From Arthrobacter woluwensis (GTDB lineage Bacteria; Actinomycetota; Actinomycetes; Actinomycetales; Micrococcaceae): DNA of 64,000 nt. The stretch lies in contig NZ_FNSN01000003.1 of NCBI RefSeq assembly GCF_900105345.1, forward strand, positions 248,001-312,000, given 5' to 3'. The position numbers and the translations under genes are program-made. This document shows positions 1-64,000 of the stretch, piece after piece; the stretch's first letter is position 1; each line of letters begins with the position of its first letter. The notes below the pieces were generated by a model that did no database searches, was not told the origin of the DNA, and saw only the letters and a program-made list of their open reading frames with translations.

Positions 1-504
1 CTGGTGCGCGCCCGGAACTGCCAGCCCGGACTGGACGCCCTGCGGATGACGCTGCGGGCCTCCGGCGAGGTGACGACCATGTCCCCGCTGTACCGACGGC
101 ACCGCTCCGAGGTCTCACAGCTCGGCGAAGCGGTCGAGTACCTGGATCTCGCCCTGCGTAATTGCCGGGTGTTCGCCCGGCGGCTGACGAGCGCCATCAA
201 CCACACCGCGCTGAGCGATGAGGCGACCCAGAGCATCGCGGAGGTGCTGTTCGAGACCGCCGACGCGGTGGACCTCATGGCCGTGGGCTATGCGGGCGAC
301 GACGGCCGCGGCCGCGATTCCGCGCTGCGGGACGCGCAGCAGGACCTGGCCTCGATCGCCACGCGCCTGCATCCCCGTCTGCTGGGGGTGAGCCGTCTGG
401 AGGGCGAGACGGTGGTCATGCTGTTCCGGCCGCTCATGGTGGATCTCCTGGAGACCGCGGGCGTGGAGGCCAAGGAGGCCCGGGACTACCTGCCGGATCT
501 CTGA
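1..504 (+). CDS. C-terminal part of FUSC/aromatic acid exporter-like membrane protein (5' truncated)
   Basis: The reading frame is open from the first base of the window, so the true start lies outside; the GTG at 4 is only the first possible start inside the window. The visible 167 residues are soluble and helical, with no membrane segment. They end in a pattern (MLFRPLMVDLLE followed by an acidic tail and YLPDL) that resembles the cytoplasmic C-terminus of actinobacterial FUSC-type aromatic acid exporters. In related genomes such genes lie directly upstream of radA, as here. The family call rests on recalled resemblance and gene position; the membrane part is not visible. The end is certain, the function moderately so. 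Confidence 0.55.
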   Translation: MVRARNCQPGLDALRMTLRASGEVTTMSPLYRRHRSEVSQLGEAVEYLDLALRNCRVFARRLTSAINHTALSDEATQSIAEVLFETADAVDLMAVGYAGDDGRGRDSALRDAQQDLASIATRLHPRLLGVSRLEGETVVMLFRPLMVDLLETAGVEAKEARDYLPDL

Positions 505-512
505 CCCGCGGG

Positions 513-521
513 TTGTCCACA
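513..521 (+). promoter_or_regulatory. DnaA-box-like nonamer in radA upstream region
   Basis: TTGTCCACA matches the preferred actinobacterial DnaA box. It sits between the stop of the upstream gene (504) and radA (ATG 572). A TAGGCT hexamer at 559-564, shortly before the radA start, is a possible -10, so a DnaA box here could tie radA to replication status. A single box can occur by chance. Confidence 0.3.
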
Positions 522-571
522 TCGCTCGCCCATCGCTTTTCGTGTCAGTGCCCGCCGATAGGCTTGAGGGC

Positions 572-1948
572 ATGGCAAGCAAGACCACCCGCGGCAGCAA
601 GGCGCCGGGATACAAGTGCACCGAATGCGGCTGGACCACCATCAAGTGGGTGGGCCGCTGCGGTGAGTGCCAGGCGTGGGGCACGGTGGTGGAGACCGGA
701 ACCACGGTCGCCCGGACGACGGCGGCCGCCACCGTCCTGGAGCCCGCCCTCCCGATCGCTTCGGTGGACGCCGCCGCGGCGGCGTTCCTGCCCACGGGCG
801 TGAACGAGCTGGACCGCGTGCTCGGCGGCGGTCTCGTGCCAGGCGCCGTGATCCTGCTGGCCGGCGAACCGGGCGTCGGCAAGTCGACCCTGCTCCTGGA
901 TGTCGCGGCGCGCTTCGCCCGCACGGGCCAGGACGTCCTCTACGTGACCGGCGAGGAGTCGGCCGCGCAGGTGAAGCTCCGGGCCGAGCGGATCGACGCG
1001 GTGGCGGACACCCTCTACCTCTCCGCCGAGACGGACCTGTCGCAGGCTCTGGGCCAGGTCGAACGGGTGGAGCCGCGGCTTCTGGTGGTGGACTCCGTGC
1101 AGACGCTGAGCAGTCCCGAGGTGGAGGGATCCGCGGGTGGCGTCTCCCAGGTGCGGGAGGTGGCCGCTTCACTCATCGCCGCGGCCAAGAAGCGGAACAT
1201 GACCACGCTGCTGGTGGGGCACGTGACCAAGGACGGCTCGATCGCCGGGCCGCGGCTGCTGGAGCACCTCGTGGACGTCGTGTGCCAGTTCGAGGGCGAG
1301 CGCCACTCACGGCTGCGCCTCATCCGCGCCGTGAAGAACCGCTACGGGCCCACGGATGAGGTGGGCTGCTTCGATCTGAACGAGGACGGCATCGAGGGAC
1401 TGGCGGACCCGAGCGGCCTCTTCGTCTCGCGGACCAAGGAACCGGTGTCCGGGACCTGCATCACCGTGACGCTCGAGGGCCGCCGGCCTCTCGTGGCCGA
1501 GGTGCAGTCCCTTCTGGCCACCTCCCCCAACGCGCAGCCCCGCCGCGCCACGAGCGGCCTGGATTCCTCCCGGGTGTCGATGCTCCTGGCGGTGCTCCAG
1601 CAGCGCGCGGGTTGCCAGCTTCACAAGGACGACTCCTACGTGGCCACCGTGGGCGGCGTGAAACTCAGCGAGCCCGCCACGGATCTGGCCGTGGCCCTCG
1701 CCGTGGCCTCCGCCAAGGCGGGCAAGGCACTGTCCAGCCGTCTGATCGCGTTCGGCGAAGTGGGCCTGGCCGGCGAGGTGCGCCCCGTGCCCGGCATCAA
1801 CAAGCGCATCCAGGAGGCGAGCAGGCTCGGCTTCACGCACGCCATCGTGCCGTCGAGCCCCAATGGACCGGGCCCCGTCCCGGACGGCTTCACCGTGAAG
1901 GAAGTGGAGCACCTGGCCCAGGCGCTGGAGCTGCTGTTCCACGGATGA
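572..1948 (+). CDS. radA: DNA repair protein RadA
   Basis: RadA/Sms is a RecA-like ATPase and branch-migration helicase that processes recombination intermediates in the cytoplasm. The protein has 458 residues, normal for the family. An N-terminal zinc finger has Cys16, Cys19, Cys30 and Cys33. Walker A (GEPGVGKS) is at about 98-105. The RadA-specific KNRFG signature appears as KNRYG at about 255-259. A Lon-protease-like fold fills the last 170 residues. ATG 572 is chosen because GAGGG lies just upstream and the zinc finger follows directly; an in-frame GTG at 542 adds ten unconvincing residues. It is probably monocistronic, and disA (also genome integrity) lies 2 kb downstream. Confidence 0.95.
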   Translation: MASKTTRGSKAPGYKCTECGWTTIKWVGRCGECQAWGTVVETGTTVARTTAAATVLEPALPIASVDAAAAAFLPTGVNELDRVLGGGLVPGAVILLAGEPGVGKSTLLLDVAARFARTGQDVLYVTGEESAAQVKLRAERIDAVADTLYLSAETDLSQALGQVERVEPRLLVVDSVQTLSSPEVEGSAGGVSQVREVAASLIAAAKKRNMTTLLVGHVTKDGSIAGPRLLEHLVDVVCQFEGERHSRLRLIRAVKNRYGPTDEVGCFDLNEDGIEGLADPSGLFVSRTKEPVSGTCITVTLEGRRPLVAEVQSLLATSPNAQPRRATSGLDSSRVSMLLAVLQQRAGCQLHKDDSYVATVGGVKLSEPATDLAVALAVASAKAGKALSSRLIAFGEVGLAGEVRPVPGINKRIQEASRLGFTHAIVPSSPNGPGPVPDGFTVKEVEHLAQALELLFHG

Positions 1949-2033
1949 GGGTGCGAGGACGGGACTGCGGGGGGCGGCGTGTGACAAGTCCATCCGCGCA
2001 CCCGCTGGTACAACTGGAGCGTTCACTCTTCCC

Positions 2034-2840
2034 GTGAAAGGCGGCCGTCCGTTGTTCCTCCCCCTGCAGGTGCTCTCGTCGCTGCCCGACGGATCGGCGG
2101 CCGACGGCGCCGGTCCGGTCATCACCGAGGAATTCCCCGACGTCTTCCTGGTCAGGGGCGCGTCGGCGAACTGGGTGATCATCAAGGATCCTGACGGCAC
2201 GAACTTCACCCTCATCGACAGCGGATATCCGGGTGACCACCCACTGCTTCTGGAATCCATCGAAAGCCTGGGTCTCAAGCCCGCCGATTGCGTCGCCCTG
2301 CTGGTCACCCATGGCCACGTGGACCACATCGGCGGCGCCGCGCGGCTTGCCGCCGACCACGGCGTCCCCGTCTGGTGCCATGAAGCGGAAACCGCCAATC
2401 TCGAGGGCCCGGGCCGAGAGCAGGTGACGTTCGCGCAGGTCCTCGGCAAACTGGTCCATCGGAGGGTGCGGCACTGGCTGCGGATGGCGCTCCGCCTGGA
2501 CGCGCTCAAACCCCTCTCGGTCACTCCGGCCCGGACCTTCACGGAAGGGGACGTCCTGGACGTGCCCGGGCGGCCCCTCGTGCTGCACTGCCCGGGCCAC
2601 ACCTCGGGCTCCGTCGCCTACCTTCTCGACCGACCAGAGGGCCGCGTCCTGATCAGCGGCGACACCCTGGTGAGCGACCATGAACTCCTCTCGGGTCCGG
2701 TCCAGGCGCAGCTTCTGCCGCTGTTCTTCAGCCACGACCACGACGGTCTGCGCCGCAGCTTCGAACTGCTCAGCTCCCAGAACGCGGATGTCATCCTCCC
2801 CGGTCACGGGCCTGCCCTCCGGCCGGCGACGGCGGGCTGA
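2034..2840 (+). CDS. MBL-fold metallo-hydrolase
   Basis: Metallo-beta-lactamase superfamily protein of 268 residues. The dinuclear metal site is complete: the H-x-H-x-D-H cluster at 93-98 (THGHVDHIGG), His189 in CPGHTSGS, bridging Asp210 in ISGDT and a final His258 in PGHGPA. This layout is typical of glyoxalase II-like and SoxH-like hydrolases; the substrate cannot be read from sequence. The start is GTG 2034. No strong Shine-Dalgarno precedes it and the first 30 residues look unstructured, so a start further in is possible. It stands alone between radA and a large palindrome. Confidence 0.85.
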   Translation: MKGGRPLFLPLQVLSSLPDGSAADGAGPVITEEFPDVFLVRGASANWVIIKDPDGTNFTLIDSGYPGDHPLLLESIESLGLKPADCVALLVTHGHVDHIGGAARLAADHGVPVWCHEAETANLEGPGREQVTFAQVLGKLVHRRVRHWLRMALRLDALKPLSVTPARTFTEGDVLDVPGRPLVLHCPGHTSGSVAYLLDRPEGRVLISGDTLVSDHELLSGPVQAQLLPLFFSHDHDGLRRSFELLSSQNADVILPGHGPALRPATAG

Positions 2841-2917
2841 GCGCCGCCGCTCCCTCGGTCCACGGCAGAGCGTTCCGCTGCCCGCCGTCGTCCTGGTGCG
2901 CTCAGTTGTGGCGTGCC

Positions 2918-2990
2918 CGCAGACTTGTGTGCTCAGTTGTTGCGGGTTCCAGGGCCCGACACCCGCAACAACTGAGCACACAAGTCTGCG
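2918..2990. repeat. Perfect 30-bp-arm intergenic palindrome
   Basis: The arms 2918-2947 and 2961-2990 are exact reverse complements (30 of 30) around a 13-nt loop. The motif CTCAGTTGT inside the left arm (2932-2940) also occurs just outside it (2901-2909). There is no run of T on either side. The element begins 78 bp after the MBL gene and ends 17 bp before the -35 of the arsR promoter. It is one of ten long palindromes in this window. Confidence 0.9.
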
Positions 2991-3006
2991 GTGGATCAGC
3001 AGAGAC

Positions 3007-3036
3007 TTGATATGTCGGATATTTCCGACGTATCAT
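3007..3036 (+). promoter_or_regulatory. arsR promoter with overlapping ArsR-type operator
   Basis: TTGATA (3007-3012) and TATCAT (3031-3036) are separated by 18 bp and form a good housekeeping promoter. A 26-bp near-perfect dyad at 3009-3034, GATAyGTCGGA / TCCGACrTATC with three mismatched pairs, covers almost all of -35, spacer and -10. The GTG start at 3043 is only 6 nt after the -10, so the transcript is probably leaderless. This layout predicts tight autorepression by the ArsR protein encoded next. Confidence 0.75.
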
Positions 3037-3042
3037 CATCCC

Positions 3043-3441
3043 GTGCTTCCCGACGTCTTCGGTGCTCTCGCCAATCCTGCCCGCCGCAGGATGCTGGATG
3101 CCCTGCGCGCGGGACCGCTCACGGCCGGCGAGCTCACCGGGCTGCTCGCACTGAGCCGCTCGGCCGCCTCGGAACACCTCGCCGTGCTCCGCGAAGCCGG
3201 TCTCGTCCGCGAGGAACGCCGGGGCAGGAACCGTGTCTATCACCTGAAACCGGCCGGACTGTCGCAGGCCGGCGATTGGCTCAAGCCCTACGAGCAGTAC
3301 TGGAACCGCCGCCTCGACGTCCTGGGAGACCTCCTCGACGCCACTGCGGCCGCGAGGCCCGCAGGACACCACGCGCCGCACCGGGCAGACCACGCCCGCG
3401 ACACCCCTCCTCACCCCACAGAACGGACCGACGATGACTGA
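3043..3441 (+). CDS. ArsR-family winged-helix transcriptional regulator
   Basis: A 132-residue ArsR/SmtB-type repressor. The winged helix covers about residues 1-85: the DVFGALANPARRRMLDAL helix, the recognition region LSRSAASEHLAVLREAGLV, and the wing RRGRNRVYHL. No metal-binding ELCVCDL motif is present. This fits the ArsR subgroup that pairs with SRPBCC/AHSA1 proteins rather than with metal efflux. GTG 3043 is chosen because it directly follows the promoter/operator and the conserved fold begins at once. The C-terminal 25 residues are His/Pro rich. It overlaps the next gene by 8 bp, so the two are co-transcribed and probably translationally coupled. Confidence 0.88.
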   Translation: MLPDVFGALANPARRRMLDALRAGPLTAGELTGLLALSRSAASEHLAVLREAGLVREERRGRNRVYHLKPAGLSQAGDWLKPYEQYWNRRLDVLGDLLDATAAARPAGHHAPHRADHARDTPPHPTERTDDD

Positions 3442-3850
3442 GAACCCCGAGACCGCCATCCGTCTCGAACGCCACTTCCCGCACCCGATCGAGCGCGTCT
3501 GGGAAGCCATCTCGACGCCGGAGCTCCTCGCCCGCTGGTGGGCCGCGGGAGACATCGCGCCCGTCGTCGGGCACCGGTTCACGCTCGACATGGCCCACTG
3601 GGGCGAGCAGCGCTGCGAAGTCCTCGCCGTCGAACCCGGCCGGACCCTGACGATCCTCTTCGCCGAGGGCGTCCTCGACACCACGGTCACCTGGCGGCTC
3701 GAAAGCGTGGCGGACGGCACCGTGCTGCATTTCGAGCACGCGGGCTTCCGGCTGGACACCCCGGCAGGCCGTCAGGCGCTCGACGGAATGGGCCACGGCT
3801 GGCCCGGGGTGCTCGGCCGGATCGAGACGGTGCTGAGCGAAACCGCCTGA
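3434..3850 (+). CDS. SRPBCC / AHSA1-domain protein
   Basis: A 138-residue protein with the START-like AHSA1 fold: HFPHPIERVWEAIS at the N-terminus, a buried-cavity beta sheet, and the C-terminal helix region ALDGMGHGWPGVLGRIETVL. Members bind hydrophobic ligands; no enzyme activity can be assigned. Its ATG lies inside the end of the arsR gene. The pair is a recurrent bacterial two-gene cassette in which the ArsR protein controls the SRPBCC protein. Confidence 0.85.
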   Translation: MTENPETAIRLERHFPHPIERVWEAISTPELLARWWAAGDIAPVVGHRFTLDMAHWGEQRCEVLAVEPGRTLTILFAEGVLDTTVTWRLESVADGTVLHFEHAGFRLDTPAGRQALDGMGHGWPGVLGRIETVLSETA

Positions 3851-4066
3851 TCCGGGCGACGCCGGAAGGGCCACTTTCCCGGCCCGGCACGAGGCGCTTC
3901 ACGGGGCACTTTCCGGCGTCCTGATGCGGAACCCGGCCCTCCTGGACCCTATGATGGTGTCAGCCGTGGAAGGTGCACTTTGTGTGTGCCGCGATGCAGA
4001 TCGTCCAACGGCTCTTGGAGCCGGGCCGCAAGACCCCGGCCCGGACGCCTGAAGGGAACAGTCAGC

Positions 4067-5143
4067 ATGGCCCGCACACCAGAAGAGACGCTCACGGCGA
4101 CGCTGGCCCGCGTCGCGCCCGGCACCGCCCTGCGGGACGGCCTGGAGCGCATCCTCCGCGGACGCACCGGCGCGCTGATCGTGCTCGGTTCGGATCGCAC
4201 GGTCGACTCCATCTGTTCCGGTGGCTTCGAGATCGGCATCGAGTTCTCCCCCACCCGCCTGCGGGAGCTCGCGAAGATGGACGGCGCGATCGTCTGCGAC
4301 AAGGATGCCCGCCACATCGTCCGCGCCGGAGTCCAGCTCGTCCCGGACGCGAGCATCGAAACCACCGAGTCCGGAACCCGGCACCGCACCGCCGAACGCG
4401 TCGCCAAGCAGACGGGCTTCCCGGTCATCTCGGTCAGCCAGTCGATGCAGATCATCGCCCTCTATGTGAACGGCCTCCGCCATGTGCTGGAGGGTTCCGA
4501 GAAGGTCTCCGCACGCGCCAACCAGGCCCTCGCCACACTCGAACGCTACCGCTCCCGCCTGGACCAGGTGACCGCGGCCCTCTCCTCCCTGGAGATCGAG
4601 GCCATGGTGACCGTGCGCGACGTCGCGGTCACGCTCCAGCGCCAGGAGATGGTGCGCCGGATCTCCGAGGAGATCTCCCAGCTCGTCCTGGAGCTCGGCC
4701 TGGACGGCCGCCTCCTCGCCCTGCAGCTGGATGAACTCACCGCGGGCCGCGGACCGGGCAGCGAAGTGATCCTGCGGGATTACGCCGGTTCCGACGCTTC
4801 CGCCGAGGACATCGAGCAGGCCGTCGCGGCGCTGCGTGAGCTGAGCGCGCAGGATCTCGTGGACCCTCACCGCATTGCGGCGATCATCGCCGGGGCGGGC
4901 GGCGAAGCGTCGCCGGACGCCGTCGTCGAGCCCCGCGGCTACCGGCTGCTCTCCGGGCTGAAGGCCGTGCCGGGCGCCGTCGCCGACCGCCTCGTGGAAC
5001 ACTTCGGCGGGCTGCAGTACCTTATGGCCGCGACGATCGAAGACCTCATGCAGGTGGACGGCATCGGTGAGCAGCGTGCCCGCAGCGTCCGCGAAGGCTT
5101 GTCCCGCATGGCCGAATCGAGCCTGCTGGACCGCTACATCTAG
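4067..5143 (+). CDS. disA: DNA integrity scanning diadenylate cyclase DisA
   Basis: DisA makes cyclic di-AMP from two ATP and scans DNA for branched structures. The protein has 358 residues, as expected. The DAC domain has the Asp72-Gly73-Ala74 motif and the GTRHR loop (103-107) that define active cyclases. A helical linker follows, then a C-terminal helix-hairpin-helix DNA-binding domain (VDGIGEQRARSVREGL). ATG 4067 is preceded by GAAGGGA at 4051-4057. An in-frame ATG at 3980 would add 29 unlikely residues. The 216 bp upstream contain a TATGAT at 3950-3955 that could be a -10. It is convergent with the next gene, with 24 bp between. Confidence 0.95.
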   Translation: MARTPEETLTATLARVAPGTALRDGLERILRGRTGALIVLGSDRTVDSICSGGFEIGIEFSPTRLRELAKMDGAIVCDKDARHIVRAGVQLVPDASIETTESGTRHRTAERVAKQTGFPVISVSQSMQIIALYVNGLRHVLEGSEKVSARANQALATLERYRSRLDQVTAALSSLEIEAMVTVRDVAVTLQRQEMVRRISEEISQLVLELGLDGRLLALQLDELTAGRGPGSEVILRDYAGSDASAEDIEQAVAALRELSAQDLVDPHRIAAIIAGAGGEASPDAVVEPRGYRLLSGLKAVPGAVADRLVEHFGGLQYLMAATIEDLMQVDGIGEQRARSVREGLSRMAESSLLDRYI

Positions 5144-5167
5144 GTCGTCACCAGGCCGGCACAGCCC

Positions 5168-5806
5168 TCAGCCGAGCTGGAAGATGGCCTTGTCGCTCGT
5201 GCGCTGTCCCAGCGTCGCCTGGAAGACGTAGGTGGCGCCGCCGGCGCCGGGCTTGGCCGTGATCAGCCGGCATCCCTCGACCGACCGGTTGCGCTGCCAC
5301 ACGAAGTTGGCGGTCTCGCTCTTGCCGGGAGCCAGGGTCTTCTTCAGATCGTTCGGCTTGTCCATGCAGTCGCGGGAGTTGAAGATCCGGTCCTGGCCGC
5401 TGGAGATGAGGAACTCCATCTGCGACGTGCCGATGTTGATGGGACACGCGACGGTGCCCTCGTTGGTGACCTTCAGGGTCAGCACCGGGTTCTCTTTGGG
5501 ACCGTAGACCTTCTTGTCCGTCGTCGCGGTGACCTTGACCCGGCCCTCATCGCAGACGGGGGTCGCGGGCGCGGACGGACTGGCCGACGTCGCCGGGGGC
5601 GTGACCGCCGGCGTCTCGGTCCCGGTCGCCGCCGCGGCGGGTCCGGCAGGGTCCTTCATGAGGGACATGAGCCCGAAAACACCCCAGGCCACCAGCGCCA
5701 GGACCACGATCAGTGCGCCGAGGACCACCACGCGCCGTCGCCGGTACACGGCGGGACTGACCTTCCGCCGCGTCCCCTTGCCTGTGCTCACACCCTGCCC
5801 TGCCAT
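5168..5806 (-). CDS. Membrane-anchored protein with extracellular beta domain, function unknown
   Basis: A 212-residue protein with a basic N-terminus (KVSPAVYRRRR), one membrane segment at about 26-48, a Pro/Ala/Thr linker (about 55-85) and an extracellular domain of about 125 residues. The domain looks like a beta sandwich (TATTDKKVYGPKENPVLTL, TVACPINIG). Its four cysteines (in VCDEG, VACPI, RDCMD, EGCRL) could form two disulfides. There is no lipobox. I do not recognise a named family. ATG 5806 is chosen because GGCTTGGGGG precedes it; longer forms of the frame overlap mutY on the other strand. Confidence 0.75.
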   Translation of the reverse strand: MAGQGVSTGKGTRRKVSPAVYRRRRVVVLGALIVVLALVAWGVFGLMSLMKDPAGPAAAATGTETPAVTPPATSASPSAPATPVCDEGRVKVTATTDKKVYGPKENPVLTLKVTNEGTVACPINIGTSQMEFLISSGQDRIFNSRDCMDKPNDLKKTLAPGKSETANFVWQRNRSVEGCRLITAKPGAGGATYVFQATLGQRTSDKAIFQLG

Positions 5807-5887
5807 ACCCCCAAGCCTACCCAGTGAGCCTGGGTGCACGCCGCCGGGCCGCTCCGGGAACGCGGGGGCGATACAGTGGATTCCGCC

Positions 5888-6880
5888 ATGACCACGTACC
5901 CCAGCGACAGCCTCAAGCGGAAGACCGCCCAGCTCATCGAGGACTGGTTCCTGGCCGCCGGCCGCGACCTTCCGTGGCGGACCGCCCTCCCTCACTCCCG
6001 GGGATGCAGCCCGTGGGGCATCATGGTCAGCGAGTTCATGCTCCAGCAGACCCCCGTGGTGCGCGTGCTCCCCGTCTGGGAGGCGTGGATGAAACGCTGG
6101 CCGACGCCCGCGGACCTGGCGGCCGAACCCGTCTCCGAAGCCGTCCGCGCCTGGGGCCGCCTCGGATATCCCCGACGTGCGCAGCGGCTGCATGCGGCCG
6201 CCGTCGCGATCGTCGAGAAGCACGACGGCGCCGTGCCGGACACGCGGGAAGCCCTCCAGGCGCTCCCGGGCGTCGGCACCTACACCTCCGCGGCCATCGC
6301 CGCGTTCGCGTTCGGCCGCCGGGAGAGCGTCGTCGACACCAACATCCGCAGGGTCCACGCCCGCCTCTTCACCGGGTCCGCCCTGCCGGCGCCGGCCTTC
6401 ACGGCGGCGGAGGCACGGCTGGCGGAGCAGCTCCTGCCCGAGGACCGGGCCGAGTCGGTCACGTGGAACGCCGCCGTCATGGAACTGGGCGCCCTGGTCT
6501 GCACCGCGAGGTCACCGAAGTGCGAGGAGTGCCCCCTCGCCGCGGAATGCGCGTGGCTCGCGGCCGGCCGCCCGGAGCCCGAGTACACCCCGAAAGGCCA
6601 GTCCTGGCATGGCACCGACCGGCAGGTCCGCGGCGCGATGATGGCCGTCCTGCGGGAAGCCGGGGCACCGGTCCCCCGTGAGCTCTTCCTGGCCCGACCG
6701 GCAGGCTGGGACGCGGACCCGGCGTCGGTCGATCTGATCTGGGGCGGCCCGGACGGCGTCTTCCGGACACTCGACGCGCTGCACCGCCTCCAGGCTCCGA
6801 CTGATCAGCTGGAGCGCTGCCTGGCAGGCCTCCTCAAGGACCGGCTGGCCACCGAAAGCGACGCGGGCGTCACCCTTTAA
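5888..6880 (+). CDS. mutY: A/G-specific adenine glycosylase MutY
   Basis: MutY removes adenine mispaired with 8-oxoguanine. The protein has 330 residues. The N-terminal glycosylase domain carries SEFMLQQTPV (catalytic Glu region), the helix-hairpin-helix LPGVGTYTSAAI and the catalytic Asp in VVDTNIRRV. The 4Fe-4S ligands are present as C-x6-C-x2-C-x5-C in CTARSPKCEECPLAAEC. The C-terminal part is shorter than in E. coli and lacks an obvious complete NUDIX-like MutT domain. ATG 5888 is preferred to an in-frame GTG at 5876. The gene is divergent from the membrane protein at 5806. Confidence 0.93.
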   Translation: MTTYPSDSLKRKTAQLIEDWFLAAGRDLPWRTALPHSRGCSPWGIMVSEFMLQQTPVVRVLPVWEAWMKRWPTPADLAAEPVSEAVRAWGRLGYPRRAQRLHAAAVAIVEKHDGAVPDTREALQALPGVGTYTSAAIAAFAFGRRESVVDTNIRRVHARLFTGSALPAPAFTAAEARLAEQLLPEDRAESVTWNAAVMELGALVCTARSPKCEECPLAAECAWLAAGRPEPEYTPKGQSWHGTDRQVRGAMMAVLREAGAPVPRELFLARPAGWDADPASVDLIWGGPDGVFRTLDALHRLQAPTDQLERCLAGLLKDRLATESDAGVTL

Positions 6881-6882
6881 AC

Positions 6883-6954
6883 CATCGACTGCTCCGGAGG
6901 ATGTCGTTTCTCCCCGGAATCGGCGGAAAACGACATCCTCCGGAGCAGTCGATG
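6883..6954. repeat. Intergenic palindrome, family A copy 1 (27-bp perfect arms)
   Basis: The arms 6883-6909 and 6928-6954 are perfect reverse complements (27 of 27) around an 18-nt centre. The element is 72 bp long, begins 3 bp after mutY and ends 16 bp before the dhaM stop, filling this convergent gap. It is homologous end to end to the 72-bp element at 51344-51415: the outer CATCGACTGCTCC and GGAGCAGTCGATG are identical. Confidence 0.92.
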
Positions 6955-6970
6955 ACAGGGGGACGAGGAG

Positions 6971-7693
6971 TCAGAGCTCTCCGAAACCCGTGCGGCACTG
7001 TTCGGCGATGAAATCCATGGCCCGGCGGGCATCGGGGCCGCTCGCGCGCACGTGCAGCACCGTTCCCTGGCCTGCGGCGAGGGTCATGAGCATCATGACG
7101 GACTGGCCGTCGGCGCCGTTGATGTCGACCTCCACGTCCAGACCGCCCAGGTATCCGGCGAGCACCGCGGCGGGGCGGGCGTGCAGGCCGAGCTGGTTCA
7201 GCACCTCGAAGTCCTCGACGATCGCACCGCCCACGGAGACGGTTTCGCCGGCATCGTCCGCGACGGCGCGCGGGCGCACGGGAGGCGCCGTGTTGTCGTC
7301 GATGCGGGCCTGCACCTGCTGCGCCAGCGCCGACTCGGCGGCCGCCTTCACCGCGGCCACACCGGCTCCGCCCTGAGCCGCGACGGACGCTGCGACGAGG
7401 CCCTCGATGAGCGGGGCGTCGGCCAGCGAGACGTCCTGCGGCGTGCCCAGGAATTCCACGGCGCTCTCAGCCACCATGACGGCCGAACCCAGATCGCACA
7501 GGATCACCACGCCCTCGCCGGAGTTGGCCGACTCGATCGCGGCCATCACCTTCTCCAGGCTGGTGCCCAGGCCGCCGTCGTCGGTGCCGCCGGCGGCCTC
7601 GAGGCGCACCGCCGGGGCCATCTGGGCGGCCAGCTCACAGGCCCCCTCCGCGATCTTGGAGCTGTGGGAGACGACCACGATTCCGACAGTCAT
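6971..7693 (-). CDS. dhaM: PTS-dependent dihydroxyacetone kinase phosphotransfer subunit DhaM
   Basis: DhaM relays phosphate from the PTS to ADP bound on DhaL. Its 240 residues hold two domains: an EIIA-Man-like domain (about 1-130) with phosphorylatable His10 in VVVSHSS, and an HPr-like domain (about 155-240) with His171 in GLHARPA. The truncated Enzyme I domain of E. coli DhaM is absent, so this is the two-domain form. It is the last gene of dhaK-dhaL-dhaM and is separated from dhaL by 202 bp, unusually far for an operon whose first two genes are 2 bp apart. Confidence 0.93.
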   Translation of the reverse strand: MTVGIVVVSHSSKIAEGACELAAQMAPAVRLEAAGGTDDGGLGTSLEKVMAAIESANSGEGVVILCDLGSAVMVAESAVEFLGTPQDVSLADAPLIEGLVAASVAAQGGAGVAAVKAAAESALAQQVQARIDDNTAPPVRPRAVADDAGETVSVGGAIVEDFEVLNQLGLHARPAAVLAGYLGGLDVEVDINGADGQSVMMLMTLAAGQGTVLHVRASGPDARRAMDFIAEQCRTGFGEL

Positions 7694-7782
7694 GGGACCC
7701 TTCCGGCGAAACGAGCGAGGTGAACCTGGTCCCGAAGGATGCCAGGGAGCAGCGCGCCGAGGCGGGCCGCAGGGTTGATTCT

Positions 7783-7817
7783 AGCCGTCCGGACAGGCTC
7801 CGGGACGGCTCCTGTCC
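7783..7817 (-). promoter_or_regulatory. Interlocked alternative hairpins between dhaL and dhaM
   Basis: AGCCGTCC (7783-7790) pairs with GGACGGCT (7803-7810), and GGACAGG (7791-7797) pairs with CCTGTCC (7811-7817). All 15 pairs are perfect, and the two stems interleave with no spare bases between half-sites. They therefore cannot easily form together and would be alternative folds of the dhaL-dhaM transcript. An attenuator or processing site is possible; function is inference. Confidence 0.35.
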
Positions 7818-7895
7818 AGGGATCGGACCGCCGGTGCGGCAGCTCACAGGGAGCCGGCGCCGGGCGGGCCGAGGCCCTCGGATCAGCGAGGCCGG

Positions 7896-8534
7896 TCAGG
7901 ACGCCGCGGCCGCGGCGTCCGCAGCGGCACGGAGCAGAAGAGCCGTCGACTGGGATCCGGGATCGCGATGCCCTGCGCTGCGCTCGCCCAGATAGCTGGC
8001 CCTGCCCTTCCGCGCCACAAGCGGCTCCGTGGCGGCGGCGCCCTCCTCGGCGGCCTTCGCGGCGCGGTCCAGGAGTTCGGCGGGGCTCTCCCCCACGGCG
8101 GCCTGGGCGGCGTCGACGGCGGGCGTCCAGGCGTCGATCATGGTCTTGTCCCCCGGCTCGGCCTTACCCCGGGCGACGATCCCGTCGCGGGCCGCCGCCA
8201 GGGCCGCCACCAGAGCCTCGGAGTCCAGTTCCTCGGCATCTCCCAGGGCCGTGGCCGCCCGCAGGAACGCCGTCCCGTAGAGGGGCCCGGCGGCGCCGCC
8301 CACCTTCGACATGAGGGACATCGCCACCGACTTCAGGGCCGCGCCAGGGGTCGCCGGGGGCTGCTCCTCCAGCTTGGCCAGCGCCGCCGTGAACCCGCGG
8401 TCCATGTTCTCCCCGTGGTCGGCGTCCCCGATGGCCCGGTCCAGTTCGATGAGCGCCATCCGGTTCTCCGCGAGCACCGCGCCCGAACGGCGCAGCCAGT
8501 CGAGGGCCCAGGCGAGGTCGAGCGTCTGCGCCAT
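7896..8534 (-). CDS. dhaL: Dihydroxyacetone kinase subunit DhaL
   Basis: DhaL is the nucleotide-binding subunit that phosphorylates dihydroxyacetone held by DhaK. The protein has 212 residues. The Mg-ADP site is visible as Asp32, Asp37 and Asp39 in LDRAIGDADHG. A glycine-rich stretch (SKVGGAAGPLYGTAF) and the C-terminal lid (RKGRASYLGERSAGHRDPGS) are typical. ATG 8534 is chosen because GGTGGGGGG precedes it and it starts 2 bp after the dhaK stop; an in-frame GTG at 8549 would overlap dhaK. Confidence 0.93.
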   Translation of the reverse strand: MAQTLDLAWALDWLRRSGAVLAENRMALIELDRAIGDADHGENMDRGFTAALAKLEEQPPATPGAALKSVAMSLMSKVGGAAGPLYGTAFLRAATALGDAEELDSEALVAALAAARDGIVARGKAEPGDKTMIDAWTPAVDAAQAAVGESPAELLDRAAKAAEEGAAATEPLVARKGRASYLGERSAGHRDPGSQSTALLLRAAADAAAAAS

Positions 8535-8536
8535 GG

Positions 8537-9538
8537 TCAGACCCCCCACCGGAGTGCCGCGGTGTGCACGGGAGCGTCCCAGAGTTCCACCAGCTCATCG
8601 TCCAGTTTCAGAACGGAGATCGAGCAGCCCTGCATCTCGAGCGCCGTGATGTAGCTGCCCACCAGGCTCCGCTGCACCTCGAGCCCGGCTTCCGCGAGGA
8701 TCTGGGAGGCGGCCCGGAAGACGATGTAGAGCTCGCTCTGCGGGGTGCCGCCCATGCCGTTCACGAAGAGCAGCACCTTCTGACCCGGCGCGGCCTGGAG
8801 ATCCTCCAGAACCGGGGACAGCAGCCGCGCGGTGATGGCGTCGGCGTTCTCGAGCGGGATGCGGTGCCGGCCGGGCTCACCGTGGATGCCGATGCCGATC
8901 TCGATCTCGTCCTCGGCCAGGTCGAAGCTCGGGACCCCGGCGTGCGGGACGGTGCAGGCGCTGAGGGCCACGCCCATGGTGCGGACGTTCTGGTTGACGC
9001 GATTGGCGATCTCCTCGACGGCGTCCAGCGAGTCGCCCCGCTCCGCGGCGGCGCCGGCGATCTTCTCCACCAGCACCGTGCCGCCGACACCACGGCGGCC
9101 GGCGGTGTAGAGCGAGTCCTCGACCGCGACGTCGTCGTTCACCAGGACCGAGCGCACGTCCACGCCTTCGGCCTGCGCGAGTTCGGCGGCGGTCTCGAAG
9201 TTCAGCACGTCCCCGGTGTAGTTCTTGACGATCTGCACGACGCCGGCGCCCGAGTTCGCAGCGAGGGTCGCCGGGAGGATCTGGTCGGGGGTGGGGCTGG
9301 TGAAGACGGCGCCCGGAACGGCGGCGTCCAGCATCCCGAGTCCGACGAATCCGGCATGCAGCGGCTCGTGCCCGCTGCCGCCACCGGAGACGAGTCCCAC
9401 CTTGCCGGCCACCGGCGCGTCCTTGCGGGCGATGAAGAGCGGATCCGCGGTCACGGTCACCAGGTCGGGGTGGGCGAGGCCGAATCCTTCGACGGCCTCC
9501 TCCACCACTGCGCGAGGGTCATTGATGAGCTTTTTCAT
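8537..9538 (-). CDS. dhaK: Dihydroxyacetone kinase subunit DhaK
   Basis: DhaK binds dihydroxyacetone covalently through a histidine. The protein has 333 residues. SGGGSGHEP (51-59) and GDVLNF (109-114) form the substrate pocket, and His219 in GIGIHGEPG is the hemiaminal-forming residue. It is the first gene of the PTS-dependent operon. No dhaR regulator or glycerol facilitator gene lies nearby, so the source of dihydroxyacetone is not shown by context. Confidence 0.95.
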   Translation of the reverse strand: MKKLINDPRAVVEEAVEGFGLAHPDLVTVTADPLFIARKDAPVAGKVGLVSGGGSGHEPLHAGFVGLGMLDAAVPGAVFTSPTPDQILPATLAANSGAGVVQIVKNYTGDVLNFETAAELAQAEGVDVRSVLVNDDVAVEDSLYTAGRRGVGGTVLVEKIAGAAAERGDSLDAVEEIANRVNQNVRTMGVALSACTVPHAGVPSFDLAEDEIEIGIGIHGEPGRHRIPLENADAITARLLSPVLEDLQAAPGQKVLLFVNGMGGTPQSELYIVFRAASQILAEAGLEVQRSLVGSYITALEMQGCSISVLKLDDELVELWDAPVHTAALRWGV

Positions 9539-9644
9539 GGGACTACCTGCCTTGTCTCGGAGCGCCTCATTGTGACCCTACTACCAGCGCCCGGAGCACG
9601 GTAGAGGGACGGGCTGGAAGCGTCCTGGGGGTTGTCCGTGAAGC

Positions 9645-10157
9645 TCAGAGCTGGCGGATCATGCGGGTGTTGCCGAGGGTGTTCGGCTTGACCCGGGCGA
9701 GGTCCAGGAACTCGGCGACGCCCTCGTCATGGGAGCGCAGCAGCTCGGCGTAGACGGCCGGATCGACGGCGCTCTGGTCCGCCATGACCTCGAATCCGTG
9801 GCGCTGGAAGAAGCCGACCTCGAACGTCAGGCAGAACACGCGGCTGACCCCGAGCGCGCGGGCCTCGTCCAGGAGGCGCTTGACCAGGGCGTGCCCCACG
9901 CCCCTGCCGCGCCAGCTGTCCGCGGCGGCGAGGGTGCGGATCTCGGCGAGGTCCTCCCACATGACGTGGAGGGCGCCGCAACCGATCAGCTCGCCCTCGG
10001 AGGACTCGGCGACGCGCAGTTCCTGAATGCCTTCGTAGTAGGCGACCGTCTCCTTGGCCATGAGGATGCGCTCCTCGGCCAGCGGCGCCACGAGTCGCTT
10101 GATCCCCGGGACGTCGGAGGTGCGGGCGGGGCGGAGCGTGAAGTCGGCTGCTGGCAT
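9645..10157 (-). CDS. argA: GNAT N-acetyltransferase, short ArgA-type N-acetylglutamate synthase
   Basis: A 170-residue single-domain GNAT protein. It closely follows the pattern of the short mycobacterial ArgA (Rv2747 type), which acetylates glutamate or glutamine for arginine synthesis: RPARTSDVPGIKRL at the N-terminus, LIGCGALHVMW, the acetyl-CoA loop RGRGVGHALV, and the C-terminal EFLDLARVKPNTLGNTRM. ATG 10157 follows GGAGGA with almost no spacing, so the start is slightly uncertain. It stands alone, with no arg genes adjacent. Confidence 0.8.
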   Translation of the reverse strand: MPAADFTLRPARTSDVPGIKRLVAPLAEERILMAKETVAYYEGIQELRVAESSEGELIGCGALHVMWEDLAEIRTLAAADSWRGRGVGHALVKRLLDEARALGVSRVFCLTFEVGFFQRHGFEVMADQSAVDPAVYAELLRSHDEGVAEFLDLARVKPNTLGNTRMIRQL

Positions 10158-10317
10158 TCCTCCATCGTAGGGCTTGCCCCCGGCCCCGGTTGAACGTGCG
10201 ACGCAGGGTGGACGCCGCCCCGGAGAGACGGATGACGTCACAGTCGTTCGACTGGCCCCTTGACGGAGCGCCCCCTACCTTGGGGTTCCGCCGCACAACA
10301 GCAGGAGGACCCCGAAG

Positions 10318-10848
10318 ATGCCGTCCCGTTCACCCAGAGAACGCACGTTATGCCCCACCGAAGCCACCGGACGTGCCGCGGCAGTCCTGAGGATCCTGCT
10401 CGGCGCGATCTTCTCTTGGTCTTTTCTGGACAAGCTCTTCGGGCTGGGATTCGACACTCAGCCCTGCGAATCACTCCTCGCCGGAGTCAGTCCGACCCGC
10501 GAGTATCTGGAACAGTTGGACGGCTGGTTTGCCGGCCCTCTGGAGTCTCTTGCCGGCCTTCGGTGGGTCGATTTCGGTTTCATGGGAGGTCTCGGCCTGC
10601 TAGGGCTGATGCTGTTGGCCGGCATCGGCCTGCGCGCCGCAGCCTGGTGCGGCACACCGTTGCTGGTGCTCATGTGGCTGAGTGCTCTGCCGCTCCAGCA
10701 GAACCCCGCCCTCGACGAGCACGTCATCTACGCCGCGGCCCTCTTCGCCCTTGCCGCCAGTGACGCAGGCCGGACCTGGGGATTCGCGTGCCGCTGGCGG
10801 GCGTTCCTGGCTGCTCGCGCGCCGAGGCTCCTTCCAATCCTCGGCTGA
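10318..10848 (+). CDS. DoxX-like integral membrane protein
   Basis: A 176-residue protein with about four membrane segments, starting with VLRILLGAIFSWSFLDKLFGLGF, a pattern seen in DoxX and related small quinone-linked or thiosulfate-related membrane proteins. A loop with SLLAGVSPTREYLEQLDGWF lies between segments one and two. ATG 10318 has AGGAGG upstream (about 10301-10306). It is monocistronic, and its upstream region is shared with divergent argA. Family assignment is by hydropathy and the N-terminal motif only. Confidence 0.65.
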   Translation: MPSRSPRERTLCPTEATGRAAAVLRILLGAIFSWSFLDKLFGLGFDTQPCESLLAGVSPTREYLEQLDGWFAGPLESLAGLRWVDFGFMGGLGLLGLMLLAGIGLRAAAWCGTPLLVLMWLSALPLQQNPALDEHVIYAAALFALAASDAGRTWGFACRWRAFLAARAPRLLPILG

Positions 10849-10907
10849 GATCGCGTCCCAGAACCGCGGCCAGACGCCTTGGTCTCACCACCGCCGCGCT
10901 TCCGGGC

Positions 10908-10976
10908 TGAGTCCGCTGGCGAGGTGGTGAGTCCGCTGCACGATGTAGCGGACTCACCCCCTCCGTAGCGGACTCA
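10908..10976. repeat. Intergenic palindrome, family B copy 1 (four-motif architecture)
   Basis: TGAGTCCGCT occurs at 10908-10917 and 10928-10937, and its reverse complement AGCGGACTCA occurs twice on the other side, ending at 10957 and 10976. The element is thus a double dyad: motif, motif, loop, inverted motif, inverted motif. It lies 60 bp after the DoxX-like gene. A separate GC-rich terminator for clpC follows at 11022. Same architecture as 56915-56979. Confidence 0.88.
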
Positions 10977-11021
10977 CGCGGGGAGGGTCACGCGGGGAGG
11001 GATGGACCTCAGGGCATGCGA

Positions 11022-11061
11022 AAGGCCGGCGACGGCGGGTCTCCCCTCCGTCGCCGGCCTT
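11022..11061 (-). terminator. clpC transcription terminator
   Basis: AAGGCCGGCGACGG (11022-11035) pairs with its reverse complement at 11048-11061 around a 12-nt loop, 42 bp downstream of the clpC stop. Read on the minus strand, the hairpin ends in TT followed by TCGC, so the U-tract is weak. Confidence 0.75.
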
Positions 11062-11102
11062 CACTCATGCACGGTCTTCAGCGACCCGCGGTGCTGCGGG
11101 CC

Positions 11103-13640
<2,538 letters not shown>

Positions 13641-13769
13641 TTCGCCACACTCCTCAGATACGACGTAATTAGATGCTACGTGCGGACCAGCGGCTTGTGG
13701 GGCGTGTTCGCCAGAGGGGGAATCACCCCGACTTGCGCGGACATGGAAGAAGGCACGGGAACGGACACG

Positions 13770-13809
13770 GAAAAGGCCGGCCCGGGACTCTGAAGTCCAG
13801 GACCGGCCT
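13770..13809 (-). terminator. lsr2 intrinsic terminator
   Basis: On the minus strand, AGGCCGG pairs with CCGGCCT around an inner GGACT/AGTCC stem, followed by TTTTCC. It begins 20 bp after the lsr2 stop and separates lsr2 from clpC. Confidence 0.8.
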
Positions 13810-13829
13810 CGAAGCCGTCGACCCTGAGG

Positions 13830-14153
13830 TCAGCTGTTGGCCTTGTGGTACGCCTCGATGATGTCGGCGTGCACGCGGCCGCGAGAGCTGACCTTGTAGC
13901 CGTTCTCCTGAGCCCACTTGCGGATCTGGGCGGTGTCCTGCCCCTTCGCCGCGGCGCGCTTCGGAGTGCGGGTGGTGCTGGTCACCCGGCGGGCGACAGT
14001 GATGTATTCCTCAAAAGCGCCCCGGAACTTCTGAGCATTTTCAGCGGAGAGATCAATCTCATAGTTGTTTCCATCCAGCCCGAAGCGGATGGTTTCATCG
14101 GCTACGCCGCCGTCGACGTCGTCGACAAGAATGATTTTGACTCGCTGTGCCAT
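13830..14153 (-). CDS. lsr2: Lsr2 nucleoid-associated protein
   Basis: Lsr2 is the actinobacterial H-NS-like protein that bridges DNA and silences AT-rich, often horizontally acquired, genes. It has 107 residues. The N-terminal oligomerisation domain is VKIILVDDVDGGVADETIRFGLDG. The C-terminal DNA-binding domain has the AT-hook-like RGR in SSRGRVHADIIEAYHKA. ATG 14153 is preceded by GGGAG at good spacing. It has its own promoter (14225-14253) and terminator. Confidence 0.97.
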   Translation of the reverse strand: MAQRVKIILVDDVDGGVADETIRFGLDGNNYEIDLSAENAQKFRGAFEEYITVARRVTSTTRTPKRAAAKGQDTAQIRKWAQENGYKVSSRGRVHADIIEAYHKANS

Positions 14154-14224
14154 GAACTATGGCTCCCATCGTGTGGTGGTTAAAGCAGGTCATACGACCC
14201 GTATTGGCTGCGCCCCCGCACTAA

Positions 14225-14253
14225 AGTATGGACGAATCAATTCAATGAGTCAA
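14225..14253 (-). promoter_or_regulatory. lsr2 promoter
   Basis: On the minus strand, TTGACT (14253-14248) and CATACT (14230-14225) are separated by exactly 17 bp in a locally AT-rich stretch, upstream of the lsr2 start at 14153. This is one of the best consensus promoters in the window. It predicts a leader of about 60 nt. Confidence 0.7.
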
Positions 14254-14262
14254 TAATCCGGA

Positions 14263-14454
14263 TTAGTCAGCACTCGAATTATTCGCCGAGCCGCCGGATT
14301 CACCGTTGTTATTCTTTGCCCTGGCGTCCCACTCTTCCTCCGCCTTGGCGAGCGCCTCACGCTCCGAACGGTCCGCATTCAGCAAAGCGCGGATGGCGAA
14401 CCAGAACAGCAGGCCGACGACGAGGGACGGCAGAATAACGGCGATGTATTCCAT
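14263..14454 (-). CDS. Small single-pass membrane protein, function unknown
   Basis: 63 residues: one N-terminal membrane segment (about 4-24, IAVILPSLVVGLLFWFAIRAL) followed by a charged, Asn/Ser-rich cytoplasmic tail. Its ATG is one base after the lysS stop, so it is translated from the lysS message. Base composition is less GC rich than its neighbours. Such short proteins recur behind lysS in Arthrobacter-like genomes as far as I recall, but no function is known to me. Confidence 0.75.
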   Translation of the reverse strand: MEYIAVILPSLVVGLLFWFAIRALLNADRSEREALAKAEEEWDARAKNNNGESGGSANNSSAD

Positions 14455-14455
14455 A

Positions 14456-15967
14456 TCAGTTCGCCTCTGGCTTGAGGAGGGGGAAGAGAATCGTCTCGCG
14501 GATTCCGGCGCCGGTGAAGAGCATCACCAGCCGGTCCACGCCGAGGCCGATGCCACCCATGGGCGGGGCGCCGTATTCGAGGGCGCGCAGGAAATCCTCG
14601 TCCAGCTGCATCGCCTCGTCATCGCCGGCGGCGGCCAGACGGGACTGTTCCGTCAGACGCTCGCGCTGGATCACGGGGTCGATCAGCTCGGAGAACGCGG
14701 TGCCGCGCTCCATGCCGCCGATGATCAGATCCCAGGCCTCGATCAGCCGGCCGTCTTCGCGGTGCGGGCGGGCAAGCGGCTGGGCCGACGGCGGATAATC
14801 GTAGACGAAAGTCGGATTCAGCAGGGTCGGTTCCACGATCTCGCCGAAAAGCTCCACCACGAGTTTTTCCGCACCCCATGCCGGGTCGATCTTCACGTCG
14901 TGCTTTTCAGCGATCGCACGCAGTTCTTCCTCGGTGGTGTCCGGGGTGATTTCCTGACCCACGGCACTGGAGAGACCGGGATAGACACCGAGCCAGGCCC
15001 ATTCCCCGCCGAGGTCGATTTCGCCGGCCTCGGTCTGGATCACGCGGCCCGCGCCTATTGCGTCGGCAGCGTCCAGGATGATCTCTTTCATGCGCTCGGC
15101 CATCACGAATTGATCGGCCCACGCCTCATAGCATTCCAGAGTGGTGAATTCCGGGCTGTGCGTGGAATCGACGCCCTCATTCCGGAAGACGCGTCCCATG
15201 TCATAGACACGTTCGATCCCGCCCACCACGGCACGCTTCAGATAAAGCTCGGTGGCGATGCGCAGGGTCATCTTCTGGTCGAAGGCGTTGAGGTGGGTCT
15301 CGAACGGGCGGGCCGAGGCGCCGCCGTGGACCAGGTTGAGAATCGGGGTCTCGACCTCCACGTAGCCGTGGCGGTTGAGCGTCTCGCGGATGGACCGCGT
15401 GATCGAGGCGCGGGTGTAGACCATCTGGCGTGCTTCGTCTCGGACCAGGAGGTCGACGTACCGCTGACGGACACGGGTCTCCTCGTTCAGTCCGGCGTGC
15501 AGCACGGGCAGCGGGCGCAGAGCCTTGGAGGCCATCCTCCACGACTCGGCCATGATGGACAGCTCGCCACGGCGGGAGGAGATGACCTCGCCCTTGATGA
15601 AGACGTGGTCGCCCAGGTCGACGAGCGCCTTCCACTGCGCGAGAGCCTCCTCGCCCACCACGGCCAGGCTCAGCATGGCCTGGAGGCGGACGCCGTTGCC
15701 GTCCTGGAGCGTGGCGAAGCAGAGCTTTCCGGTGTTGCGCACGAAGACCACACGGCCCGTGACACCCACGATGTCCCCGGTGGTCTCATCGGCCACGAGG
15801 TGGGCGTACTTCTCACGGATCTCGCCCAGGGAGTGAGTGCGTTCCACCCCCACCGGGTAGGCCTCCATGCCGAGCTCGAGCAGCTTCTGGCGCTTCTCCT
15901 GGCGAACCCGCATCTGCTCGTTCGCGTCGGAGGCCTCGGAAAGGGGGGTGGGGTTTTCAGCAGTCAC
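14456..15967 (-). CDS. lysS: Lysyl-tRNA synthetase, class II
   Basis: Charges tRNA-Lys. 503 residues. An N-terminal OB-fold anticodon-binding domain (TGRVVFVRNTGKLCFATLQD) precedes the class II catalytic core with motif 2 (VFRNEGVDSTHSPEFTTLECY) and motif 3 (GIGLGVDRLVMLFTG). The start is GTG 15967. A TAAACT hexamer at 15981-15976 on the minus strand is a possible -10 placing transcription start almost at the GTG. The 55-bp gap to the divergent hydrolase gene leaves no room for a T-box leader. Confidence 0.97.
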   Translation of the reverse strand: MTAENPTPLSEASDANEQMRVRQEKRQKLLELGMEAYPVGVERTHSLGEIREKYAHLVADETTGDIVGVTGRVVFVRNTGKLCFATLQDGNGVRLQAMLSLAVVGEEALAQWKALVDLGDHVFIKGEVISSRRGELSIMAESWRMASKALRPLPVLHAGLNEETRVRQRYVDLLVRDEARQMVYTRASITRSIRETLNRHGYVEVETPILNLVHGGASARPFETHLNAFDQKMTLRIATELYLKRAVVGGIERVYDMGRVFRNEGVDSTHSPEFTTLECYEAWADQFVMAERMKEIILDAADAIGAGRVIQTEAGEIDLGGEWAWLGVYPGLSSAVGQEITPDTTEEELRAIAEKHDVKIDPAWGAEKLVVELFGEIVEPTLLNPTFVYDYPPSAQPLARPHREDGRLIEAWDLIIGGMERGTAFSELIDPVIQRERLTEQSRLAAAGDDEAMQLDEDFLRALEYGAPPMGGIGLGVDRLVMLFTGAGIRETILFPLLKPEAN

Positions 15968-16010
15968 AGTCCCTTAGTTTACGTGACGCAGAGGGCACCC
16001 ACCTGGACGC

Positions 16011-16016
16011 TAGCAT
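16011..16016 (+). promoter_or_regulatory. -10 element TAGCAT, probable leaderless start of the first hydrolase
   Basis: TAGCAT ends 6 nt before GTG 16023, so the first transcribed base would be at or near the start codon. No Shine-Dalgarno is present. Confidence 0.45.
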
Positions 16017-16022
16017 GGGGTC

Positions 16023-16982
16023 GTGAAGTTCCGGAAGGTCCTGGAAGTTCCCCGCACCGAATCCATCGTCCGTGCCGGGGACGGGGCGGAGTTGGCGATG
16101 GACAGTTATGGCGAGTCGGACGCGGACCGGAGCCTCGTCGTCGTCGGCGGGGCGTTCCTCACCGCGGCGCTCTACCGGCCCTTCGCGCAGGCCTTCGTGA
16201 CCGCCCTTGAATCCGAGGACGACGGCCGCAGCTGGTCCGTGCACGTCTACGACCGCCGCGGGCACGGCCAGTCCCCCGAGCAGGGCCCCGACTACGGCAT
16301 GGACCTGGAGATCGCGGACCTGGAGGCCGTGCTGCGGCACACGGGCGCGAAGCACGTGCTGGGCCATTCGCTGGGCGGTGCCGTGGTGCTCAACGCCGCA
16401 CGGCACAGCGGCTCCGGCCTCGGCGTCTCGCGTCTCTCCGTCTACGACCCGGCGGTCAACATCGACGGCAGCACCCCCGTGGACTGGCTGCCCGCCTTCT
16501 CCCAGGCGGTGAACGACGGCGACGTCCCCCGCGCCATGGCCCGCATGCGGCGGGGCATGCTGCCGGGCACCGCCCTCTCCAGGGCGCCCGAACCGATCCT
16601 CGGCCTGCTCTTCGGCGCGCTCGGCCGGACCAAGGCCAACAAGGTGTTCGCGGAACTCATGCCCGCCTCTGTCGGGGAGCTGAAGGCGGCCCTGGAGGAG
16701 GAGGCGCACGCCGAGGACTTCGCGGGCATCGCGCAGGAATGCTGCATCTTCTACGGCGCCCGCAGCCCCGAGTACTTCAAGCAGACGGCGCGCCTCCTCC
16801 ATGGTTCGGTGCCGGGTCCGCTGCGCCAGGTGCCGCGCTGCGTGCACGGGTCCGTCCCGGCCGTCGGCAAGCGGCTCGTCACGGCCCTCGCCGAGTTCCA
16901 CGTGCACGGCGCCCGCGAGGAACAGCATCGCGGGCGGAAGCGGAAGTCGCCACAGCGCGGGACGGCGGATGCCGCCGCCTGA
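16023..16982 (+). CDS. Alpha/beta-hydrolase (first of tandem pair)
   Basis: 319 residues with the alpha/beta-hydrolase fold. The nucleophile elbow is GHSLGG (HVLGHSLGGAVVLNAA), and an upstream DRRGHGQS motif is typical of the lipase/esterase and haloperoxidase branches. The usual catalytic His near the C-terminus is not clear: the last 50 residues are basic (VHGAREEQHRGRKRKSPQRG) and diverge from the second copy, which keeps GLGHDG. The acid and His may be altered here. It shares its overall pattern with the next gene (LAVYDPAV/LSVYDPAVNIDGS), indicating a tandem duplication. Substrate unknown. Confidence 0.85.
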   Translation: MKFRKVLEVPRTESIVRAGDGAELAMDSYGESDADRSLVVVGGAFLTAALYRPFAQAFVTALESEDDGRSWSVHVYDRRGHGQSPEQGPDYGMDLEIADLEAVLRHTGAKHVLGHSLGGAVVLNAARHSGSGLGVSRLSVYDPAVNIDGSTPVDWLPAFSQAVNDGDVPRAMARMRRGMLPGTALSRAPEPILGLLFGALGRTKANKVFAELMPASVGELKAALEEEAHAEDFAGIAQECCIFYGARSPEYFKQTARLLHGSVPGPLRQVPRCVHGSVPAVGKRLVTALAEFHVHGAREEQHRGRKRKSPQRGTADAAA

Positions 16983-17013
16983 CGGGTTCATGACTCGTCC
17001 AGGCTGCTCCGCT

Positions 17014-17019
17014 AGGCTC
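17014..17019 (+). promoter_or_regulatory. -10 element TAGGCT, probable leaderless start of the second hydrolase
   Basis: TAGGCT ends 5 nt before ATG 17025 and no Shine-Dalgarno lies between, so the second hydrolase appears to have its own leaderless promoter rather than depending on read-through. Confidence 0.45.
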
Positions 17020-17024
17020 GTGAC

Positions 17025-17858
17025 ATGAAGCGTGAGTTGGTGCGCACCGCTGACGGTGCCGAGCTGGAACTGAACACCTACGCCGGGGGCGAGGACGCCG
17101 CGGGGCCGGGCGTCGTCGTGGTGATCGGATCGCTGGTCACCGCCGCCGATTACGCCAAATTCGCCAAGGCCCTCTCCGAGGCGCTGAAGCGGCCGGTCCA
17201 CGTGCTGAACCGCCGCGGCCAGGGCAAATCGACGCCGCAGACCGACTCCTACTCCCTCGAGCAGGACGTCGAGGATCTGAAGGCCGTGCTGGAGCACACC
17301 GGCACGCGCGATCTCTTCGGCCACAGCTTCGGCGGCGCGCTCGTGCTGCATGCGGCCCGCAGCATCCCCGTGGACCACCTGGCCGTCTACGACCCGGCCG
17401 TCTCGATCGACGGCAGCGTCCAGGCGCCGTGGATCGGCGAGTACGAGGCCGCCCGCGCCGCCGGCGACACCGAGAAGGCCCTCGCGATCGTGATGCGCGG
17501 CCTGGAACCGCACGGCGCCCTGTCCCGCATGCCGCTGCACATGCTGACGCTCGGCAACAAGCTGACCGCCACCACCGGCTTCGGCAAGGAGATGCGCGAA
17601 CAGCTCCCCAACGGCGTCCGCGAGATCAAGGCCATGATCGCCGCCGACATGTCCGCCGAGCCGTTCCTGGAACTGCCGCTCGAAACCCTCATCATGGTCG
17701 GCGAAAAGAGCCCGGCGTACTTCGGGGTGGCCTGCGGCCGTCTGCACGAGGTGCTGTCCGGCTCCGCGTACAGCGTGATCCCCGGCCTCGGCCACGACGG
17801 GGTGAACCGCGCCCCGGCCCGCCTGATCGAGCCGCTCGCGGAGTTCTTCGCGGGCTGA
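17025..17858 (+). CDS. Alpha/beta-hydrolase (second of tandem pair)
   Basis: 277 residues. The nucleophile elbow is GHSFGG (LFGHSFGGALVLHAA), preceded by NRRGQGKS. The catalytic His is probably the one in IPGLGHDGVNRAP near the C-terminus. It is a paralogue of the preceding gene: both carry VYDPAVSIDGS or VYDPAVNIDGS at the same place and the same GDxxRA/GDTEKA helix. It ends just before a perfect palindromic terminator shared with the convergent efflux gene. Confidence 0.87.
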   Translation: MKRELVRTADGAELELNTYAGGEDAAGPGVVVVIGSLVTAADYAKFAKALSEALKRPVHVLNRRGQGKSTPQTDSYSLEQDVEDLKAVLEHTGTRDLFGHSFGGALVLHAARSIPVDHLAVYDPAVSIDGSVQAPWIGEYEAARAAGDTEKALAIVMRGLEPHGALSRMPLHMLTLGNKLTATTGFGKEMREQLPNGVREIKAMIAADMSAEPFLELPLETLIMVGEKSPAYFGVACGRLHEVLSGSAYSVIPGLGHDGVNRAPARLIEPLAEFFAG

Positions 17859-17885
17859 CGCCCGCTCCTGCTCGACGAGTTAAAC

Positions 17886-17927
17886 GAACCGGCCGTGTCC
17901 CCTCAGCTGAGGGGACACGGCCGGTTC
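17886..17927. terminator. Bidirectional terminator, perfect 42-bp palindrome
   Basis: GAACCGGCCGTGTCCCCTCAG (17886-17906) is followed directly by its exact reverse complement (17907-17927), with no spacer. It lies between convergent genes, 27 bp from each stop. TTAAAC and GTTCTG flank it, so U-tracts are short. Confidence 0.85.
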
Positions 17928-17953
17928 TGCGTCACGCCTGTGGTCGGCCGCGG

Positions 17954-19453
17954 TCAGTGATGACCGGCGCCTTCCGTCCTGCGCATCATGGCGGAGAGCA
18001 CGACGGCGAACACCGCCACGCCGGCCGCCGTCAGGAACGCGATCCGCGTGCCGTCCAGCAGATCACCGTGCAGGGCGGTCCCCGCCGCGAACAGCGCCAC
18101 GAGCAGCGCGGTTCCGGCCGCGCCGGCCACCTGCTGGAGCGTGCCCAGAATGGCGGAGCCGTGCGAGTACAGCTGCGGCGGCAGCGGGTTCAGACCGTTG
18201 GTGAACGCCGGGGTGAACAGCAGCGCCAGCGAGAAGTTGAGCACCGTCTGGATGACCGTGACGTACCAGATCGGCGTCGACGCGTTCATCATGGCGAACT
18301 GCCAGAGGCACAGCACCATGAGGGCCGAGCCGGTCACGGTCAGCGGACGGGGGCCGATCTTGTCGTACATCCGGCCGATGAAGGGACCGGAGAGTCCCAT
18401 CGCCAGGCCACCGGGCAGCATGACCAGACCGGTCACCAGGGGCTCCGCGCCCAGCACCTTCTGCAGGAACAGCGGGAGCAGGATCACGGTGCCGAACAGC
18501 GCGATCATCGCCACCACCAGGAGCAGCACGGAGACCGTGAACATCCGGTGGCTGAACGCCCGCAGGTCCAGGAGCGGAGCGCCGGTCCGCTGGAGGACCA
18601 GCTGGCGCCAGACGAACAGGCCCAGGGAGATCACACCCACGGCCAGCGCCACGACGGCACCCGAGCTGGGACCCGCCTGACCACCGTGGCCGCCGCCGAT
18701 CTGGCTCAGGCCGTAGACCACGCCACCGAAGGCGGGGATGGTCAGGAGGACCGAGAGCATGTCCAGGCGCTGCTGGCCCGGCTCACCCACGTTCACCAGG
18801 TACTTCGCGCCGACCAGCAGCGCCACGACGGCCACCGGCAGCACGAAGATGAACATGAAGCGCCACTCGAAGTGCTCCAGGATCAGACCCGAGACGGTCG
18901 GGCCGAGTGCCGGCGCCACCGACATCGCGATGGTGATGTTGCCCATCACCATGCCGCGCTTGTTCATCGGGACCAGGGTCAGGATGGTGGTCATGAGCAG
19001 CGGCATCATGACGGCCGTGCCGGTGGCCTGCACCACGCGGCCCAGCAGCAGCACCCCGAAGCCCGGGGCGATCGCGGCGATCACGGTGCCCAGGGTGAAC
19101 AGCCCCATCGCAAGGAAGAACGCCTTGCGGGTGGTCAGCCGTTCCAGGATGAAACCGGTGGTCGGGATGACCACGGCCATGGTCAGCATGAAGCCGGTGG
19201 AGAGCCACTGGACCGTGCTCTCGGAGACGTCCAGCGCGGTCATGAGGCGCGGCAAGGCCACGTTCATGATGGTCTCGTTCAGGAAGACCGTGAAGGTCGA
19301 GACCAGGAGGACGCTGATGATCACGACGACTTCGCGGGAGAGCTTCTCCGGCGCACCCGCCTCGGGCGCGGTCAGGGTGGCCTCGGGCGGTGAGTCGTAC
19401 GCGGCGGGCGCGTCGAGCGGCCCGCCGGAGGGGTTCTTGATGTCAGAGGTCAT
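17954..19453 (-). CDS. MFS multidrug efflux transporter, DHA2/EmrB-QacA type
   Basis: 499 residues with about 14 membrane segments, as in the 14-TMS DHA2 family. The DHA2 motif after segment one reads LNETIMNVALPRLMTALDVSESTVQWLSTGFML. LLGRVVQATGTAVMMPL is motif C-like, and a GPxxSG motif (ALGPTVSGLILEHFEWRFMF) is present. Such pumps use the proton gradient to export drugs or amphiphiles. ATG 19453 has AAGGACG upstream. No regulator gene is adjacent. It lies between panC and lysS together with two hydrolases, a likely accessory insert. Confidence 0.9.
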   Translation of the reverse strand: MTSDIKNPSGGPLDAPAAYDSPPEATLTAPEAGAPEKLSREVVVIISVLLVSTFTVFLNETIMNVALPRLMTALDVSESTVQWLSTGFMLTMAVVIPTTGFILERLTTRKAFFLAMGLFTLGTVIAAIAPGFGVLLLGRVVQATGTAVMMPLLMTTILTLVPMNKRGMVMGNITIAMSVAPALGPTVSGLILEHFEWRFMFIFVLPVAVVALLVGAKYLVNVGEPGQQRLDMLSVLLTIPAFGGVVYGLSQIGGGHGGQAGPSSGAVVALAVGVISLGLFVWRQLVLQRTGAPLLDLRAFSHRMFTVSVLLLVVAMIALFGTVILLPLFLQKVLGAEPLVTGLVMLPGGLAMGLSGPFIGRMYDKIGPRPLTVTGSALMVLCLWQFAMMNASTPIWYVTVIQTVLNFSLALLFTPAFTNGLNPLPPQLYSHGSAILGTLQQVAGAAGTALLVALFAAGTALHGDLLDGTRIAFLTAAGVAVFAVVLSAMMRRTEGAGHH

Positions 19454-19687
19454 GTCACGTCCTTGCGAGTGAATCAAAGGGGAGCGAGATGCCGCCGGAC
19501 CGCCGGCGTCGGGGAACGACGGACTGCGGGACCGGCAACGGTGGTTTCCCGGACGGGAGAGGGGACAGGACAGGCCTGACACCGGAGCTCTTCCGAGCGG
19601 GAGGGATAGCGGAAACGGCGATCAGGGCACGGCGAAGCCGGGCCACGGAAGCCGGCACACCGCATGGCGCACTCCGAGCATTTCCAG

Positions 19688-19709
19688 GGAGTCCCTGACA
19701 GAGGACTCC
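19688..19709 (-). terminator. Possible panC terminator
   Basis: GGAGTCC (19688-19694) pairs with GGACTCC (19703-19709) around an 8-nt loop, 21 bp downstream of the panC stop. The stem is short and there is no U-tract. The rest of the 277-bp gap 19454-19730 shows nothing I can support. Confidence 0.4.
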
Positions 19710-19730
19710 GGGAGGAAGGCTGGGTCTCGC

Positions 19731-20609
19731 CTAGGCAGAAAGCGGTGTGTTATCGATCAGACGCACAGAACCAAGCTTAGCCGCAATGATGGCCAGAGCG
19801 TCACCCCTGAACGGGGTGAATTTGCAGTTCTCCGCCAGCGGCTCGAGCGTGCGCGGGTCCACCACCTCGAAGTAGTCGAGCTCGACGCCGGGCGCGGACC
19901 GCACCAGGTCGGCGGCGGACTCGAGGTCGAGGGGCTCGTGGGCGGCGGCCCGGGTCTCCAGGAGCCGCAGCGCCCGCGAGAGCACCAGGGCGGATTCGCG
20001 CTGCTCGGGCGAGAGGAAGCGATTGCGGGAGGACAGGGCCAGCCCGTCGGCGTCCCGGACGATCGGCACGGGCACGATCCGCACGTCGAAATCGAGATCG
20101 GCGACCATCTGCTGCACCAGGGCGAGCTGCTGTGCGTCCTTCTGACCGAAGTACGCGCGGTTCACCGGCACGGGCGCGTGCGCCAGGTGCAGGAGCTTCG
20201 ACACCACGGTGAGCGCGCCGTCGAAGTGCCCGGGACGGGAGGCGCCCTCCCACTTGCCGCCGAGCGGTCCCGCCGTCACCCGGACGCCCGGCTCTCCGAG
20301 CGGGTACATCTCCTCCACCTCGGGGGCGAAGACGAGCTGCACGCCGGCCTCCTCCAGCAGGGCGAGGTCGGCGTCGAGGGTGCGCGGGTAGCGCTCCAGG
20401 TCCACGGCCTCGCCGAACTGCAGCGGGTTCACGAAGATGCTGACGAGGGCGAGGTCGTTCTCCCGGGCCGCCTGGCGCGCGAGCGTGGCGTGGCCCTGGT
20501 GCAGGGCGCCCATGGTGGGCACGAACCCGGCCGAGGAGACCCCCGATGCCGCCGCCTCCGCCAGGCGGGCACGGAGTGCGGCCTTGGTGGTGACCAGTTC
20601 GATGCTCAT
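19731..20609 (-). CDS. panC: Pantothenate synthetase PanC
   Basis: Joins pantoate and beta-alanine using ATP. 292 residues. The nucleotide-binding HxGH motif is in [13 protein letters not shown], pantoate-binding residues are in NPLQFG and FGQKDAQQ, and a KMSKS-like loop is [10 protein letters not shown]. It is the last gene of the folE-to-panC run. panD and panB are not adjacent. Confidence 0.96.
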
Positions 20610-20676
20610 GAGGACCTCTTCTTCAGCCTGCTCCGGCGCAGGGCCGGATCAGGGACGTGATGTGCTGCGGGCTCCC

Positions 20677-21648
20677 TCAGCCCAGGACATCACCCAGCGC
20701 CGCGGCCTGGTCCGCCCGGAGGCGATCCTGGCGGACGGCGCGCTGAAGAGTGGCACGGGCCATGGAGAGATAGGAATCCAGGATATCGTCGCCCGGAGCC
20801 TCCGGCTGTCCGTCACCGCGTCCCGGGGCGTTCCGGAGCAGACGGTCGCGGCCGGTCAGCGCCTCGCGATGGGAGGACACGGTGCCGGCGTCGCCGCGCG
20901 ACACCGGACCGGTGAGCGCGGACTCGCCCGAGACGAGGGCGTTGTCCAGGGAGGCACGAAGCAGCGGGCCGAGGAGGCGCTCCGGGTCCTCGACACCGAT
21001 CTCCCGCAGCACCTGCGCCGCCTGGGACGCCAGGGTGACGAGGTGATTGGAGCCATGGGCCAGGGCCGCGTGATACAGCACGCGCTGCTCCTCCGGGATG
21101 ACCACGGGCTCGCCACCCATCTCGATCACGAGCGCCTGGGCGATCGGGAGCATGGCCGGATCGGCGCTCACCCCGAAGACACAGTCCTGAAGGCGACCGA
21201 GATCCAGACTCAGGCCGGAGAACGCCATGGCCGGGTGGATGGCCAGCGGGATGGCGCCGGCCGCGCGGACCGGATCCAGCACGCCGACGCCGAAGCGGCC
21301 CGACGTGTGCGCCACGAGCTGGCCGGGACGCCATGCCCCGAGGGACGCCAGGCCCGAGACCAGCTCGCCGAGGACGTCGTCCGGCACGGCCAGGAGCACC
21401 AGGTCGCTCGCGGCGACGATCTCGCCGGGCTCCAGCACGGGGACGCCCGGCAGCAGGTTCTCGGCCCGTTCCCGGCTCGCCTCGGACACGGCCGCGACCC
21501 CGGAGATCCGGTGTTCCGCCGAGCGCAGGGCGGCTCCGAGCACCGCGCCGACCTTCCCGGCGCCGATCACTCCGACGCGCAGGCGTCCGGCGCGCGAGCT
21601 GCCGTCACCGGCGCCGGTCGACGCCGGACCGTTCACCGGCTCAGGCAT
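20677..21648 (-). CDS. Rossmann-fold protein with DUF2520 domain
   Basis: 323 residues. The N-terminal Rossmann domain binds NAD(P) through VGVIGAGKVGAVLGAAL and is followed by a DUF2520 domain containing HPAMAFSG and YHAALAHGSNHLVTLA. Distantly like ketopantoate reductase and pyrroline carboxylate reductase. Position immediately before panC in many actinobacteria suggests a role in pantothenate or CoA precursor metabolism, but the reaction is unproven. ATG 21648 is preferred (GAGGGTGAG upstream); GTG 21654 is in frame. It overlaps the end of the DUF3180 gene. Confidence 0.85.
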   Translation of the reverse strand: MPEPVNGPASTGAGDGSSRAGRLRVGVIGAGKVGAVLGAALRSAEHRISGVAAVSEASRERAENLLPGVPVLEPGEIVAASDLVLLAVPDDVLGELVSGLASLGAWRPGQLVAHTSGRFGVGVLDPVRAAGAIPLAIHPAMAFSGLSLDLGRLQDCVFGVSADPAMLPIAQALVIEMGGEPVVIPEEQRVLYHAALAHGSNHLVTLASQAAQVLREIGVEDPERLLGPLLRASLDNALVSGESALTGPVSRGDAGTVSSHREALTGRDRLLRNAPGRGDGQPEAPGDDILDSYLSMARATLQRAVRQDRLRADQAAALGDVLG

Positions 21649-22135
21649 ACTCACCCTCGGTCCCCTTGTCCTTGCCGCCGTCCGCGCCGCCGTCGTCCTC
21701 CGGAGGGATGCGGCAGAAGCGCTCCACGATCAGTCCCACCACCAGCATGACCACACCACCACCCGCCATGACGGCGGCCGTGATGACATGGTCCACGGAG
21801 CTGGAGTACTGCAGGAACTGCAGCTGCTCCAGCAGGATGCCCAGATGCCAGCCGAACAGCACGGTCCCCGCGTACGCCCCGGCCTGCGCCAGGATGAGCG
21901 TCCGGGCGGCCAGGATCGGGTCCAGCTGCTTCTTGACCTTGGCGGTCTTCCAGCGGTGCACCCGCCAGCCCAGCAGGAAGGTCAGCAGCGCGATCGCGAG
22001 CATGCTGAACACCGCGGCGAGCGGGAGCAGCGGCACCGGCAGGCCGTACCGCTGCACGATCATCGAGACCAGGAGGCCCACCACCAGGAAGGCGAGGGCC
22101 AGCCCGGCGAGCTGGGCGGGTCGCATCAGGCGCAT
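21641..22135 (-). CDS. DUF3180 membrane protein
   Basis: 164 residues with four membrane segments in two pairs (about 8-30, 33-55, 80-102, 118-140) and an acidic Asp/Gly/Lys-rich tail. DUF3180 is found almost only in actinobacteria, embedded in folate gene clusters; its function is unknown. ATG 22135 follows the folK stop by 2 bp, and the gene overlaps the DUF2520 gene, so the cluster is tightly coupled. Confidence 0.9.
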   Translation of the reverse strand: MRLMRPAQLAGLALAFLVVGLLVSMIVQRYGLPVPLLPLAAVFSMLAIALLTFLLGWRVHRWKTAKVKKQLDPILAARTLILAQAGAYAGTVLFGWHLGILLEQLQFLQYSSSVDHVITAAVMAGGGVVMLVVGLIVERFCRIPPEDDGGADGGKDKGTEGEYA

Positions 22136-22137
22136 GA

Positions 22138-22632
22138 TCAGTACTCGTCGTACTCGTCGACGTCGGGATAATCGGCCGCGGCCAGCGCCAGTTCGCGCAC
22201 CGGGGTGCCGTTCAGGGTGGCCTCGGGATCCATCGCGGCCCACGGGACCAGGACGAACGCGCGCTCGGCGGCACGCGGGTGCGGCAGGGTCAGGACGGGA
22301 TCGTCGCTCTGGACGTCGCCGAAGACGATGACGTCGACATCCAGCGTGCGCGGCCCCCAGCGGACCTCGCGCACCCGGTGATGCATCTGCTCGACGGCCT
22401 GGCAGTGGGCCAGGAGGTCCAGCGGTTCGAGCTCGGTGTCGACCGCCAGGACCATGTTCAGGTAGTCGGGCTGGTCCTCGGGACCGCCCACGGCCTTCGT
22501 CTGGATGACCGGTGAGATGTCCACCAGGTGCACCGCCGGGTGATTCACCAGATCGGCGACGGCGGCGGACAGGGTGCCCTGACGCTCGCCGAGGTTGCTT
22601 CCGAGGGCCAAGACGGCTCGGGTGCGGCTCAT
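22138..22632 (-). CDS. folK: 2-amino-4-hydroxy-6-hydroxymethyldihydropteridine diphosphokinase FolK
   Basis: Transfers pyrophosphate from ATP to the pterin in folate synthesis. 164 residues. LALGSNLGERQGTL is the conserved N-terminal loop and RWGPRTLDVDVIVFGD carries the Mg-binding aspartates. It overlaps folB by the four bases ATGA. Confidence 0.96.
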   Translation of the reverse strand: MSRTRAVLALGSNLGERQGTLSAAVADLVNHPAVHLVDISPVIQTKAVGGPEDQPDYLNMVLAVDTELEPLDLLAHCQAVEQMHHRVREVRWGPRTLDVDVIVFGDVQSDDPVLTLPHPRAAERAFVLVPWAAMDPEATLNGTPVRELALAAADYPDVDEYDEY

Positions 22633-23060
22633 GCGGAACCTCCTTCGAGTCCGGGGAAATCGGCACGGGAACGGGACACCACGACGGCGACGTCCCCGAA
22701 CGGCACTTCGATGGGCGCCTTGGGCTTGTGCACCGTGACCTCGACGGCCTCCACGTCGAAGCCCTCCAGGACGGCGCGGGCGATCAGGACGGCCAGCTTC
22801 TCGATGAGGTTCACGGCCGGGCCCTCGATCACCGCGGTCACGGCTTCGGCCACGAGTCCGTAGTGGGCCGTGTCCTCGACCTCGTCGGTCTCGGCCGCAC
22901 GGCGGAAGTCCCGGCGCATCACCAGGTCCACCACGAACGGCTGGCCCTCACGGCGTTCGAAATCGAAGACCCCGTGGTAGCCGGTGGCGGTCACGCCGCG
23001 GAGTTCGATCCGGTCCAGCGTGCGGACGCCGCCGGTCTCCCCCGCGCTCATGTGGCTCAC
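22629..23060 (-). CDS. folB: Dihydroneopterin aldolase FolB
   Basis: Cleaves dihydroneopterin to the hydroxymethylpterin. About 143 residues, close to the family length of 120. GVTATGYHGVFDFERREGQPFVVD is the N-terminal signature and NLIEKLAVLIARAVLE contains the catalytic Lys. GTG 23060 overlaps the folP stop as GTGA and is reported; ATG 23051, three codons in, is equally possible. Confidence 0.94.
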   Translation of the reverse strand: MSHMSAGETGGVRTLDRIELRGVTATGYHGVFDFERREGQPFVVDLVMRRDFRRAAETDEVEDTAHYGLVAEAVTAVIEGPAVNLIEKLAVLIARAVLEGFDVEAVEVTVHKPKAPIEVPFGDVAVVVSRSRADFPGLEGGSA

Positions 23061-23962
23061 GCCGCCCAGCGCGCGGCGACCTTGACCGCGTCGAGGTTCG
23101 GGCCGACGTCGTGCACGCGGACGGCCCAGGCGCCCTTCCCGGCGGAGAGGGCCGTGATGGCCAGCGTGGCGGCGTCGCGCTCCACGGGAGCGGCGGCCTT
23201 GCCGGCCGAGGTGAGCAGCTCACCGAGGAAGCGCTTGCGGGACGCGCCCACCAGGACGCGGTGACCCAGGTCCTGGAGACGGCCCAGGCCGCGGAGGAGT
23301 TCCCAGTTCTGCTCGCCCTGCTTGGCGAAGCCGAGGCCGGGATCGAGGATGAGGCGCTCGTCGGCGTGGCCGGCGCTCCGGAAGCGCGCGCGCAGTTCCT
23401 CGAGCTCGGCGACCACCTCGGACACGACGTCCGTGTAGTCGGCCAGGGAGTCCATGGTCTGGGAGTCGCCCCGCGAGTGGGTGAGGATGTACGGCACGCG
23501 GCGCGAGGCCACGAGCTGGATCATCTCGTCGCTGACCCGCTGGCCGGAGACGTCGTTGACGATCGCGGCGCCGGCATCCAGCGCGGCCGCGGCCGTGGAG
23601 GCGTTGACCGTGTCGATGCTGACCAGGGCCCCGGCCTTCACGAGTGCCGCGACCACGGGGAGCACGCGGCGCTGCTCCTCCTCGGGGCTCACGGAGTCCG
23701 CGCCCGGGCGGGTGGATTCGCCTCCGACGTCCAGGATGTCCGCACCGCCGTAGAACATGCGGAGCCCATGCGCGATCGCGGAGTCCGCGGTCGTGTGCTG
23801 ACCCCCGTCGCTGAAGGAATCCGGCGTCACGTTCAGCACACCCATGACCAGCGTGCGGTCCTGGGGGAGGTCTTCGAATCGGGCTGCTGCTTTGGCTTTC
23901 CGGATCACGGGCAAAGGATTGGTGGCCGGGCCGGTTCCCGGTGCTGCGGCAAGCGAGTCCAT
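23057..23962 (-). CDS. folP: Dihydropteroate synthase FolP
   Basis: Condenses hydroxymethylpterin pyrophosphate with p-aminobenzoate; the sulfonamide target. 301 residues. Signatures: MGVLNVTPDSFSDGG, DVGGESTRPGA, NDVSG, and the LVGASRKRF pterin/phosphate loop. It is preceded by a 27-residue N-terminal extension of low complexity. It lies 6 bp after folE. Confidence 0.96.
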   Translation of the reverse strand: MDSLAAAPGTGPATNPLPVIRKAKAAARFEDLPQDRTLVMGVLNVTPDSFSDGGQHTTADSAIAHGLRMFYGGADILDVGGESTRPGADSVSPEEEQRRVLPVVAALVKAGALVSIDTVNASTAAAALDAGAAIVNDVSGQRVSDEMIQLVASRRVPYILTHSRGDSQTMDSLADYTDVVSEVVAELEELRARFRSAGHADERLILDPGLGFAKQGEQNWELLRGLGRLQDLGHRVLVGASRKRFLGELLTSAGKAAAPVERDAATLAITALSAGKGAWAVRVHDVGPNLDAVKVAARWAA

Positions 23963-23968
23963 AGGGTA

Positions 23969-24592
23969 TTACCTTCCGAGTATCAGGCTCATGGCTTCAG
24001 CTCGTGTGGCTGGGTCGTGCAGCTGCCCGCGGACCGCGCTGGTGACGGTCTTGGCGCCGGGCTTGCGGATGCCCCGCATCGACATGCACATGTGTTCGCA
24101 TTCCACGACGGCGATGGCGCCGCGCGGCTTGAGGTGGGTCACGAGGGCTTCCACGATCTGCGTGGTGAGCCGTTCCTGCACCTGCGGCCTGCGGGCGATG
24201 ATGTCCACGAGGCGCGCCAGTTTGCTCAGCCCCGTCACCATGCCGTCGTGCGAGGGGATGTACCCCACATGCGCGACGCCGTGGAACGGGACCAGGTGAT
24301 GCTCACAGGTCGAGTAGAACGGGATGTCCTTGACCAGCACGAGTTCCTCGTGGTCCATGTCGAACATGGTCTGGAGGACCGATCCCGGGTCCTGGTGGAT
24401 GCCCGAGAACATCTCGGCGTAGGCACGCGCCACCCGGGCGGGGGTGTCGGCCAGGCCGGAGCGGTCCGGGTCCTCCCCCACGGCGATCAGGATCTCCCGG
24501 ACCGCCGCCTCGATGCGCGGCAGGTCCATGGGGCCGTCCGCTGAGGCGGCGTCCGAGGCAGTGTTGGGGACGTCGTCGTCGATGTGAGTCAC
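23969..24592 (-). CDS. folE: GTP cyclohydrolase I FolE
   Basis: First step of folate synthesis, GTP to dihydroneopterin triphosphate. 207 residues. Zinc ligands lie in [13 protein letters not shown] and in the later ECEHMCM segment; [20 protein letters not shown] is the family signature. It heads folE-folP-folB-folK and follows ftsH by 22 bp, so it may be co-transcribed with it. Confidence 0.97.
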
Positions 24593-24614
24593 CTAAGCAT
24601 CCTAGCCGTCCGGC

Positions 24615-26642
24615 TCAGAGACCCTGCGGGCCTTCGGGCTGTCCGTCATCTTCGATCACGTGCGGCGCGGACTCCGACTCGGCCGGGGCCGGGACCTGCT
24701 GGGCGGCCAGCTGGGCCTTTTCGCGGCTCGACTGCACCGGCGCGATGTGCTGCACCGGGCGGGACTCCTTGGAGAGCCAGATCGGGCGCTGGACGGGCTT
24801 GCGCACGCCCGCCGTCAGGCGCTCCACATCGGCCTGGTTGATGGTCTCCTTCTCGAGGAGCTCCAGCGCCATGGCGTCCAGGATGTCCCGGTTCTCGGTC
24901 AGCACGGAGTACGCCTCGTCGTGGGCGTCGTCCAGGAGCCTGCGCACCTCTTCGTCGACCAGGGCCGCGAGTTCGTTGGAGATGGTGACTCCGCTGTCAT
25001 CGCCGCCGCGCCCGGCGCCCATGACGTTCGAGACGCCGCCGGCCACCTTGATGGCGCCGACCTTCTCGCTCATGCCGAGCTCGGTGACCATGCGGCGGGC
25101 CGTGGTGGTGGCCTGCTCGATGTCGTTGGAGGCGCCCGTGGTGGGGTCGTGGAAGACGATCTCCTCGGCCACGCGGCCGCCCATGGCCCAGGCCATGCGG
25201 TCCAGGAGCTCGTTGCGGGTGTAGCCCTGCGGATCGTCGTCCGGGACCACCAGGGTGTAGCCGCCGGCACGGCCGCGCGGGAGGATGGTCACCTTGGTGA
25301 CGGGCGGGGCGTTGTGCAGGGCCGCGGCCACCAGGGCGTGACCGCCCTCGTGGTACGCGGTGATCTTGCGGTCGTGCTCCTTCTGCGTGCGGCTGCGGCG
25401 CTGCGGGCCGCCCATCACGCGGTCCACGCCCTCGTCCAGGGCGCGGTCGTCGATCAGGTCCGCGTTGGAGCGGGCCGTGAGCAGCGCGGCCTCGTTCAGC
25501 ACGTTGGCCAGGTCGGCGCCGGTGTAGCCCGGGGTCTTCTTGGCGACGGCGTTGAGGTCGACGCCGGGGGCCAACGGCTTGCCCTTCGCGTGCACCTTGA
25601 GGATATCCTCGCGGCCCTTGCGGTCCGGGGCGTCCACGGGGATCTGACGGTCGAAGCGGCCGGGGCGCAGCAGGGCGGGGTCCAGGATGTCGGGGCGGTT
25701 GGTCGCCGCGATCATGATGACGTTGGTCTTGGCGTCGAAGCCGTCCATCTCCACGAGCATCTGGTTCAGGGTCTGCTCGCGCTCGTCATTGCCGCCGCCG
25801 ATGCCGACGCCACGGTGACGGCCGACGGCGTCGATCTCGTCCACGAAGATGATGGCCGGGCTGTTGGCCTTGGCCTGCTCGAACAGGTCACGGACACGCG
25901 AGGCGCCCACGCCGACGAACATCTCGACGAAGTCCGAGCCGGAGATGGAGAAGAAGGGGACCCCGGCCTCGCCGGCGACGGCGCGGGCCAGCAGGGTCTT
26001 ACCGGTGCCGGGAGGGCCGTAGAGCAGCACGCCCTTCGGGATCTTGGCGCCGAGGGCCTGGAACTTGCCGGGCTCGCGCAGGAACTCCTTGATCTCGTGG
26101 AGCTCCTCCACCGCCTCGTCGGCGCCGGCGACGTCCGCGAAGGTCACCTGCGGCATGTCCTTGCTGAGCATCTTGGCCCGGGACTTGCCGAACTGCATGA
26201 CCTTGGAGCCGCCGCCCTGCATGCGGGACATGAGGAACCAGAACAGGAGGACGAGCAGCAGCACGGGCAGCAGCAGGGACAGCAGACCGGAGAACCAGTT
26301 GCTCTCCACCGGCTGGTCCTGGAAGCCCTTGGCCGGCTTGGCGTCGTTCACCGCGGTGACGACGTCCTTGGCCCGGGCGTCGACGTACTTGAAGTAGACG
26401 TCCTTGCCCTTGTCCTGGCCGTCGACGCTGAGGGAGTCCTTGAGGGTGAGGTTCACCCGGTTCTCGCCGTCGATGATCTTGGCCTGGTCCACCTTGCCCG
26501 ACTGGGACAGCAGCTCGAGACCCTTGTTGGTGTCGATCTGCGCGGGTCCACCCGGCGCGAACGTGGCGAAGGCGAGGAGCATGATGGCCACCGCGACGGC
26601 GATCCAGATCCAGGGACCCTTGGCGATATTTTTGAGTTTCAT
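24615..26642 (-). CDS. ftsH: ATP-dependent zinc metalloprotease FtsH
   Basis: Membrane-bound AAA+ protease. 675 residues. Two N-terminal membrane segments (about 10-28 and 115-138) flank an extracytoplasmic domain. The AAA domain has Walker A GPPGTGKT and the second region of homology, and the protease site is HEGGHALV. The C-terminal tail is Pro/Gln/Glu rich ([15 protein letters not shown]), as in other actinobacteria. Confidence 0.97.
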
Positions 26643-26787
26643 CTACCGGGGCGTGTGCCCCATCCCTCCTGCGAATGCTTGGCCCGAGCACGGCGCTGGA
26701 CCCAGTTCTCTGGAATCTAGCTTTACACCGTCTCCACCATCAGACGCACATCGGATGCGAAAAGTTCCCTCAGGGCGAAAGTGGGGC

Positions 26788-26808
26788 GCCTCCGTGCGCC
26801 GGAGGCGG
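26788..26808 (-). terminator. Possible terminator of the GH32 gene
   Basis: CGCCTCCG (26788-26795) pairs with CGGAGGCG (26801-26808) around a 5-nt loop, 9 bp downstream of the fructosidase stop. There is no U-tract. Confidence 0.45.
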
Positions 26809-26817
26809 CGCGGGCCG

Positions 26818-28392
26818 TCAGCTCAGGAGGTCCACCTCCAGCGAATCCAACACCGCGCCCGCGCCGCCCGTGAGGGACGCCCCCACCTGGCCCGGTCCTC
26901 GGAACACCAGATCCGTCAGGACGACGAGGCCGTCCTGGGCGAAGATCTCCACCGAACCGCGGTCCAGGATGATGTCGAGCCGCAGAACACCGTCGCTCGG
27001 GGCGACCCTGACCCGCTCCACGGACGCGAACTTCTCGTGGAAGGCGACGTCGCCGCTGCTCCGGCGGTCCAGGCTGAGCACCCCCTCCTCCGGCGAGTAG
27101 CGGACGACGGCGGCCCGCTCGCCGTCGTCGAACAGGCGCAGGGTGAGGGGGGCGGCGTCCGGCCGGACCGCCAGGCGGATGCGCTGCGCGGCGTCGTCGG
27201 GGAAGTCCGCCAACGCGAAGGGTTCGCCCGGTTCCAGAGCGACGTCCCGGGCCCGCTGAAGACGCTGACCCGCGCCGGACTCGGGAAGGACCGGCTGCTG
27301 GGCGAGCCGCAGGCCGTCCGGCGTGGAGACCAGGGCGGCCCGCCGCGCGAGCGTCATCCCGGAGCGCCACGGGTCCGTGGGCGTCTGGACGGCGTAGTCC
27401 CAATTGCTCATCCAGCCGATCAGGACGCGGCCCTCGCCGGGGGCGCTGTCGAAGGAGACGGTCGCGTAGCAGTCGCGCCCGTGGTCCAGCCAGAGGCAGT
27501 CCGCGAGGCGGCGCGCCGGGGACACGTCCGAGGCAGGGCCGTCCGCGTCCACGGGGCCTTCGGCCAGGAGGGACCCGTGGTCGGGGGTGAAGCGCACGCC
27601 GTCGAAGTCCCCCACGAAGTACTGGCCGCCGGAGCCGCCCGCCACGCCGCCGGGGTTCAGGTTCACGAGGAGGACCCACTTCTGCCGGCCCGGACGCTCA
27701 GGGTCCGGGAGCGGGAAGAGGTCGGGGCACTCCCAGACGCCGCCGATGGCGTTGGCCGGCCCGAACTCGCTCAGGAACTCCCAGTCCCGCAGGTTCTCCG
27801 AGCGATAGAGGACCACTTTCCTCTCCAGCGCCTCGACCGCCACGAGGAGCCAGAAGTCACCGGCGGGATCCTGGCAGCGGATGACCTTGGGGTCCCGGAA
27901 GTCGCTGGAGGCCCGGTCCAGCACCGGATTGCCGGCGAACTTGGTCCACGTGAAACCGCCGTCGAGGCTGTAGGCGAGAGACTGCGCCTGACGCCCGGCC
28001 AGGGGGTGGGGCGCCTCGTAGGCGCTCGTGTAGATCGCCACGAGGGGCGGCTGCTCGGCGGTGCCGAGCCGACTGGTGTTCCGCGCGTCGAACACGGCGC
28101 TGCCGGAGAAGATGGCCTCGCCGTCCTCGCAGGGGATGGCGACGGCGTGCTCGTCCCAGTGCACCAGATCGACGGACGTGGCGTGGCCCCAGGACATGTT
28201 GCCCCAGACGTTCCCGAACGGGTTGTTCTGGTAGTAGAGGTGGTAGAGCCCGTGGTGGTAAATGAGGCCGTTGGGATCATTGAGCCAGGTGCTCGCCGCC
28301 GTGTAGTGCAGGACGGGGCGGCGGTCCGGAGTCTCGAACCTCACACGTGTTAGGTCAAGGGTGTCGAGAGAGGCGCAGGGGTTGTGGGGCAT
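26818..28392 (-). CDS. Glycoside hydrolase family 32 (levanase/invertase-type beta-fructosidase)
   Basis: Hydrolyses beta-fructosides such as sucrose, levan or inulin. 524 residues. All GH32 catalytic motifs are present: nucleophile Asp39 in WLNDPNG, transition-state Asp167 in RDP, and acid/base Glu221 in WECPDLF. A C-terminal beta-sandwich domain (EIFAQDGLVVLTDLVF) completes the fold. I see no signal peptide, so the enzyme is probably cytoplasmic and acts on imported oligofructosides. ATG 28392 is reported; ATG 28410 is in frame and neither has a clear Shine-Dalgarno. The gene sits alone between ftsH and hpt, without transporter or LacI regulator, inside an otherwise conserved block. Confidence 0.92.
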   Translation of the reverse strand: MPHNPCASLDTLDLTRVRFETPDRRPVLHYTAASTWLNDPNGLIYHHGLYHLYYQNNPFGNVWGNMSWGHATSVDLVHWDEHAVAIPCEDGEAIFSGSAVFDARNTSRLGTAEQPPLVAIYTSAYEAPHPLAGRQAQSLAYSLDGGFTWTKFAGNPVLDRASSDFRDPKVIRCQDPAGDFWLLVAVEALERKVVLYRSENLRDWEFLSEFGPANAIGGVWECPDLFPLPDPERPGRQKWVLLVNLNPGGVAGGSGGQYFVGDFDGVRFTPDHGSLLAEGPVDADGPASDVSPARRLADCLWLDHGRDCYATVSFDSAPGEGRVLIGWMSNWDYAVQTPTDPWRSGMTLARRAALVSTPDGLRLAQQPVLPESGAGQRLQRARDVALEPGEPFALADFPDDAAQRIRLAVRPDAAPLTLRLFDDGERAAVVRYSPEEGVLSLDRRSSGDVAFHEKFASVERVRVAPSDGVLRLDIILDRGSVEIFAQDGLVVLTDLVFRGPGQVGASLTGGAGAVLDSLEVDLLS

Positions 28393-28537
28393 GGAGACAT
28401 TAAACGGCATCCGGGCCGGGAAGGGTAGCCGGGGTGATGGCTCGGGAGCCCGAGCGGCCATGACCGGGACCCGTGAGTTCCCTCTCCCCAGCCCCCCGCT
28501 CTCTGGAATCCACTGTTTCCGCGCCCAGATTCGTCAT

Positions 28538-28559
28538 TTGCGCCTCAATTGGGGCGCAA
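28538..28559. promoter_or_regulatory. 22-bp palindrome upstream of the GH32 gene
   Basis: TTGCGCC and GGCGCAA flank a central CAATTG with one mismatched pair, about 146 bp upstream of the GH32 start. Size and symmetry suit a LacI/sugar-regulator operator, though no regulator is nearby. It lies next to the larger hpt-distal palindrome and could also be an RNA hairpin. Confidence 0.35.
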
Positions 28560-28610
28560 GAGGGGAACTAGGGCGCAGGGCCAGGCGAAGAACATGGACC
28601 TGGACAGCAC

Positions 28611-28680
28611 GGAACCCCGCCCTGAACACCTCCGGCTGTTGCAGCGCGGGCGGTGTCCGGACGGGGTTCCGGAAGAAGGT
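28611..28680. repeat. Intergenic palindrome downstream of hpt
   Basis: GGAACCCCG (28611-28619) pairs with CGGGGTTCC (28672-28680), and an inner GAACACC/GGTGTCC stem continues the dyad with small bulges, giving arms of about 20 bp around a 21-nt centre. It starts 2 bp after the hpt stop and has no U-tract. Size and position match the other long palindromes, but the sequence is unlike theirs. Confidence 0.65.
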
Positions 28681-28682
28681 GC

Positions 28683-29234
28683 CTACTCGTAGACGTGCGG
28701 GGCCAGGCTGCCCACGAAGTCCAGGTTGCGGTACTTCTCGGCGTAGTCGAGGCCGTAGCCCACCACGAACTCGTTGGGGATGTCCTTGCCGACGTACTTG
28801 ACGTCGATCTCGACCTTGGCGGCATCCGGCTTGCGCAGCATGGTGCAGATCTCCACGCTCGCGGGGCCACGGGACTCCAGGTTCGCCTTGAGCCAGGAGA
28901 GGGTCAGGCCGGAGTCGATGATGTCCTCGACGATCAGGACGTGCTTGCCCAGCAGGTCCGTCTCGAGGTCCTTGATGATGCGGACGACGCCGGAGGACTG
29001 CGTGCCGGAGCCGTAGGACGACACGGCCATCCAGTCCATGGTCACGTGGCTGTGCAGCGCCCTCGCCAGGTCCGCCATGACCATGACGGCGCCCTTCAGC
29101 ACACCCACGATCAGCAGATCGCGCCCTTCGTAATCCTTGTCGATCTGAGCGGCGAGTTCCGTGATGCGCTGCTGGATCTCCTCCTTGGTGAGAAGAATTT
29201 CCTTGAGATCTGCCTGGACGTCCTGCGAATCCAC
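28683..29234 (-). CDS. hpt: Hypoxanthine phosphoribosyltransferase
   Basis: Purine salvage: converts hypoxanthine or guanine plus PRPP to IMP or GMP. 183 residues. The PRPP-binding motif is [17 protein letters not shown], and [16 protein letters not shown] is the flexible loop. It lies 17 bp after tilS, an order conserved in many Gram-positive bacteria (tilS-hpt-ftsH). Here a fructosidase gene separates hpt from ftsH. Confidence 0.97.
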
Positions 29235-29251
29235 CCTGACTCCTGTTGTTT

Positions 29252-30565
29252 CTAGCCTTGGCCTGTCAGTCCCGCGTCTGCCGCGCGACCCCCGGTACTC
29301 CTGAGCACCAGTTTCCCATACTCCCCGCCGCCCCTGCGCGCCCCTTTGGGCCTCGGCAGGCGATGCACGCTCACCTTGCCCGGCAGCTGCACGGGACCCG
29401 CGCTTCCCTGTCGTTTCAGGAGTGCGACGGCGGCCTGGAGCCTTTCATAGCTCGGCGAACCGCCGAGCGCGGTCACCGCGAGTGCGACGACTCTCACACG
29501 CAGCGCCTCCGGAAGGTCGCGGAGCCCCTGCTCGGGAAGCTCGAGGGCGCCGTCCTCACGAATCACCGCCAGTGCGGCGAAGTGCCGGTCGGCCTCGGCG
29601 TCCAGGTAGGCGGCGTCCGCCGCGAGGATGTGGGCCGAGCGGTGCAGCGACTCCGCGACGCCGGGTCCTAGCTGCTGCTCCAGGAAGGGCAGCACCACGG
29701 TCCGCACGCGGGAGCGCGCGAAGGCGGGATCGGCGTTGCTCGGGTCCTGCCAGGTCTCCAGCCCCTCCGCCTCGCACACGGCTTCCGTGTCCTCGCGGCG
29801 CAGGTCCAGGAACGGCCGCAGGTAGCTCCCGCCGGAGAAGTCCCGACGGCGGGGGATGCCCGACAGCGCGCGAGTCCCGGAACCGCGGGCGAGGGCGAGG
29901 AGGACCTGTTCGGCCTGGTCGTCCAGGGTGTGGCCGAGCAGGACCACCTGGGCGCCGGCGTCACGGGCGGCCGCTTCCAGGGCTTCATGCCGCACGGCCC
30001 GGGCCGAGGCTTCGGGACCGTCCCCCGTGTCCGGGACCGTCACGGCGACCACCCGGACGGGGTCCAGACCGAGCTCCCGCGCCTGGTCCGCCGCACGCCG
30101 GGCGACCTCGGCGGACCCTTCCTGCAGCTGATGATCCACCACGACGGCACCGGCCTCGAACATACCGCCTCGGGCATAGAAAGCCGTCGCGGCGGCCAAG
30201 GCGAGGGAATCGGGGCCGCCACTGAGAGCGACGAGCACCCGCAGAGGCCCGTCACCTGCGGCATCCTTGGCCTGCTGACCACGCGCCATATTCCTCGGCA
30301 GGTATCCTTCGCCCTCCAGCGCCTGACGCAGGTGCAGGCGGGCCGTCCCCAGGACCGGCGCGAGCCGCCCCTTGCTGCGGCGTCCGCGGGGCCGGGTGCC
30401 AGGGGCGGAGGACGCGTCGGCATCAGCCCCGGCGGACTCAGGGTCTCCGGCGGCGGGCCGGACAGAGGAGGACGCGGAGGGTGCGGTGCCGGCGGCGTCC
30501 ACCGAGCCGGGCACAGCGGTCGTGACGCCTTGCGCGGGAGCCGGCGGGAACTCCGCCTCAGACAC
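29252..30565 (-). CDS. tilS: tRNA(Ile)-lysidine synthase TilS with N-terminal extension
   Basis: Modifies C34 of the AUA-reading tRNA-Ile. The PP-loop is [17 protein letters not shown], followed by [24 protein letters not shown] and the C-terminal substrate-binding region ([16 protein letters not shown]). With GTG 30565 as start (GTG overlaps the upstream stop region) the protein has 437 residues. The first 65 or so are Pro/Ala/Ser-rich and probably disordered, then a basic segment and a helix ([18 protein letters not shown]) precede the catalytic fold. A start at the ATG of MARGQQAKD would remove that helix, which looks native, so the longer form is favoured. Exact start is uncertain. Confidence 0.9.
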
Positions 30566-31664
30566 CGCCGGCGAGCCCCATGCGCACGAGCCAAGTGTCG
30601 GCGTCGTGGATCTCGGCCTCGGTGGGGAGGTTCTCGGGGCGTTCCCAGACCTTGTTGAAGCCCTCCATCCCCACGCGGTCCACCACGGCGCGGACGAAGC
30701 GCGCGCCGTCCGTGTACTGCCGCATCTTGGCGTCCAGACCGAGCAGACGCCGGAAGAACTTCTCCACCACGCCGCGGTCCTTGCCGCGCGCACTGAACCG
30801 CTGCCGGATGGTGCGGACACTGGGCACGACGTCGGCGTCGACCGCGTCCATGACCACATTGGCGTGGCCTTCCAGCAGGCTCATGATGCCGGTGAGGCGC
30901 GACATGATCGCCTTCTCCTCCGGGCCCTGCAGCAGGTCCGTGATCGAGCCCTTGGGGGCGTCCGGGTCCTGGCGTTCCTCCTTCAGGGACACCACGGCGC
31001 GGGAGGCCCGTTCGAGGAAGGACCCGGCGTTGTCCACCAGGGAGCCGCTCAGCTGACCGATCTGCTCCATCATGAAGCCGGCCAGCCACGGCGCCGCGGC
31101 GAACTGCACGCGATGGGTCTGTTCGTGCAGGCACACCCAGAGGCGGAAGTCGTCCGGGTCCACCCCCAGCTGTCGTTCGATCTCCACGATGTTCGGCGCG
31201 ACCAGGAGGAGACGTCCCGCCTGGCCCTCACCCTGGTTCAGATGGGCGGAGAACGGCTCGTACTGGCCGAGGACCTTGCTGGAGAGGAAGGCCAGCACCG
31301 AACCCATCTGCGCCCCGGTGATCGCCCCGCCCACCTTCGCGCCGCCAGGGGTCATGTCCTTGGCCAGCCGCTCCCGGAACGCGTGCAGGGCCGGCGTCAT
31401 CATGGCCGCGAAGCCCTGCGTGTTGGCCTTGGACCAGCCGGCCCGGTCCACCACGAGGACCTGGGAGTCCCGCAGATCCCGGGCGGCTTCGAGACCGGTG
31501 ATGCGGTGGACATGCTCCACCGAGGCGTCCGCCTTGGCCCGGATGTCCTCCACCGCGGCGGCGATCTCGGCCGGCCGCAATCGGGGGCCTGCCGGTGCGA
31601 GCCGCGCCGCGGTGGCCGCGGCCAGGTTCCAGTCGATGAGTGCGGGTGTGGACTGAGAGCTCAT
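30558..31664 (-). CDS. DUF2342 zinc-dependent metalloprotease-like protein
   Basis: 368 residues. The HEQTH sequence (in WVCLHEQTHRVQFAAAPWL) is a gluzincin-type HExxH variant and EGHANVVMDAVD could supply the third ligand region. The family (DUF2342, sometimes labelled coenzyme F420 biosynthesis-associated protein) is typical of actinobacteria and usually lies directly upstream of tilS, as here, where the genes overlap by 8 bp. Substrate unknown. It is annotated as a putative hydrolase from motif evidence only. Confidence 0.9.
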   Translation of the reverse strand: MSSQSTPALIDWNLAAATAARLAPAGPRLRPAEIAAAVEDIRAKADASVEHVHRITGLEAARDLRDSQVLVVDRAGWSKANTQGFAAMMTPALHAFRERLAKDMTPGGAKVGGAITGAQMGSVLAFLSSKVLGQYEPFSAHLNQGEGQAGRLLLVAPNIVEIERQLGVDPDDFRLWVCLHEQTHRVQFAAAPWLAGFMMEQIGQLSGSLVDNAGSFLERASRAVVSLKEERQDPDAPKGSITDLLQGPEEKAIMSRLTGIMSLLEGHANVVMDAVDADVVPSVRTIRQRFSARGKDRGVVEKFFRRLLGLDAKMRQYTDGARFVRAVVDRVGMEGFNKVWERPENLPTEAEIHDADTWLVRMGLAGGV

Positions 31665-31729
31665 GTCACCATCCTGCCCTACCGGGCTGACAGTTCACCG
31701 GGCTTCCGGTCCGACGCGGGTGGAGCGTC

Positions 31730-33139
31730 TCAGCGGCAGCCGCAGCCGGCCAGCACGGTCGCCGAGTCGTCGAGGGCGGCCTTGTTCCCGGCCGCGCCCG
31801 GGGTGAGGCCGTTGCCGATGAAGGAGAAGACCAGGAGCCTGCCGTCCGCGTCCACCACGTAGCCGGAGAGGCTCAGCACGGTGTTGAGCGTGCCGGTCTT
31901 CGCCCGGACAAGGCCTGCGCCGCCCCTGCTGGAGGCGTCTCCGTAGCGGGCGTTGAGGGTTCCGCTGAGGCCCGCCACCGGGAATCCGTCCAGCGCGGAG
32001 CGCAGGGCGGCGTTGGAACCGGTCGTCATGAGCCGGATCAGCGCCGCGAACTGGGCGGGGCTCACCCGGTTGGCGGCCGACAGCCCACTCAGGTCCGCGA
32101 TCACCATGCCGCGTGTGTCCAGTCCGAGCTGATCGAGTTCACTCCGGACGGCCGCGATCGCGCCGGCATAACTTCCGGGACGGCCGGACTTCACGGCGAC
32201 CATCCGCCCCAGGACGTCGGTCAGGAAGTTGTCCGAGTGCTGGAGCATCCAGGACACCTGTTCGGCGACCGTGGCGGACTCCACGCCGGCCAGGACCTCG
32301 CCCGACCCGGCCTTGCCGCCGGCCACGAAGGTGAGAGGGCTCCCGCCGGTCGCGCCCGCCGTGGTGAGCGCGGCCAGGAACGCCTTGACCACGGTGGCGG
32401 TCTGATCCTGCGGGCGCGGTCCGGTGAGCACATCGGGGTCCGTGCGGGCGGAGTTCAGCGCCATCGGTGCGACGGGAGCGGTCTCCCCCGCCTCGACGTC
32501 GCCCGGGTCCACGGCAGGGTTCAGCGCCGGGCCGCTGAACAGCCCGTCGTCGCCCGCCACCGACACCTTGCCCTTCACCCCGGCCGCCCGCAGCTGCGCG
32601 ACCGTGCGGGTGGCGAGGGTCGCCAGTCCGGCGTGGCCCATGATCTCGTCCGGCTGCGAAGTGCCCGCGGTGAGCAGCACGTCTCCCCCGCCCCGGATCG
32701 TCAGGGAGGACGGACCCGTGCGGACGACCTCGGTCGTGAAGCGGCTGTCCGGGCCGAGAGCCTGGAGCGCCGCCGCCGCGGTCAGGAGTTTCATATTGGA
32801 CGCCGGAGTGCGAGCCTCGCCCGCGGTGCGTGAATACAGCACCGCCCCCGTCTCCGCGTCCAGGACCTGGGCGGAGAAGCTCCCCGCGCCGTCGGGCACC
32901 AGGGTCTTGGCGAGCAGGGCGGACAGCGCGGACGACGACGGCTGCGGCGCCCCGGAGCGCAAGGAGCCACTCTGCGGGGCCGGGGTCGAGGGCGGCAGCT
33001 GCCAGGGCGGGGTGCTGACGGCGGGCCCCGGCATGGCCGGGAACGAGGCGCCGGACCAGTGGAATCCGAGGGGGACGATCAGGGCCAGCAGCACCAGGAC
33101 CAGGAGTGCCGAACCCGCGGCGCGCGCCACCCTGCTCAT
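31730..33139 (-). CDS. dacB: D-alanyl-D-alanine carboxypeptidase/endopeptidase (PBP4, class C)
   Basis: Trims or cleaves peptidoglycan cross-links outside the membrane. 469 residues. The N-terminal segment [20 protein letters not shown] is a signal anchor, followed by a Pro-rich linker. The penicillin-binding motifs are all present: SxxK as S114-NMK117, SxN as SDN in LQHSDNFL, and KTG in VRAKTGTLN. The extra domain between SxxK and SxN is typical of PBP4/DacB. ATG 33139 is chosen because AGGGGA lies 9 bp upstream; ATG 33181 is in frame but adds a charged stretch. The C-terminus is CGCR. Confidence 0.93.
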
Positions 33140-33317
33140 GTGCGTGAATCCCCTGTCACCGTCCCGGCCCGGCGGCGTCATGGGCCTGCTGCGGGCTGCC
33201 CGGCCGGAGAAAATCCCAGGCCGTGGCTATATCCTCAATAGTAGTCGGCGGCAGGGTCATCAGCCTGCCGCTCAGTACCTCACGCCGCGAGGCGGCACGA
33301 CAAGCTACGGAGTTCCC

Positions 33318-33806
33318 ATGAAGCACGACGTCACGATCGAGATCCCGCGCGGCTCCCGCGTCAAGTACGAAGTGGACCACGAGACCGGCCGCGTCCGCCT
33401 GGACCGCGTCCTCTTCACCTCGATGCAGTACCCCACCCACTACGGTTTCTTCGACGACACCCTGGGTGAGGACGGCGACCCGCTGGACGCCCTGGTGTAC
33501 TACCCGGATGTGGACCTGTTCCCCGGCATCGTCATGGAAGCCCGCCCGATCGCCATCTTCAACATGGAGGACGAGGCCGGCGGCGATGCCAAGGTCGTCT
33601 GCGTGCCGGCCGACAAGCGCTTCGACCACCTGCAGGAGATCGGCGATCTGGACGAGTTCCTGATCAAGGAGATCGAGCACTTCTTCACCCGCTACAAGGA
33701 CCTCGAGCCGGGCAAGTGGGTCAAGGCCGCCGGCTGGTCGGACCGCGCCGCCGCCGAGGCCGAGCTCCAGGCCTCCATCGAGCGTTTCCAGGCCCAGGGC
33801 CACTGA
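33318..33806 (+). CDS. ppa: Inorganic pyrophosphatase, family I
   Basis: Hydrolyses pyrophosphate. 162 residues. The metal-binding signature is [14 protein letters not shown], and [14 protein letters not shown] supplies the N-terminal substrate residues. A large frame continues upstream, but the fold begins exactly at ATG 33318. It is divergent from dacB and ends 25 bp before a long hairpin terminator. Confidence 0.97.
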
Positions 33807-33831
33807 TCCCCGCCGGGGCACGCCCCGGCTG

Positions 33832-33895
33832 CACGACGACGGCGACCCGCCGCGCGACTGTCACCGACGGTCCGCGGCGGGTCGCCGTCGTCGTG
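33832..33895 (+). terminator. ppa terminator hairpin, 23-bp stem
   Basis: CACGACGACGGCGACCCGCC and three further bases (33832-33854) pair perfectly with 33873-33895 around an 18-nt loop. The stem is unusually long and GC rich, and no U-tract follows. It ends about 100 bp before the next start. Confidence 0.75.
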
Positions 33896-33992
33896 GTGAC
33901 GCGGGAAGCACCCGCCCGCAGGCCACCCATTACAGTTGCAGGGAGGCCGGAAACCCGGCCCGGACCACGACCGTCCCCGGAGGCTCCCGCTC

Positions 33993-34556
33993 ATGAACAG
34001 CTACGCCGTCTGCTTCCGCGCCTCCCGCATGGCCCCGGACGCGGCCGACGCCCTGCAGGCCCTCGGGGCGCGCAAAGCCGACGCCTCGCCGTCCTGGTGG
34101 CTGATCACCCAGAGCGCCGACGACGCCGTGCGCGCGGCACTGCTGGCGCCCCGCCATCCCGGCCTGCTCGCCGCCGTCGGAGCGGCTCAGGGCGTGGACG
34201 ACACCTCGGCCCGTTTCGCGCGGGACCTGGCGACCGGCGCCATGGTGGCGCTGGAGAAGGGACAGGTCCGCTATGCGGTGGCGGTCGCCGGCGAGTCACC
34301 GGACGCTGCCCTGGATGCGGAAGGCGCGCTGCGGCTCGTGGCCCGGATCGTGGCCGACCGGTCGGAGGCCGAATGGCGCGTGGTGGACCTGCTCACGCCG
34401 GGCGTGCGCGGGCAGTACAAGACCGTGGCCTCGGCCCTCGGGATCAGCACCCAGGCGGTCAGCAAGGCGCTGAGCCGGACCGGGTGGCATGAGGAGTTCC
34501 TCGGGCGAGGCCTCGCCGCCCGGCTGCTCCGGGGAGCGGCCGGCGCCGGCGACTGA
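33993..34556 (+). CDS. Protein with C-terminal helix-turn-helix, function unknown
   Basis: 187 residues. About 115 N-terminal residues form an alpha/beta domain I do not recognise (MNSYAVCFRASRMAPDAADAL). The last 60 residues contain a plausible helix-turn-helix, QYKTVASALGISTQAVSKALSRTGWHEE, as in MarR-like or sigma-like regulators. CGGAGG precedes ATG 33993. Upstream in-frame residues look untranslated. It may be a small regulator or, like SatD-type proteins, a domain plus wHTH fusion; no target is evident. Confidence 0.75.
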   Translation: MNSYAVCFRASRMAPDAADALQALGARKADASPSWWLITQSADDAVRAALLAPRHPGLLAAVGAAQGVDDTSARFARDLATGAMVALEKGQVRYAVAVAGESPDAALDAEGALRLVARIVADRSEAEWRVVDLLTPGVRGQYKTVASALGISTQAVSKALSRTGWHEEFLGRGLAARLLRGAAGAGD

Positions 34557-34570
34557 GGCTGCCCCGGCCT

Positions 34571-35419
34571 TTACGCGAGGAGGGAACGCAGGACGCGTGC
34601 GGCGCCGTCGTCGTCCACCGAAGCGGTGATCTCGTCCGCCACGGCCCGGACCTCTTCGGGGGCCTGACCCATGGCGACGCCGCGGGCGGCCCAGGCGAGC
34701 ATCTCGACGTCGTTGCGGCCGTCGCCCATGGCGAGCGTGCGCGTGGCGTCCCAGCCGAGGGATTCCCGGAGCCGTTCGAGGGCGCTGGCCTTGGTGACGC
34801 CGGCCGCGGCGATGTCCAGCCACGCCGTCCAGCCGACCGAGTACGTGACGCCGCTCAGGCCGATGCCGGCGATCGCCTCGGTGAAGTCCTCAGACGTGTT
34901 CTCGGAGCTGAAGACCACCACGCGGACGGCTTCCGCCTCGAGCATCTCGTGGAAGTCGACGGCGGTGGCCTCGACCCCGAAGCTGGCGTCCTGGAAGCGC
35001 TCGGTGGAGAGGAACCGGCCTTCCGAGTCCTCCAGGGCGTACTTCGCGACGGGCAGGCGCTTGCGGAGGGCGGTCAGGGCCGGGGCAGGGTCGAAGGTCT
35101 CACGGTGGATGACTTCGTACCCGTCGGCCAGGGTGGGATCCAGGCGGAGCGTGACGCCGCCGTTGCAGCACACCACGTACCCTTCGGTGAGGCCGATGAG
35201 CTCGACGATCGGAAGGGTGGCGTTGAGGGAACGGCCGGTCGCGATGATCACCTGATGACCTGCGGCGACGACGGCCTGGGCGGCTTCGCGGACGCCGGGT
35301 GACATGTGGCCGTCGTGGTCCACGAGGGTGCCGTCGACGTCCAGGGCGATGAGGTGGGCGGTGGGATTCTGCTGCTGATCTTCGATGTCAGCGACTGCAT
35401 GTTCAGTCAAAATGGTCAT
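34571..35419 (-). CDS. HAD-superfamily phosphatase, Cof type (IIB)
   Basis: 282 residues. HAD motif I is DVDGTLVDHDG, motif II IIATGRS, motif III includes KASALERL, and motif IV is GDGRNDVEMLAWA. The cap between motifs II and III is of the IIB Cof type, whose members dephosphorylate sugar phosphates or flavin and pyridoxal phosphates. Substrate unknown. A 205-bp upstream gap faces the divergent DUF3592 gene. Confidence 0.9.
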   Translation of the reverse strand: MTILTEHAVADIEDQQQNPTAHLIALDVDGTLVDHDGHMSPGVREAAQAVVAAGHQVIIATGRSLNATLPIVELIGLTEGYVVCCNGGVTLRLDPTLADGYEVIHRETFDPAPALTALRKRLPVAKYALEDSEGRFLSTERFQDASFGVEATAVDFHEMLEAEAVRVVVFSSENTSEDFTEAIAGIGLSGVTYSVGWTAWLDIAAAGVTKASALERLRESLGWDATRTLAMGDGRNDVEMLAWAARGVAMGQAPEEVRAVADEITASVDDDGAARVLRSLLA

Positions 35420-35624
35420 GATTCAGTGAAGCACTCCGCGGCGCGCCGGGCCAGGAGCCAGGTCACAGCGCGGCGTGAATTCGGCGTGAACAGCCGGGCG
35501 CGGAGGTTAATACTCACAGCCTTGCGCACAGTGTGCATGTTCGCCTGGGGGGGGTCGCGGCCCGGGCGCAACGTACAGTACAAGGCGGTGGATGCTTGAT
35601 CCGTGATGGGGGAAGAGGAGCGAG

Positions 35625-36248
35625 ATGGCGGGGAACGGACCGAAGGCCCGGACGGCGACGAGCGGCGCCGGGGCCCGGGGCGCTGGGGCCAAGGTCAAGG
35701 GGTGGCTCTCCGGCGCGGTGTTCTTCGCGGTCCTCCTGGTCGGGCCGGCGTTCGCGGTGGCCGGCTTCGTGATGGTGGCCCAGGACGAGGACCTCCTCGC
35801 CCACGGGACCCGGACGCCCGGCGTCGTCGTCGCCATCGACGACGGAAAGAAGGCGAGCAACCGCCAGATCACCGCGGCCTACTCTGCCGACGGCCCCGCC
35901 TCACCGGACGGCTCGACGGTCTACCCCGAGGAGGCGAGCGGAACCCTGACCGTCCGCGCCCTGATCCCCACCGAACGCCATCCGGCCGAAGGCGAGCAGG
36001 TGACCGTGGTCTACGAGCCCGGCAACCCGTCCGACGCCGTCGTGGAGGGGTACGAGACCTGGGGGATCTTCTTCCGGGGCGTGGGCCTGTTCGTGACGTC
36101 CCTGCTGCTGATCCCGGTGGTGCTGGTGTTCCTGGTGAAGGGGATCCGGCGTCGCCGCCGCCGGCGCCTGCGAAAGAAATCCCCGGCTTTACAGACTTTC
36201 CCCGCCGCCGAAGCGCAGGGGGATGACCGTAAGTACCGGGAAAAGTAG
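35625..36248 (+). CDS. DUF3592 membrane protein
   Basis: 207 residues. Two membrane segments (about 31-53 and 147-170) enclose an extracytoplasmic beta domain with TRTPGVVVAIDDG and VTVVYEPGNPSDAVVEGYETWG, the DUF3592 pattern. A very basic stretch (IRRRRRRRLRKK) follows the second segment. GGAAGAGGAGCG precedes the ATG. Its stop codon directly abuts the stop of the convergent next gene, with no base between. Confidence 0.85.
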   Translation: MAGNGPKARTATSGAGARGAGAKVKGWLSGAVFFAVLLVGPAFAVAGFVMVAQDEDLLAHGTRTPGVVVAIDDGKKASNRQITAAYSADGPASPDGSTVYPEEASGTLTVRALIPTERHPAEGEQVTVVYEPGNPSDAVVEGYETWGIFFRGVGLFVTSLLLIPVVLVFLVKGIRRRRRRRLRKKSPALQTFPAAEAQGDDRKYREK

Positions 36249-37280
36249 TCACCGCCTTGGGACTCCGGCCCTGAGCAGCTTCCCCCGCAGAAGTTCAGGT
36301 TTCATGAGCTCGCCCCAGACCCAGCGCACCACCTGGTAACCCTCGGCTCGGATTCTGTCCTCCCGGACTTTCTCCTCAACCACGACCTGCGCCGGATCTT
36401 TGCCGCTGAAGTCCCTGGAGCGGCTGTACTTCATGATCCCGTCGAACTCACCGACCAGCTTCCGGCTCCGCCAGTAAAAATCGGTCCGGGCGACCTCCCC
36501 ACACGGCCCCATGACCCGGAACTGGGATTCGGGAACTTCGAAACCAAGTTGTTCGATCACCGCCCGGCTGAACGACTCACCCACTGATTCCGCCGCCGGA
36601 TCTGCGAAGCGCAGGACCTTCCCGGTCCGATCCCGTGCCGCACCCGACGGTAGCCCTGCCAGGGATGCCGCCAGGCCTTCGAGACTGCACGGACTTTTGA
36701 TCCTCGAGTCGTGCGCCGCAATGGCGTCCACGACCACAATCGCATCGGGGAACGCCATGCGGTGCAAGGTGTCCAGGAGAACAGCCTCAAGTCTCTGCAG
36801 TGGAAGCACGACGCCGAGATGAGCCACCGAGAGGCGCGTCGGCTTGCGCTCGGCTCCTGGCCGCCGCGCGTCGCGAAATCCTGTTGGCAGCACCCTTCGA
36901 GTGTCGGGTTGGATCCGACCCCACGCCTTTGCCGCCGCGGGCATATCGCCATAGAGCCTGGGCGAAGGCCGTCGGCCCCAACTGGACAGCGAATCCGTCA
37001 GGTACTCCACCGTGAGTGGCACTCTGGCAAGGCTGAAGCCATGCAACGACAGCGCCGTCTCCCGGCAGAAGACCGGGGCCGGCCCAGGCAAACCTAGCGA
37101 CGCAGTCGACGCGGCATAACGCCCCCAGGAGGTGGTTCCGAGCCACTCCTCGATGGGGATGTACACGCCACGGCGCAAGCGAACGAGCCGGCCTGCGGCG
37201 AAATTCCGGCTGAGATTCCTGGCTGTGCGCGGATCGGTTCCCCGACCCACGGTCAGGAAGGTGAACTCCGGGAATTCCAT
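36249..37280 (-). CDS. AbiEi-like winged helix plus DUF559 (Vsr-like) domain protein
   Basis: 343 residues from ATG 37280 (ATG 37331 would give 360). The N-terminus, GRGTDPRTARNLSRNFAAGRLVRLRRGVYIP, is the AbiEi-antitoxin-type winged helix. The C-terminal 90 residues have the DUF559 pattern of Vsr-like nucleases (ARTDFYWRSRKLVGEFDG, later KVREDRIRAEGYQVVRW). The usual Vsr Asp and downstream charged residues are at least partly present. No AbiEii nucleotidyltransferase toxin gene is beside it, so this is an orphan. Such fusions are common and scattered in actinobacteria; role unknown. Confidence 0.75.
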   Translation of the reverse strand: MEFPEFTFLTVGRGTDPRTARNLSRNFAAGRLVRLRRGVYIPIEEWLGTTSWGRYAASTASLGLPGPAPVFCRETALSLHGFSLARVPLTVEYLTDSLSSWGRRPSPRLYGDMPAAAKAWGRIQPDTRRVLPTGFRDARRPGAERKPTRLSVAHLGVVLPLQRLEAVLLDTLHRMAFPDAIVVVDAIAAHDSRIKSPCSLEGLAASLAGLPSGAARDRTGKVLRFADPAAESVGESFSRAVIEQLGFEVPESQFRVMGPCGEVARTDFYWRSRKLVGEFDGIMKYSRSRDFSGKDPAQVVVEEKVREDRIRAEGYQVVRWVWGELMKPELLRGKLLRAGVPRR

Positions 37281-37345
37281 GCCTCCAGTCCATCGTGGGC
37301 TCTCGGATGTGCTCGGGACGAGTTGCTCCATGTGGAAAACCAGAA

Positions 37346-37407
37346 TCCCCACCCCTGTGGTCTTTCCACACCACCGAAGCGCGGGGGAAAGACCACAGGA
37401 GCGGGGA
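37346..37407. repeat. Intergenic palindrome downstream of serS
   Basis: TCCCC, then CCTGTGGTCTTTCC (37354-37367), pairs with GGAAAGACCACAGG and a final GGGGA ending at 37407; the 14-bp core is perfect, and outer and inner pairs carry mismatches. 62 bp long, 29 bp after the serS stop, no U-tract. It is also upstream of the AbiEi-like gene, whose longest possible starts lie inside or next to it. Confidence 0.82.
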
Positions 37408-37436
37408 CCTTCGATCTGTGGGGTGAAACGCGGCCC

Positions 37437-38717
37437 CTAGAGAACCGGGAACACCTCGAGGCCGCCCAGGTACGGACGGAGCGCGGCCGGGACCGTGACG
37501 GAGCCGTCCGCGTTCTGGTGGTGCTCCAGGATGGCGACGATCCAGCGGGTCGTGGCCAGGGTGCCGTTCAGGGTCGCGACGGCGCGCGTGCCCTTGGGCG
37601 TCCCGTCCTCCGAGAACACCCGCTCGCGGATGTTCAGGCGGCGGGCCTGGTAGCCGGTGCAGTTGGAGGTGGAGGTCAGCTCGCGGTAGGCGCCCTGCGT
37701 GGGGACCCAGGCCTCGCAGTCGAACTTCCGTGCGGCGGAGGATCCCAGATCACCGGCGGCCGTGTCGATCACGCGGTACGGGAGCTCGCACTTGGCCAGC
37801 ATCTCCTCTTCCCAGGCCAGCAGGCGCTCATGCTCGGCGGCCGCCTCCTCCTGGGTCGTGTAGATGAACATCTCCACCTTGTTGAACTGGTGGACGCGGA
37901 TGATGCCGCGGGTGTCCTTGCCGTGCGAACCGGCCTCGCGGCGGTAGCAGGAGCTCTGGCCCGCGTAGCGGATGGGACCGTCGGACAGGTCCAGGATCTC
38001 GTCCCCGTGGTAGCCGGCCAGGGCCACCTCGGAGGTGCCCACCAGGTAGAGGTCGTCCTCGGCGAGGCGGTAGATCTCGGCGTCGTGCTTCACGTCGAAG
38101 CCGGTGCCCTGCATGGTCTCCGGACGCACGAGCGTGGGGGTGATCATCGGGACGAAGCCGTTGGCGATCGCCTGGTCCATGGCCATCTGCAGCAGCGCCA
38201 TCTCCAGGCGGGCGCCCACACCCTTGAGGAAGTAGAAGCGCGAACCGGAGACCTTGGCGCCGCGTTCCATGTCGATGGCGCCGATCAGTTCGCCGATCTC
38301 CAGGTGGTCGCGGGGTTCGAAATCGGTGAACTCACGCGGCTCGCCCACGGTCTTCACGACCACGTAATCGTCCTCGCCGCCTTCCGGAACGCCGTCCAGC
38401 ACGAGGTTGGGGATCACGCGGAGCAGCTCGTCCTGCGTGGTCTGAGCCGCGTCGGCCTCGGCGGCCGCGGCCTTGACGTTGGCCGCCAGCTCCTTGACCT
38501 CGGCCAGGAGCGCCTGCTTCTCCTCGCCCTTCGCCTGGGCCACCCGCTTGCCGAACGCGTTCTGTTCGGCGCGGAGGTTTTCGTACCGGGTCAGGGCGGA
38601 CCGACGTGTGGCATCCGCGGCGACCAGCTGGTCCACCAGAGACTCGTCCGCACCACGCGCACGCTGGCTGGCCCGGAACTTCTCAGGATTCTCAATGAGT
38701 TCTTTAACGTCGATCAC
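37437..38717 (-). CDS. serS: Seryl-tRNA synthetase
   Basis: Charges tRNA-Ser and selenocysteine tRNA. 426 residues. The N-terminal long coiled-coil arm (about 30-100) is followed by the class II core: motif 2 in [27 protein letters not shown] and motif 3 in [25 protein letters not shown]. Start ATG 38717 opposes the lipid-kinase gene across a 131-bp gap. Confidence 0.97.
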
Positions 38718-38848
38718 GGTCCAAGGGTATCGAATAGGGCTCAGTCCCTGCTAAGTGGCGGGATCGAAGGGGCCGGCGAAGCGCTTCCTGCTACCCCTTT
38801 CCTCGCTTCGCTCGGACGGGGCCCCTCGCAGGTACGCTTAGGAGCATT

Positions 38849-39916
38849 ATGGGGAAGACTGGTCAGTACGTTCTCTTCGCGGGTGGCGCAGCCGCTTTCA
38901 CCGCGTCCGCCGTGGCCGGATGGTGGGGCGCCCGGCGCCTCAAAGCGATCCATCGCCGCAGCGCGGTGGCCGGCCCCGTGAGCGCGCCGATCAGCGGCCC
39001 GCAGCGGATCGCCGTCGTGATCAATCCGGTGAAGAACAACGCCGCCGGCGCCCGCGAACAGATCCGTCACGCCATCCAGACCGCGGGCTGGCCCGAGCCC
39101 GTCTTCCTGGAGACGACTGTGGAGGATCCCGGCTACGGCCAGGCGCGGACCGCCCTCGAGGAGGGGTACGACGCCGTGCTCGCAGCGGGCGGCGACGGCA
39201 CCGTCCGGGCGGTCGCCGAAGTCCTGGCCGGCAGCGGCATGCCGCTCGGGCTCATCCCGCTCGGCACAGGAAACCTTCTGGCCCGGAACCTCCAGATGAA
39301 CGTCACCGACCTGCGTGGCTGCGTCGGCGCGGCACTGTTCGGCTGGGAACGGCGGATCGACACCGCGACGGCGGAACTCCAGAACGCCGTCGACGGCACC
39401 GTCACGCGGCACGGGTTCCTGGTGATGGCGGGGATCGGCATGGACGCCGAGGTGCTCGTCGACACCCGGGACGACCTCAAGAAGACCATCGGATGGATGG
39501 CCTACACCGCCGCGGGCCTGCGCCATCTGAGCGGGCGGCGCAAGGCGGTCACGATCAGCCTCGACGGCGCGCACCCTCAGAAGCGCAAGATCCGCAGCAT
39601 CCTCTTCGCCAACTGCGGCCTGGTCCCGGGCGGTCTCGACTTCCTGCCCGACGCCATGGTCGACGACGGTCTGCTCGACGCCGTCGTGATCAGCCCGCGC
39701 AGTGTGGCCGGCTGGATCCTCATGTATCTGAAGGTGCTGTTCAAGCACAACGGAGTCCTGCCGATCATGCGCTCCTACGCCGTGAACCGGATGACGGTGT
39801 GGAGCCCGGAACCGATGGAGACACAGCTCGACGGCGATCCGTCCGGGCCCGCCACCCGCATCAGCGTGGAGATCTGGCCGCAGTCCCTGTCCGTGCGAGT
39901 GCGCCCGGAACAGTGA
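38849..39916 (+). CDS. Diacylglycerol/lipid kinase family protein
   Basis: 355 residues. The DAGK catalytic fold shows INPVKNNA, the nucleotide-binding GGDGTVRAVAEVL and LPLGTGN-like LIPLGTGNLLARN. An N-terminal membrane segment (about 7-27, VLFAGGAAAFTASAVAGWWGA) anchors it. The family phosphorylates diacylglycerol, sphingoid bases or related lipids; the substrate is not determined. TACGCT and AGGAG lie just upstream of ATG 38849. Confidence 0.9.
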   Translation: MGKTGQYVLFAGGAAAFTASAVAGWWGARRLKAIHRRSAVAGPVSAPISGPQRIAVVINPVKNNAAGAREQIRHAIQTAGWPEPVFLETTVEDPGYGQARTALEEGYDAVLAAGGDGTVRAVAEVLAGSGMPLGLIPLGTGNLLARNLQMNVTDLRGCVGAALFGWERRIDTATAELQNAVDGTVTRHGFLVMAGIGMDAEVLVDTRDDLKKTIGWMAYTAAGLRHLSGRRKAVTISLDGAHPQKRKIRSILFANCGLVPGGLDFLPDAMVDDGLLDAVVISPRSVAGWILMYLKVLFKHNGVLPIMRSYAVNRMTVWSPEPMETQLDGDPSGPATRISVEIWPQSLSVRVRPEQ

Positions 39917-39930
39917 CGTTCGCGCAGTGA

Positions 39931-39956
39931 CGCCCGCGAACAGACGTCCGCGGGCG
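39931..39956. terminator. Short GC hairpin between convergent genes
   Basis: CGCCCGCG (39931-39938) pairs with CGCGGGCG (39949-39956) around a 10-nt loop in the 50-bp gap between the lipid kinase and the small acidic protein. It could serve either gene. No U-tract. Confidence 0.55.
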
Positions 39957-39966
39957 ACTCGTGAGG

Positions 39967-40176
39967 CTACTTGGCCTCGCCGGACTCCTCGTCGGCCTGC
40001 TGCTGAGCGCGGCGCAGGGAGTCATCCTGATGATGCTCCGACTGCTCCTTGATCATCGCCTGCTCCTCGGCGAAACGCAGGCGGTCGGCACGATCCGCCT
40101 CGTCGCCGTCCCAGTCCTGGTTGTCGTCGTCGGACACGGGGTTGACGATCATCCCCTGGCCATCGTTCTCGCTCAT
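39967..40176 (-). CDS. Small acidic hydrophilic protein, function unknown
   Basis: 69 residues, rich in Asp, Glu, Gln and Ala with no hydrophobic core (VSDDDNQDWDGDEADRADRL, then Gln-rich helix). Probably disordered or a small coiled coil. ATG 40176 has a clear GGAGG at good spacing, and codon use matches neighbours, so it is likely real. I know no family. Confidence 0.65.
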   Translation of the reverse strand: MSENDGQGMIVNPVSDDDNQDWDGDEADRADRLRFAEEQAMIKEQSEHHQDDSLRRAQQQADEESGEAK

Positions 40177-40343
40177 GGTGCCTCCCTGATTCGGTTCGGG
40201 CGCAATCCGGCGTGCCTGGTGAGGCCCGCCTTTTCCGCCGGAACGCTGAGACCCGGCGCGCACTGGAAATGTTCAGGTAAGCATACGCGCCCGGGCATCC
40301 GTCAGATAGAGGCACGCCGCGGGGACGGAGCAACCATCCAGCG

Positions 40344-41291
40344 CTACCCTGCCGCGCCGTCCTCCAGGATCCCGGCCACCCACTGATCCGCGGCGGCGAA
40401 GGCGGCGTCCGAATTGTGCGGTGCGACCACGGGCGACTGCGCATCGGCCCGGGCATACGACCCGAGGAAGCGCGTGGCGGGGCTGATGCGGTGCAGGCCC
40501 GCGAGCGCCTGCTGGACGCGGGCTTCATGGGCGTGGCCATCGGCGTCGATGCTGAAGAAGTAGTGGCCCAGGTACTGGCCGGTGGGACGCGATTCGATCC
40601 GGCTCAGGTTCACGCCCCGGCTGGCGAACTGCTCCAGGATCTCCATGAGCGCGCCCGGGTGGTCCTCGGGCAGCGGCACCACGAGCGTGGTCTTGTCGGC
40701 CCCGGTCGGGCGCGGCATCGAACCTGGCCGCGCCACCAGGATGAAGCGGGTGACGGCGTCCGGGTTGTCGCCGATGTTCTCGGCGAGCACCTCGAGCTCC
40801 GGGTGACTGCGCGCCACGATCGGCGCGCACACGGCGGCCTGGTGCTGCGGGTCCTTCTCCAGGAGCGCGACGGCGGCGGCCGCCGTCGACGGCGCGGTCA
40901 GGTACTCGACGCCGGGGCGGTGCTCGTCGAACCATTCGCGGGTCTGCGCCCAGGCATGGCCGTGGGTCGAGACGACCCGGATGTCCTCGAGCGCCGTCCC
41001 CTTCAGCGCGACCAGCTGGAAATTCACCGGCACGAGCACCTCGCGGATGATCCGGAGCTCGCTGCCGGTGGCGATGGCGTCCAGCGTGGCGGGCACGCCG
41101 CCCTCCACCGAGTTCTCGATGGGGATCATCGCGGCGTCGGCCTCGCCCAGTCGCACCTTCTCGAGCGCCACCTTGGCGTTGCTGACGGGGATGCGGATGG
41201 CCTCCGAGGCGCCGGGCACCTGGAGGAGCGCGGCCTCGGTGAAGGTGCCTTCCGGGCCCAGGTAGGTGTAGCGGGGCGTTGCAGCGCTCAT
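40344..41291 (-). CDS. pheA: Prephenate dehydratase PheA
   Basis: Converts prephenate to phenylpyruvate in phenylalanine synthesis. 315 residues. The PDT domain has YLGPEGTFTEAAL, ENSVEGGV and the catalytic TRF in VTRFILVA. A C-terminal ACT domain for phenylalanine feedback carries GALMEILEQFASRGVNLSRIESRP. It is monofunctional, without chorismate mutase. ATG 41291 begins the fold directly. Confidence 0.96.
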   Translation of the reverse strand: MSAATPRYTYLGPEGTFTEAALLQVPGASEAIRIPVSNAKVALEKVRLGEADAAMIPIENSVEGGVPATLDAIATGSELRIIREVLVPVNFQLVALKGTALEDIRVVSTHGHAWAQTREWFDEHRPGVEYLTAPSTAAAAVALLEKDPQHQAAVCAPIVARSHPELEVLAENIGDNPDAVTRFILVARPGSMPRPTGADKTTLVVPLPEDHPGALMEILEQFASRGVNLSRIESRPTGQYLGHYFFSIDADGHAHEARVQQALAGLHRISPATRFLGSYARADAQSPVVAPHNSDAAFAAADQWVAGILEDGAAG

Positions 41292-41328
41292 GGGATGCTC
41301 GGTTCTTCCGGTGTTCTGCGGGCGGGTG

Positions 41329-41655
41329 TTACAGGACGCGCGGGGTCTCGGACCCCTCGGCCACCATGGGACGGCCGGCTTCAAACCACTCGTCCATGCC
41401 GCCCGCCACGTTGATGGCGGAATAGCCCTGGCCCACGAGCCACTGGCTGGCCTGCCAGGAGCGTCCACCGGTGCGGCAGATGATGTAGAGGTCCTCGTCA
41501 GGGTCGAGTTCCTCGAACCGCAGGGGCAAGGTGTTCAGGGGGACGTGCAGCGCACCCTCCACATGGCCGGCTTCCCACTCGTAGTCCTCACGGACGTCGA
41601 CGATGGTGGCGCCTTCCGGAATGTCCTGGACCCGTACGGTCTCAACCTCGCTCAC
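41329..41655 (-). CDS. Rhodanese-like domain protein
   Basis: 108 residues, a single rhodanese domain. The active loop is CRTGGRS with the catalytic Cys, and IVDVREDYEWEAGHVEGALHVPL is the family N-terminus, so it is probably an active sulfurtransferase. GTG 41655 has AGGAGA upstream. It lies 37 bp upstream of pheA on the same strand and may be co-transcribed with it. Confidence 0.92.
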   Translation of the reverse strand: MSEVETVRVQDIPEGATIVDVREDYEWEAGHVEGALHVPLNTLPLRFEELDPDEDLYIICRTGGRSWQASQWLVGQGYSAINVAGGMDEWFEAGRPMVAEGSETPRVL

Positions 41656-41763
41656 GCTGCGACTTCTCCTCTGCCTCCGGCCCGGCGCACGACGCCGGGA
41701 CAACTGCTCCCAGACTATCCTGCGAGCGCCCCAGTGAGAGTTCCACAACGCGTCATCCTGGAG

Positions 41764-41772
41764 TTGTCCACA
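41764..41772 (+). promoter_or_regulatory. DnaA-box-like nonamer
   Basis: TTGTCCACA occurs in the divergent promoter region between the rhodanese and the ABC1 kinase, identical to the one upstream of radA. It may be chance. Confidence 0.25.
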
Positions 41773-41824
41773 GTCCCACTCCGGGATGATGCCAGGCCTT
41801 CGGACCGCAGGCGAGAATGAGAGC

Positions 41825-43882
41825 GTGGACGCACTTTCCTGGGTGGGGGGCCTCGTCGAAGTCCTCCTCACGTTGTTCTTCTTCCTCGTCCAGACCTGGT
41901 TCCTGGCCTCGGTCTCCCGCAGGCTCCTGGGCGTGCCCGTGGGATGGCCGCGCTCGATCCTCGTGGCGTTCATGCTCACCCTCTTCTTCTCCGCCGCGGT
42001 GCGGCTGTTTCTGGGCGCGGCGGGTCTCGACAGTCCGGAGAGCGTGAGCCGGGACCCGGCCGCGGCCGTCCTGGTCGCGGGGCTTTCGGCCCTCTGGACA
42101 TTTGCTCTGGGCGTCGCGGTCCTGATGGCCTGCGAGATCATGGTGCCCACGGGGACCTTGCCCAACCCCTTCTCCTGGCTGCAGTCCGCCCGGACCCATT
42201 CCCGGCAGGCCGGCCGGTACACGGAGGTGGTCCGGATCGCCAGCCGTCACGGACTGGCCCTTGGATTCCGGGGACTTTCCCGGCACGCGCGGGACCGGGA
42301 GGAGCGGACGGCGCGGGCCTTGCGGCAGACGCTGGAGGAAGCCGGCGTGACGTTCGTGAAACTGGGCCAGATGCTGTCCACTCGGAGCGATCTGCTGCCG
42401 GCCGCCTACATTCGGGAGCTCTCCCGGCTGCAGAGCGAAGTTCAGCCTGAACCCTGGGACCGCATCCGGCAGGCTCTCGACCGCGAACTCGGCAAGCCCG
42501 CCCTGGACGTGTTCAGTCACGTCGACCACGCTCCCCTGGCCGCCGCGTCCGTGGCGCAGGTCCACACCGCGACGCTGAATCCCCTCGAGCCGGACCACGC
42601 GCAACGGGACGTGGTCCTCAAGATCCAGCGGCCGTCGGCGCTGGAACAGGTGAGCCTGGACATCTCCATCATCGAGCAACTGGCACGCTGGCTGGAACGG
42701 ACGGCCCCGTGGGCCCGCCGTCTGGGCGCCGTGGCGCTCGCCCGTGGTTTCGCCGACTCCCTGACGGAGGAACTGGATTACCGGGTGGAGGCGGAGAACA
42801 CGCGAGCCCTCGCCCACGCCGTCCGCGGAGAGGAGCTCCGGGTCCCGCAGGTTCACGAGGAGCTCAGCACGGAACGGCTTCTGGTCATGGAGCGCCTTCA
42901 GGGGATCCCCCTGGGCCGGGCCGGGGAGCAGCTGGCGGCTCTCAACCCCGCGGCACGGCGGGATCTGGCGCGCACCTTGCTCCGCGCCACCATCGGCCAG
43001 CTCACGGTGGACGGCGTCTTTCATGCCGACCTCCATCCCGGGAACGTGCTGCTCTGCGAGGACGGCCGGCTCGCCCTGCTGGATTTCGGGTCCGTCGGTC
43101 GTCTGGAGAGCGGGAGTCGGCGCGCCCTCGCCTCCCTCCTCTTCGCGATCGACGCCGACGACGAACGCCTCGCCGGTGACGCCCTGCTGGAACTCCTCGA
43201 CCCACCCACCCGGCTCGACGAACGGCGCCTGACGCGCGAGCTCGGCCAGCTCATGGTCCGCTTCCGGGGGGGCTTCGGTCCCCAGGGCGGCGCCGCCCTG
43301 TTCGGCAAGCTCTTCACCCTGGTCCTCGATCACGGGTTCGCGGTCCCGCCCCAGATCGCCGCGGCCTTCCGCGCACTGGCTGCGCTCGAAGGCACGCTGC
43401 GGCTGCTGGACCCGGACTTCGACGTGATCGCGGAAGCCCGCGCGCTCGGTTCGGACCATTTGGAGCAGGAGTTCACCCCGGAACGGCTCAAGACCGAACT
43501 GAGCCGGCAGGCCCTGACGCTTCTGCCCACCCTCGCCCGGCTGCCTCGGCGGGTGGACCGCCTGGCCGACGCCCTGGAGCAGGGAACCCTCACCGCGCGG
43601 GTCCGGGTGCTGGCCGACGACGGCGACCGCGGCTTCCTCACGCGCTTGTTCCAGCAGCTGATCGTGGCGGTGCTCGCTGCCGCGGCGACCATCGGCGCCG
43701 TCCTGCTGATCCTGGACGACTCAGGACCATCTCTCACGGCATCGCTGTCCTGGCACTCGTTCTTCGGCTTCACCTTGCTCTTCGCCGGGTTCGTCCTGGC
43801 GCTCCGTGCCGTGACGCTCGCGTTCCGCGGGTCCAGCGGCTCCGGCCCCCACCCCTCGGGAGAACGTGACCGGGGCCACTAA
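41825..43882 (+). CDS. ABC1/UbiB-family atypical kinase, membrane associated
   Basis: 685 residues from GTG 41825; ATG 41786 would add 13. Two or three N-terminal membrane segments precede the ABC1 kinase-like core: VKLGQMLSTRSDLLP (KxGQ motif), AAASVAQVH in place of a Gly-rich loop, HADLHPGNVLL (catalytic loop) and LLDFGSVG (metal-binding DFG). Two more membrane segments end the protein. Related proteins support quinone biosynthesis (UbiB/COQ8); the actinobacterial role is unclear. Start choice is uncertain because no clear Shine-Dalgarno is seen. Confidence 0.88.
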   Translation: MDALSWVGGLVEVLLTLFFFLVQTWFLASVSRRLLGVPVGWPRSILVAFMLTLFFSAAVRLFLGAAGLDSPESVSRDPAAAVLVAGLSALWTFALGVAVLMACEIMVPTGTLPNPFSWLQSARTHSRQAGRYTEVVRIASRHGLALGFRGLSRHARDREERTARALRQTLEEAGVTFVKLGQMLSTRSDLLPAAYIRELSRLQSEVQPEPWDRIRQALDRELGKPALDVFSHVDHAPLAAASVAQVHTATLNPLEPDHAQRDVVLKIQRPSALEQVSLDISIIEQLARWLERTAPWARRLGAVALARGFADSLTEELDYRVEAENTRALAHAVRGEELRVPQVHEELSTERLLVMERLQGIPLGRAGEQLAALNPAARRDLARTLLRATIGQLTVDGVFHADLHPGNVLLCEDGRLALLDFGSVGRLESGSRRALASLLFAIDADDERLAGDALLELLDPPTRLDERRLTRELGQLMVRFRGGFGPQGGAALFGKLFTLVLDHGFAVPPQIAAAFRALAALEGTLRLLDPDFDVIAEARALGSDHLEQEFTPERLKTELSRQALTLLPTLARLPRRVDRLADALEQGTLTARVRVLADDGDRGFLTRLFQQLIVAVLAAAATIGAVLLILDDSGPSLTASLSWHSFFGFTLLFAGFVLALRAVTLAFRGSSGSGPHPSGERDRGH

Positions 43883-43912
43883 AGATGACTTAACTCACAT
43901 ACCGCTGGGAGC

Positions 43913-45388
43913 ATGGATGGAATGAACCCCGTACAGACCGAGCCGGGCACCACCGTGTCCACGGATAAAGGCTTCTTCGGTCACCCCCGACTGCTGGCCA
44001 ACCTCTTCACCGTCGAGATGTGGGAACGCTTCTCCTTCTACGGCATGCAGGGCATCCTGGCCTACTACATGTACTACACGGCCACGGACGGCGGACTGGG
44101 CCTCGACAAGGCCCTGTCGCTGAGCCTGGTCGGCGCTTACGGCGGCGGCGTGTACCTCTCCACCATCCTGGGCGCCTGGCTGGCCGACCGCCTGCTCGGC
44201 TCCGAGCGGGTGCTGTTCTTCTCGGCCTGCGTGATCATGGCGGGCCACGTCGCCCTGGCCCTGCTCCCGGGCGTCGTCGGCCTGGTGATCGGCCTCGTGC
44301 TGGTCGCCTTCGGCTCCGGCGGCCTCAAGGCGAATGCGACGGCTCTGGTCGGCACCCTGTACTCGGAGAAGGACGAGCGGCGCGACGCCGGGTTCTCCCT
44401 CTTCTACATGGGCGTCAACCTCGGCGGCCTGCTGGGTCCGCTCGTCACCGGCTTCCTGCAGAGCCGCGCCGGATTCCACTGGGGCTTCGGCGCCGCCGCC
44501 GTGGGCATGGCCCTCGGCCTCATCGTCTACAGCCTGAAGCGCAAGGACATGCCGGAGAGCGCCCACCATGTGGCGAACCCTCTGGCCCCGGGCGAGCGGA
44601 AGAAGTACGCGCTGATCTTCGGCGCCGTCGTCGTCCTGATCGTGTCTCTGCTCCTGACCCACCTGGTGACCGCGCAGAACCTGGCCACCTGGATGGCGTA
44701 CGTGGCCATCGGCGCGTCCGTGGCGTACTTCCTCATCCTGCTGGGCAGCAGCAAGACCCAGCCGGTGGAGCGCAAGCGCGTCTTCGCGTTCATCCCGCTC
44801 TACATCGCCTCCGCCGCGTTCTGGGCACTGTTCCAGCAGCAGTTCACGTTCATCGCCGTGTACTCGGACGAGAAGCTGGACCGCCACCTGTTCGGCTGGG
44901 AGATGCCGGCCGCTTGGGTGCAGTCGATCAACCCGGTGTTCATCGTGATCTTCGCGGGCGTGCTCGCGGCCCTCTGGACCCGCCTCGGCGAGAAGCAGCC
45001 CAGCTCTCCCGTGAAGTTCTCCCTGGGCCTGGTCCTCATGGGCCTGGCGTTCCTGGCCTTCCTGCCGCTGGCAGGTTCCGAGAAGACCCCGCTCCTGGCG
45101 CTCGTCGGCATCCTGCTGCTGTTCACGCTGGCCGAGCTGTGCCTGTCCCCGATCGGCCTGTCCGTCTCCACGAAGCTGGCCCCGGCCGCGTTCCAGGCGC
45201 AGATGGTGGCACTGTTCTTCCTGTCCGTGTCCCTGGGCACCACGCTGGCCGGCATCCTGGCGGGCTACTACGACCCGTCGAATGAGACGCCATACTTCCT
45301 CGGCGTCGGCAGCGTGGCCGTGGTGCTGGGCCTCGCGCTGCTGGCCGGCGCTCCGGCCATCAAGAAGCTCATGAGCGGCGTGCGCTAG
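43913..45388 (+). CDS. POT/PTR2-family proton-coupled oligopeptide transporter
   Basis: 491 residues with about 14 membrane segments. The proton-coupling ExxERF motif is in EMWERFSFYGMQGILAYYMYY, and FSLFYMGVNLGGLLGPLVTGFLQ is the PTR2 signature. It imports di- and tripeptides. A GGGAG lies close to ATG 43913; ATG 43922 is in frame and better spaced. A strong terminator follows. Confidence 0.93.
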   Translation: MDGMNPVQTEPGTTVSTDKGFFGHPRLLANLFTVEMWERFSFYGMQGILAYYMYYTATDGGLGLDKALSLSLVGAYGGGVYLSTILGAWLADRLLGSERVLFFSACVIMAGHVALALLPGVVGLVIGLVLVAFGSGGLKANATALVGTLYSEKDERRDAGFSLFYMGVNLGGLLGPLVTGFLQSRAGFHWGFGAAAVGMALGLIVYSLKRKDMPESAHHVANPLAPGERKKYALIFGAVVVLIVSLLLTHLVTAQNLATWMAYVAIGASVAYFLILLGSSKTQPVERKRVFAFIPLYIASAAFWALFQQQFTFIAVYSDEKLDRHLFGWEMPAAWVQSINPVFIVIFAGVLAALWTRLGEKQPSSPVKFSLGLVLMGLAFLAFLPLAGSEKTPLLALVGILLLFTLAELCLSPIGLSVSTKLAPAAFQAQMVALFFLSVSLGTTLAGILAGYYDPSNETPYFLGVGSVAVVLGLALLAGAPAIKKLMSGVR

Positions 45389-45421
45389 GTCTGTTCCGTC
45401 CTGTTACGGAGTCTCCTGTCC

Positions 45422-45463
45422 GGAGGCCCGGACACCGTCAGGTGTCCGGGCCTCCGGCGTTTT
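45422..45463 (+). terminator. Intrinsic terminator of the peptide transporter gene
   Basis: GGAGGCCCGGACACC and its reverse complement flank a GTCA loop, followed by GGCGTTTT. Perfect 15-bp stem with a T-run: the most canonical terminator in the window. Confidence 0.92.
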
Positions 45464-45646
45464 CCAGCCATTCCGCGGCCGTTGCGGCCCGGGGCGAAGG
45501 TCTGTATACCGTTTGCGCCTCGTAATGTTCCCGGAAGCCTTCGGAGCGATCAGGGGCGCGGGTAAGGTCATGCGCAAGGCCGTCAGGGCCGGCCGGACTG
45601 CAATGGGGCAGTCCCGGATTTCTCGATGTGAGGCCGAGGGACAGTA

Positions 45647-48346
45647 ATGACGTTCGCACCAACAGCCGGGGGACGGTGGGGTGCCGAGATCGGCACCCCC
45701 GAAAGCGCATGGCGCACCCGGAAGGACACCTGGGAGTACCTCGGGTACGCCCTCTCCGGAATCCTGCAGCAGCGCCGCATGGGGCAGCTCGAAACGGGCA
45801 GCTCCGCCTCCTTCACCGGCATTCTCCAGCTCCTCGAATCACTCGAGCCCTACTGGGCGCTCCCGGGCCTGCAGGCCGTCAAGGACATCTCCGAACTGAT
45901 CGGCCTGGGCCGCTACTCCGAGGCCATGAGCCGGGTGGAGAGCGTCAACGAGATGCTCCGGACCGGCTTCCACGTCAGCGAGGACGGCGCCCCGGGCGAC
46001 AACCTCTCCCCCGACGCGGACGGCCCCACCCCTTCCCGTCCCGCGCCGCACATCGAGGTCCTCGTCGTGGACTCCGGCCCGTCCGAGGAACTGGAGCGCT
46101 TCACCAAGGAACTGCGGGACCAGCGCCGAGGCCTGGACAAGTTCAGCTATCACGTCAACGTGGTGCCGAGCTTCGTGGACGCCCTGGTCGCGCTCGTGAT
46201 CAACCCCAGCATCCAGGCCGTCATCCTGACGCCTCGCATCTCCGCGCACTCACAGCAGCGGCTCAGCAGCTCGCTCCGCCGCTTCGTCGAGCGGCGCGCC
46301 GGAAGCCGCCTGCAGGAGACGCGGTCCATCCGCCGGATCATCCACCTCGCGGACGCCGTGGCGGAGATCCGCCCCGAGCTCGATGTCTTCCTCATGGCCG
46401 GCGTCGCCCTGGAATCCCTCGCCGGATCCGTCAACGGCCGCTTCCGCCGGGTCTTCTCCCGGACGGACGCGATGGACCTGCACCTGTCCATCCTCGGCGG
46501 CATCACCGAACGCTTCGAGACGCCGTTCTTCGACGCCATCCAGGAGTACAGCCGCCGCCCCGGCGGGGTGTTCCACGCCCTGCCGGTCTCCCGCGGCGGC
46601 TCCGTGCTGGCTTCGCCGTGGATCGAGGACATGGCCGACTTCTACGGCATGAACCTCCTCCTGGCCGAGACGTCCGCGACGTCGGGCGGCCTCGACTCGC
46701 TGCTCGATCCTCACGGCGCCATCAAGGAGGCCCAGGAGCTCGCGGCCCGCGCCTTCGGAAGCCACCGCAGCTACTTCGCCACCAACGGCACCTCCACGGC
46801 CAACAAGATCGTGCACCAGTCGATCGTCGGCCCCGGCGACATCGTCCTGGTCGACCGGAACTGCCACAAGTCCCACCACTACGCCCTGGTCCTGGCGGGC
46901 GCCTCCGTCAGCTACCTCGACGCCTACCCCCTGGACGAGCACTCCCTGTACGGCGCCGTGCCCCTCGAGAGCATCAAGCGCCGGCTGCTGGCCATCCGCG
47001 ACGCCGGGCAACTGGACCGGGTCAAGATGATCACCCTGACCAACTGCACCTTCGACGGCATCGTCTACGACCCCCGCCGTGTCATGGAGGAGTGCCTGGC
47101 GATCAAACCGGATCTCGTGTTCCTCTGGGACGAGGCCTGGTTCGCCTTCGCCGGCTTCCACCCGGTGTACCGGCAGCGGACGGCCATGCATGCCGCCGCG
47201 GTCCTCGAACAGGACTTCACGACGGCGGACTACGGCCGCCGCTTCGAAGAGCAGCGGGCGCAGCTGGCCGGAGCCGACACGGAGACGCTCGTACGCACCC
47301 ACCTGCTCGCCGACCCGACGTCGACCCGCCTCCGCGTATACGCCACACAGTCCACGCACAAGACCCTGACCTCGCTCCGCCAGGGGTCGATGATCCACGT
47401 CTTCGACCAGGACTTCGCCGAACTGAACGAGGAGTCCTTCCTGGAGGCGTTCATGACGCACACCTCCACCTCCCCCAACTACCAGATCCTCGCGTCCCTG
47501 GACATCGGCCGCCGCCAGGTGGAGCTGGAGGGCTACGCCCTGGTCCAGCGCCAGGCCGACCTCGCCATGAGCATCCGGAGGACCGTGGGCCGGCACGCCC
47601 TCCTGCGGAAGTACTTCCGGGTCCTCTACACCTCGGACCTCGTCCCGGACGCCTACCGCGTCTCGTCCAGCCCGAACCCGGCCAAGGACGGCCTCGCCTC
47701 CTGGGATCAAGCATGGGCCGAGGACGAGTTCGTGGTGGACCCGTGCCGCATCACCCTGGACATCACGGCCACGGGCGTGGACGGCGACACCTTCAAGCAC
47801 GACTACCTCATGGACGGCCACCGCATCCAGGTCAACAAGACCAGCCGCTCCAACGTCCTGATCATGACGACCATCGGCACCACCCGCAGCTCCGTGGCGT
47901 ACCTGATCGAGGTGCTGGTCAAGATCGCCGAGGACCTGGACCGCAAGCGGGCGCTCTCCCGGGTGAAGACCCGCGCCCTGCCGCCCGGACCGGACAGCAT
48001 CCCGTCGATCCCGCTCCCCGACTTCAGCCGCTTCGCCCCCGCCTTCCTCACGGCCGACGGGGCCTCGGGCGACATGCGCTCCGCCTACTACCTCAGCTAC
48101 CGCAAGGGCACCACGGAGCACCTCTCCTCCGCGCAGATCCGCGACCGGCTGGCGATGGGCTATGTGGTCTCGGCGAGTTTCGTCACGCCGTACCCGCCCG
48201 GCTTCCCGGTGCTCGTGCCCGGCCAGTGCTTCTCCGCGGACATCCTGGACTACATGGACGTCCTGGACACCCGCGAGATCCACGGCTATGACAAGGAGCT
48301 CGGGTACCTCGTCTTCCGCCCGGAGGCCCTGTACCCGGTGTACTGA
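45647..48346 (+). CDS. Large PLP-dependent Orn/Lys/Arg decarboxylase-family enzyme
   Basis: 899 residues, somewhat longer than the 710-755 of E. coli LdcI/AdiA. The N-terminus (1-130) has an unfamiliar helical region. About 130-280 is a receiver-like wing domain (HIEVLVVDSGPSEELERF). The PLP fold type I core carries DEAWFAFAGFHPVY (Asp495) and Lys572 in TQSTHKTLTSLRQGSMIHV, both as in the acid-induced decarboxylases. The C-terminal domain follows. It probably decarboxylates a basic amino acid, yet no amino acid/polyamine antiporter gene is adjacent, only a peptide transporter upstream behind a strong terminator. Substrate is not determined. Confidence 0.85.
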   Translation: MTFAPTAGGRWGAEIGTPESAWRTRKDTWEYLGYALSGILQQRRMGQLETGSSASFTGILQLLESLEPYWALPGLQAVKDISELIGLGRYSEAMSRVESVNEMLRTGFHVSEDGAPGDNLSPDADGPTPSRPAPHIEVLVVDSGPSEELERFTKELRDQRRGLDKFSYHVNVVPSFVDALVALVINPSIQAVILTPRISAHSQQRLSSSLRRFVERRAGSRLQETRSIRRIIHLADAVAEIRPELDVFLMAGVALESLAGSVNGRFRRVFSRTDAMDLHLSILGGITERFETPFFDAIQEYSRRPGGVFHALPVSRGGSVLASPWIEDMADFYGMNLLLAETSATSGGLDSLLDPHGAIKEAQELAARAFGSHRSYFATNGTSTANKIVHQSIVGPGDIVLVDRNCHKSHHYALVLAGASVSYLDAYPLDEHSLYGAVPLESIKRRLLAIRDAGQLDRVKMITLTNCTFDGIVYDPRRVMEECLAIKPDLVFLWDEAWFAFAGFHPVYRQRTAMHAAAVLEQDFTTADYGRRFEEQRAQLAGADTETLVRTHLLADPTSTRLRVYATQSTHKTLTSLRQGSMIHVFDQDFAELNEESFLEAFMTHTSTSPNYQILASLDIGRRQVELEGYALVQRQADLAMSIRRTVGRHALLRKYFRVLYTSDLVPDAYRVSSSPNPAKDGLASWDQAWAEDEFVVDPCRITLDITATGVDGDTFKHDYLMDGHRIQVNKTSRSNVLIMTTIGTTRSSVAYLIEVLVKIAEDLDRKRALSRVKTRALPPGPDSIPSIPLPDFSRFAPAFLTADGASGDMRSAYYLSYRKGTTEHLSSAQIRDRLAMGYVVSASFVTPYPPGFPVLVPGQCFSADILDYMDVLDTREIHGYDKELGYLVFRPEALYPVY

Positions 48347-48454
48347 GGTTCGGGAGCACTGCGGGCCGAGCACTGAGACCGGTGGGGTCGAAAGGGACGA
48401 GGCCTCCGCCTCAGCCCCCGCCTCGGGCGCGCTGACCGCGCTCGACGGGCGGAC

Positions 48455-49396
48455 TCAGTCCCAGCTGGACGAGAAGGCGAATGCCACGAACAGGCCGTAG
48501 GCGAGCGAGACGGCGACCATCAGATAGCCCAGGACCAGGCCCGTGATGGCCATGCCCTTGACCGAGGGCTCCTTCTTGAGCCCGATATGACCGAACACCA
48601 CCGCCAGGATCTGCGGCAGGATGAACCACCCGCCCGAGATCACGCCCACGATGCCGAGCACGAGGGCCGTGATGCTCATCCCCTTGGGTTCTGACGGGCC
48701 CAAGCCCGGGTAGTACGGTTGCCCGTACGCCTGTGCGGGCGGCTGGGCATAGGGCGACTGGGCATAGGGCGACTGGGCATAGGGCGACTGGGCGTAGGGC
48801 TGCTGACCATACGGCTGAGGCGGGCGGCCTCCCGGCGCCGCCGGATACGGCTGCTGCGCGAACTGTCCCGGAGGCTGCACCGGTTGTCCCGGCGCCTGGC
48901 CGGGGAACTGCCCGGGCCCCTGGACGGGAGCGCCCGGGAACTGGGGCGGTGCGGGCTGCGGTGCTCCGGGATAGCTCGCGGCGGCGAACCCGCCCTGCGG
49001 CGCCGGCGGCACGGGGGGCACCACACGGCCCGACGACGGCCGGGGCGCCTGACCGGGAACCGGACCCTGAGCGGGGCCGGGAACAGGACCGGGCGGCGGA
49101 GACTGAGGGGCCTGCGGGAACGGCTGGGTCGGATAGGCCTGGGCCGGATAAGGCTGGGACGCCCCGGGGACCGCCCACTGACCGGGCCGGCTCTGCTGCC
49201 CGGGCTGAGGAGGCTGAGCGCCGGGTGCGGCCGACGGCGGACCGGGCTGCGGCGTCGTCGTCGGCTCTCCGGGCACACGGTACTGCGGCTCATGGTGCTG
49301 CGCTTCACGGTCCTGGGGCGCGCGCTGCTCCGCCGCACCCTGTTCCGGTGTGCGCCGGGACGCCTGATCGCCCTGTTCCGGCGTGTGATCGCTCAT
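48455..49396 (-). CDS. Pro/Gln-rich DUF4190 membrane protein
   Basis: 313 residues. About 225 N-terminal residues are a disordered Pro/Gln/Gly/Ala-rich cytoplasmic region that includes four tandem YAQSP-type pentapeptides. Two C-terminal membrane segments follow ([33 protein letters not shown] and [23 protein letters not shown]), the DUF4190 pattern. Function unknown; such proteins are common in actinobacteria. ATG 49396 is preferred to a start four codons upstream. Confidence 0.85.
48741..48800 (-). repeat. Four 15-bp in-frame tandem repeats
   Basis: Units GACTGGGCATAGGGC at 48756-48770 and 48771-48785 are identical; 48741-48755 and 48786-48800 differ by one base each. They encode YAQSP units in the DUF4190 protein. 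Copy number may vary between strains. Confidence 0.9.
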
Positions 49397-49534
49397 GATC
49401 CCCCTCACGATTACGGACCTTTGCCTCCAGGTTACCTGCCGGTACCGCGGCCGCCCCGGGGCCGCTCCGCGTCACAGCGGCGTAACCCTGGCCGAGGCGT
49501 AGAAGACCGTGGGCTTCTCTGGCATGCTGGCCCC

Positions 49535-51187
<1,653 letters not shown>

Positions 51188-51253
51188 CCCCAGACTCCCC
51201 AGGCTCGCACCCGCCAGGCGCACTCGCACCGAAGAGGAGCACCCGCACCCCTG

Positions 51254-51283
51254 CCGCCGCCCCGGATCCGTCCGGGGCGGCGG
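51254..51283 (+). terminator. pgm terminator
   Basis: CCGCCGCCCCGGA and its reverse complement flank a TCCG loop, then TGTTTAA. It lies 66 bp after pgm and is distinct from the longer palindrome at 51344. Confidence 0.8.
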
Positions 51284-51343
51284 TGTTTAACGCGGCGGCG
51301 TCCGACGCGGCGGCGCCCGGCCCGCCGCCGTCGTCGCGCCCCT

Positions 51344-51415
51344 CATCGACTGCTCCATAGGGTGCCGAAATCCCCGAAATCCGGCCCAGAACGACATCGT
51401 AGGGAGCAGTCGATG
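51344..51415. repeat. Intergenic palindrome, family A copy 2 (diverged)
   Basis: 72 bp, the same length as the copy at 6883-6954. The outer 13 bp on each side (CATCGACTGCTCC / GGAGCAGTCGATG) are identical to copy 1 and pair perfectly. Inner arms have scattered mismatches, though ACGACATC and TCCCCG survive. It lies between the pgm terminator and the marR promoter. Confidence 0.88.
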
Positions 51416-51462
51416 GGGAGGGCGTGACCGTGAAGTCGGCCACTTCTCATGTACTTAACATC

Positions 51463-51480
51463 GCTAATTAGCTATGCTAA
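51463..51480 (+). promoter_or_regulatory. marR promoter/operator with overlapping dyads
   Basis: GCTAATTAGC (51463-51472) is a perfect 10-bp palindrome and overlaps TTAGC-TAT-GCTAA (51468-51480), a second dyad. TATGCT at 51473-51478 is a possible -10, 8 nt before ATG 51487, giving a leaderless mRNA with no Shine-Dalgarno. The AT-rich dyads are the probable binding site of the encoded MarR protein. Confidence 0.6.
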
Positions 51481-51486
51481 ATAACG

Positions 51487-51945
51487 ATGAACACCCCACC
51501 CGAACTCCAGGACCTGGCCTCCGAGCTGCGCGTCGCGCTCATGCGCACATCGCGCGTTCTGCGCTCCCAGGCCAGCAGTGACGCCGTCACCCCGGGTCAG
51601 AACACCGTCCTGGCCCTGCTGCACAAGCACGGCCCGCAGACCATGGGCCAGCTCGCTGAAGCCGAACACGTCCAGGCGCCCAGCATGACCCGCACGGTGA
51701 ACGCCCTCGCGGACAAAGGCCTCATCCGTCGCGAGGCCCGCCCCGAGGACGGACGGCAAGTGCTCATCTCCCTCACCAGCGAGGGGAACGCGGTTCTCGA
51801 AGAGTCCCGCAGACTCCGCTCCGCCTGGCTCGCCGAACGGCTCGAAAGCCTCGGCGAGCGCGAGCGGGAGACCCTGCATGACGCCGCGCTCCTCCTCCTG
51901 GACATGACCCGCACCGACCCCAGGAGGAGTCCAGCCACCGCATGA
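51487..51945 (+). CDS. MarR-family transcriptional regulator
   Basis: 152 residues. The winged helix is centred on MGQLAEAEHVQAPSMTRTVNALADKGLIRREARPEDGRQVLISLT, with the conserved MarR wing (DxRxxLISLT-like). Flanking helices form the dimer domain. It overlaps the downstream MFS gene as ATGA, so it very likely controls that transporter and its own promoter. Ligand unknown. Confidence 0.92.
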   Translation: MNTPPELQDLASELRVALMRTSRVLRSQASSDAVTPGQNTVLALLHKHGPQTMGQLAEAEHVQAPSMTRTVNALADKGLIRREARPEDGRQVLISLTSEGNAVLEESRRLRSAWLAERLESLGERERETLHDAALLLLDMTRTDPRRSPATA

Positions 51946-53270
51946 GCAGCCGCATGTTCCAGTCACTGAAGAACCCCAACTACCGCCTCTGGGCGGCAGG
52001 AGCGCTGGTGTCCAACATCGGCACCTGGATGCAGAGGGTCGCCCAGGACTGGCTGGTCCTGACGCAGCTCACGGACCACGACGGCGCCGCGGTCGGCCTC
52101 ACCACCGGCCTCCAGTTCCTCCCCATCCTTTTGCTCGGCCCCTACGCGGGCCTGCTCGGCGATCGCCTGGACAAGCGCAAGATCCTCCTGACGACCCAGA
52201 CCGCCATGGGGCTGCTGGCCCTCCTGCAGGCCGTGCTCGTCCTCACCGGCACGGCCCAGCTCTGGCACATCTACGTCATCGCCCTCGCTCTGGGTGTCGC
52301 GAGCGCCTTCGACGCCCCGCCGCGGCAGGCCTTCGTCTCCGAGATCGTCGGCCGGGAGAACGTGGCCAACGCCGTCGCACTCAACAGCGCCTCCTTCAAC
52401 CTGGCGCGCCTGGCCGGCCCCGGCATCGCGGGACTCCTGATCGGCCTGATCGGCACCGGCTGGGTGTTCCTGCTGAACGCGACGAGCTTCGCCGCAGTGC
52501 TCATCGGGATCCTCCGGATGAACACGAAGACCCTCCACCGCAGCGCTCCCGTGCCACGCGGCCGGGGCCAGCTCAAGGACGGCGTGAAGTACGTCCTCGC
52601 CCGGCCACGGGCTCTCCTGGTCATGGTCCTCGCGGGGCTCGTGGGGACGTTCACCATGAACTTCCAGCTCACCAACGCGGTCATGGCGGCCTCGGTGTTC
52701 GACGCCGGCCCCGACGCCTACGGCCTGCTGGGCTCCGTCATGGCGGTGGGCACCCTCGCCGGGGCGCTGCTCGCGGCCCGGCGCGCGGCTCCGCGGCTGC
52801 GGTACCTCGTGATGGGGGCGATCGGGCTGGGTGTCACGACGTGCGTAGCCGCCTTCATGCCCGGGTACACGCTCTACGCGATCATGCTGGTGCTCGTGGG
52901 ACTGTGCGCCCTGACGTTCCTGAACAGCGCGAACACCTTGCTGCAGATGCGGACCGAGCCCGCCTACCGGGGGCGCGTCCTGGCGCTCTACATGACGGTC
53001 ATCCAGGGCGGGACGCCGATCGGCGGGCCCCTCGTGGGGTGGATCGCCAACGAGTTCGGCCCTCGCTGGGCGGTGTTCGGAGGCGGGGCGGTCGCGCTCC
53101 TCGCAGGACTCGCGGGGCTCCTCCTGGTCAGCCGCTGGGGCGAGGGGACGGTGCGGAAGCAGCTCCGGCACGTCTGGGCCGAGCACCGCGAGCTCAGGGA
53201 GCAGAACGCCCGCGAGCGCGGCAGCGGGGAGCCGTCCCCCACGCAGAAGGCCGTCGGCGCGGAAGGCTGA
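51942..53270 (+). CDS. MFS transporter, EntS/MFS_3 type
   Basis: 442 residues with about 12 membrane segments. The N-terminus MFQSLKNPNYRLWAAGALVSNIGTWMQRVAQDWLVL is typical of the MFS_3/EntS group of exporters, and GDRLDKRKILL is motif A. A basic cytoplasmic tail follows. CAGGAGGAGT precedes the ATG. Co-transcribed with the MarR gene; probably exports the MarR ligand. Confidence 0.92.
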   Translation: MSSRMFQSLKNPNYRLWAAGALVSNIGTWMQRVAQDWLVLTQLTDHDGAAVGLTTGLQFLPILLLGPYAGLLGDRLDKRKILLTTQTAMGLLALLQAVLVLTGTAQLWHIYVIALALGVASAFDAPPRQAFVSEIVGRENVANAVALNSASFNLARLAGPGIAGLLIGLIGTGWVFLLNATSFAAVLIGILRMNTKTLHRSAPVPRGRGQLKDGVKYVLARPRALLVMVLAGLVGTFTMNFQLTNAVMAASVFDAGPDAYGLLGSVMAVGTLAGALLAARRAAPRLRYLVMGAIGLGVTTCVAAFMPGYTLYAIMLVLVGLCALTFLNSANTLLQMRTEPAYRGRVLALYMTVIQGGTPIGGPLVGWIANEFGPRWAVFGGGAVALLAGLAGLLLVSRWGEGTVRKQLRHVWAEHRELREQNARERGSGEPSPTQKAVGAEG

Positions 53271-53333
53271 GCCCGGCGTCGTCGTGCGGCAAGTGAGCCG
53301 GGCACACCGCCGACCGGACAGCCCGGCGCTGCC

Positions 53334-53393
53334 ACCCACGGATTCGTGGTTCACCCACCGAAATTTCAGGGGGTAAACCACAAAGCCGTGGGT
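53334..53393. repeat. Intergenic palindrome between MFS and nitroreductase genes
   Basis: 60 bp. ACCCACGG...GTGGTTCACCC pairs with GGGTAAACCAC...CCGTGGGT, with three mismatches in 23 pairs. ACCCAC occurs at both ends of the left arm (53334 and 53353). A separate canonical terminator at 53440 already serves the convergent pair, so this element has another role or origin. Confidence 0.85.
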
Positions 53394-53439
53394 CTGACGG
53401 CACGGTCACCCGAAGCACCACCCCGGCCCTGAGAACGAC

Positions 53440-53475
53440 GAAGGCCCCGGCTCCCACAGGGGAACCGGGGCCTTC
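53440..53475. terminator. Terminator between convergent genes
   Basis: GAAGGCCCCGG pairs with CCGGGGCCTTC around an inner short stem, 15 bp from the stop of the minus-strand reductase. Symmetric, so it may act in both directions. Confidence 0.8.
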
Positions 53476-53490
53476 GGGCATCCGGACGGA

Positions 53491-54096
53491 TCAGAGGACG
53501 GTGACGGCCTCATCGAAGCCGAACTTCGGCTTCGGGGCGCCCCAGGCGCCCTCGCCGGCCTGGCCGATGTTGACCACGAGGAAGCTCTTCTGGTCGCCCT
53601 CCGGGAAGAAGGCGGCGTCGATGGCGGAGAAGTCGGCGCCGGTCATCGGGCCTGCGGAGAGGCCGAGGGCGCGGACGGCCAGGATGAAGTAGCCGGCCTG
53701 CAGGTGCGCGTTGTTGTTGGCGAACGTGCCGCTTAGTTCAGCGTTGTCCGAGAACATGGCCTTGGGGGCGTCCCAGCCCGGGGAGAACTCGTCCCACTTG
53801 GCGTGCCACTCGGTGTCGTAGGACAGGACGGCGACGGCGGGGGCGGCCGCGGTCTTCGGCTGGTTGCCGGCCATCATGGCGTCGACGAGCTCGGCGCGCT
53901 TCTCCGGCGACTGCACGAAGGTCACCCGCAGCGGCTGGGCGTTGAAGGCGGAGGGGCCGAACTTGGTCAGCTCCCAGATCGCCTGGAGCTGCTGCTCGGT
54001 GACCTCGCCCTGGAAGGCGTTGGCCGTGCGGGCTTCGTGGAAGAGGGCGTTGACGGAGGCCGCGTCGAGGACGGCTTCTTCGTGGGCGATGCTCAT
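53491..54096 (-). CDS. rutE: Malonic semialdehyde reductase (RutE-like nitroreductase-family)
   Basis: 201 residues of the nitroreductase/FMN family. FGPSAFNAQPLRVTFVQSPEKRAELV and LSAGPMTGADFSAIDAAFFPEGDQKSFLVVNIG follow RutE/YdfG-type malonic semialdehyde reductases, which convert the toxic uracil-degradation product to 3-hydroxypropionate. The divergent neighbour is a uracil permease-like gene, which supports the call. Other rut genes are absent from the window. Naming is by motif resemblance and context. Confidence 0.8.
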   Translation of the reverse strand: MSIAHEEAVLDAASVNALFHEARTANAFQGEVTEQQLQAIWELTKFGPSAFNAQPLRVTFVQSPEKRAELVDAMMAGNQPKTAAAPAVAVLSYDTEWHAKWDEFSPGWDAPKAMFSDNAELSGTFANNNAHLQAGYFILAVRALGLSAGPMTGADFSAIDAAFFPEGDQKSFLVVNIGQAGEGAWGAPKPKFGFDEAVTVL

Positions 54097-54268
54097 GTCA
54101 TGTTCCTTCGGGGAGTTCCGTGGGGGTTCCGAATGGTTTCAACTTCAAGCATTCGGCCGTTCTTCCCCGGCAGAGTGTGAGATAGGACACATATCGGCCC
54201 GCTCGGTCCACCCGGCCACCCAGTAAAGTTGCTCTGGATACACCCCCATACCTCTGGAAAGGCCTCGC

Positions 54269-55552
54269 GTGAGCCTGCTCGGAACCTCCTGGACCCTCCA
54301 CGGCGACGGCAAGACCGTCCGGCCCGGCGAAGTGGTCTCCCCCAACGAACGGCTCAGCTGGCCCCGCACCCTCGGCATCGGCACCCAGCACGTGGTGGCC
54401 ATGTTCGGCTCCACGTTCCTCGTGCCCATCCTGACGGGAATGCCACCGGCCACCACCCTCTTCTTCTCAGGCATCGGAACCCTGCTGTTCCTCGTGGTCA
54501 CGCGGGGCCGGGTGCCCAGCTACCTGGGATCGAGCTTCGCGTTCATCGCCCCCATCATGGCCTCGCAGCAGCAGTACGGCGTGGCGGGGGCGCTCGGCGG
54601 CGTCATCATGGCCGGCGCGGCGCTGTTCCTGGTGGGTCTCGTGGTGCAGGCGTTCGGCTCCGAGTGGATCAACCGCCTCATGCCGCCGATGGTCACGGGT
54701 GCGATCGTGGCCCTCATCGGCCTCAACCTCGCCCCGGCGGCCAAGGCGAACTTCGTCAAGGCGCCCATCACGGCCCTGGTCACGCTGCTCGCCATCATCC
54801 TGGTGGGCGTGCTCTTCAAGGGCATCCTGGGCCGCCTGAACATCCTGATCGGCGTGGTCCTCGGCTACGTGGTGGCCATGTGGCGCGGCGAGGTGGATTA
54901 CAGCCAGATGGATTCCGCCGCCTGGATCGGTCTGCCCCACTTCCAGGCGCCGAGCTTCAATGTCGGCGTGATCGGACTGTTCGTGCCCGTGGTTCTGGTG
55001 CTCGTGGCCGAGAACGTCGGACACGTGAAGAGCGTCGCCACCATGACCGGTGAGAACCTCGACGCCTACGCCGGGCGCGCCCTCATGGCCGACGGCGCCG
55101 CGACCATCCTGGCCGGCGCGGGCGGCGGCTCCGGCACCACCACCTACGCGGAGAACATCGGCGTCATGGCCGCCACGAAGGTGTACTCCACGGCCGCGTA
55201 CTGGGTGGCCGGCGTCTTCGCGATCGTCCTCAGCTTCTCCCCCAAGTTCGGGGCCCTCATCGCGACCGTCCCGGCCGGTGTGCTGGGCGGCGCGGCCACG
55301 ATGCTGTACGGCATGATCGGCATCCTGGGCGTGAAGATCTGGGTGCAGAACAAGGTCAACTTCTCCAACCCGATCAACCTGAGCACGGCCGCGGTCGCCC
55401 TGATCGTGGGCATCGCGGACTACACGTGGAACCTCGGCGAGCTCAGCTTCACGGGCATCGCGCTCGGGTCCGCGGCGGCCCTCGTGATGTATCACGGCAT
55501 GAAGGCCATCGCGAAGGCGCGCGGCACGGTCGCGGAGCCGGAGACGGAATGA
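54269..55552 (+). CDS. NCS2-family uracil/xanthine permease
   Basis: 427 residues with about 12-14 membrane segments. The substrate-binding Glu is in VLVAENVGHVKSVA, and GGSGTTTYAENIGVMA carries the second signature, both as in UraA and RutG. The N-terminus FGSTFLVPILTG is also typical. GTG 54269 has GGAAAGG upstream. Divergent from the RutE-like reductase; overlaps the phosphatase gene as ATGA. Confidence 0.9.
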   Translation: MSLLGTSWTLHGDGKTVRPGEVVSPNERLSWPRTLGIGTQHVVAMFGSTFLVPILTGMPPATTLFFSGIGTLLFLVVTRGRVPSYLGSSFAFIAPIMASQQQYGVAGALGGVIMAGAALFLVGLVVQAFGSEWINRLMPPMVTGAIVALIGLNLAPAAKANFVKAPITALVTLLAIILVGVLFKGILGRLNILIGVVLGYVVAMWRGEVDYSQMDSAAWIGLPHFQAPSFNVGVIGLFVPVVLVLVAENVGHVKSVATMTGENLDAYAGRALMADGAATILAGAGGGSGTTTYAENIGVMAATKVYSTAAYWVAGVFAIVLSFSPKFGALIATVPAGVLGGAATMLYGMIGILGVKIWVQNKVNFSNPINLSTAAVALIVGIADYTWNLGELSFTGIALGSAAALVMYHGMKAIAKARGTVAEPETE

Positions 55553-56361
55553 CCTGGCTGGGACTCACCCCCGACGACGGCGGCCAGGCGCCCGACGTCG
55601 TCATCGGTGATGTCCACGGCGCGCTGGAGCCGCTGTCGAACGCCCTGCGGCGCCAGGGACTCCTGGACCGGATGGGTTCGTGGTGCGGCGGGCAGCGCAC
55701 CCTCTGGCTCCTCGGCGACTTCATGGACCGCGGGCCGGAGGGCTCCGGCGTGGTGCACCTGGTGCGCCGCCTCCAGCATCAGGCGGCCGACGACGGCGGC
55801 GCCGTCCACGCGCTGCTGGGGAACCACGAAGTCCTGGCGCTGGGCAAGCGGCGCTTCGGCGCCCTGCGCCTCGAGACTCCCGCCGGACCCCGGTCCTTCC
55901 ACGACTCGTGGCAACGCAACGGCGGACGCGAACAGGACCAGCGGGACCTCAGCGACGAGGACTTCGCCTGGCTCGCGTCGCTCCCGGGCATGGCGCTGAC
56001 GGGGTCGCACCTCCTGGTCCACGCGGACACGACGCAGTACCTCCACTGGGGATCGGACATCACCGGCGTCAACGACACCCTGCGGAGCCGGCTCGAGAGC
56101 GACGATCCCCTTGATGTCTGGGACGTCTGGGCCCGGCTGACCACCCGGCACGCGTTCCGGGACCGGCCGTCCGTGGCACGCGACTTCCTCCGCGAGTTCG
56201 GCGGGTCCCGTCTGGTGCACGGCCACAGCATCATTGCGGACTTCCACGGGCATCCCGCACCCCTCACCCAGGGCCCGGACGTGTACGCCGACGGCCTTGT
56301 GGTAGACATTGACGGAGGGCTCTACGACGGCGGTCCCTGCATCGTCCTGCACCTGCCCTGA
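55549..56361 (+). CDS. Metallophosphoesterase, Ser/Thr phosphatase-like
   Basis: 270 residues. The calcineurin-like metal motifs are all there: IGDVHGALEPL (DxH), LGDFMDRGP (GDxxDRG), LGNHEVLALG (GNHE), VHADTT and VHGHSII. The arrangement fits PPP-type bacterial phosphatases, acting on phosphoproteins or nucleotides such as Ap4A. It overlaps the uracil permease by ATGA, an unusual pairing. Confidence 0.9.
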   Translation: MTWLGLTPDDGGQAPDVVIGDVHGALEPLSNALRRQGLLDRMGSWCGGQRTLWLLGDFMDRGPEGSGVVHLVRRLQHQAADDGGAVHALLGNHEVLALGKRRFGALRLETPAGPRSFHDSWQRNGGREQDQRDLSDEDFAWLASLPGMALTGSHLLVHADTTQYLHWGSDITGVNDTLRSRLESDDPLDVWDVWARLTTRHAFRDRPSVARDFLREFGGSRLVHGHSIIADFHGHPAPLTQGPDVYADGLVVDIDGGLYDGGPCIVLHLP

Positions 56362-56477
56362 CCCTCTGACCCGCCCATCTGACCTGGCCCGTGGCATCGC
56401 CCCCGGATCACCCCCACGACCGTGCCGCCCGGCGGCACGAACCGCCCGACGAACCGCCCCGAAGGAGCCCGAACGAC

Positions 56478-56858
56478 ATGCCCCGCACCACACCCCCGGC
56501 CCTGGCGAAGGCCCGGTCCTACTGGATGGGCCTGTCCATCGCGTTCGGCGTGGGGCTGGGTCTCTACGCCGCCGCGCCCGCGCCGTGGCATCTGGTGAGC
56601 GCCGGGGCGTACGTGGTGTTCGTGGTGATCCAGGCGGCGGTCTACGGGCAGATCAAGCCGGCCCTCGAGGGCAAGCTCGCCTTCAACTCCGCCAGCTTCG
56701 GGCTCCTTGCCCTGCTCCTGGTGGTGGCGGCCGTCGTGTCCCGCGATTCCCCGTACTCGCTGCTCCTGGGGATCGGCCTGGGCGTGCTGAGCGGGGTGTC
56801 GATGTTCTGGGTCCTCACCCGCCGCGGCCGTTTCTACCCGAAGGAGAACCGGGGCTGA
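56478..56858 (+). CDS. Small integral membrane protein, function unknown
   Basis: 126 residues with four membrane segments (about 17-33, 36-56, 67-86, 92-112) and a basic tail. AAGGAG precedes ATG 56478. It follows the phosphatase by 116 bp. No family recognised. Confidence 0.75.
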   Translation: MPRTTPPALAKARSYWMGLSIAFGVGLGLYAAAPAPWHLVSAGAYVVFVVIQAAVYGQIKPALEGKLAFNSASFGLLALLLVVAAVVSRDSPYSLLLGIGLGVLSGVSMFWVLTRRGRFYPKENRG

Positions 56859-56914
56859 CGAGGCCAGGCTCTCAGGCGCACTGTTCCCCGTGATCTCCGC
56901 TGTCTGCTTCGCCG

Positions 56915-56979
56915 AGTCCGCTGCCGACGGCGTGAATCCGCTACGAGATGCGGCGGATTCACGTCCCTCCTAGCGGACT
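56915..56979. repeat. Intergenic palindrome, family B copy 2
   Basis: AGTCCGCT (56915-56922) and TGAATCCGCT (56933-56942) on the left face GCGGATTCA (56953-56961) and AGCGGACT (56972-56979) on the right. The same four-motif layout and the same 20-bp motif spacing as 10908-10976. It fills the convergent gap before the gntR stop; no separate U-tract terminator is seen. Confidence 0.85.
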
Positions 56980-57044
56980 GGCGGTGCCTGGCTCGGGCGG
57001 CAAGGGCTGAGCGGCCCCGCGACGGCACCCGCCGCGGAACCCGC

Positions 57045-57725
57045 CTAAGCCCGCCCTTCGACCGCGTCCACGAGCTGCTGCTCGGCCCGGTCGAGATAAT
57101 CCCGGAGGTACTCGGCGGCCTCGGCACGCTGTCCCGCCGCCAGGAGCTCGACGATCCTCTCGTTGCCCTCCACATACGGCGCATGGAAGCGAGGGTCCCG
57201 GCCCATCGCCGCGAACACCAGCCGCATCTCCGCGAGCACCTGTTCCATGAGTGCGTCGAGCCGGATGCTGCCGGCGGCCGCGAGGACGGTCCGGTGGAAA
57301 TCCTGGTTCGCCCCGGCCATCCCGGCGATGTCACCCTCCGTGACCGCGGCTCGGCCCCGGCGGACGATCCCCGCGAGCTCCTCGACGTCGATCCGCGGGG
57401 CCCACAGCAGGGCGGCCGGTTCCACGAGCTTCCGGACCCGGTAGATCTCGCGGACATCCTCGGCCGTCGGGTGAGCCACGAAGACGCCGCGGTTCGGGAT
57501 CCGCTGCACCACGCGTTCGGCGTGCAGGGTGGCGAAGGCCTCGCGGAGCGTGTTCCGCGAGACGCCCAGGGCCTCCCGGAGCGCCTCTTCGGGAAGCTTG
57601 GTGCCAGGGGTCAGCTCGCCGTCGGCGATGCGCTGCCGCAGCGTGGCCGCCACCCACTGGGCGGTGTGCGCGTGGGCGGCACGCGCTTCGCGGCGCAACC
57701 CCGCCAGGACAGCATCAGAACTCAC
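57045..57725 (-). CDS. GntR-family regulator, FadR/FCD type
   Basis: 226 residues. The N-terminal winged helix (RIADGELTPGTKLPEEALREALGVSRNTLREAFATLHAERVVQRIPNRGVFV) is followed by an all-helical FCD ligand domain with metal-binding His/Asp positions (NQDFHRTVLAAAG). It lies directly downstream of the 5-oxoproline genes on the same strand and is the likely regulator that binds the two TTGTTsAACAA sites at 63052-63085. GTG 57725 is the probable start. Confidence 0.9.
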   Translation of the reverse strand: MSSDAVLAGLRREARAAHAHTAQWVAATLRQRIADGELTPGTKLPEEALREALGVSRNTLREAFATLHAERVVQRIPNRGVFVAHPTAEDVREIYRVRKLVEPAALLWAPRIDVEELAGIVRRGRAAVTEGDIAGMAGANQDFHRTVLAAAGSIRLDALMEQVLAEMRLVFAAMGRDPRFHAPYVEGNERIVELLAAGQRAEAAEYLRDYLDRAEQQLVDAVEGRA

Positions 57726-57778
57726 AGGCCCACTGTATGCCGAGGGGCGGAACAGGCCGGAATCGCCGTCACAGCGCT

Positions 57779-57843
57779 GAAACAGTGAGTTCCCGACGAA
57801 ACAGCGTGTTCTGCTCACTGTTTCGTCGGGAACTCACTGTTTC
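57779..57843. repeat. Intergenic palindrome, family C copy 1 (26-bp perfect arms)
   Basis: Arms 57779-57804 and 57818-57843 are perfect reverse complements (26 of 26) around a 13-nt loop. Each arm begins and ends with GAAACAG, 19 bp apart, so the element holds four copies of the motif. 38 bp downstream of pxpBC. Homologous to 63146-63210. Confidence 0.93.
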
Positions 57844-57881
57844 GGCGCACGGCCGGTCCACTGCCGGCCCGTGCCACGGAC

Positions 57882-59435
57882 CTACAGCGACGCCGGGGCC
57901 ACCGGTTCGAAGCGGACCCTCGCCCCGGGCGGGAGCTGGGCCAGCCGGTCCTGGTCCGCGTCGAGCACCACGCCGATCACGGGATACCCGCCGGTCACGG
58001 GGTGGTCCGCCATGAAGACCAGGGGCAGCCCGGACGCCGGCACCTGGATGGCGCCCCGCACCGTGCCCTCGCTCTGGAGCTCACCCTCGGTCCGGCGCAC
58101 CAGGGGCTCTCCGGAGAACCGGATCCCCACGCGGTTCGACTCGGCCGTCACGGTCCATTCCCCCGCGTGGAACGCCTCGAGGGACTCGTTGGTGAACCAG
58201 TCGTCGCGGGGACCGGGGACCACCCGGAGCACCGTGGCCTCCTCGGCCGATGGCAGCGCGGGAGCCGTCTCCGGTTCCCCCACGGCGCCGCGCAGCCGCG
58301 GATCGAGCAGGCCCAGACGGCTCCCCGCCGTGAGCGGGGCTGGACCCAGCCCGGACAAAACGTCCGTGGCGGCGCTGCCCAGCACCGTGCCGCCCCGCAC
58401 GCCGCCTCGTACCGCCACGTAGCTGCGCAGACCAGCGACAGGCGTTCCCAGCCGCAGCGTCTCACCGGCCAGGAGCGTGAGCGGGGCGTCGAGCGGGGCG
58501 TCCCACTGGGCGCCGTCGTCGCCGCCGATCAGAAGCGGGACGTCCGCCCCGGTGACGGCGAGGATCGTGTCCCGCAACGCGCGCAGCGTCAGGCCGCCTG
58601 GCAGGGCTTCGAGTCCGGGCGCGCCGGCGGGATTGCCGACCATGCGGTTGGCGCGTTTGAGGGCGCCGCGGTCCATGGCGCCGGAATCGCTGACCCCCGA
58701 CGCCGCGTGGCCGGGCCGCCCGAGGTCCTGCACCGTGGTCTGGAGGCCGGGGTTGCGGACCTCCAGGACGGGTTCGCCGGTTTCGGCGGCGGGCCGGGCG
58801 GGCAGGGCCTGCACGATGTCGCGGACGGGGACGAAGCGGACGGTGTCGCCGGCCTTGATGAGCGCGGGTTCGTCGCGGGCGGCGTCCCACAGGAGCGCGC
58901 CGGTGCGTCCGATGAGCTGCCAGCCGCCGGGCGAGTCATTCGGGTAGACGGCCGAGTACCCGCCGGCGAGCGCCACGGAACCGGCCGGCACCCGGGTCCG
59001 CGGGGACGTCCGGCGCGGGACCTCAGGCATGCCGGGCGCGCTAAGGTAGGCGAACCCCGGGGCGAATCCGCCGAACGCGGCGGTCCAGACGGCGTCCGCG
59101 TGCCCGGCCACAACGGCCTCGACGCTGCGGCCGGTGAGGCGGGCGACCTCGGCGAGGTCCTCGCCGTCGTACACGGTCTCGATCCTCACCTCGCGCCCGG
59201 CGGAGCGCACCCCGGCGGCCAGGTCAGCCGACCGCAGCCGCTCCACCACCCCGGCCAGAGACTGCGGGAGACCCACGGTCACGAGCACGGTGCGAGCCGC
59301 GGCCACGACATCCACGACGCCGGCCGGGGGCTCGGCGAGCAGGCCCGCCTGGAGCGCCAGCACGGCGTCCAGGCCGTCGAGTTCGGCGAGCACCGCGCGG
59401 TCCCCCACGCGGCGCACGCCCAGCAGTCGGCCCAT
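57882..59435 (-). CDS. pxpBC: 5-oxoprolinase subunits PxpB-PxpC fusion
   Basis: ATP-dependent opening of 5-oxoproline to glutamate, together with PxpA. 517 residues. The N-terminal half is PxpB (KipI-like), with FGGFAPGFAYL and the DSPGGWQLIGRT region. The C-terminal half, from about 220, is PxpC (KipA/AHS2), beginning GLQTTVQDLGRPGHAASG and ending with MADHPVTGGYPVIGVV. A single-chain fusion of what are often two genes. Its ATG is one base after the pxpA stop. Confidence 0.93.
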   Translation of the reverse strand: MGRLLGVRRVGDRAVLAELDGLDAVLALQAGLLAEPPAGVVDVVAAARTVLVTVGLPQSLAGVVERLRSADLAAGVRSAGREVRIETVYDGEDLAEVARLTGRSVEAVVAGHADAVWTAAFGGFAPGFAYLSAPGMPEVPRRTSPRTRVPAGSVALAGGYSAVYPNDSPGGWQLIGRTGALLWDAARDEPALIKAGDTVRFVPVRDIVQALPARPAAETGEPVLEVRNPGLQTTVQDLGRPGHAASGVSDSGAMDRGALKRANRMVGNPAGAPGLEALPGGLTLRALRDTILAVTGADVPLLIGGDDGAQWDAPLDAPLTLLAGETLRLGTPVAGLRSYVAVRGGVRGGTVLGSAATDVLSGLGPAPLTAGSRLGLLDPRLRGAVGEPETAPALPSAEEATVLRVVPGPRDDWFTNESLEAFHAGEWTVTAESNRVGIRFSGEPLVRRTEGELQSEGTVRGAIQVPASGLPLVFMADHPVTGGYPVIGVVLDADQDRLAQLPPGARVRFEPVAPASL

Positions 59436-59436
59436 C

Positions 59437-60192
59437 TCAGGCGAAGCTCTGGACCACGACGCCGCGCGCCGTGAGTTCCCGGTGGATGCGCTCGGCCATG
59501 GCGACCGCCCCGGGGGTGTCGCCGTGCACGCAGATGCTGCCGGCGGTCACGGGCAGCACGGTGCCGTCGGCGGCCCGGACCGTGCCGTCCACCAGGCGGA
59601 ACACGTGGTCCAGGATCCGGTCGATGTCGTGCAGCACGGCGTCCGGGTCGCTGCGGGGGACGAGAGTGCCGTCGGGCCGGTAGGCGCGGTCGGCGAACGC
59701 TTCGGCCACGGTGCGGAGCCCGGCCTCGGCGGCGATCCGTTCGACAGCGGAACCGGGCAGCACCAGGAGGGGAAGCGCCGGATCGACGGCGAGGACCGCG
59801 TCGACCACGGCCCGCGCCTGGGCCTCGTGGCGCACGATCGTGTTGTAGAGGGCGCCGTGCGGTTTCACGTACCGGACGGCGGCGCCCTCGGCACGTGCGA
59901 GGGCCTGGAGCGCGCCGATCTGGTAGATCACGTCGTCGCGGAGCTCCCCCGCGTCCATGTCGATGAAGCGGCGCCCGAAGCCCGCCAGGTCGCGGTAGCC
60001 GGGGTGGGCCCCGACGGTCGTCCCGGTGCGCACGGCCGCGCGCACGGTGGCGCGGATGCCCACCGGGTCCCCGGCGTGGAAACCGCACGCGACGTTGGCG
60101 CTCGAGACGTTGGCCAGGATGGCGGCGTCGTCCCCGAAGGTCCAGTTCCCAAAGGACTCCCCGACGTCGCTGTTGAGGTCGATCACGCTCAC
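59437..60192 (-). CDS. pxpA: 5-oxoprolinase subunit PxpA (LamB/YcsF)
   Basis: 251 residues. Family signatures: [51 protein letters not shown] and [10 protein letters not shown]. It acts with PxpBC. GTG 60192 overlaps the DUF2891 stop as GTGA and is chosen for that reason; GTG 60186 is also in frame. Confidence 0.95.
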
Positions 60193-61274
60193 GCGGTCAC
60201 GCTCCGCAGGCGTCCGATGGACTCCCGGGCGTCCCACGCGAAGCTCGCGAGCCAGTGCGTGGACATGAAGTCGCCGCTCTGCAGGCCGTGCATCCCGGCC
60301 TCGAACAGCGGCTCGACGGCGGCGTCCAGCACCGCGCGCAGGTCCTGCGGCGTGCCGGAGCGGGCGCCGGGCCGGGCTTCAGCCGGGGCGTCCAGCGCCG
60401 CGACCACCCGTGCGAGCTGCCCCGCCCTCGTGAGGTTCAGGCCGTGCAGGTGGACCATGTAGCCGTCGCTCTCATCGGCCACCCCGACGGTGGCGAGCAT
60501 GCGGGACTCCGCGGTCAGGCCGGGCAGGAACCCCTCCAGCCAGACGGCGAACTCGTCGGTGGGGAGCACGCGCTGCAGGAGATCGGCCTCGCTGAGCCCG
60601 GCGGAGAGGAAGTCCTGCCCGCTCAGCTCCCACTCGGTGGCCCAGGCACGGTCCTCACCGAACCAGCGGAGGGCGGCCCGTTCGCAGGCCTCCGCGGCTG
60701 CGTCGCGGCCGAGGTCACGGAACGCGGTCAGGAGGTAGGACAGTCCGAAAGCCGAGTTGGTGTGCAGGCCGTGCCGCACCGGGTGCTCGACGGTCGCGGT
60801 CCACGCCTGGACCAGCTCCGCCACCACGTCCACGCAGCCGTCCAGGTCGCGGCCCCAGGCGGCGATCTCCGGATCCTGGGACGCGTGGCAGGCCGCGGCC
60901 AGGCGCACGAGCCAGGCCCAGCCGTACGGGCGTTCCCAGCTGGGGTTGGCTCGGAGGTAGTCCGCCTCGACGGCGAGCTTCGCGGCGGTGAGGTTCGCGC
61001 CCAGGGCGGCGCGGAGGGCGTCGGCCGTGCCGGCGTCAAGGTCCGCCTCGCCCCGCAGAGCGGCGTCGAGCACGCTGACGCCGAGCCAGTGCATGTGCAC
61101 GCAGGAGTGCCAGTCGAAGGAGGTGTGGAACGCCGGGTGGAGCTCGGCGGGCGTGTGCAGATCGGTCTCGGAGCGCTCCACGTGGTGCGAGGCGTAGGGG
61201 TACGGGCGGCCCAGATTGTCCAGGACGACGTCGGCGCAGTGCTGGGCGGCGCCCGGGAAGAAGGTGTCGGTCAT
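60189..61274 (-). CDS. DUF2891 protein
   Basis: 361 residues, soluble and helical, rich in Trp and His near the N-terminus ([17 protein letters not shown]), with repeated helices like an alpha/alpha barrel. The DUF2891 family occurs beside DUF969/DUF979 and pyroglutamate genes. Its reaction is unknown; a role in releasing or processing pyroglutamyl compounds is possible. Located between the transporter pair and pxpA in one operon. Confidence 0.85.
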
Positions 61275-61286
61275 GAGGGTGCCTTT

Positions 61287-62255
61287 CTAGAACGCCAGGA
61301 AGTACATGAGGCCGATGTTGACCACCAGCAACGGCAGAGCGGTGCCGATCTGCGCCGTGATCACACCGTAGCGGTTCTTCATCTCGAGGAGCGCGGCCGG
61401 GACCAGGTTGAAGTTCGCCGCCATGGGGGTGCACAGCGTGCCGCAGAAGCCCGCGAGCATGCCGATGGCGAAGACGATCGCCGGATTGCCGTGGAACTGC
61501 TGGATCAGGACGGGCCAGCCGATCGCCGCGGTCATGATCGGGAAGGCCGCGAAGCCGTTGCCCATCAGCACCGTGAACAGGAACATGCCCACGCAATACA
61601 CCGTCACAGCGGCCAGCAGCGACCCCTTCGGGAGGATGGATGCCGTGAGGGTTCCGACCGCCGTCCCGACGCCCGCCTTGGTGAACAGGATGCCGAGGGT
61701 CGAGAGCATCTGCGGCAGGAGCGCCGCCCAGCCGATGGACTCCAGGATCCGGCGGCTCTCCAGCAGCGGCGCGAGCTTGTTGCGGGGCTTCAGGATCACG
61801 ACGGCGGCGGCCGCGGCCACGATCGCGCCGATGGTCAGTGCCACGAGGGTGGTGTTCTTGGGATCCAGGATCGGCGTGCCCCCGATGACGAGGACCGGCG
61901 CCGCGAGCACGAGGGCAACGGTCACCACCGGAAGCAGGAGGGCCGGGATGAACAGCTTGTTCCCGAAACGGGCGGCATAGGCGACGCGCTCGGCGGGGGT
62001 GGACGACTTCGCCTTGCCGTCCGAGAGCTGGCCGCTGGAGGCGAGTCCCACGAGCACCAGGACCGCCACGCCCAGGATCCACGCGGGAGCCTTCCCGGCC
62101 TGGACCCACGTGCCGTAGAAGAAGCAGAGCCCGAGGATGCCCCAGAAGAGCGAGCTGCCGATGCGGTGCCGGTGGCCGGTGTCCCGCGCGATGAGGGAGG
62201 CCCAGGCGATGAACAGGGCTCCGATGAACCAGTAGACGGCTTCGACGTTGATCAT
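61287..62255 (-). CDS. DUF979 membrane protein, probable 5-oxoproline transporter subunit
   Basis: 322 residues with about nine membrane segments. GIGF-like MLAGFCGTLCTPMAANFNLVPAALLEMKNRYG is conserved in the family. It overlaps DUF969 as ATGA, and the pair is always found together. Genomic association with pxp genes, as here, points to uptake of 5-oxoproline or pyroglutamyl peptides. The transport role is inference. Confidence 0.88.
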   Translation of the reverse strand: MINVEAVYWFIGALFIAWASLIARDTGHRHRIGSSLFWGILGLCFFYGTWVQAGKAPAWILGVAVLVLVGLASSGQLSDGKAKSSTPAERVAYAARFGNKLFIPALLLPVVTVALVLAAPVLVIGGTPILDPKNTTLVALTIGAIVAAAAAVVILKPRNKLAPLLESRRILESIGWAALLPQMLSTLGILFTKAGVGTAVGTLTASILPKGSLLAAVTVYCVGMFLFTVLMGNGFAAFPIMTAAIGWPVLIQQFHGNPAIVFAIGMLAGFCGTLCTPMAANFNLVPAALLEMKNRYGVITAQIGTALPLLVVNIGLMYFLAF

Positions 62256-62980
62256 GCGGCGCTCCCGGCCTCGACGGTGACGGTCTTCCCGGTGAGACGG
62301 GCGTATTCGCGGTCCAGCTGACGGTCCAGGCGGAGGAGCCGGAAGCCGTGGATGAGGAAGGCGGCGATCGCGGTCGGGATGGCCCAGAGCGCGAGTTCGA
62401 GCGGTTCGAGCTGCAGGTGGTACGTGGTGTCCACGAAGGTGGTGATCAGCAGGATCGACCCGACGGCCACGAAGACGTCCTCGCCGAAGAAGACGCCGAC
62501 GTTGTCCGCCGCGGCGGAGTGGCCCTTGATGCGTTCCTTGAGCTTCTCCGGAACCGTGCCGTAGCGGCGCATCGCGGCGCCCTCGGCCATCGGGTAGACG
62601 AGCGGCCGGACGGCCTGCGCGTGCCCGCCGATGCTCGTCAGCCCGACGGCGGCGGTCACCTGGCGGATGGCCAGGTACGCCAGGAGGACGCGGCCGGCCG
62701 TGAGGCGGGCGAGCTTGGAGATCAGATTCTTGGCCTGTTCCTGGAGCCCGAAGTATTCGATGATGCCGATGACCGGCAGCACGGCCGCGAAGACCGTGAC
62801 GGAACGGCTGCTGGCGAAGCCGGAACCGAAGGCCTCCAGGATCTGCAAGGGGTTCATACCGCCCAGGAGCGCGGTGACGATCCCGGCGACGGTGACGACG
62901 ATGAGGGGGTTGAGGCGAACGGCGAATCCGATGATCACCAGCAGCACCCCGATGAGTACGAGCATGCGAGTCCATTCCAC
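62252..62980 (-). CDS. DUF969 membrane protein, probable 5-oxoproline transporter subunit
   Basis: 242 residues with about five membrane segments. VGLTSIGGHAQAVRPLVYPMAEGAA is the family signature. First gene of the six-gene operon DUF969-DUF979-DUF2891-pxpA-pxpBC-gntR. GTG 62980 is reported; ATG 62965, five codons in, is possible. The promoter with two operators lies at 63041-63085. Confidence 0.88.
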   Translation of the reverse strand: MEWTRMLVLIGVLLVIIGFAVRLNPLIVVTVAGIVTALLGGMNPLQILEAFGSGFASSRSVTVFAAVLPVIGIIEYFGLQEQAKNLISKLARLTAGRVLLAYLAIRQVTAAVGLTSIGGHAQAVRPLVYPMAEGAAMRRYGTVPEKLKERIKGHSAAADNVGVFFGEDVFVAVGSILLITTFVDTTYHLQLEPLELALWAIPTAIAAFLIHGFRLLRLDRQLDREYARLTGKTVTVEAGSAA

Positions 62981-63040
62981 GGGGACCGACCGGTCCGGGA
63001 GAGCTGTCCGTGGCGCCCGTCACGGGACCACGTGACTCAC

Positions 63041-63085
63041 ATCATAGAACTTTGTTCAACAATCCGGCAAGGGTTTGTTGAACAA
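63041..63085 (-). promoter_or_regulatory. 5-oxoproline operon promoter with two GntR-type operators
   Basis: TTGTTCAACAA (63052-63062) and TTGTTGAACAA (63075-63085) are palindromes of the FadR/FCD GntR type (TnGTnnnACnA), with centres 23 bp apart. On the minus strand, TTGCCG (63070-63065) and TATGAT (63046-63041), 18 bp apart, form a promoter. One operator lies between -35 and -10, the other just upstream of -35. This predicts repression by the GntR protein at 57045. Confidence 0.75.
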
Positions 63086-63145
63086 TCCGGAGGCGTGGCG
63101 GGCGGCGGGGCGGGCGTCGGTGGGCGTGGCGGCCCCGGAAACGCC

Positions 63146-63210
63146 GAAACCGCGAGTTTCCGTCGAAACCGCGCGTTAAACACACTGTTTCGACGGAAAC
63201 TCACGGTTTC
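63146..63210. repeat. Intergenic palindrome, family C copy 2
   Basis: Left arm 63146-63169 (GAAACCG...GAAAC) pairs with 63187-63210 with a single mismatch in 24. GAAACCG recurs at 63165-63171, 19 bp from the first copy, exactly as in the 57779 copy. Total length 65 bp in both. It lies 39 bp downstream of the mannosidase stop and 60 bp from the operon operators. Confidence 0.9.
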
Positions 63211-63249
63211 ACGAAGGACGCCGCGGGCCGGGAACCCGCCTGGACCTGC

Positions 63250-64000
63250 CTAGCCCGACCGCACCGGGCTGAAGCGGAACGTGCGGACCGAGAACGGCGA
63301 CAGGGACAGCGCGACGCCGGCCTCCGCCGTCGCGCCCTCAGCCTCGCCGGCCGAGCCGGCGCCGGCAGCCTCCAGGGCCGGGGCGTCCGGGAGCTCGTCC
63401 TCGATCAGGCTGACCTCGCGGCCGGCGCCGAACGCCGGGTCGACGTGCAGCACGGCGTTCGCGCGGCGGCCCTGAGGCTCGTAGACGCGGACCACCAGGT
63501 CGCCGGAACGGTCGTGGGCGAGCTTCACCGAGGAGACGAGCACGCCGTCGCCGTCGACCCGCACGAGGGACTCGACCGGGGCGGCGCCGGACCGCGCACG
63601 GACCGGGCTGTTCAGGTGGATGCCCTCACGGGTCGCGACCAGGGCGTCCGCTCCGATCACGAGACCGTACGAGTGCTGGTGCACGCCCTGATCGGTCTCC
63701 GGATCCGGGAACCGCGGGGCCCGGAGGAGGGAGAGGCGGAGGGTGGTGGTCACTCCGGCGTCGTCGTCGGCGTCGCGGGTCATGTCGAAGCCGTAGCTGG
63801 ACTCGGTCACCAGGGCCGCGCCGAAGCCGGGCTCCTCCGCCAGCACGAAGCGGTGCATGGAGGTCTCGAACTTCGCCGCCTCCCAGCTCGTGTTGGTGTG
63901 CGTGACGCGCTTGTTGAAGCCGAACTGCGTCTCCGCGGCCGTGTGCTCCGCGCGGACGTCCAGCGGGAAGGACACCTTGAGGAACTTCTCGGCCTCGTGC
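63250..64000 (-). CDS. C-terminal part of GH38 alpha-mannosidase (5' truncated by window end)
   Basis: The frame is open to the end of the window (last full codon 63999-63997), so only the final 250 residues are seen. The sequence FPLDVRAEHTAAETQFGFNKRVTHTN, FETSMHRFVLAEEPGFGAALVTESSYGFDM and FPDPETDQGVHQHSYGLVIGA is the C-terminal beta domain of bacterial family 38 alpha-mannosidases. Catalytic residues lie upstream, outside the window. A stretch rich in Ala, Gly and Glu (about 50 residues from the end) is a lineage-specific insertion. Confidence 0.85.
   Translation of the reverse strand, partial: HEAEKFLKVSFPLDVRAEHTAAETQFGFNKRVTHTNTSWEAAKFETSMHRFVLAEEPGFGAALVTESSYGFDMTRDADDDAGVTTTLRLSLLRAPRFPDPETDQGVHQHSYGLVIGADALVATREGIHLNSPVRARSGAAPVESLVRVDGDGVLVSSVKLAHDRSGDLVVRVYEPQGRRANAVLHVDPAFGAGREVSLIEDELPDAPALEAAGAGSAGEAEGATAEAGVALSLSPFSVRTFRFSPVRSG

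Follow-up and report, generated by a model that had tools for sequence, protein, structure and literature searches.

5-Oxoproline, or pyroglutamate, is a common waste form of glutamate. The PxpABC 5-oxoprolinase, with its PxpA, PxpB, and PxpC families, was reportedly described by Niehaus and colleagues in 2017; the same three families occur in the operon analyzed here, in which B and C are fused. Regulation by 5-oxoproline has been studied in Corynebacterium glutamicum (pxpR-pxpTABC), where PxpR binds 5-oxoproline with a KD of 726 nM by ITC, binding of Glu, Gln, Pro, and Asp was not detected, and mutation or deletion of the PxpR box raised expression 6.5-fold (PMC13274462). The authors stated that they knew of no earlier study of 5-oxoproline regulation (PMC13274462), and theirs is the sole experimentally studied 5-oxoproline regulon that we found. 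In Campylobacter jejuni, growth on 5-oxoproline as a nitrogen source was lost in a cj0552-4 (DUF969-DUF979-DUF2891) mutant; this result is preliminary, and the mutant lacked DUF2891 too, leaving the effects of the three genes unseparated (PMC12795558). In that report, the passage on cj0552-cj0554 mentions no further genes and notes a response to glutamine. A structure prediction on the Clostridioides difficile DUF979/DUF969 pair placed DUF979 in the IT superfamily and described DUF969/DUF979 as half-transporters (PMC11467057).

We analyzed a 64,000-nt stretch of Arthrobacter woluwensis DNA (the window) that carries, on the minus strand at 57045–62980, tightly packed genes in the order DUF969-DUF979-DUF2891-PxpA-PxpBC, followed by a GntR/FCD gene. 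Very probably, the locus is a self-contained operon for 5-oxoproline utilization that a PxpR-type repressor controls. The initial annotation had already proposed a 5-oxoproline module equipped with a dedicated GntR regulator, and both the match to C. glutamicum PxpR and the recurrence of boxes with these genes agree with it. The locus shares with C. glutamicum a GntR-type regulator, a TTGTTCAACAA core operator, and a PxpABC 5-oxoprolinase, whereas the importer is the Nramp-related PxpT there and DUF969/DUF979 here, the regulator gene is divergent there and distal and hairpin-separated here, and a single operator 3′ of the predicted −10 there contrasts with two flanking the −35 here; the 5-oxoproline ligand is measured for C. 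glutamicum PxpR and predicted here (PMC13274462). The C. glutamicum control genome yielded neither DUF2891 nor DUF969. The DUF969-DUF979-DUF2891 order is that of C. jejuni cj0552-cj0554 (PMC12795558), and the adjacent DUF969 and DUF979 of the IT-superfamily half-transporters (PMC11467057) are found here within a 5-oxoproline operon. The 5-oxoproline pathway itself is already known; what is different here is the importer under the same switch and the extra, enzyme-like DUF2891, extending the C. glutamicum PxpR regulon to a DUF969/DUF979-type system. Repression, ligand, and importer phenotype have been shown by others in relatives and are carried over by analogy; every step in this organism besides the role of DUF2891 is one that we infer with high confidence.

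Operon layout, predicted promoter, and proposed importer

All operon families exceeded their Pfam cut-offs in a profile search of the operon proteins, and the gene content is a direct observation. DUF969 (62252–62980; PF06149, 287.4 bits) and DUF979 (61287–62255; PF06166, 382.7 bits), the proposed halves of a 5-oxoproline importer, are adjacent and overlap by 4 nt, and a 12-nt gap separates DUF979 from DUF2891 (60189–61274; PF11199, 294 bits), a proposed accessory enzyme. With the start that we chose for PxpA (in-frame GTG at 60192; the listed ORF starts at 60237), this gene (59437–60192; PF03746, 331.7 bits; NF003814, 361.8 against a cut-off of 226) overlaps DUF2891 by 4 nt and lies 1 nt from the PxpBC fusion (57882–59435; PF02682, 168.8 bits; PF02626, 278 bits; TIGR00724, 253.4 against 230.2). 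The gene for the PxpR-like GntR/FCD regulator (57045–57725, also on the minus strand; PF00392, 73.4 bits; FCD PF07729, 67 bits), with our chosen in-frame GTG at 57725 (listed ORF start 57818), follows after 156 nt that contain a long hairpin repeat (57774–57848; −58.8 kcal/mol, z −12.5). Both the coordinates and the Pfam matches thus agree with the tight overlap of five genes and the neighboring GntR/FCD gene in the initial annotation. In the proposed mechanism, PxpR without ligand would sit on two palindromes, around the −35 and in the spacer, and block RNA polymerase; accumulating 5-oxoproline would bind the FCD domain, PxpR would leave, and the operon would be transcribed. DUF969 and DUF979 would jointly import 5-oxoproline, and PxpA with PxpBC would open its lactam ring at the expense of ATP, yielding L-glutamate as a source of carbon and nitrogen.

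On the minus strand, a promoter scan found a single sigma-70-like promoter (shuffle mean 0.0, SD 0.2), predicted at 63041–63070 with a −35 TTGCCG (63070–63065), an 18-nt spacer, and a −10 TATGAT (63046–63041). Predicted operator 1 (TTGTTCAACAA on the plus strand; 63052–63062) lies inside the spacer and predicted operator 2 (TTGTTGAACAA on the plus strand; 63075–63085) 4 nt upstream of the −35, which thus has a box on either side. The exact TTGTTSAACAA pattern occurs at only these two places in the whole 3.86-Mb genome; this uniqueness and the geometry are observed, and the earlier claim of two such sites straddling the promoter stands. The core of operator 2 is the C. glutamicum PxpR box on the opposite strand (PMC13274462), and the TTGTTCAACAA core is present at two sites in the operon promoter. 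The full 17-bp C. glutamicum motif (S at the center, ≤1 mismatch) was found nowhere in this genome, in which only the 11-bp core matches. The analogy strongly supports the 11-bp palindromes as operators of a PxpR-type regulator and suggests the operon promoter as a possible 5-oxoproline sensor promoter.

Recurrence of the box with these genes is likewise observed, across several Actinomycetota families. Of the DUF969 loci that could be tested, 29 of 48 have an exact box ≤320 bp upstream, as do 19 of 46 PxpA loci; the 19 DUF969 loci without it include 10/12 from Streptomyces and 4/4 from Kribbella. These counts are per locus, and three genomes are present twice among the 113 loci (L068/L114, L077/L116, and L083/L129). 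The pattern occurred at 255 places in 120 Micrococcaceae genomes against 62 for a reversed control, and among the 75 matches listed, from 34 genomes, a PxpA match follows within 250 bp at 26, which belong to 20 genomes. The exact box is also found elsewhere, as 9 of 29 family box loci (L197, L198, L199, L201, L202, L207, L214, L219, and L220) have no PxpA, DUF969, GntR, or tested transporter beside it. We aligned 12 promoters selected for having two exact boxes, eight from DUF969 loci (nine such loci exist, the window included; L081 was omitted) and four from Nramp-type loci, with L068 and L114 representing the same genome. In all 12, the boxes are 23–24 bp apart and TTG stands between them (TTGC in 10/12), while TATG[AC]T follows in the eight DUF969 promoters and is absent from the four Nramp-type promoters.

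DUF969/DUF979 appears to substitute for PxpT in this operon, since a paired-box promoter with equal spacing stands 5′ of Nramp-type (PxpT-like) importers in four genomes of the family. By analogy with the C. jejuni mutant, assignment of DUF969/DUF979 as a 5-oxoproline importer is supported, and the shared operator is an independent line that ties DUF969 and DUF979 to the known inducer.

Distribution, fold, and candidate roles of DUF2891

The constant company ascribed to DUF2891 in the initial annotation does not hold. A tblastn search that used the proteins of the window as queries (E ≤ 1e-4) detected no partner near 37 of 80 named loci, a count in which 16 of the 37 lone loci have a flank shorter than 8.9 kb and many of the genomes are MAGs with no stated completeness; among loci with full flanks, 21 of 57 lack a partner. 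Whole-genome searches, for which 33 of the 37 lone loci were chosen (L128, L152, L176, and L191 omitted) and 32 searched (without L125), found no PxpA in 17 of 32 genomes and no DUF969 match over the cut-off in 30 of 32. Within Micrococcaceae, DUF2891 and DUF969 go together (both in 15 of 120 genomes, DUF2891 only in 12, DUF969 only in 3, neither in 90). DUF2891 adjoins an Nramp-like gene, PxpA, and PxpBC in four loci (L175, L180, L185, and L188), and a pyroglutamyl peptidase gene stands between DUF979 and DUF2891 in a Streptomyces locus (L138). Ten neighbors of lone copies were searched against Pfam; the matches were to unrelated families (BipA, RmuC, M90 peptidase, Mg chelatase, GatB, cytosine/purine permease, and PAP2), and three of the ten had none. 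Clusters from an all-against-all comparison of neighboring genes contain antisense shadow frames and served solely for picking genes to search against Pfam.

The DUF2891 model (pLDDT 89) is an alpha/alpha toroid whose closest fold in a structure search is C. jejuni CJ0554 (8ieu/8iev; Z 42, 29% identity), of the same family and fold. We found no paper on that structure in the literature searched, its entry titles give no function, and the literature passages on DUF2891 that we examined assign the family none. Folds ranked highest after CJ0554 include sugar 2-epimerases (5zig, Z 16.8; 3wkf, 15.8; 1fp3, 14.9), which are not known to need a cofactor, and the unsaturated glucuronyl hydrolase 2zzr (Z 16.3); other toroids score Z 13–16, hydrolases and complement fragments fall in the epimerase range, and helical models frequently score as high as Z 14. 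Sequence kinship with GlcNAc 2-epimerase gained no support (hhalign probability 0.1 of 100; 26 DUF2891 sequences against a small 6-sequence profile). Invariant polar residues include H56, H171, H275, and H340. A home-made rule detected a lipoprotein-type signal in 11 of 113 loci, in some Gram-negative lineages, but in none of 60 PxpA, PxpBC, and GntR starts (31, 8, and 21); it missed L172 and L182, which have lipoprotein-like starts by eye. The window DUF2891 has no signal. DUF2891 is therefore probably exported in some Gram-negative lineages, where it should not need cytoplasmic cofactors. The fold, the conserved residues, the export signals, and a set of candidate substrates now make the family tractable.

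We tentatively propose that DUF2891 is an accessory enzyme supplying L-5-oxoproline from a related compound, most likely a cofactor-free alpha/alpha-toroid enzyme, with D-5-oxoproline or a pyroglutamyl conjugate as the best single guesses for its substrate. The earlier idea of a step generating or handling pyroglutamate thus survives as a reasonable guess, although its stated basis, constant company, fails. A hydrolase that releases 5-oxoproline from conjugates, whether pyroglutamyl peptides, amides, esters, or sugar adducts, is conceivable but doubtful: the toroid shared with unsaturated glucuronyl hydrolases, the peptidase gene in the Streptomyces locus, and probable export in some lineages, which would bring it into contact with conjugates, speak for it, while searching solved structures by profile retrieved CJ0554 alone. 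Conversion of D- to L-5-oxoproline by a racemase or epimerase seems unlikely. The epimerase folds, the invariant polar residues, the signal arguing against cytoplasmic cofactors in some lineages, and the accessory distribution would fit such an enzyme; however, the lack of profile-profile similarity to GlcNAc 2-epimerases, the Z range shared with other folds, and the DUF2891 genomes in which no PxpA was found count against it. Still more improbable is a transport accessory, that is, a substrate-holding or coupling protein without enzymatic activity, which is consistent with the tracking of DUF969 in Micrococcaceae and the position beside transporters of several types but not with the many genomes that have DUF2891 without DUF969, nor with a protein that carries no signal in the window and is probably exported in other lineages.

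The proposal of an enzyme supplying L-5-oxoproline can be extended, speculatively, to a cofactor-free family that in Bacteroidota and Hyphomonadaceae-type alphaproteobacteria would be an extracytoplasmic lipoprotein and in actinobacteria an internal protein, with one PxpR regulon in which at least four unrelated importers (Nramp-type, DUF969/979, MFS, and ECF/BioY-type) would have replaced one another under a common operator.

Predicted 5-oxoprolinase, ligand, and regulator

PxpA belongs to the LamB/YcsF family and PxpBC carries PxpB and PxpC carboxyltransferase-type domains, a combination from which we infer an ATP-dependent 5-oxoprolinase. As the NCBIfam equivalog cut-offs were missed (PxpB TIGR00370, 124 against 145.55; PxpC NF045499, 191.5 against 500), PxpBC is claimed at the family level and not as an equivalog. 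These low scores would also suit an operon for a different lactam or cyclic amide (such as a hydantoin- or caprolactam-like compound) on which PxpA and PxpBC would act, with 5-oxoproline not the natural inducer, as would the biotin carboxylase-carrier gene that follows PxpBC in some relatives (L117), which may point to chemical diversity within the enzyme family, and the two or three PxpA matches in 25 of 120 genomes, one being a split gene. Such a substrate is nevertheless very unlikely, given the single PxpA copy in this genome, the pyroglutamyl peptidase gene in the Streptomyces version of the operon, and a box core shared exactly with a 5-oxoproline-binding regulator that showed no binding of the four amino acids tested. 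The 5-oxoproline ligand predicted for the GntR protein in the initial annotation gains support, still as a prediction, from this identical core and from the ITC binding by C. glutamicum PxpR.

The regulator combines a GntR HTH with a C-terminal FCD ligand domain. In place of the C. glutamicum PxpR sequence, it was compared with regulators whose genes diverge from a pxpT relative across an intervening box, to which it is 49% (L231) and 47% (L234) identical. It is highly improbable that the boxes serve another regulator and have nothing to do with the linked GntR gene: although this gene is distal, behind the hairpin, and without a box of its own in a whole-genome search for the exact core, box and related GntR genes are neighbors at many loci, and in L231, L232, and L234 the GntR gene is divergent from the regulated gene with the box between. 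A PxpR-type regulator acting on the boxes would be encoded distally to its operon, with putative co-transcription; a promoter/terminator scan found neither element in the 156-nt gap, and the hairpin is possibly an attenuator of the distal regulator gene. The hairpin sequence occurs at 15 places in the genome, including this one.

A probable PxpR-type operon with a paired operator

The window operon is most likely a PxpR-type 5-oxoproline operon, and its novel part is a proposed DUF969/DUF979 importer together with DUF2891 under a paired operator. On the minus strand, from 62980 to 57045, it encodes DUF969, DUF979, DUF2891, PxpA (the single PxpA in the 3.86-Mb, nine-contig genome), a PxpBC fusion and a GntR/FCD regulator. 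With the starts that we picked for PxpA (60192) and GntR (57725), the first five genes overlap by 4 nt or are spaced by 1–12 nt, and the regulator gene is preceded by a 156-nt gap holding a hairpin with 31-nt arms. The initial annotation placed two TTGTTsAACAA sites astride the promoter, which was borne out by an exact search and a promoter scan. The whole-genome pattern search found TTGTTSAACAA exactly at 63052-63062 (box 1) and 63075-63085 (box 2), with no third exact copy anywhere in the genome. The scan returned one predicted sigma-70-like promoter (TTGCCG / 18 nt / TATGAT; 63070-63041, minus strand), compared to a mean of 0.0 after shuffling; box 1 lies within its spacer and box 2 four nt 5' of the -35 element.

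The GntR-type regulator PxpR of C. glutamicum represses pxpTABC via 5'-agattgttcaacaatct-3', a motif proposed by RegPrecise, and reporter expression rose 6.5-fold once the motif was changed or deleted (PMC13274462). PxpR binds 5-oxoproline with a KD of 726 nM, and no binding was detected for Glu, Asp, Gln or Pro (PMC13274462). The core of this motif is identical to box 1; box 2 differs from it in the central base alone and is identical on the opposite strand. The full 17-bp motif (S at the centre, up to one mismatch) does not occur in the window genome and is present in 7 of 394 genomes of the class.

Two copies of a hairpin repeat flank the operon on either side, at 57774-57848 (31-nt arms, RNA fold z -12.5) and at 63142-63210 (80% alike, z -9.0). 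The first copy matched 15 places in the genome, itself counted (E up to 0.001), and the second copy is absent from these matches at that threshold. The repeat looks like a dispersed REP-like family.

Operator conservation in relatives

The comparison covered 113 loci: 33 stretches (the window's own locus, 26 further Micrococcaceae loci and 6 loci from the phylum's other families) and 80 named DUF2891 loci, the best 80 of 587 from a genome scan. A box lay within 320 bp 5' of DUF969 at 29 of 48 testable loci (nine with two boxes; one locus untestable), of PxpA at 19 of 46 (two untestable) and of DUF2891 at 1 of 113. Where pxpA-pxpBC forms a separate unit, its own box is often present. The exact pattern was found in 96 of 120 Micrococcaceae genomes compared to 41 for the reversed control, at 255 places compared to 62. 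Among the 75 places listed, from 34 genomes, 26, in 20 genomes, are at most 250 bp 5' of a PxpA match. The exact box is not confined to the 5-oxoproline pathway, since 9 of 29 fetched Micrococcaceae box loci showed no PxpA, DUF969, GntR or tested transporter adjoining it. These nine boxes (loci L197, L198, L199, L201, L202, L207, L214, L219 and L220; box at position 1501, in L201 at 1268) are either chance occurrences or additional PxpR targets.

Three relatives carry altered operons. Genome G184 retains two boxes (L072:8515-8915) but, ahead of DUF2891, lacks DUF969 as well as the first two thirds of DUF979. In the same-genus relative G218, pxpA runs in two frames with two PxpA matches (L081:10071-10824) and is therefore broken or mis-sequenced; its other operon proteins are 93–100% identical to those of the window. 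The GntR regulator of genome G250 is divided between two frames (L080:5938-6605).

Proposed importers under the operator

Paired boxes 23–24 bp apart precede an Nramp-family gene in four genomes (loci L208, L211, L215 and L216), and a single box precedes one in L196. When these four Nramp-type promoters were aligned with eight DUF969 promoters (all two-box; two of the eight from one genome), all 12 carried TTG between their boxes, and 10 carried TTGC there. The window -10 element, as TATG[AC]T, recurs in all eight DUF969 promoters and is absent from the four Nramp-type ones. Genomes G556 (locus L231) and G546 (L234) each have a relative of the window regulator (49% and 47%, respectively) that is divergent from a relative of the Nramp gene (68%), and a box separates the two; this is the layout of C. 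glutamicum. Two Nramp matches occur in the window genome, with higher Nramp scores (357.6 and 240 bits, compared to 78–90 for the box-linked ones), and neither is near a box in the whole-genome pattern search. In our reading, DUF969/DUF979 occupies the place of PxpT, the Nramp-type importer of C. glutamicum, in the genus of the window. A C. jejuni mutant of cj0552-4 (DUF969-DUF979-DUF2891) could not use 5-oxoproline as a nitrogen source in a preliminary experiment (PMC12795558), and DUF979 has been assigned to the ion transporter superfamily, its predicted partner being DUF969 (PMC11467057).

Boxes also occur at an MFS gene in L192 and L232, and this MFS transporter is a further candidate 5-oxoproline importer. 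A GntR relative accompanies it beside the boxes (L192:1-1511, by Pfam; L232:1531-2868, by similarity). In Pseudoglutamicibacter, the box is followed by an ECF ATPase-T-BioY set and then DUF2891 (L129:6870-8906; also L082-L085); either biotin supply has joined the 5-oxoproline regulon or the BioY relative has another substrate.

DUF2891 and its neighbours

The best-supported guess is that DUF2891 is an accessory, cofactor-free enzyme feeding L-5-oxoproline. Its model (pLDDT 89) best matches the structure of CJ0554 (Z 42). The next matches are toroids, among them cellobiose 2-epimerase at Z 16.8 and unsaturated glucuronyl hydrolase at Z 16.3, and complement fragments score only slightly lower. 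Polar residues invariant across 26 sequences include D54, H56, E103, E114, R115, R167, H171, N173, D208, E216, D221, D267, D270, H275 and H340.

DUF2891 is present in 27, DUF969 in 18 and PxpA in 109 of the 120 Micrococcaceae genomes. Both DUF2891 and DUF969 occur in 15 genomes and neither in 90, while 12 carry just DUF2891 and three just DUF969, two of these three being 82% complete (Fisher p 2e-9, kinship uncorrected). Within the available flanks (up to 9 kb per side) at the best 80 of 587 DUF2891 loci, DUF969, DUF979, PxpA and PxpBC were all found at 23 loci, DUF969/DUF979 only at 10, PxpA/PxpBC only at nine and DUF969/DUF979/PxpBC at one. No partner was found at 37 (21 of 57 when only full flanks are counted); among 32 genomes searched from this group, 15 have PxpA and two have DUF969 over the cut-off.

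Lipoprotein-type signals, called by a home-made rule, were found at 11 of 113 DUF2891 loci compared to 0 of 60 control starts. By record name, these loci are flavobacterial, saprospiral and Hyphomonadaceae-type alphaproteobacterial, with one each from Algicola, Pyrinomonadaceae and Opitutaceae. Among the best 80 loci, seven from outside Actinomycetota lie near PxpA-PxpBC (L172, L175, L180, L182, L184, L185 and L188); the rule picks out five of them, and the other two, L172 and L182, are lipoprotein-like by eye. No such signal was seen on inspecting the window protein itself. In L175, L180, L185 and L188, DUF2891 and PxpA are separated by an Nramp-like gene (Pfam run on L175 and L180); in L138, a pyroglutamyl peptidase gene separates DUF979 from DUF2891. 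A biotin carboxylase-biotin carrier fusion, a gene absent from the window operon, follows PxpBC at L117:2669-4555 (Pfam, on L117 alone), and ten further loci have similar ORFs that fall into the same cluster.
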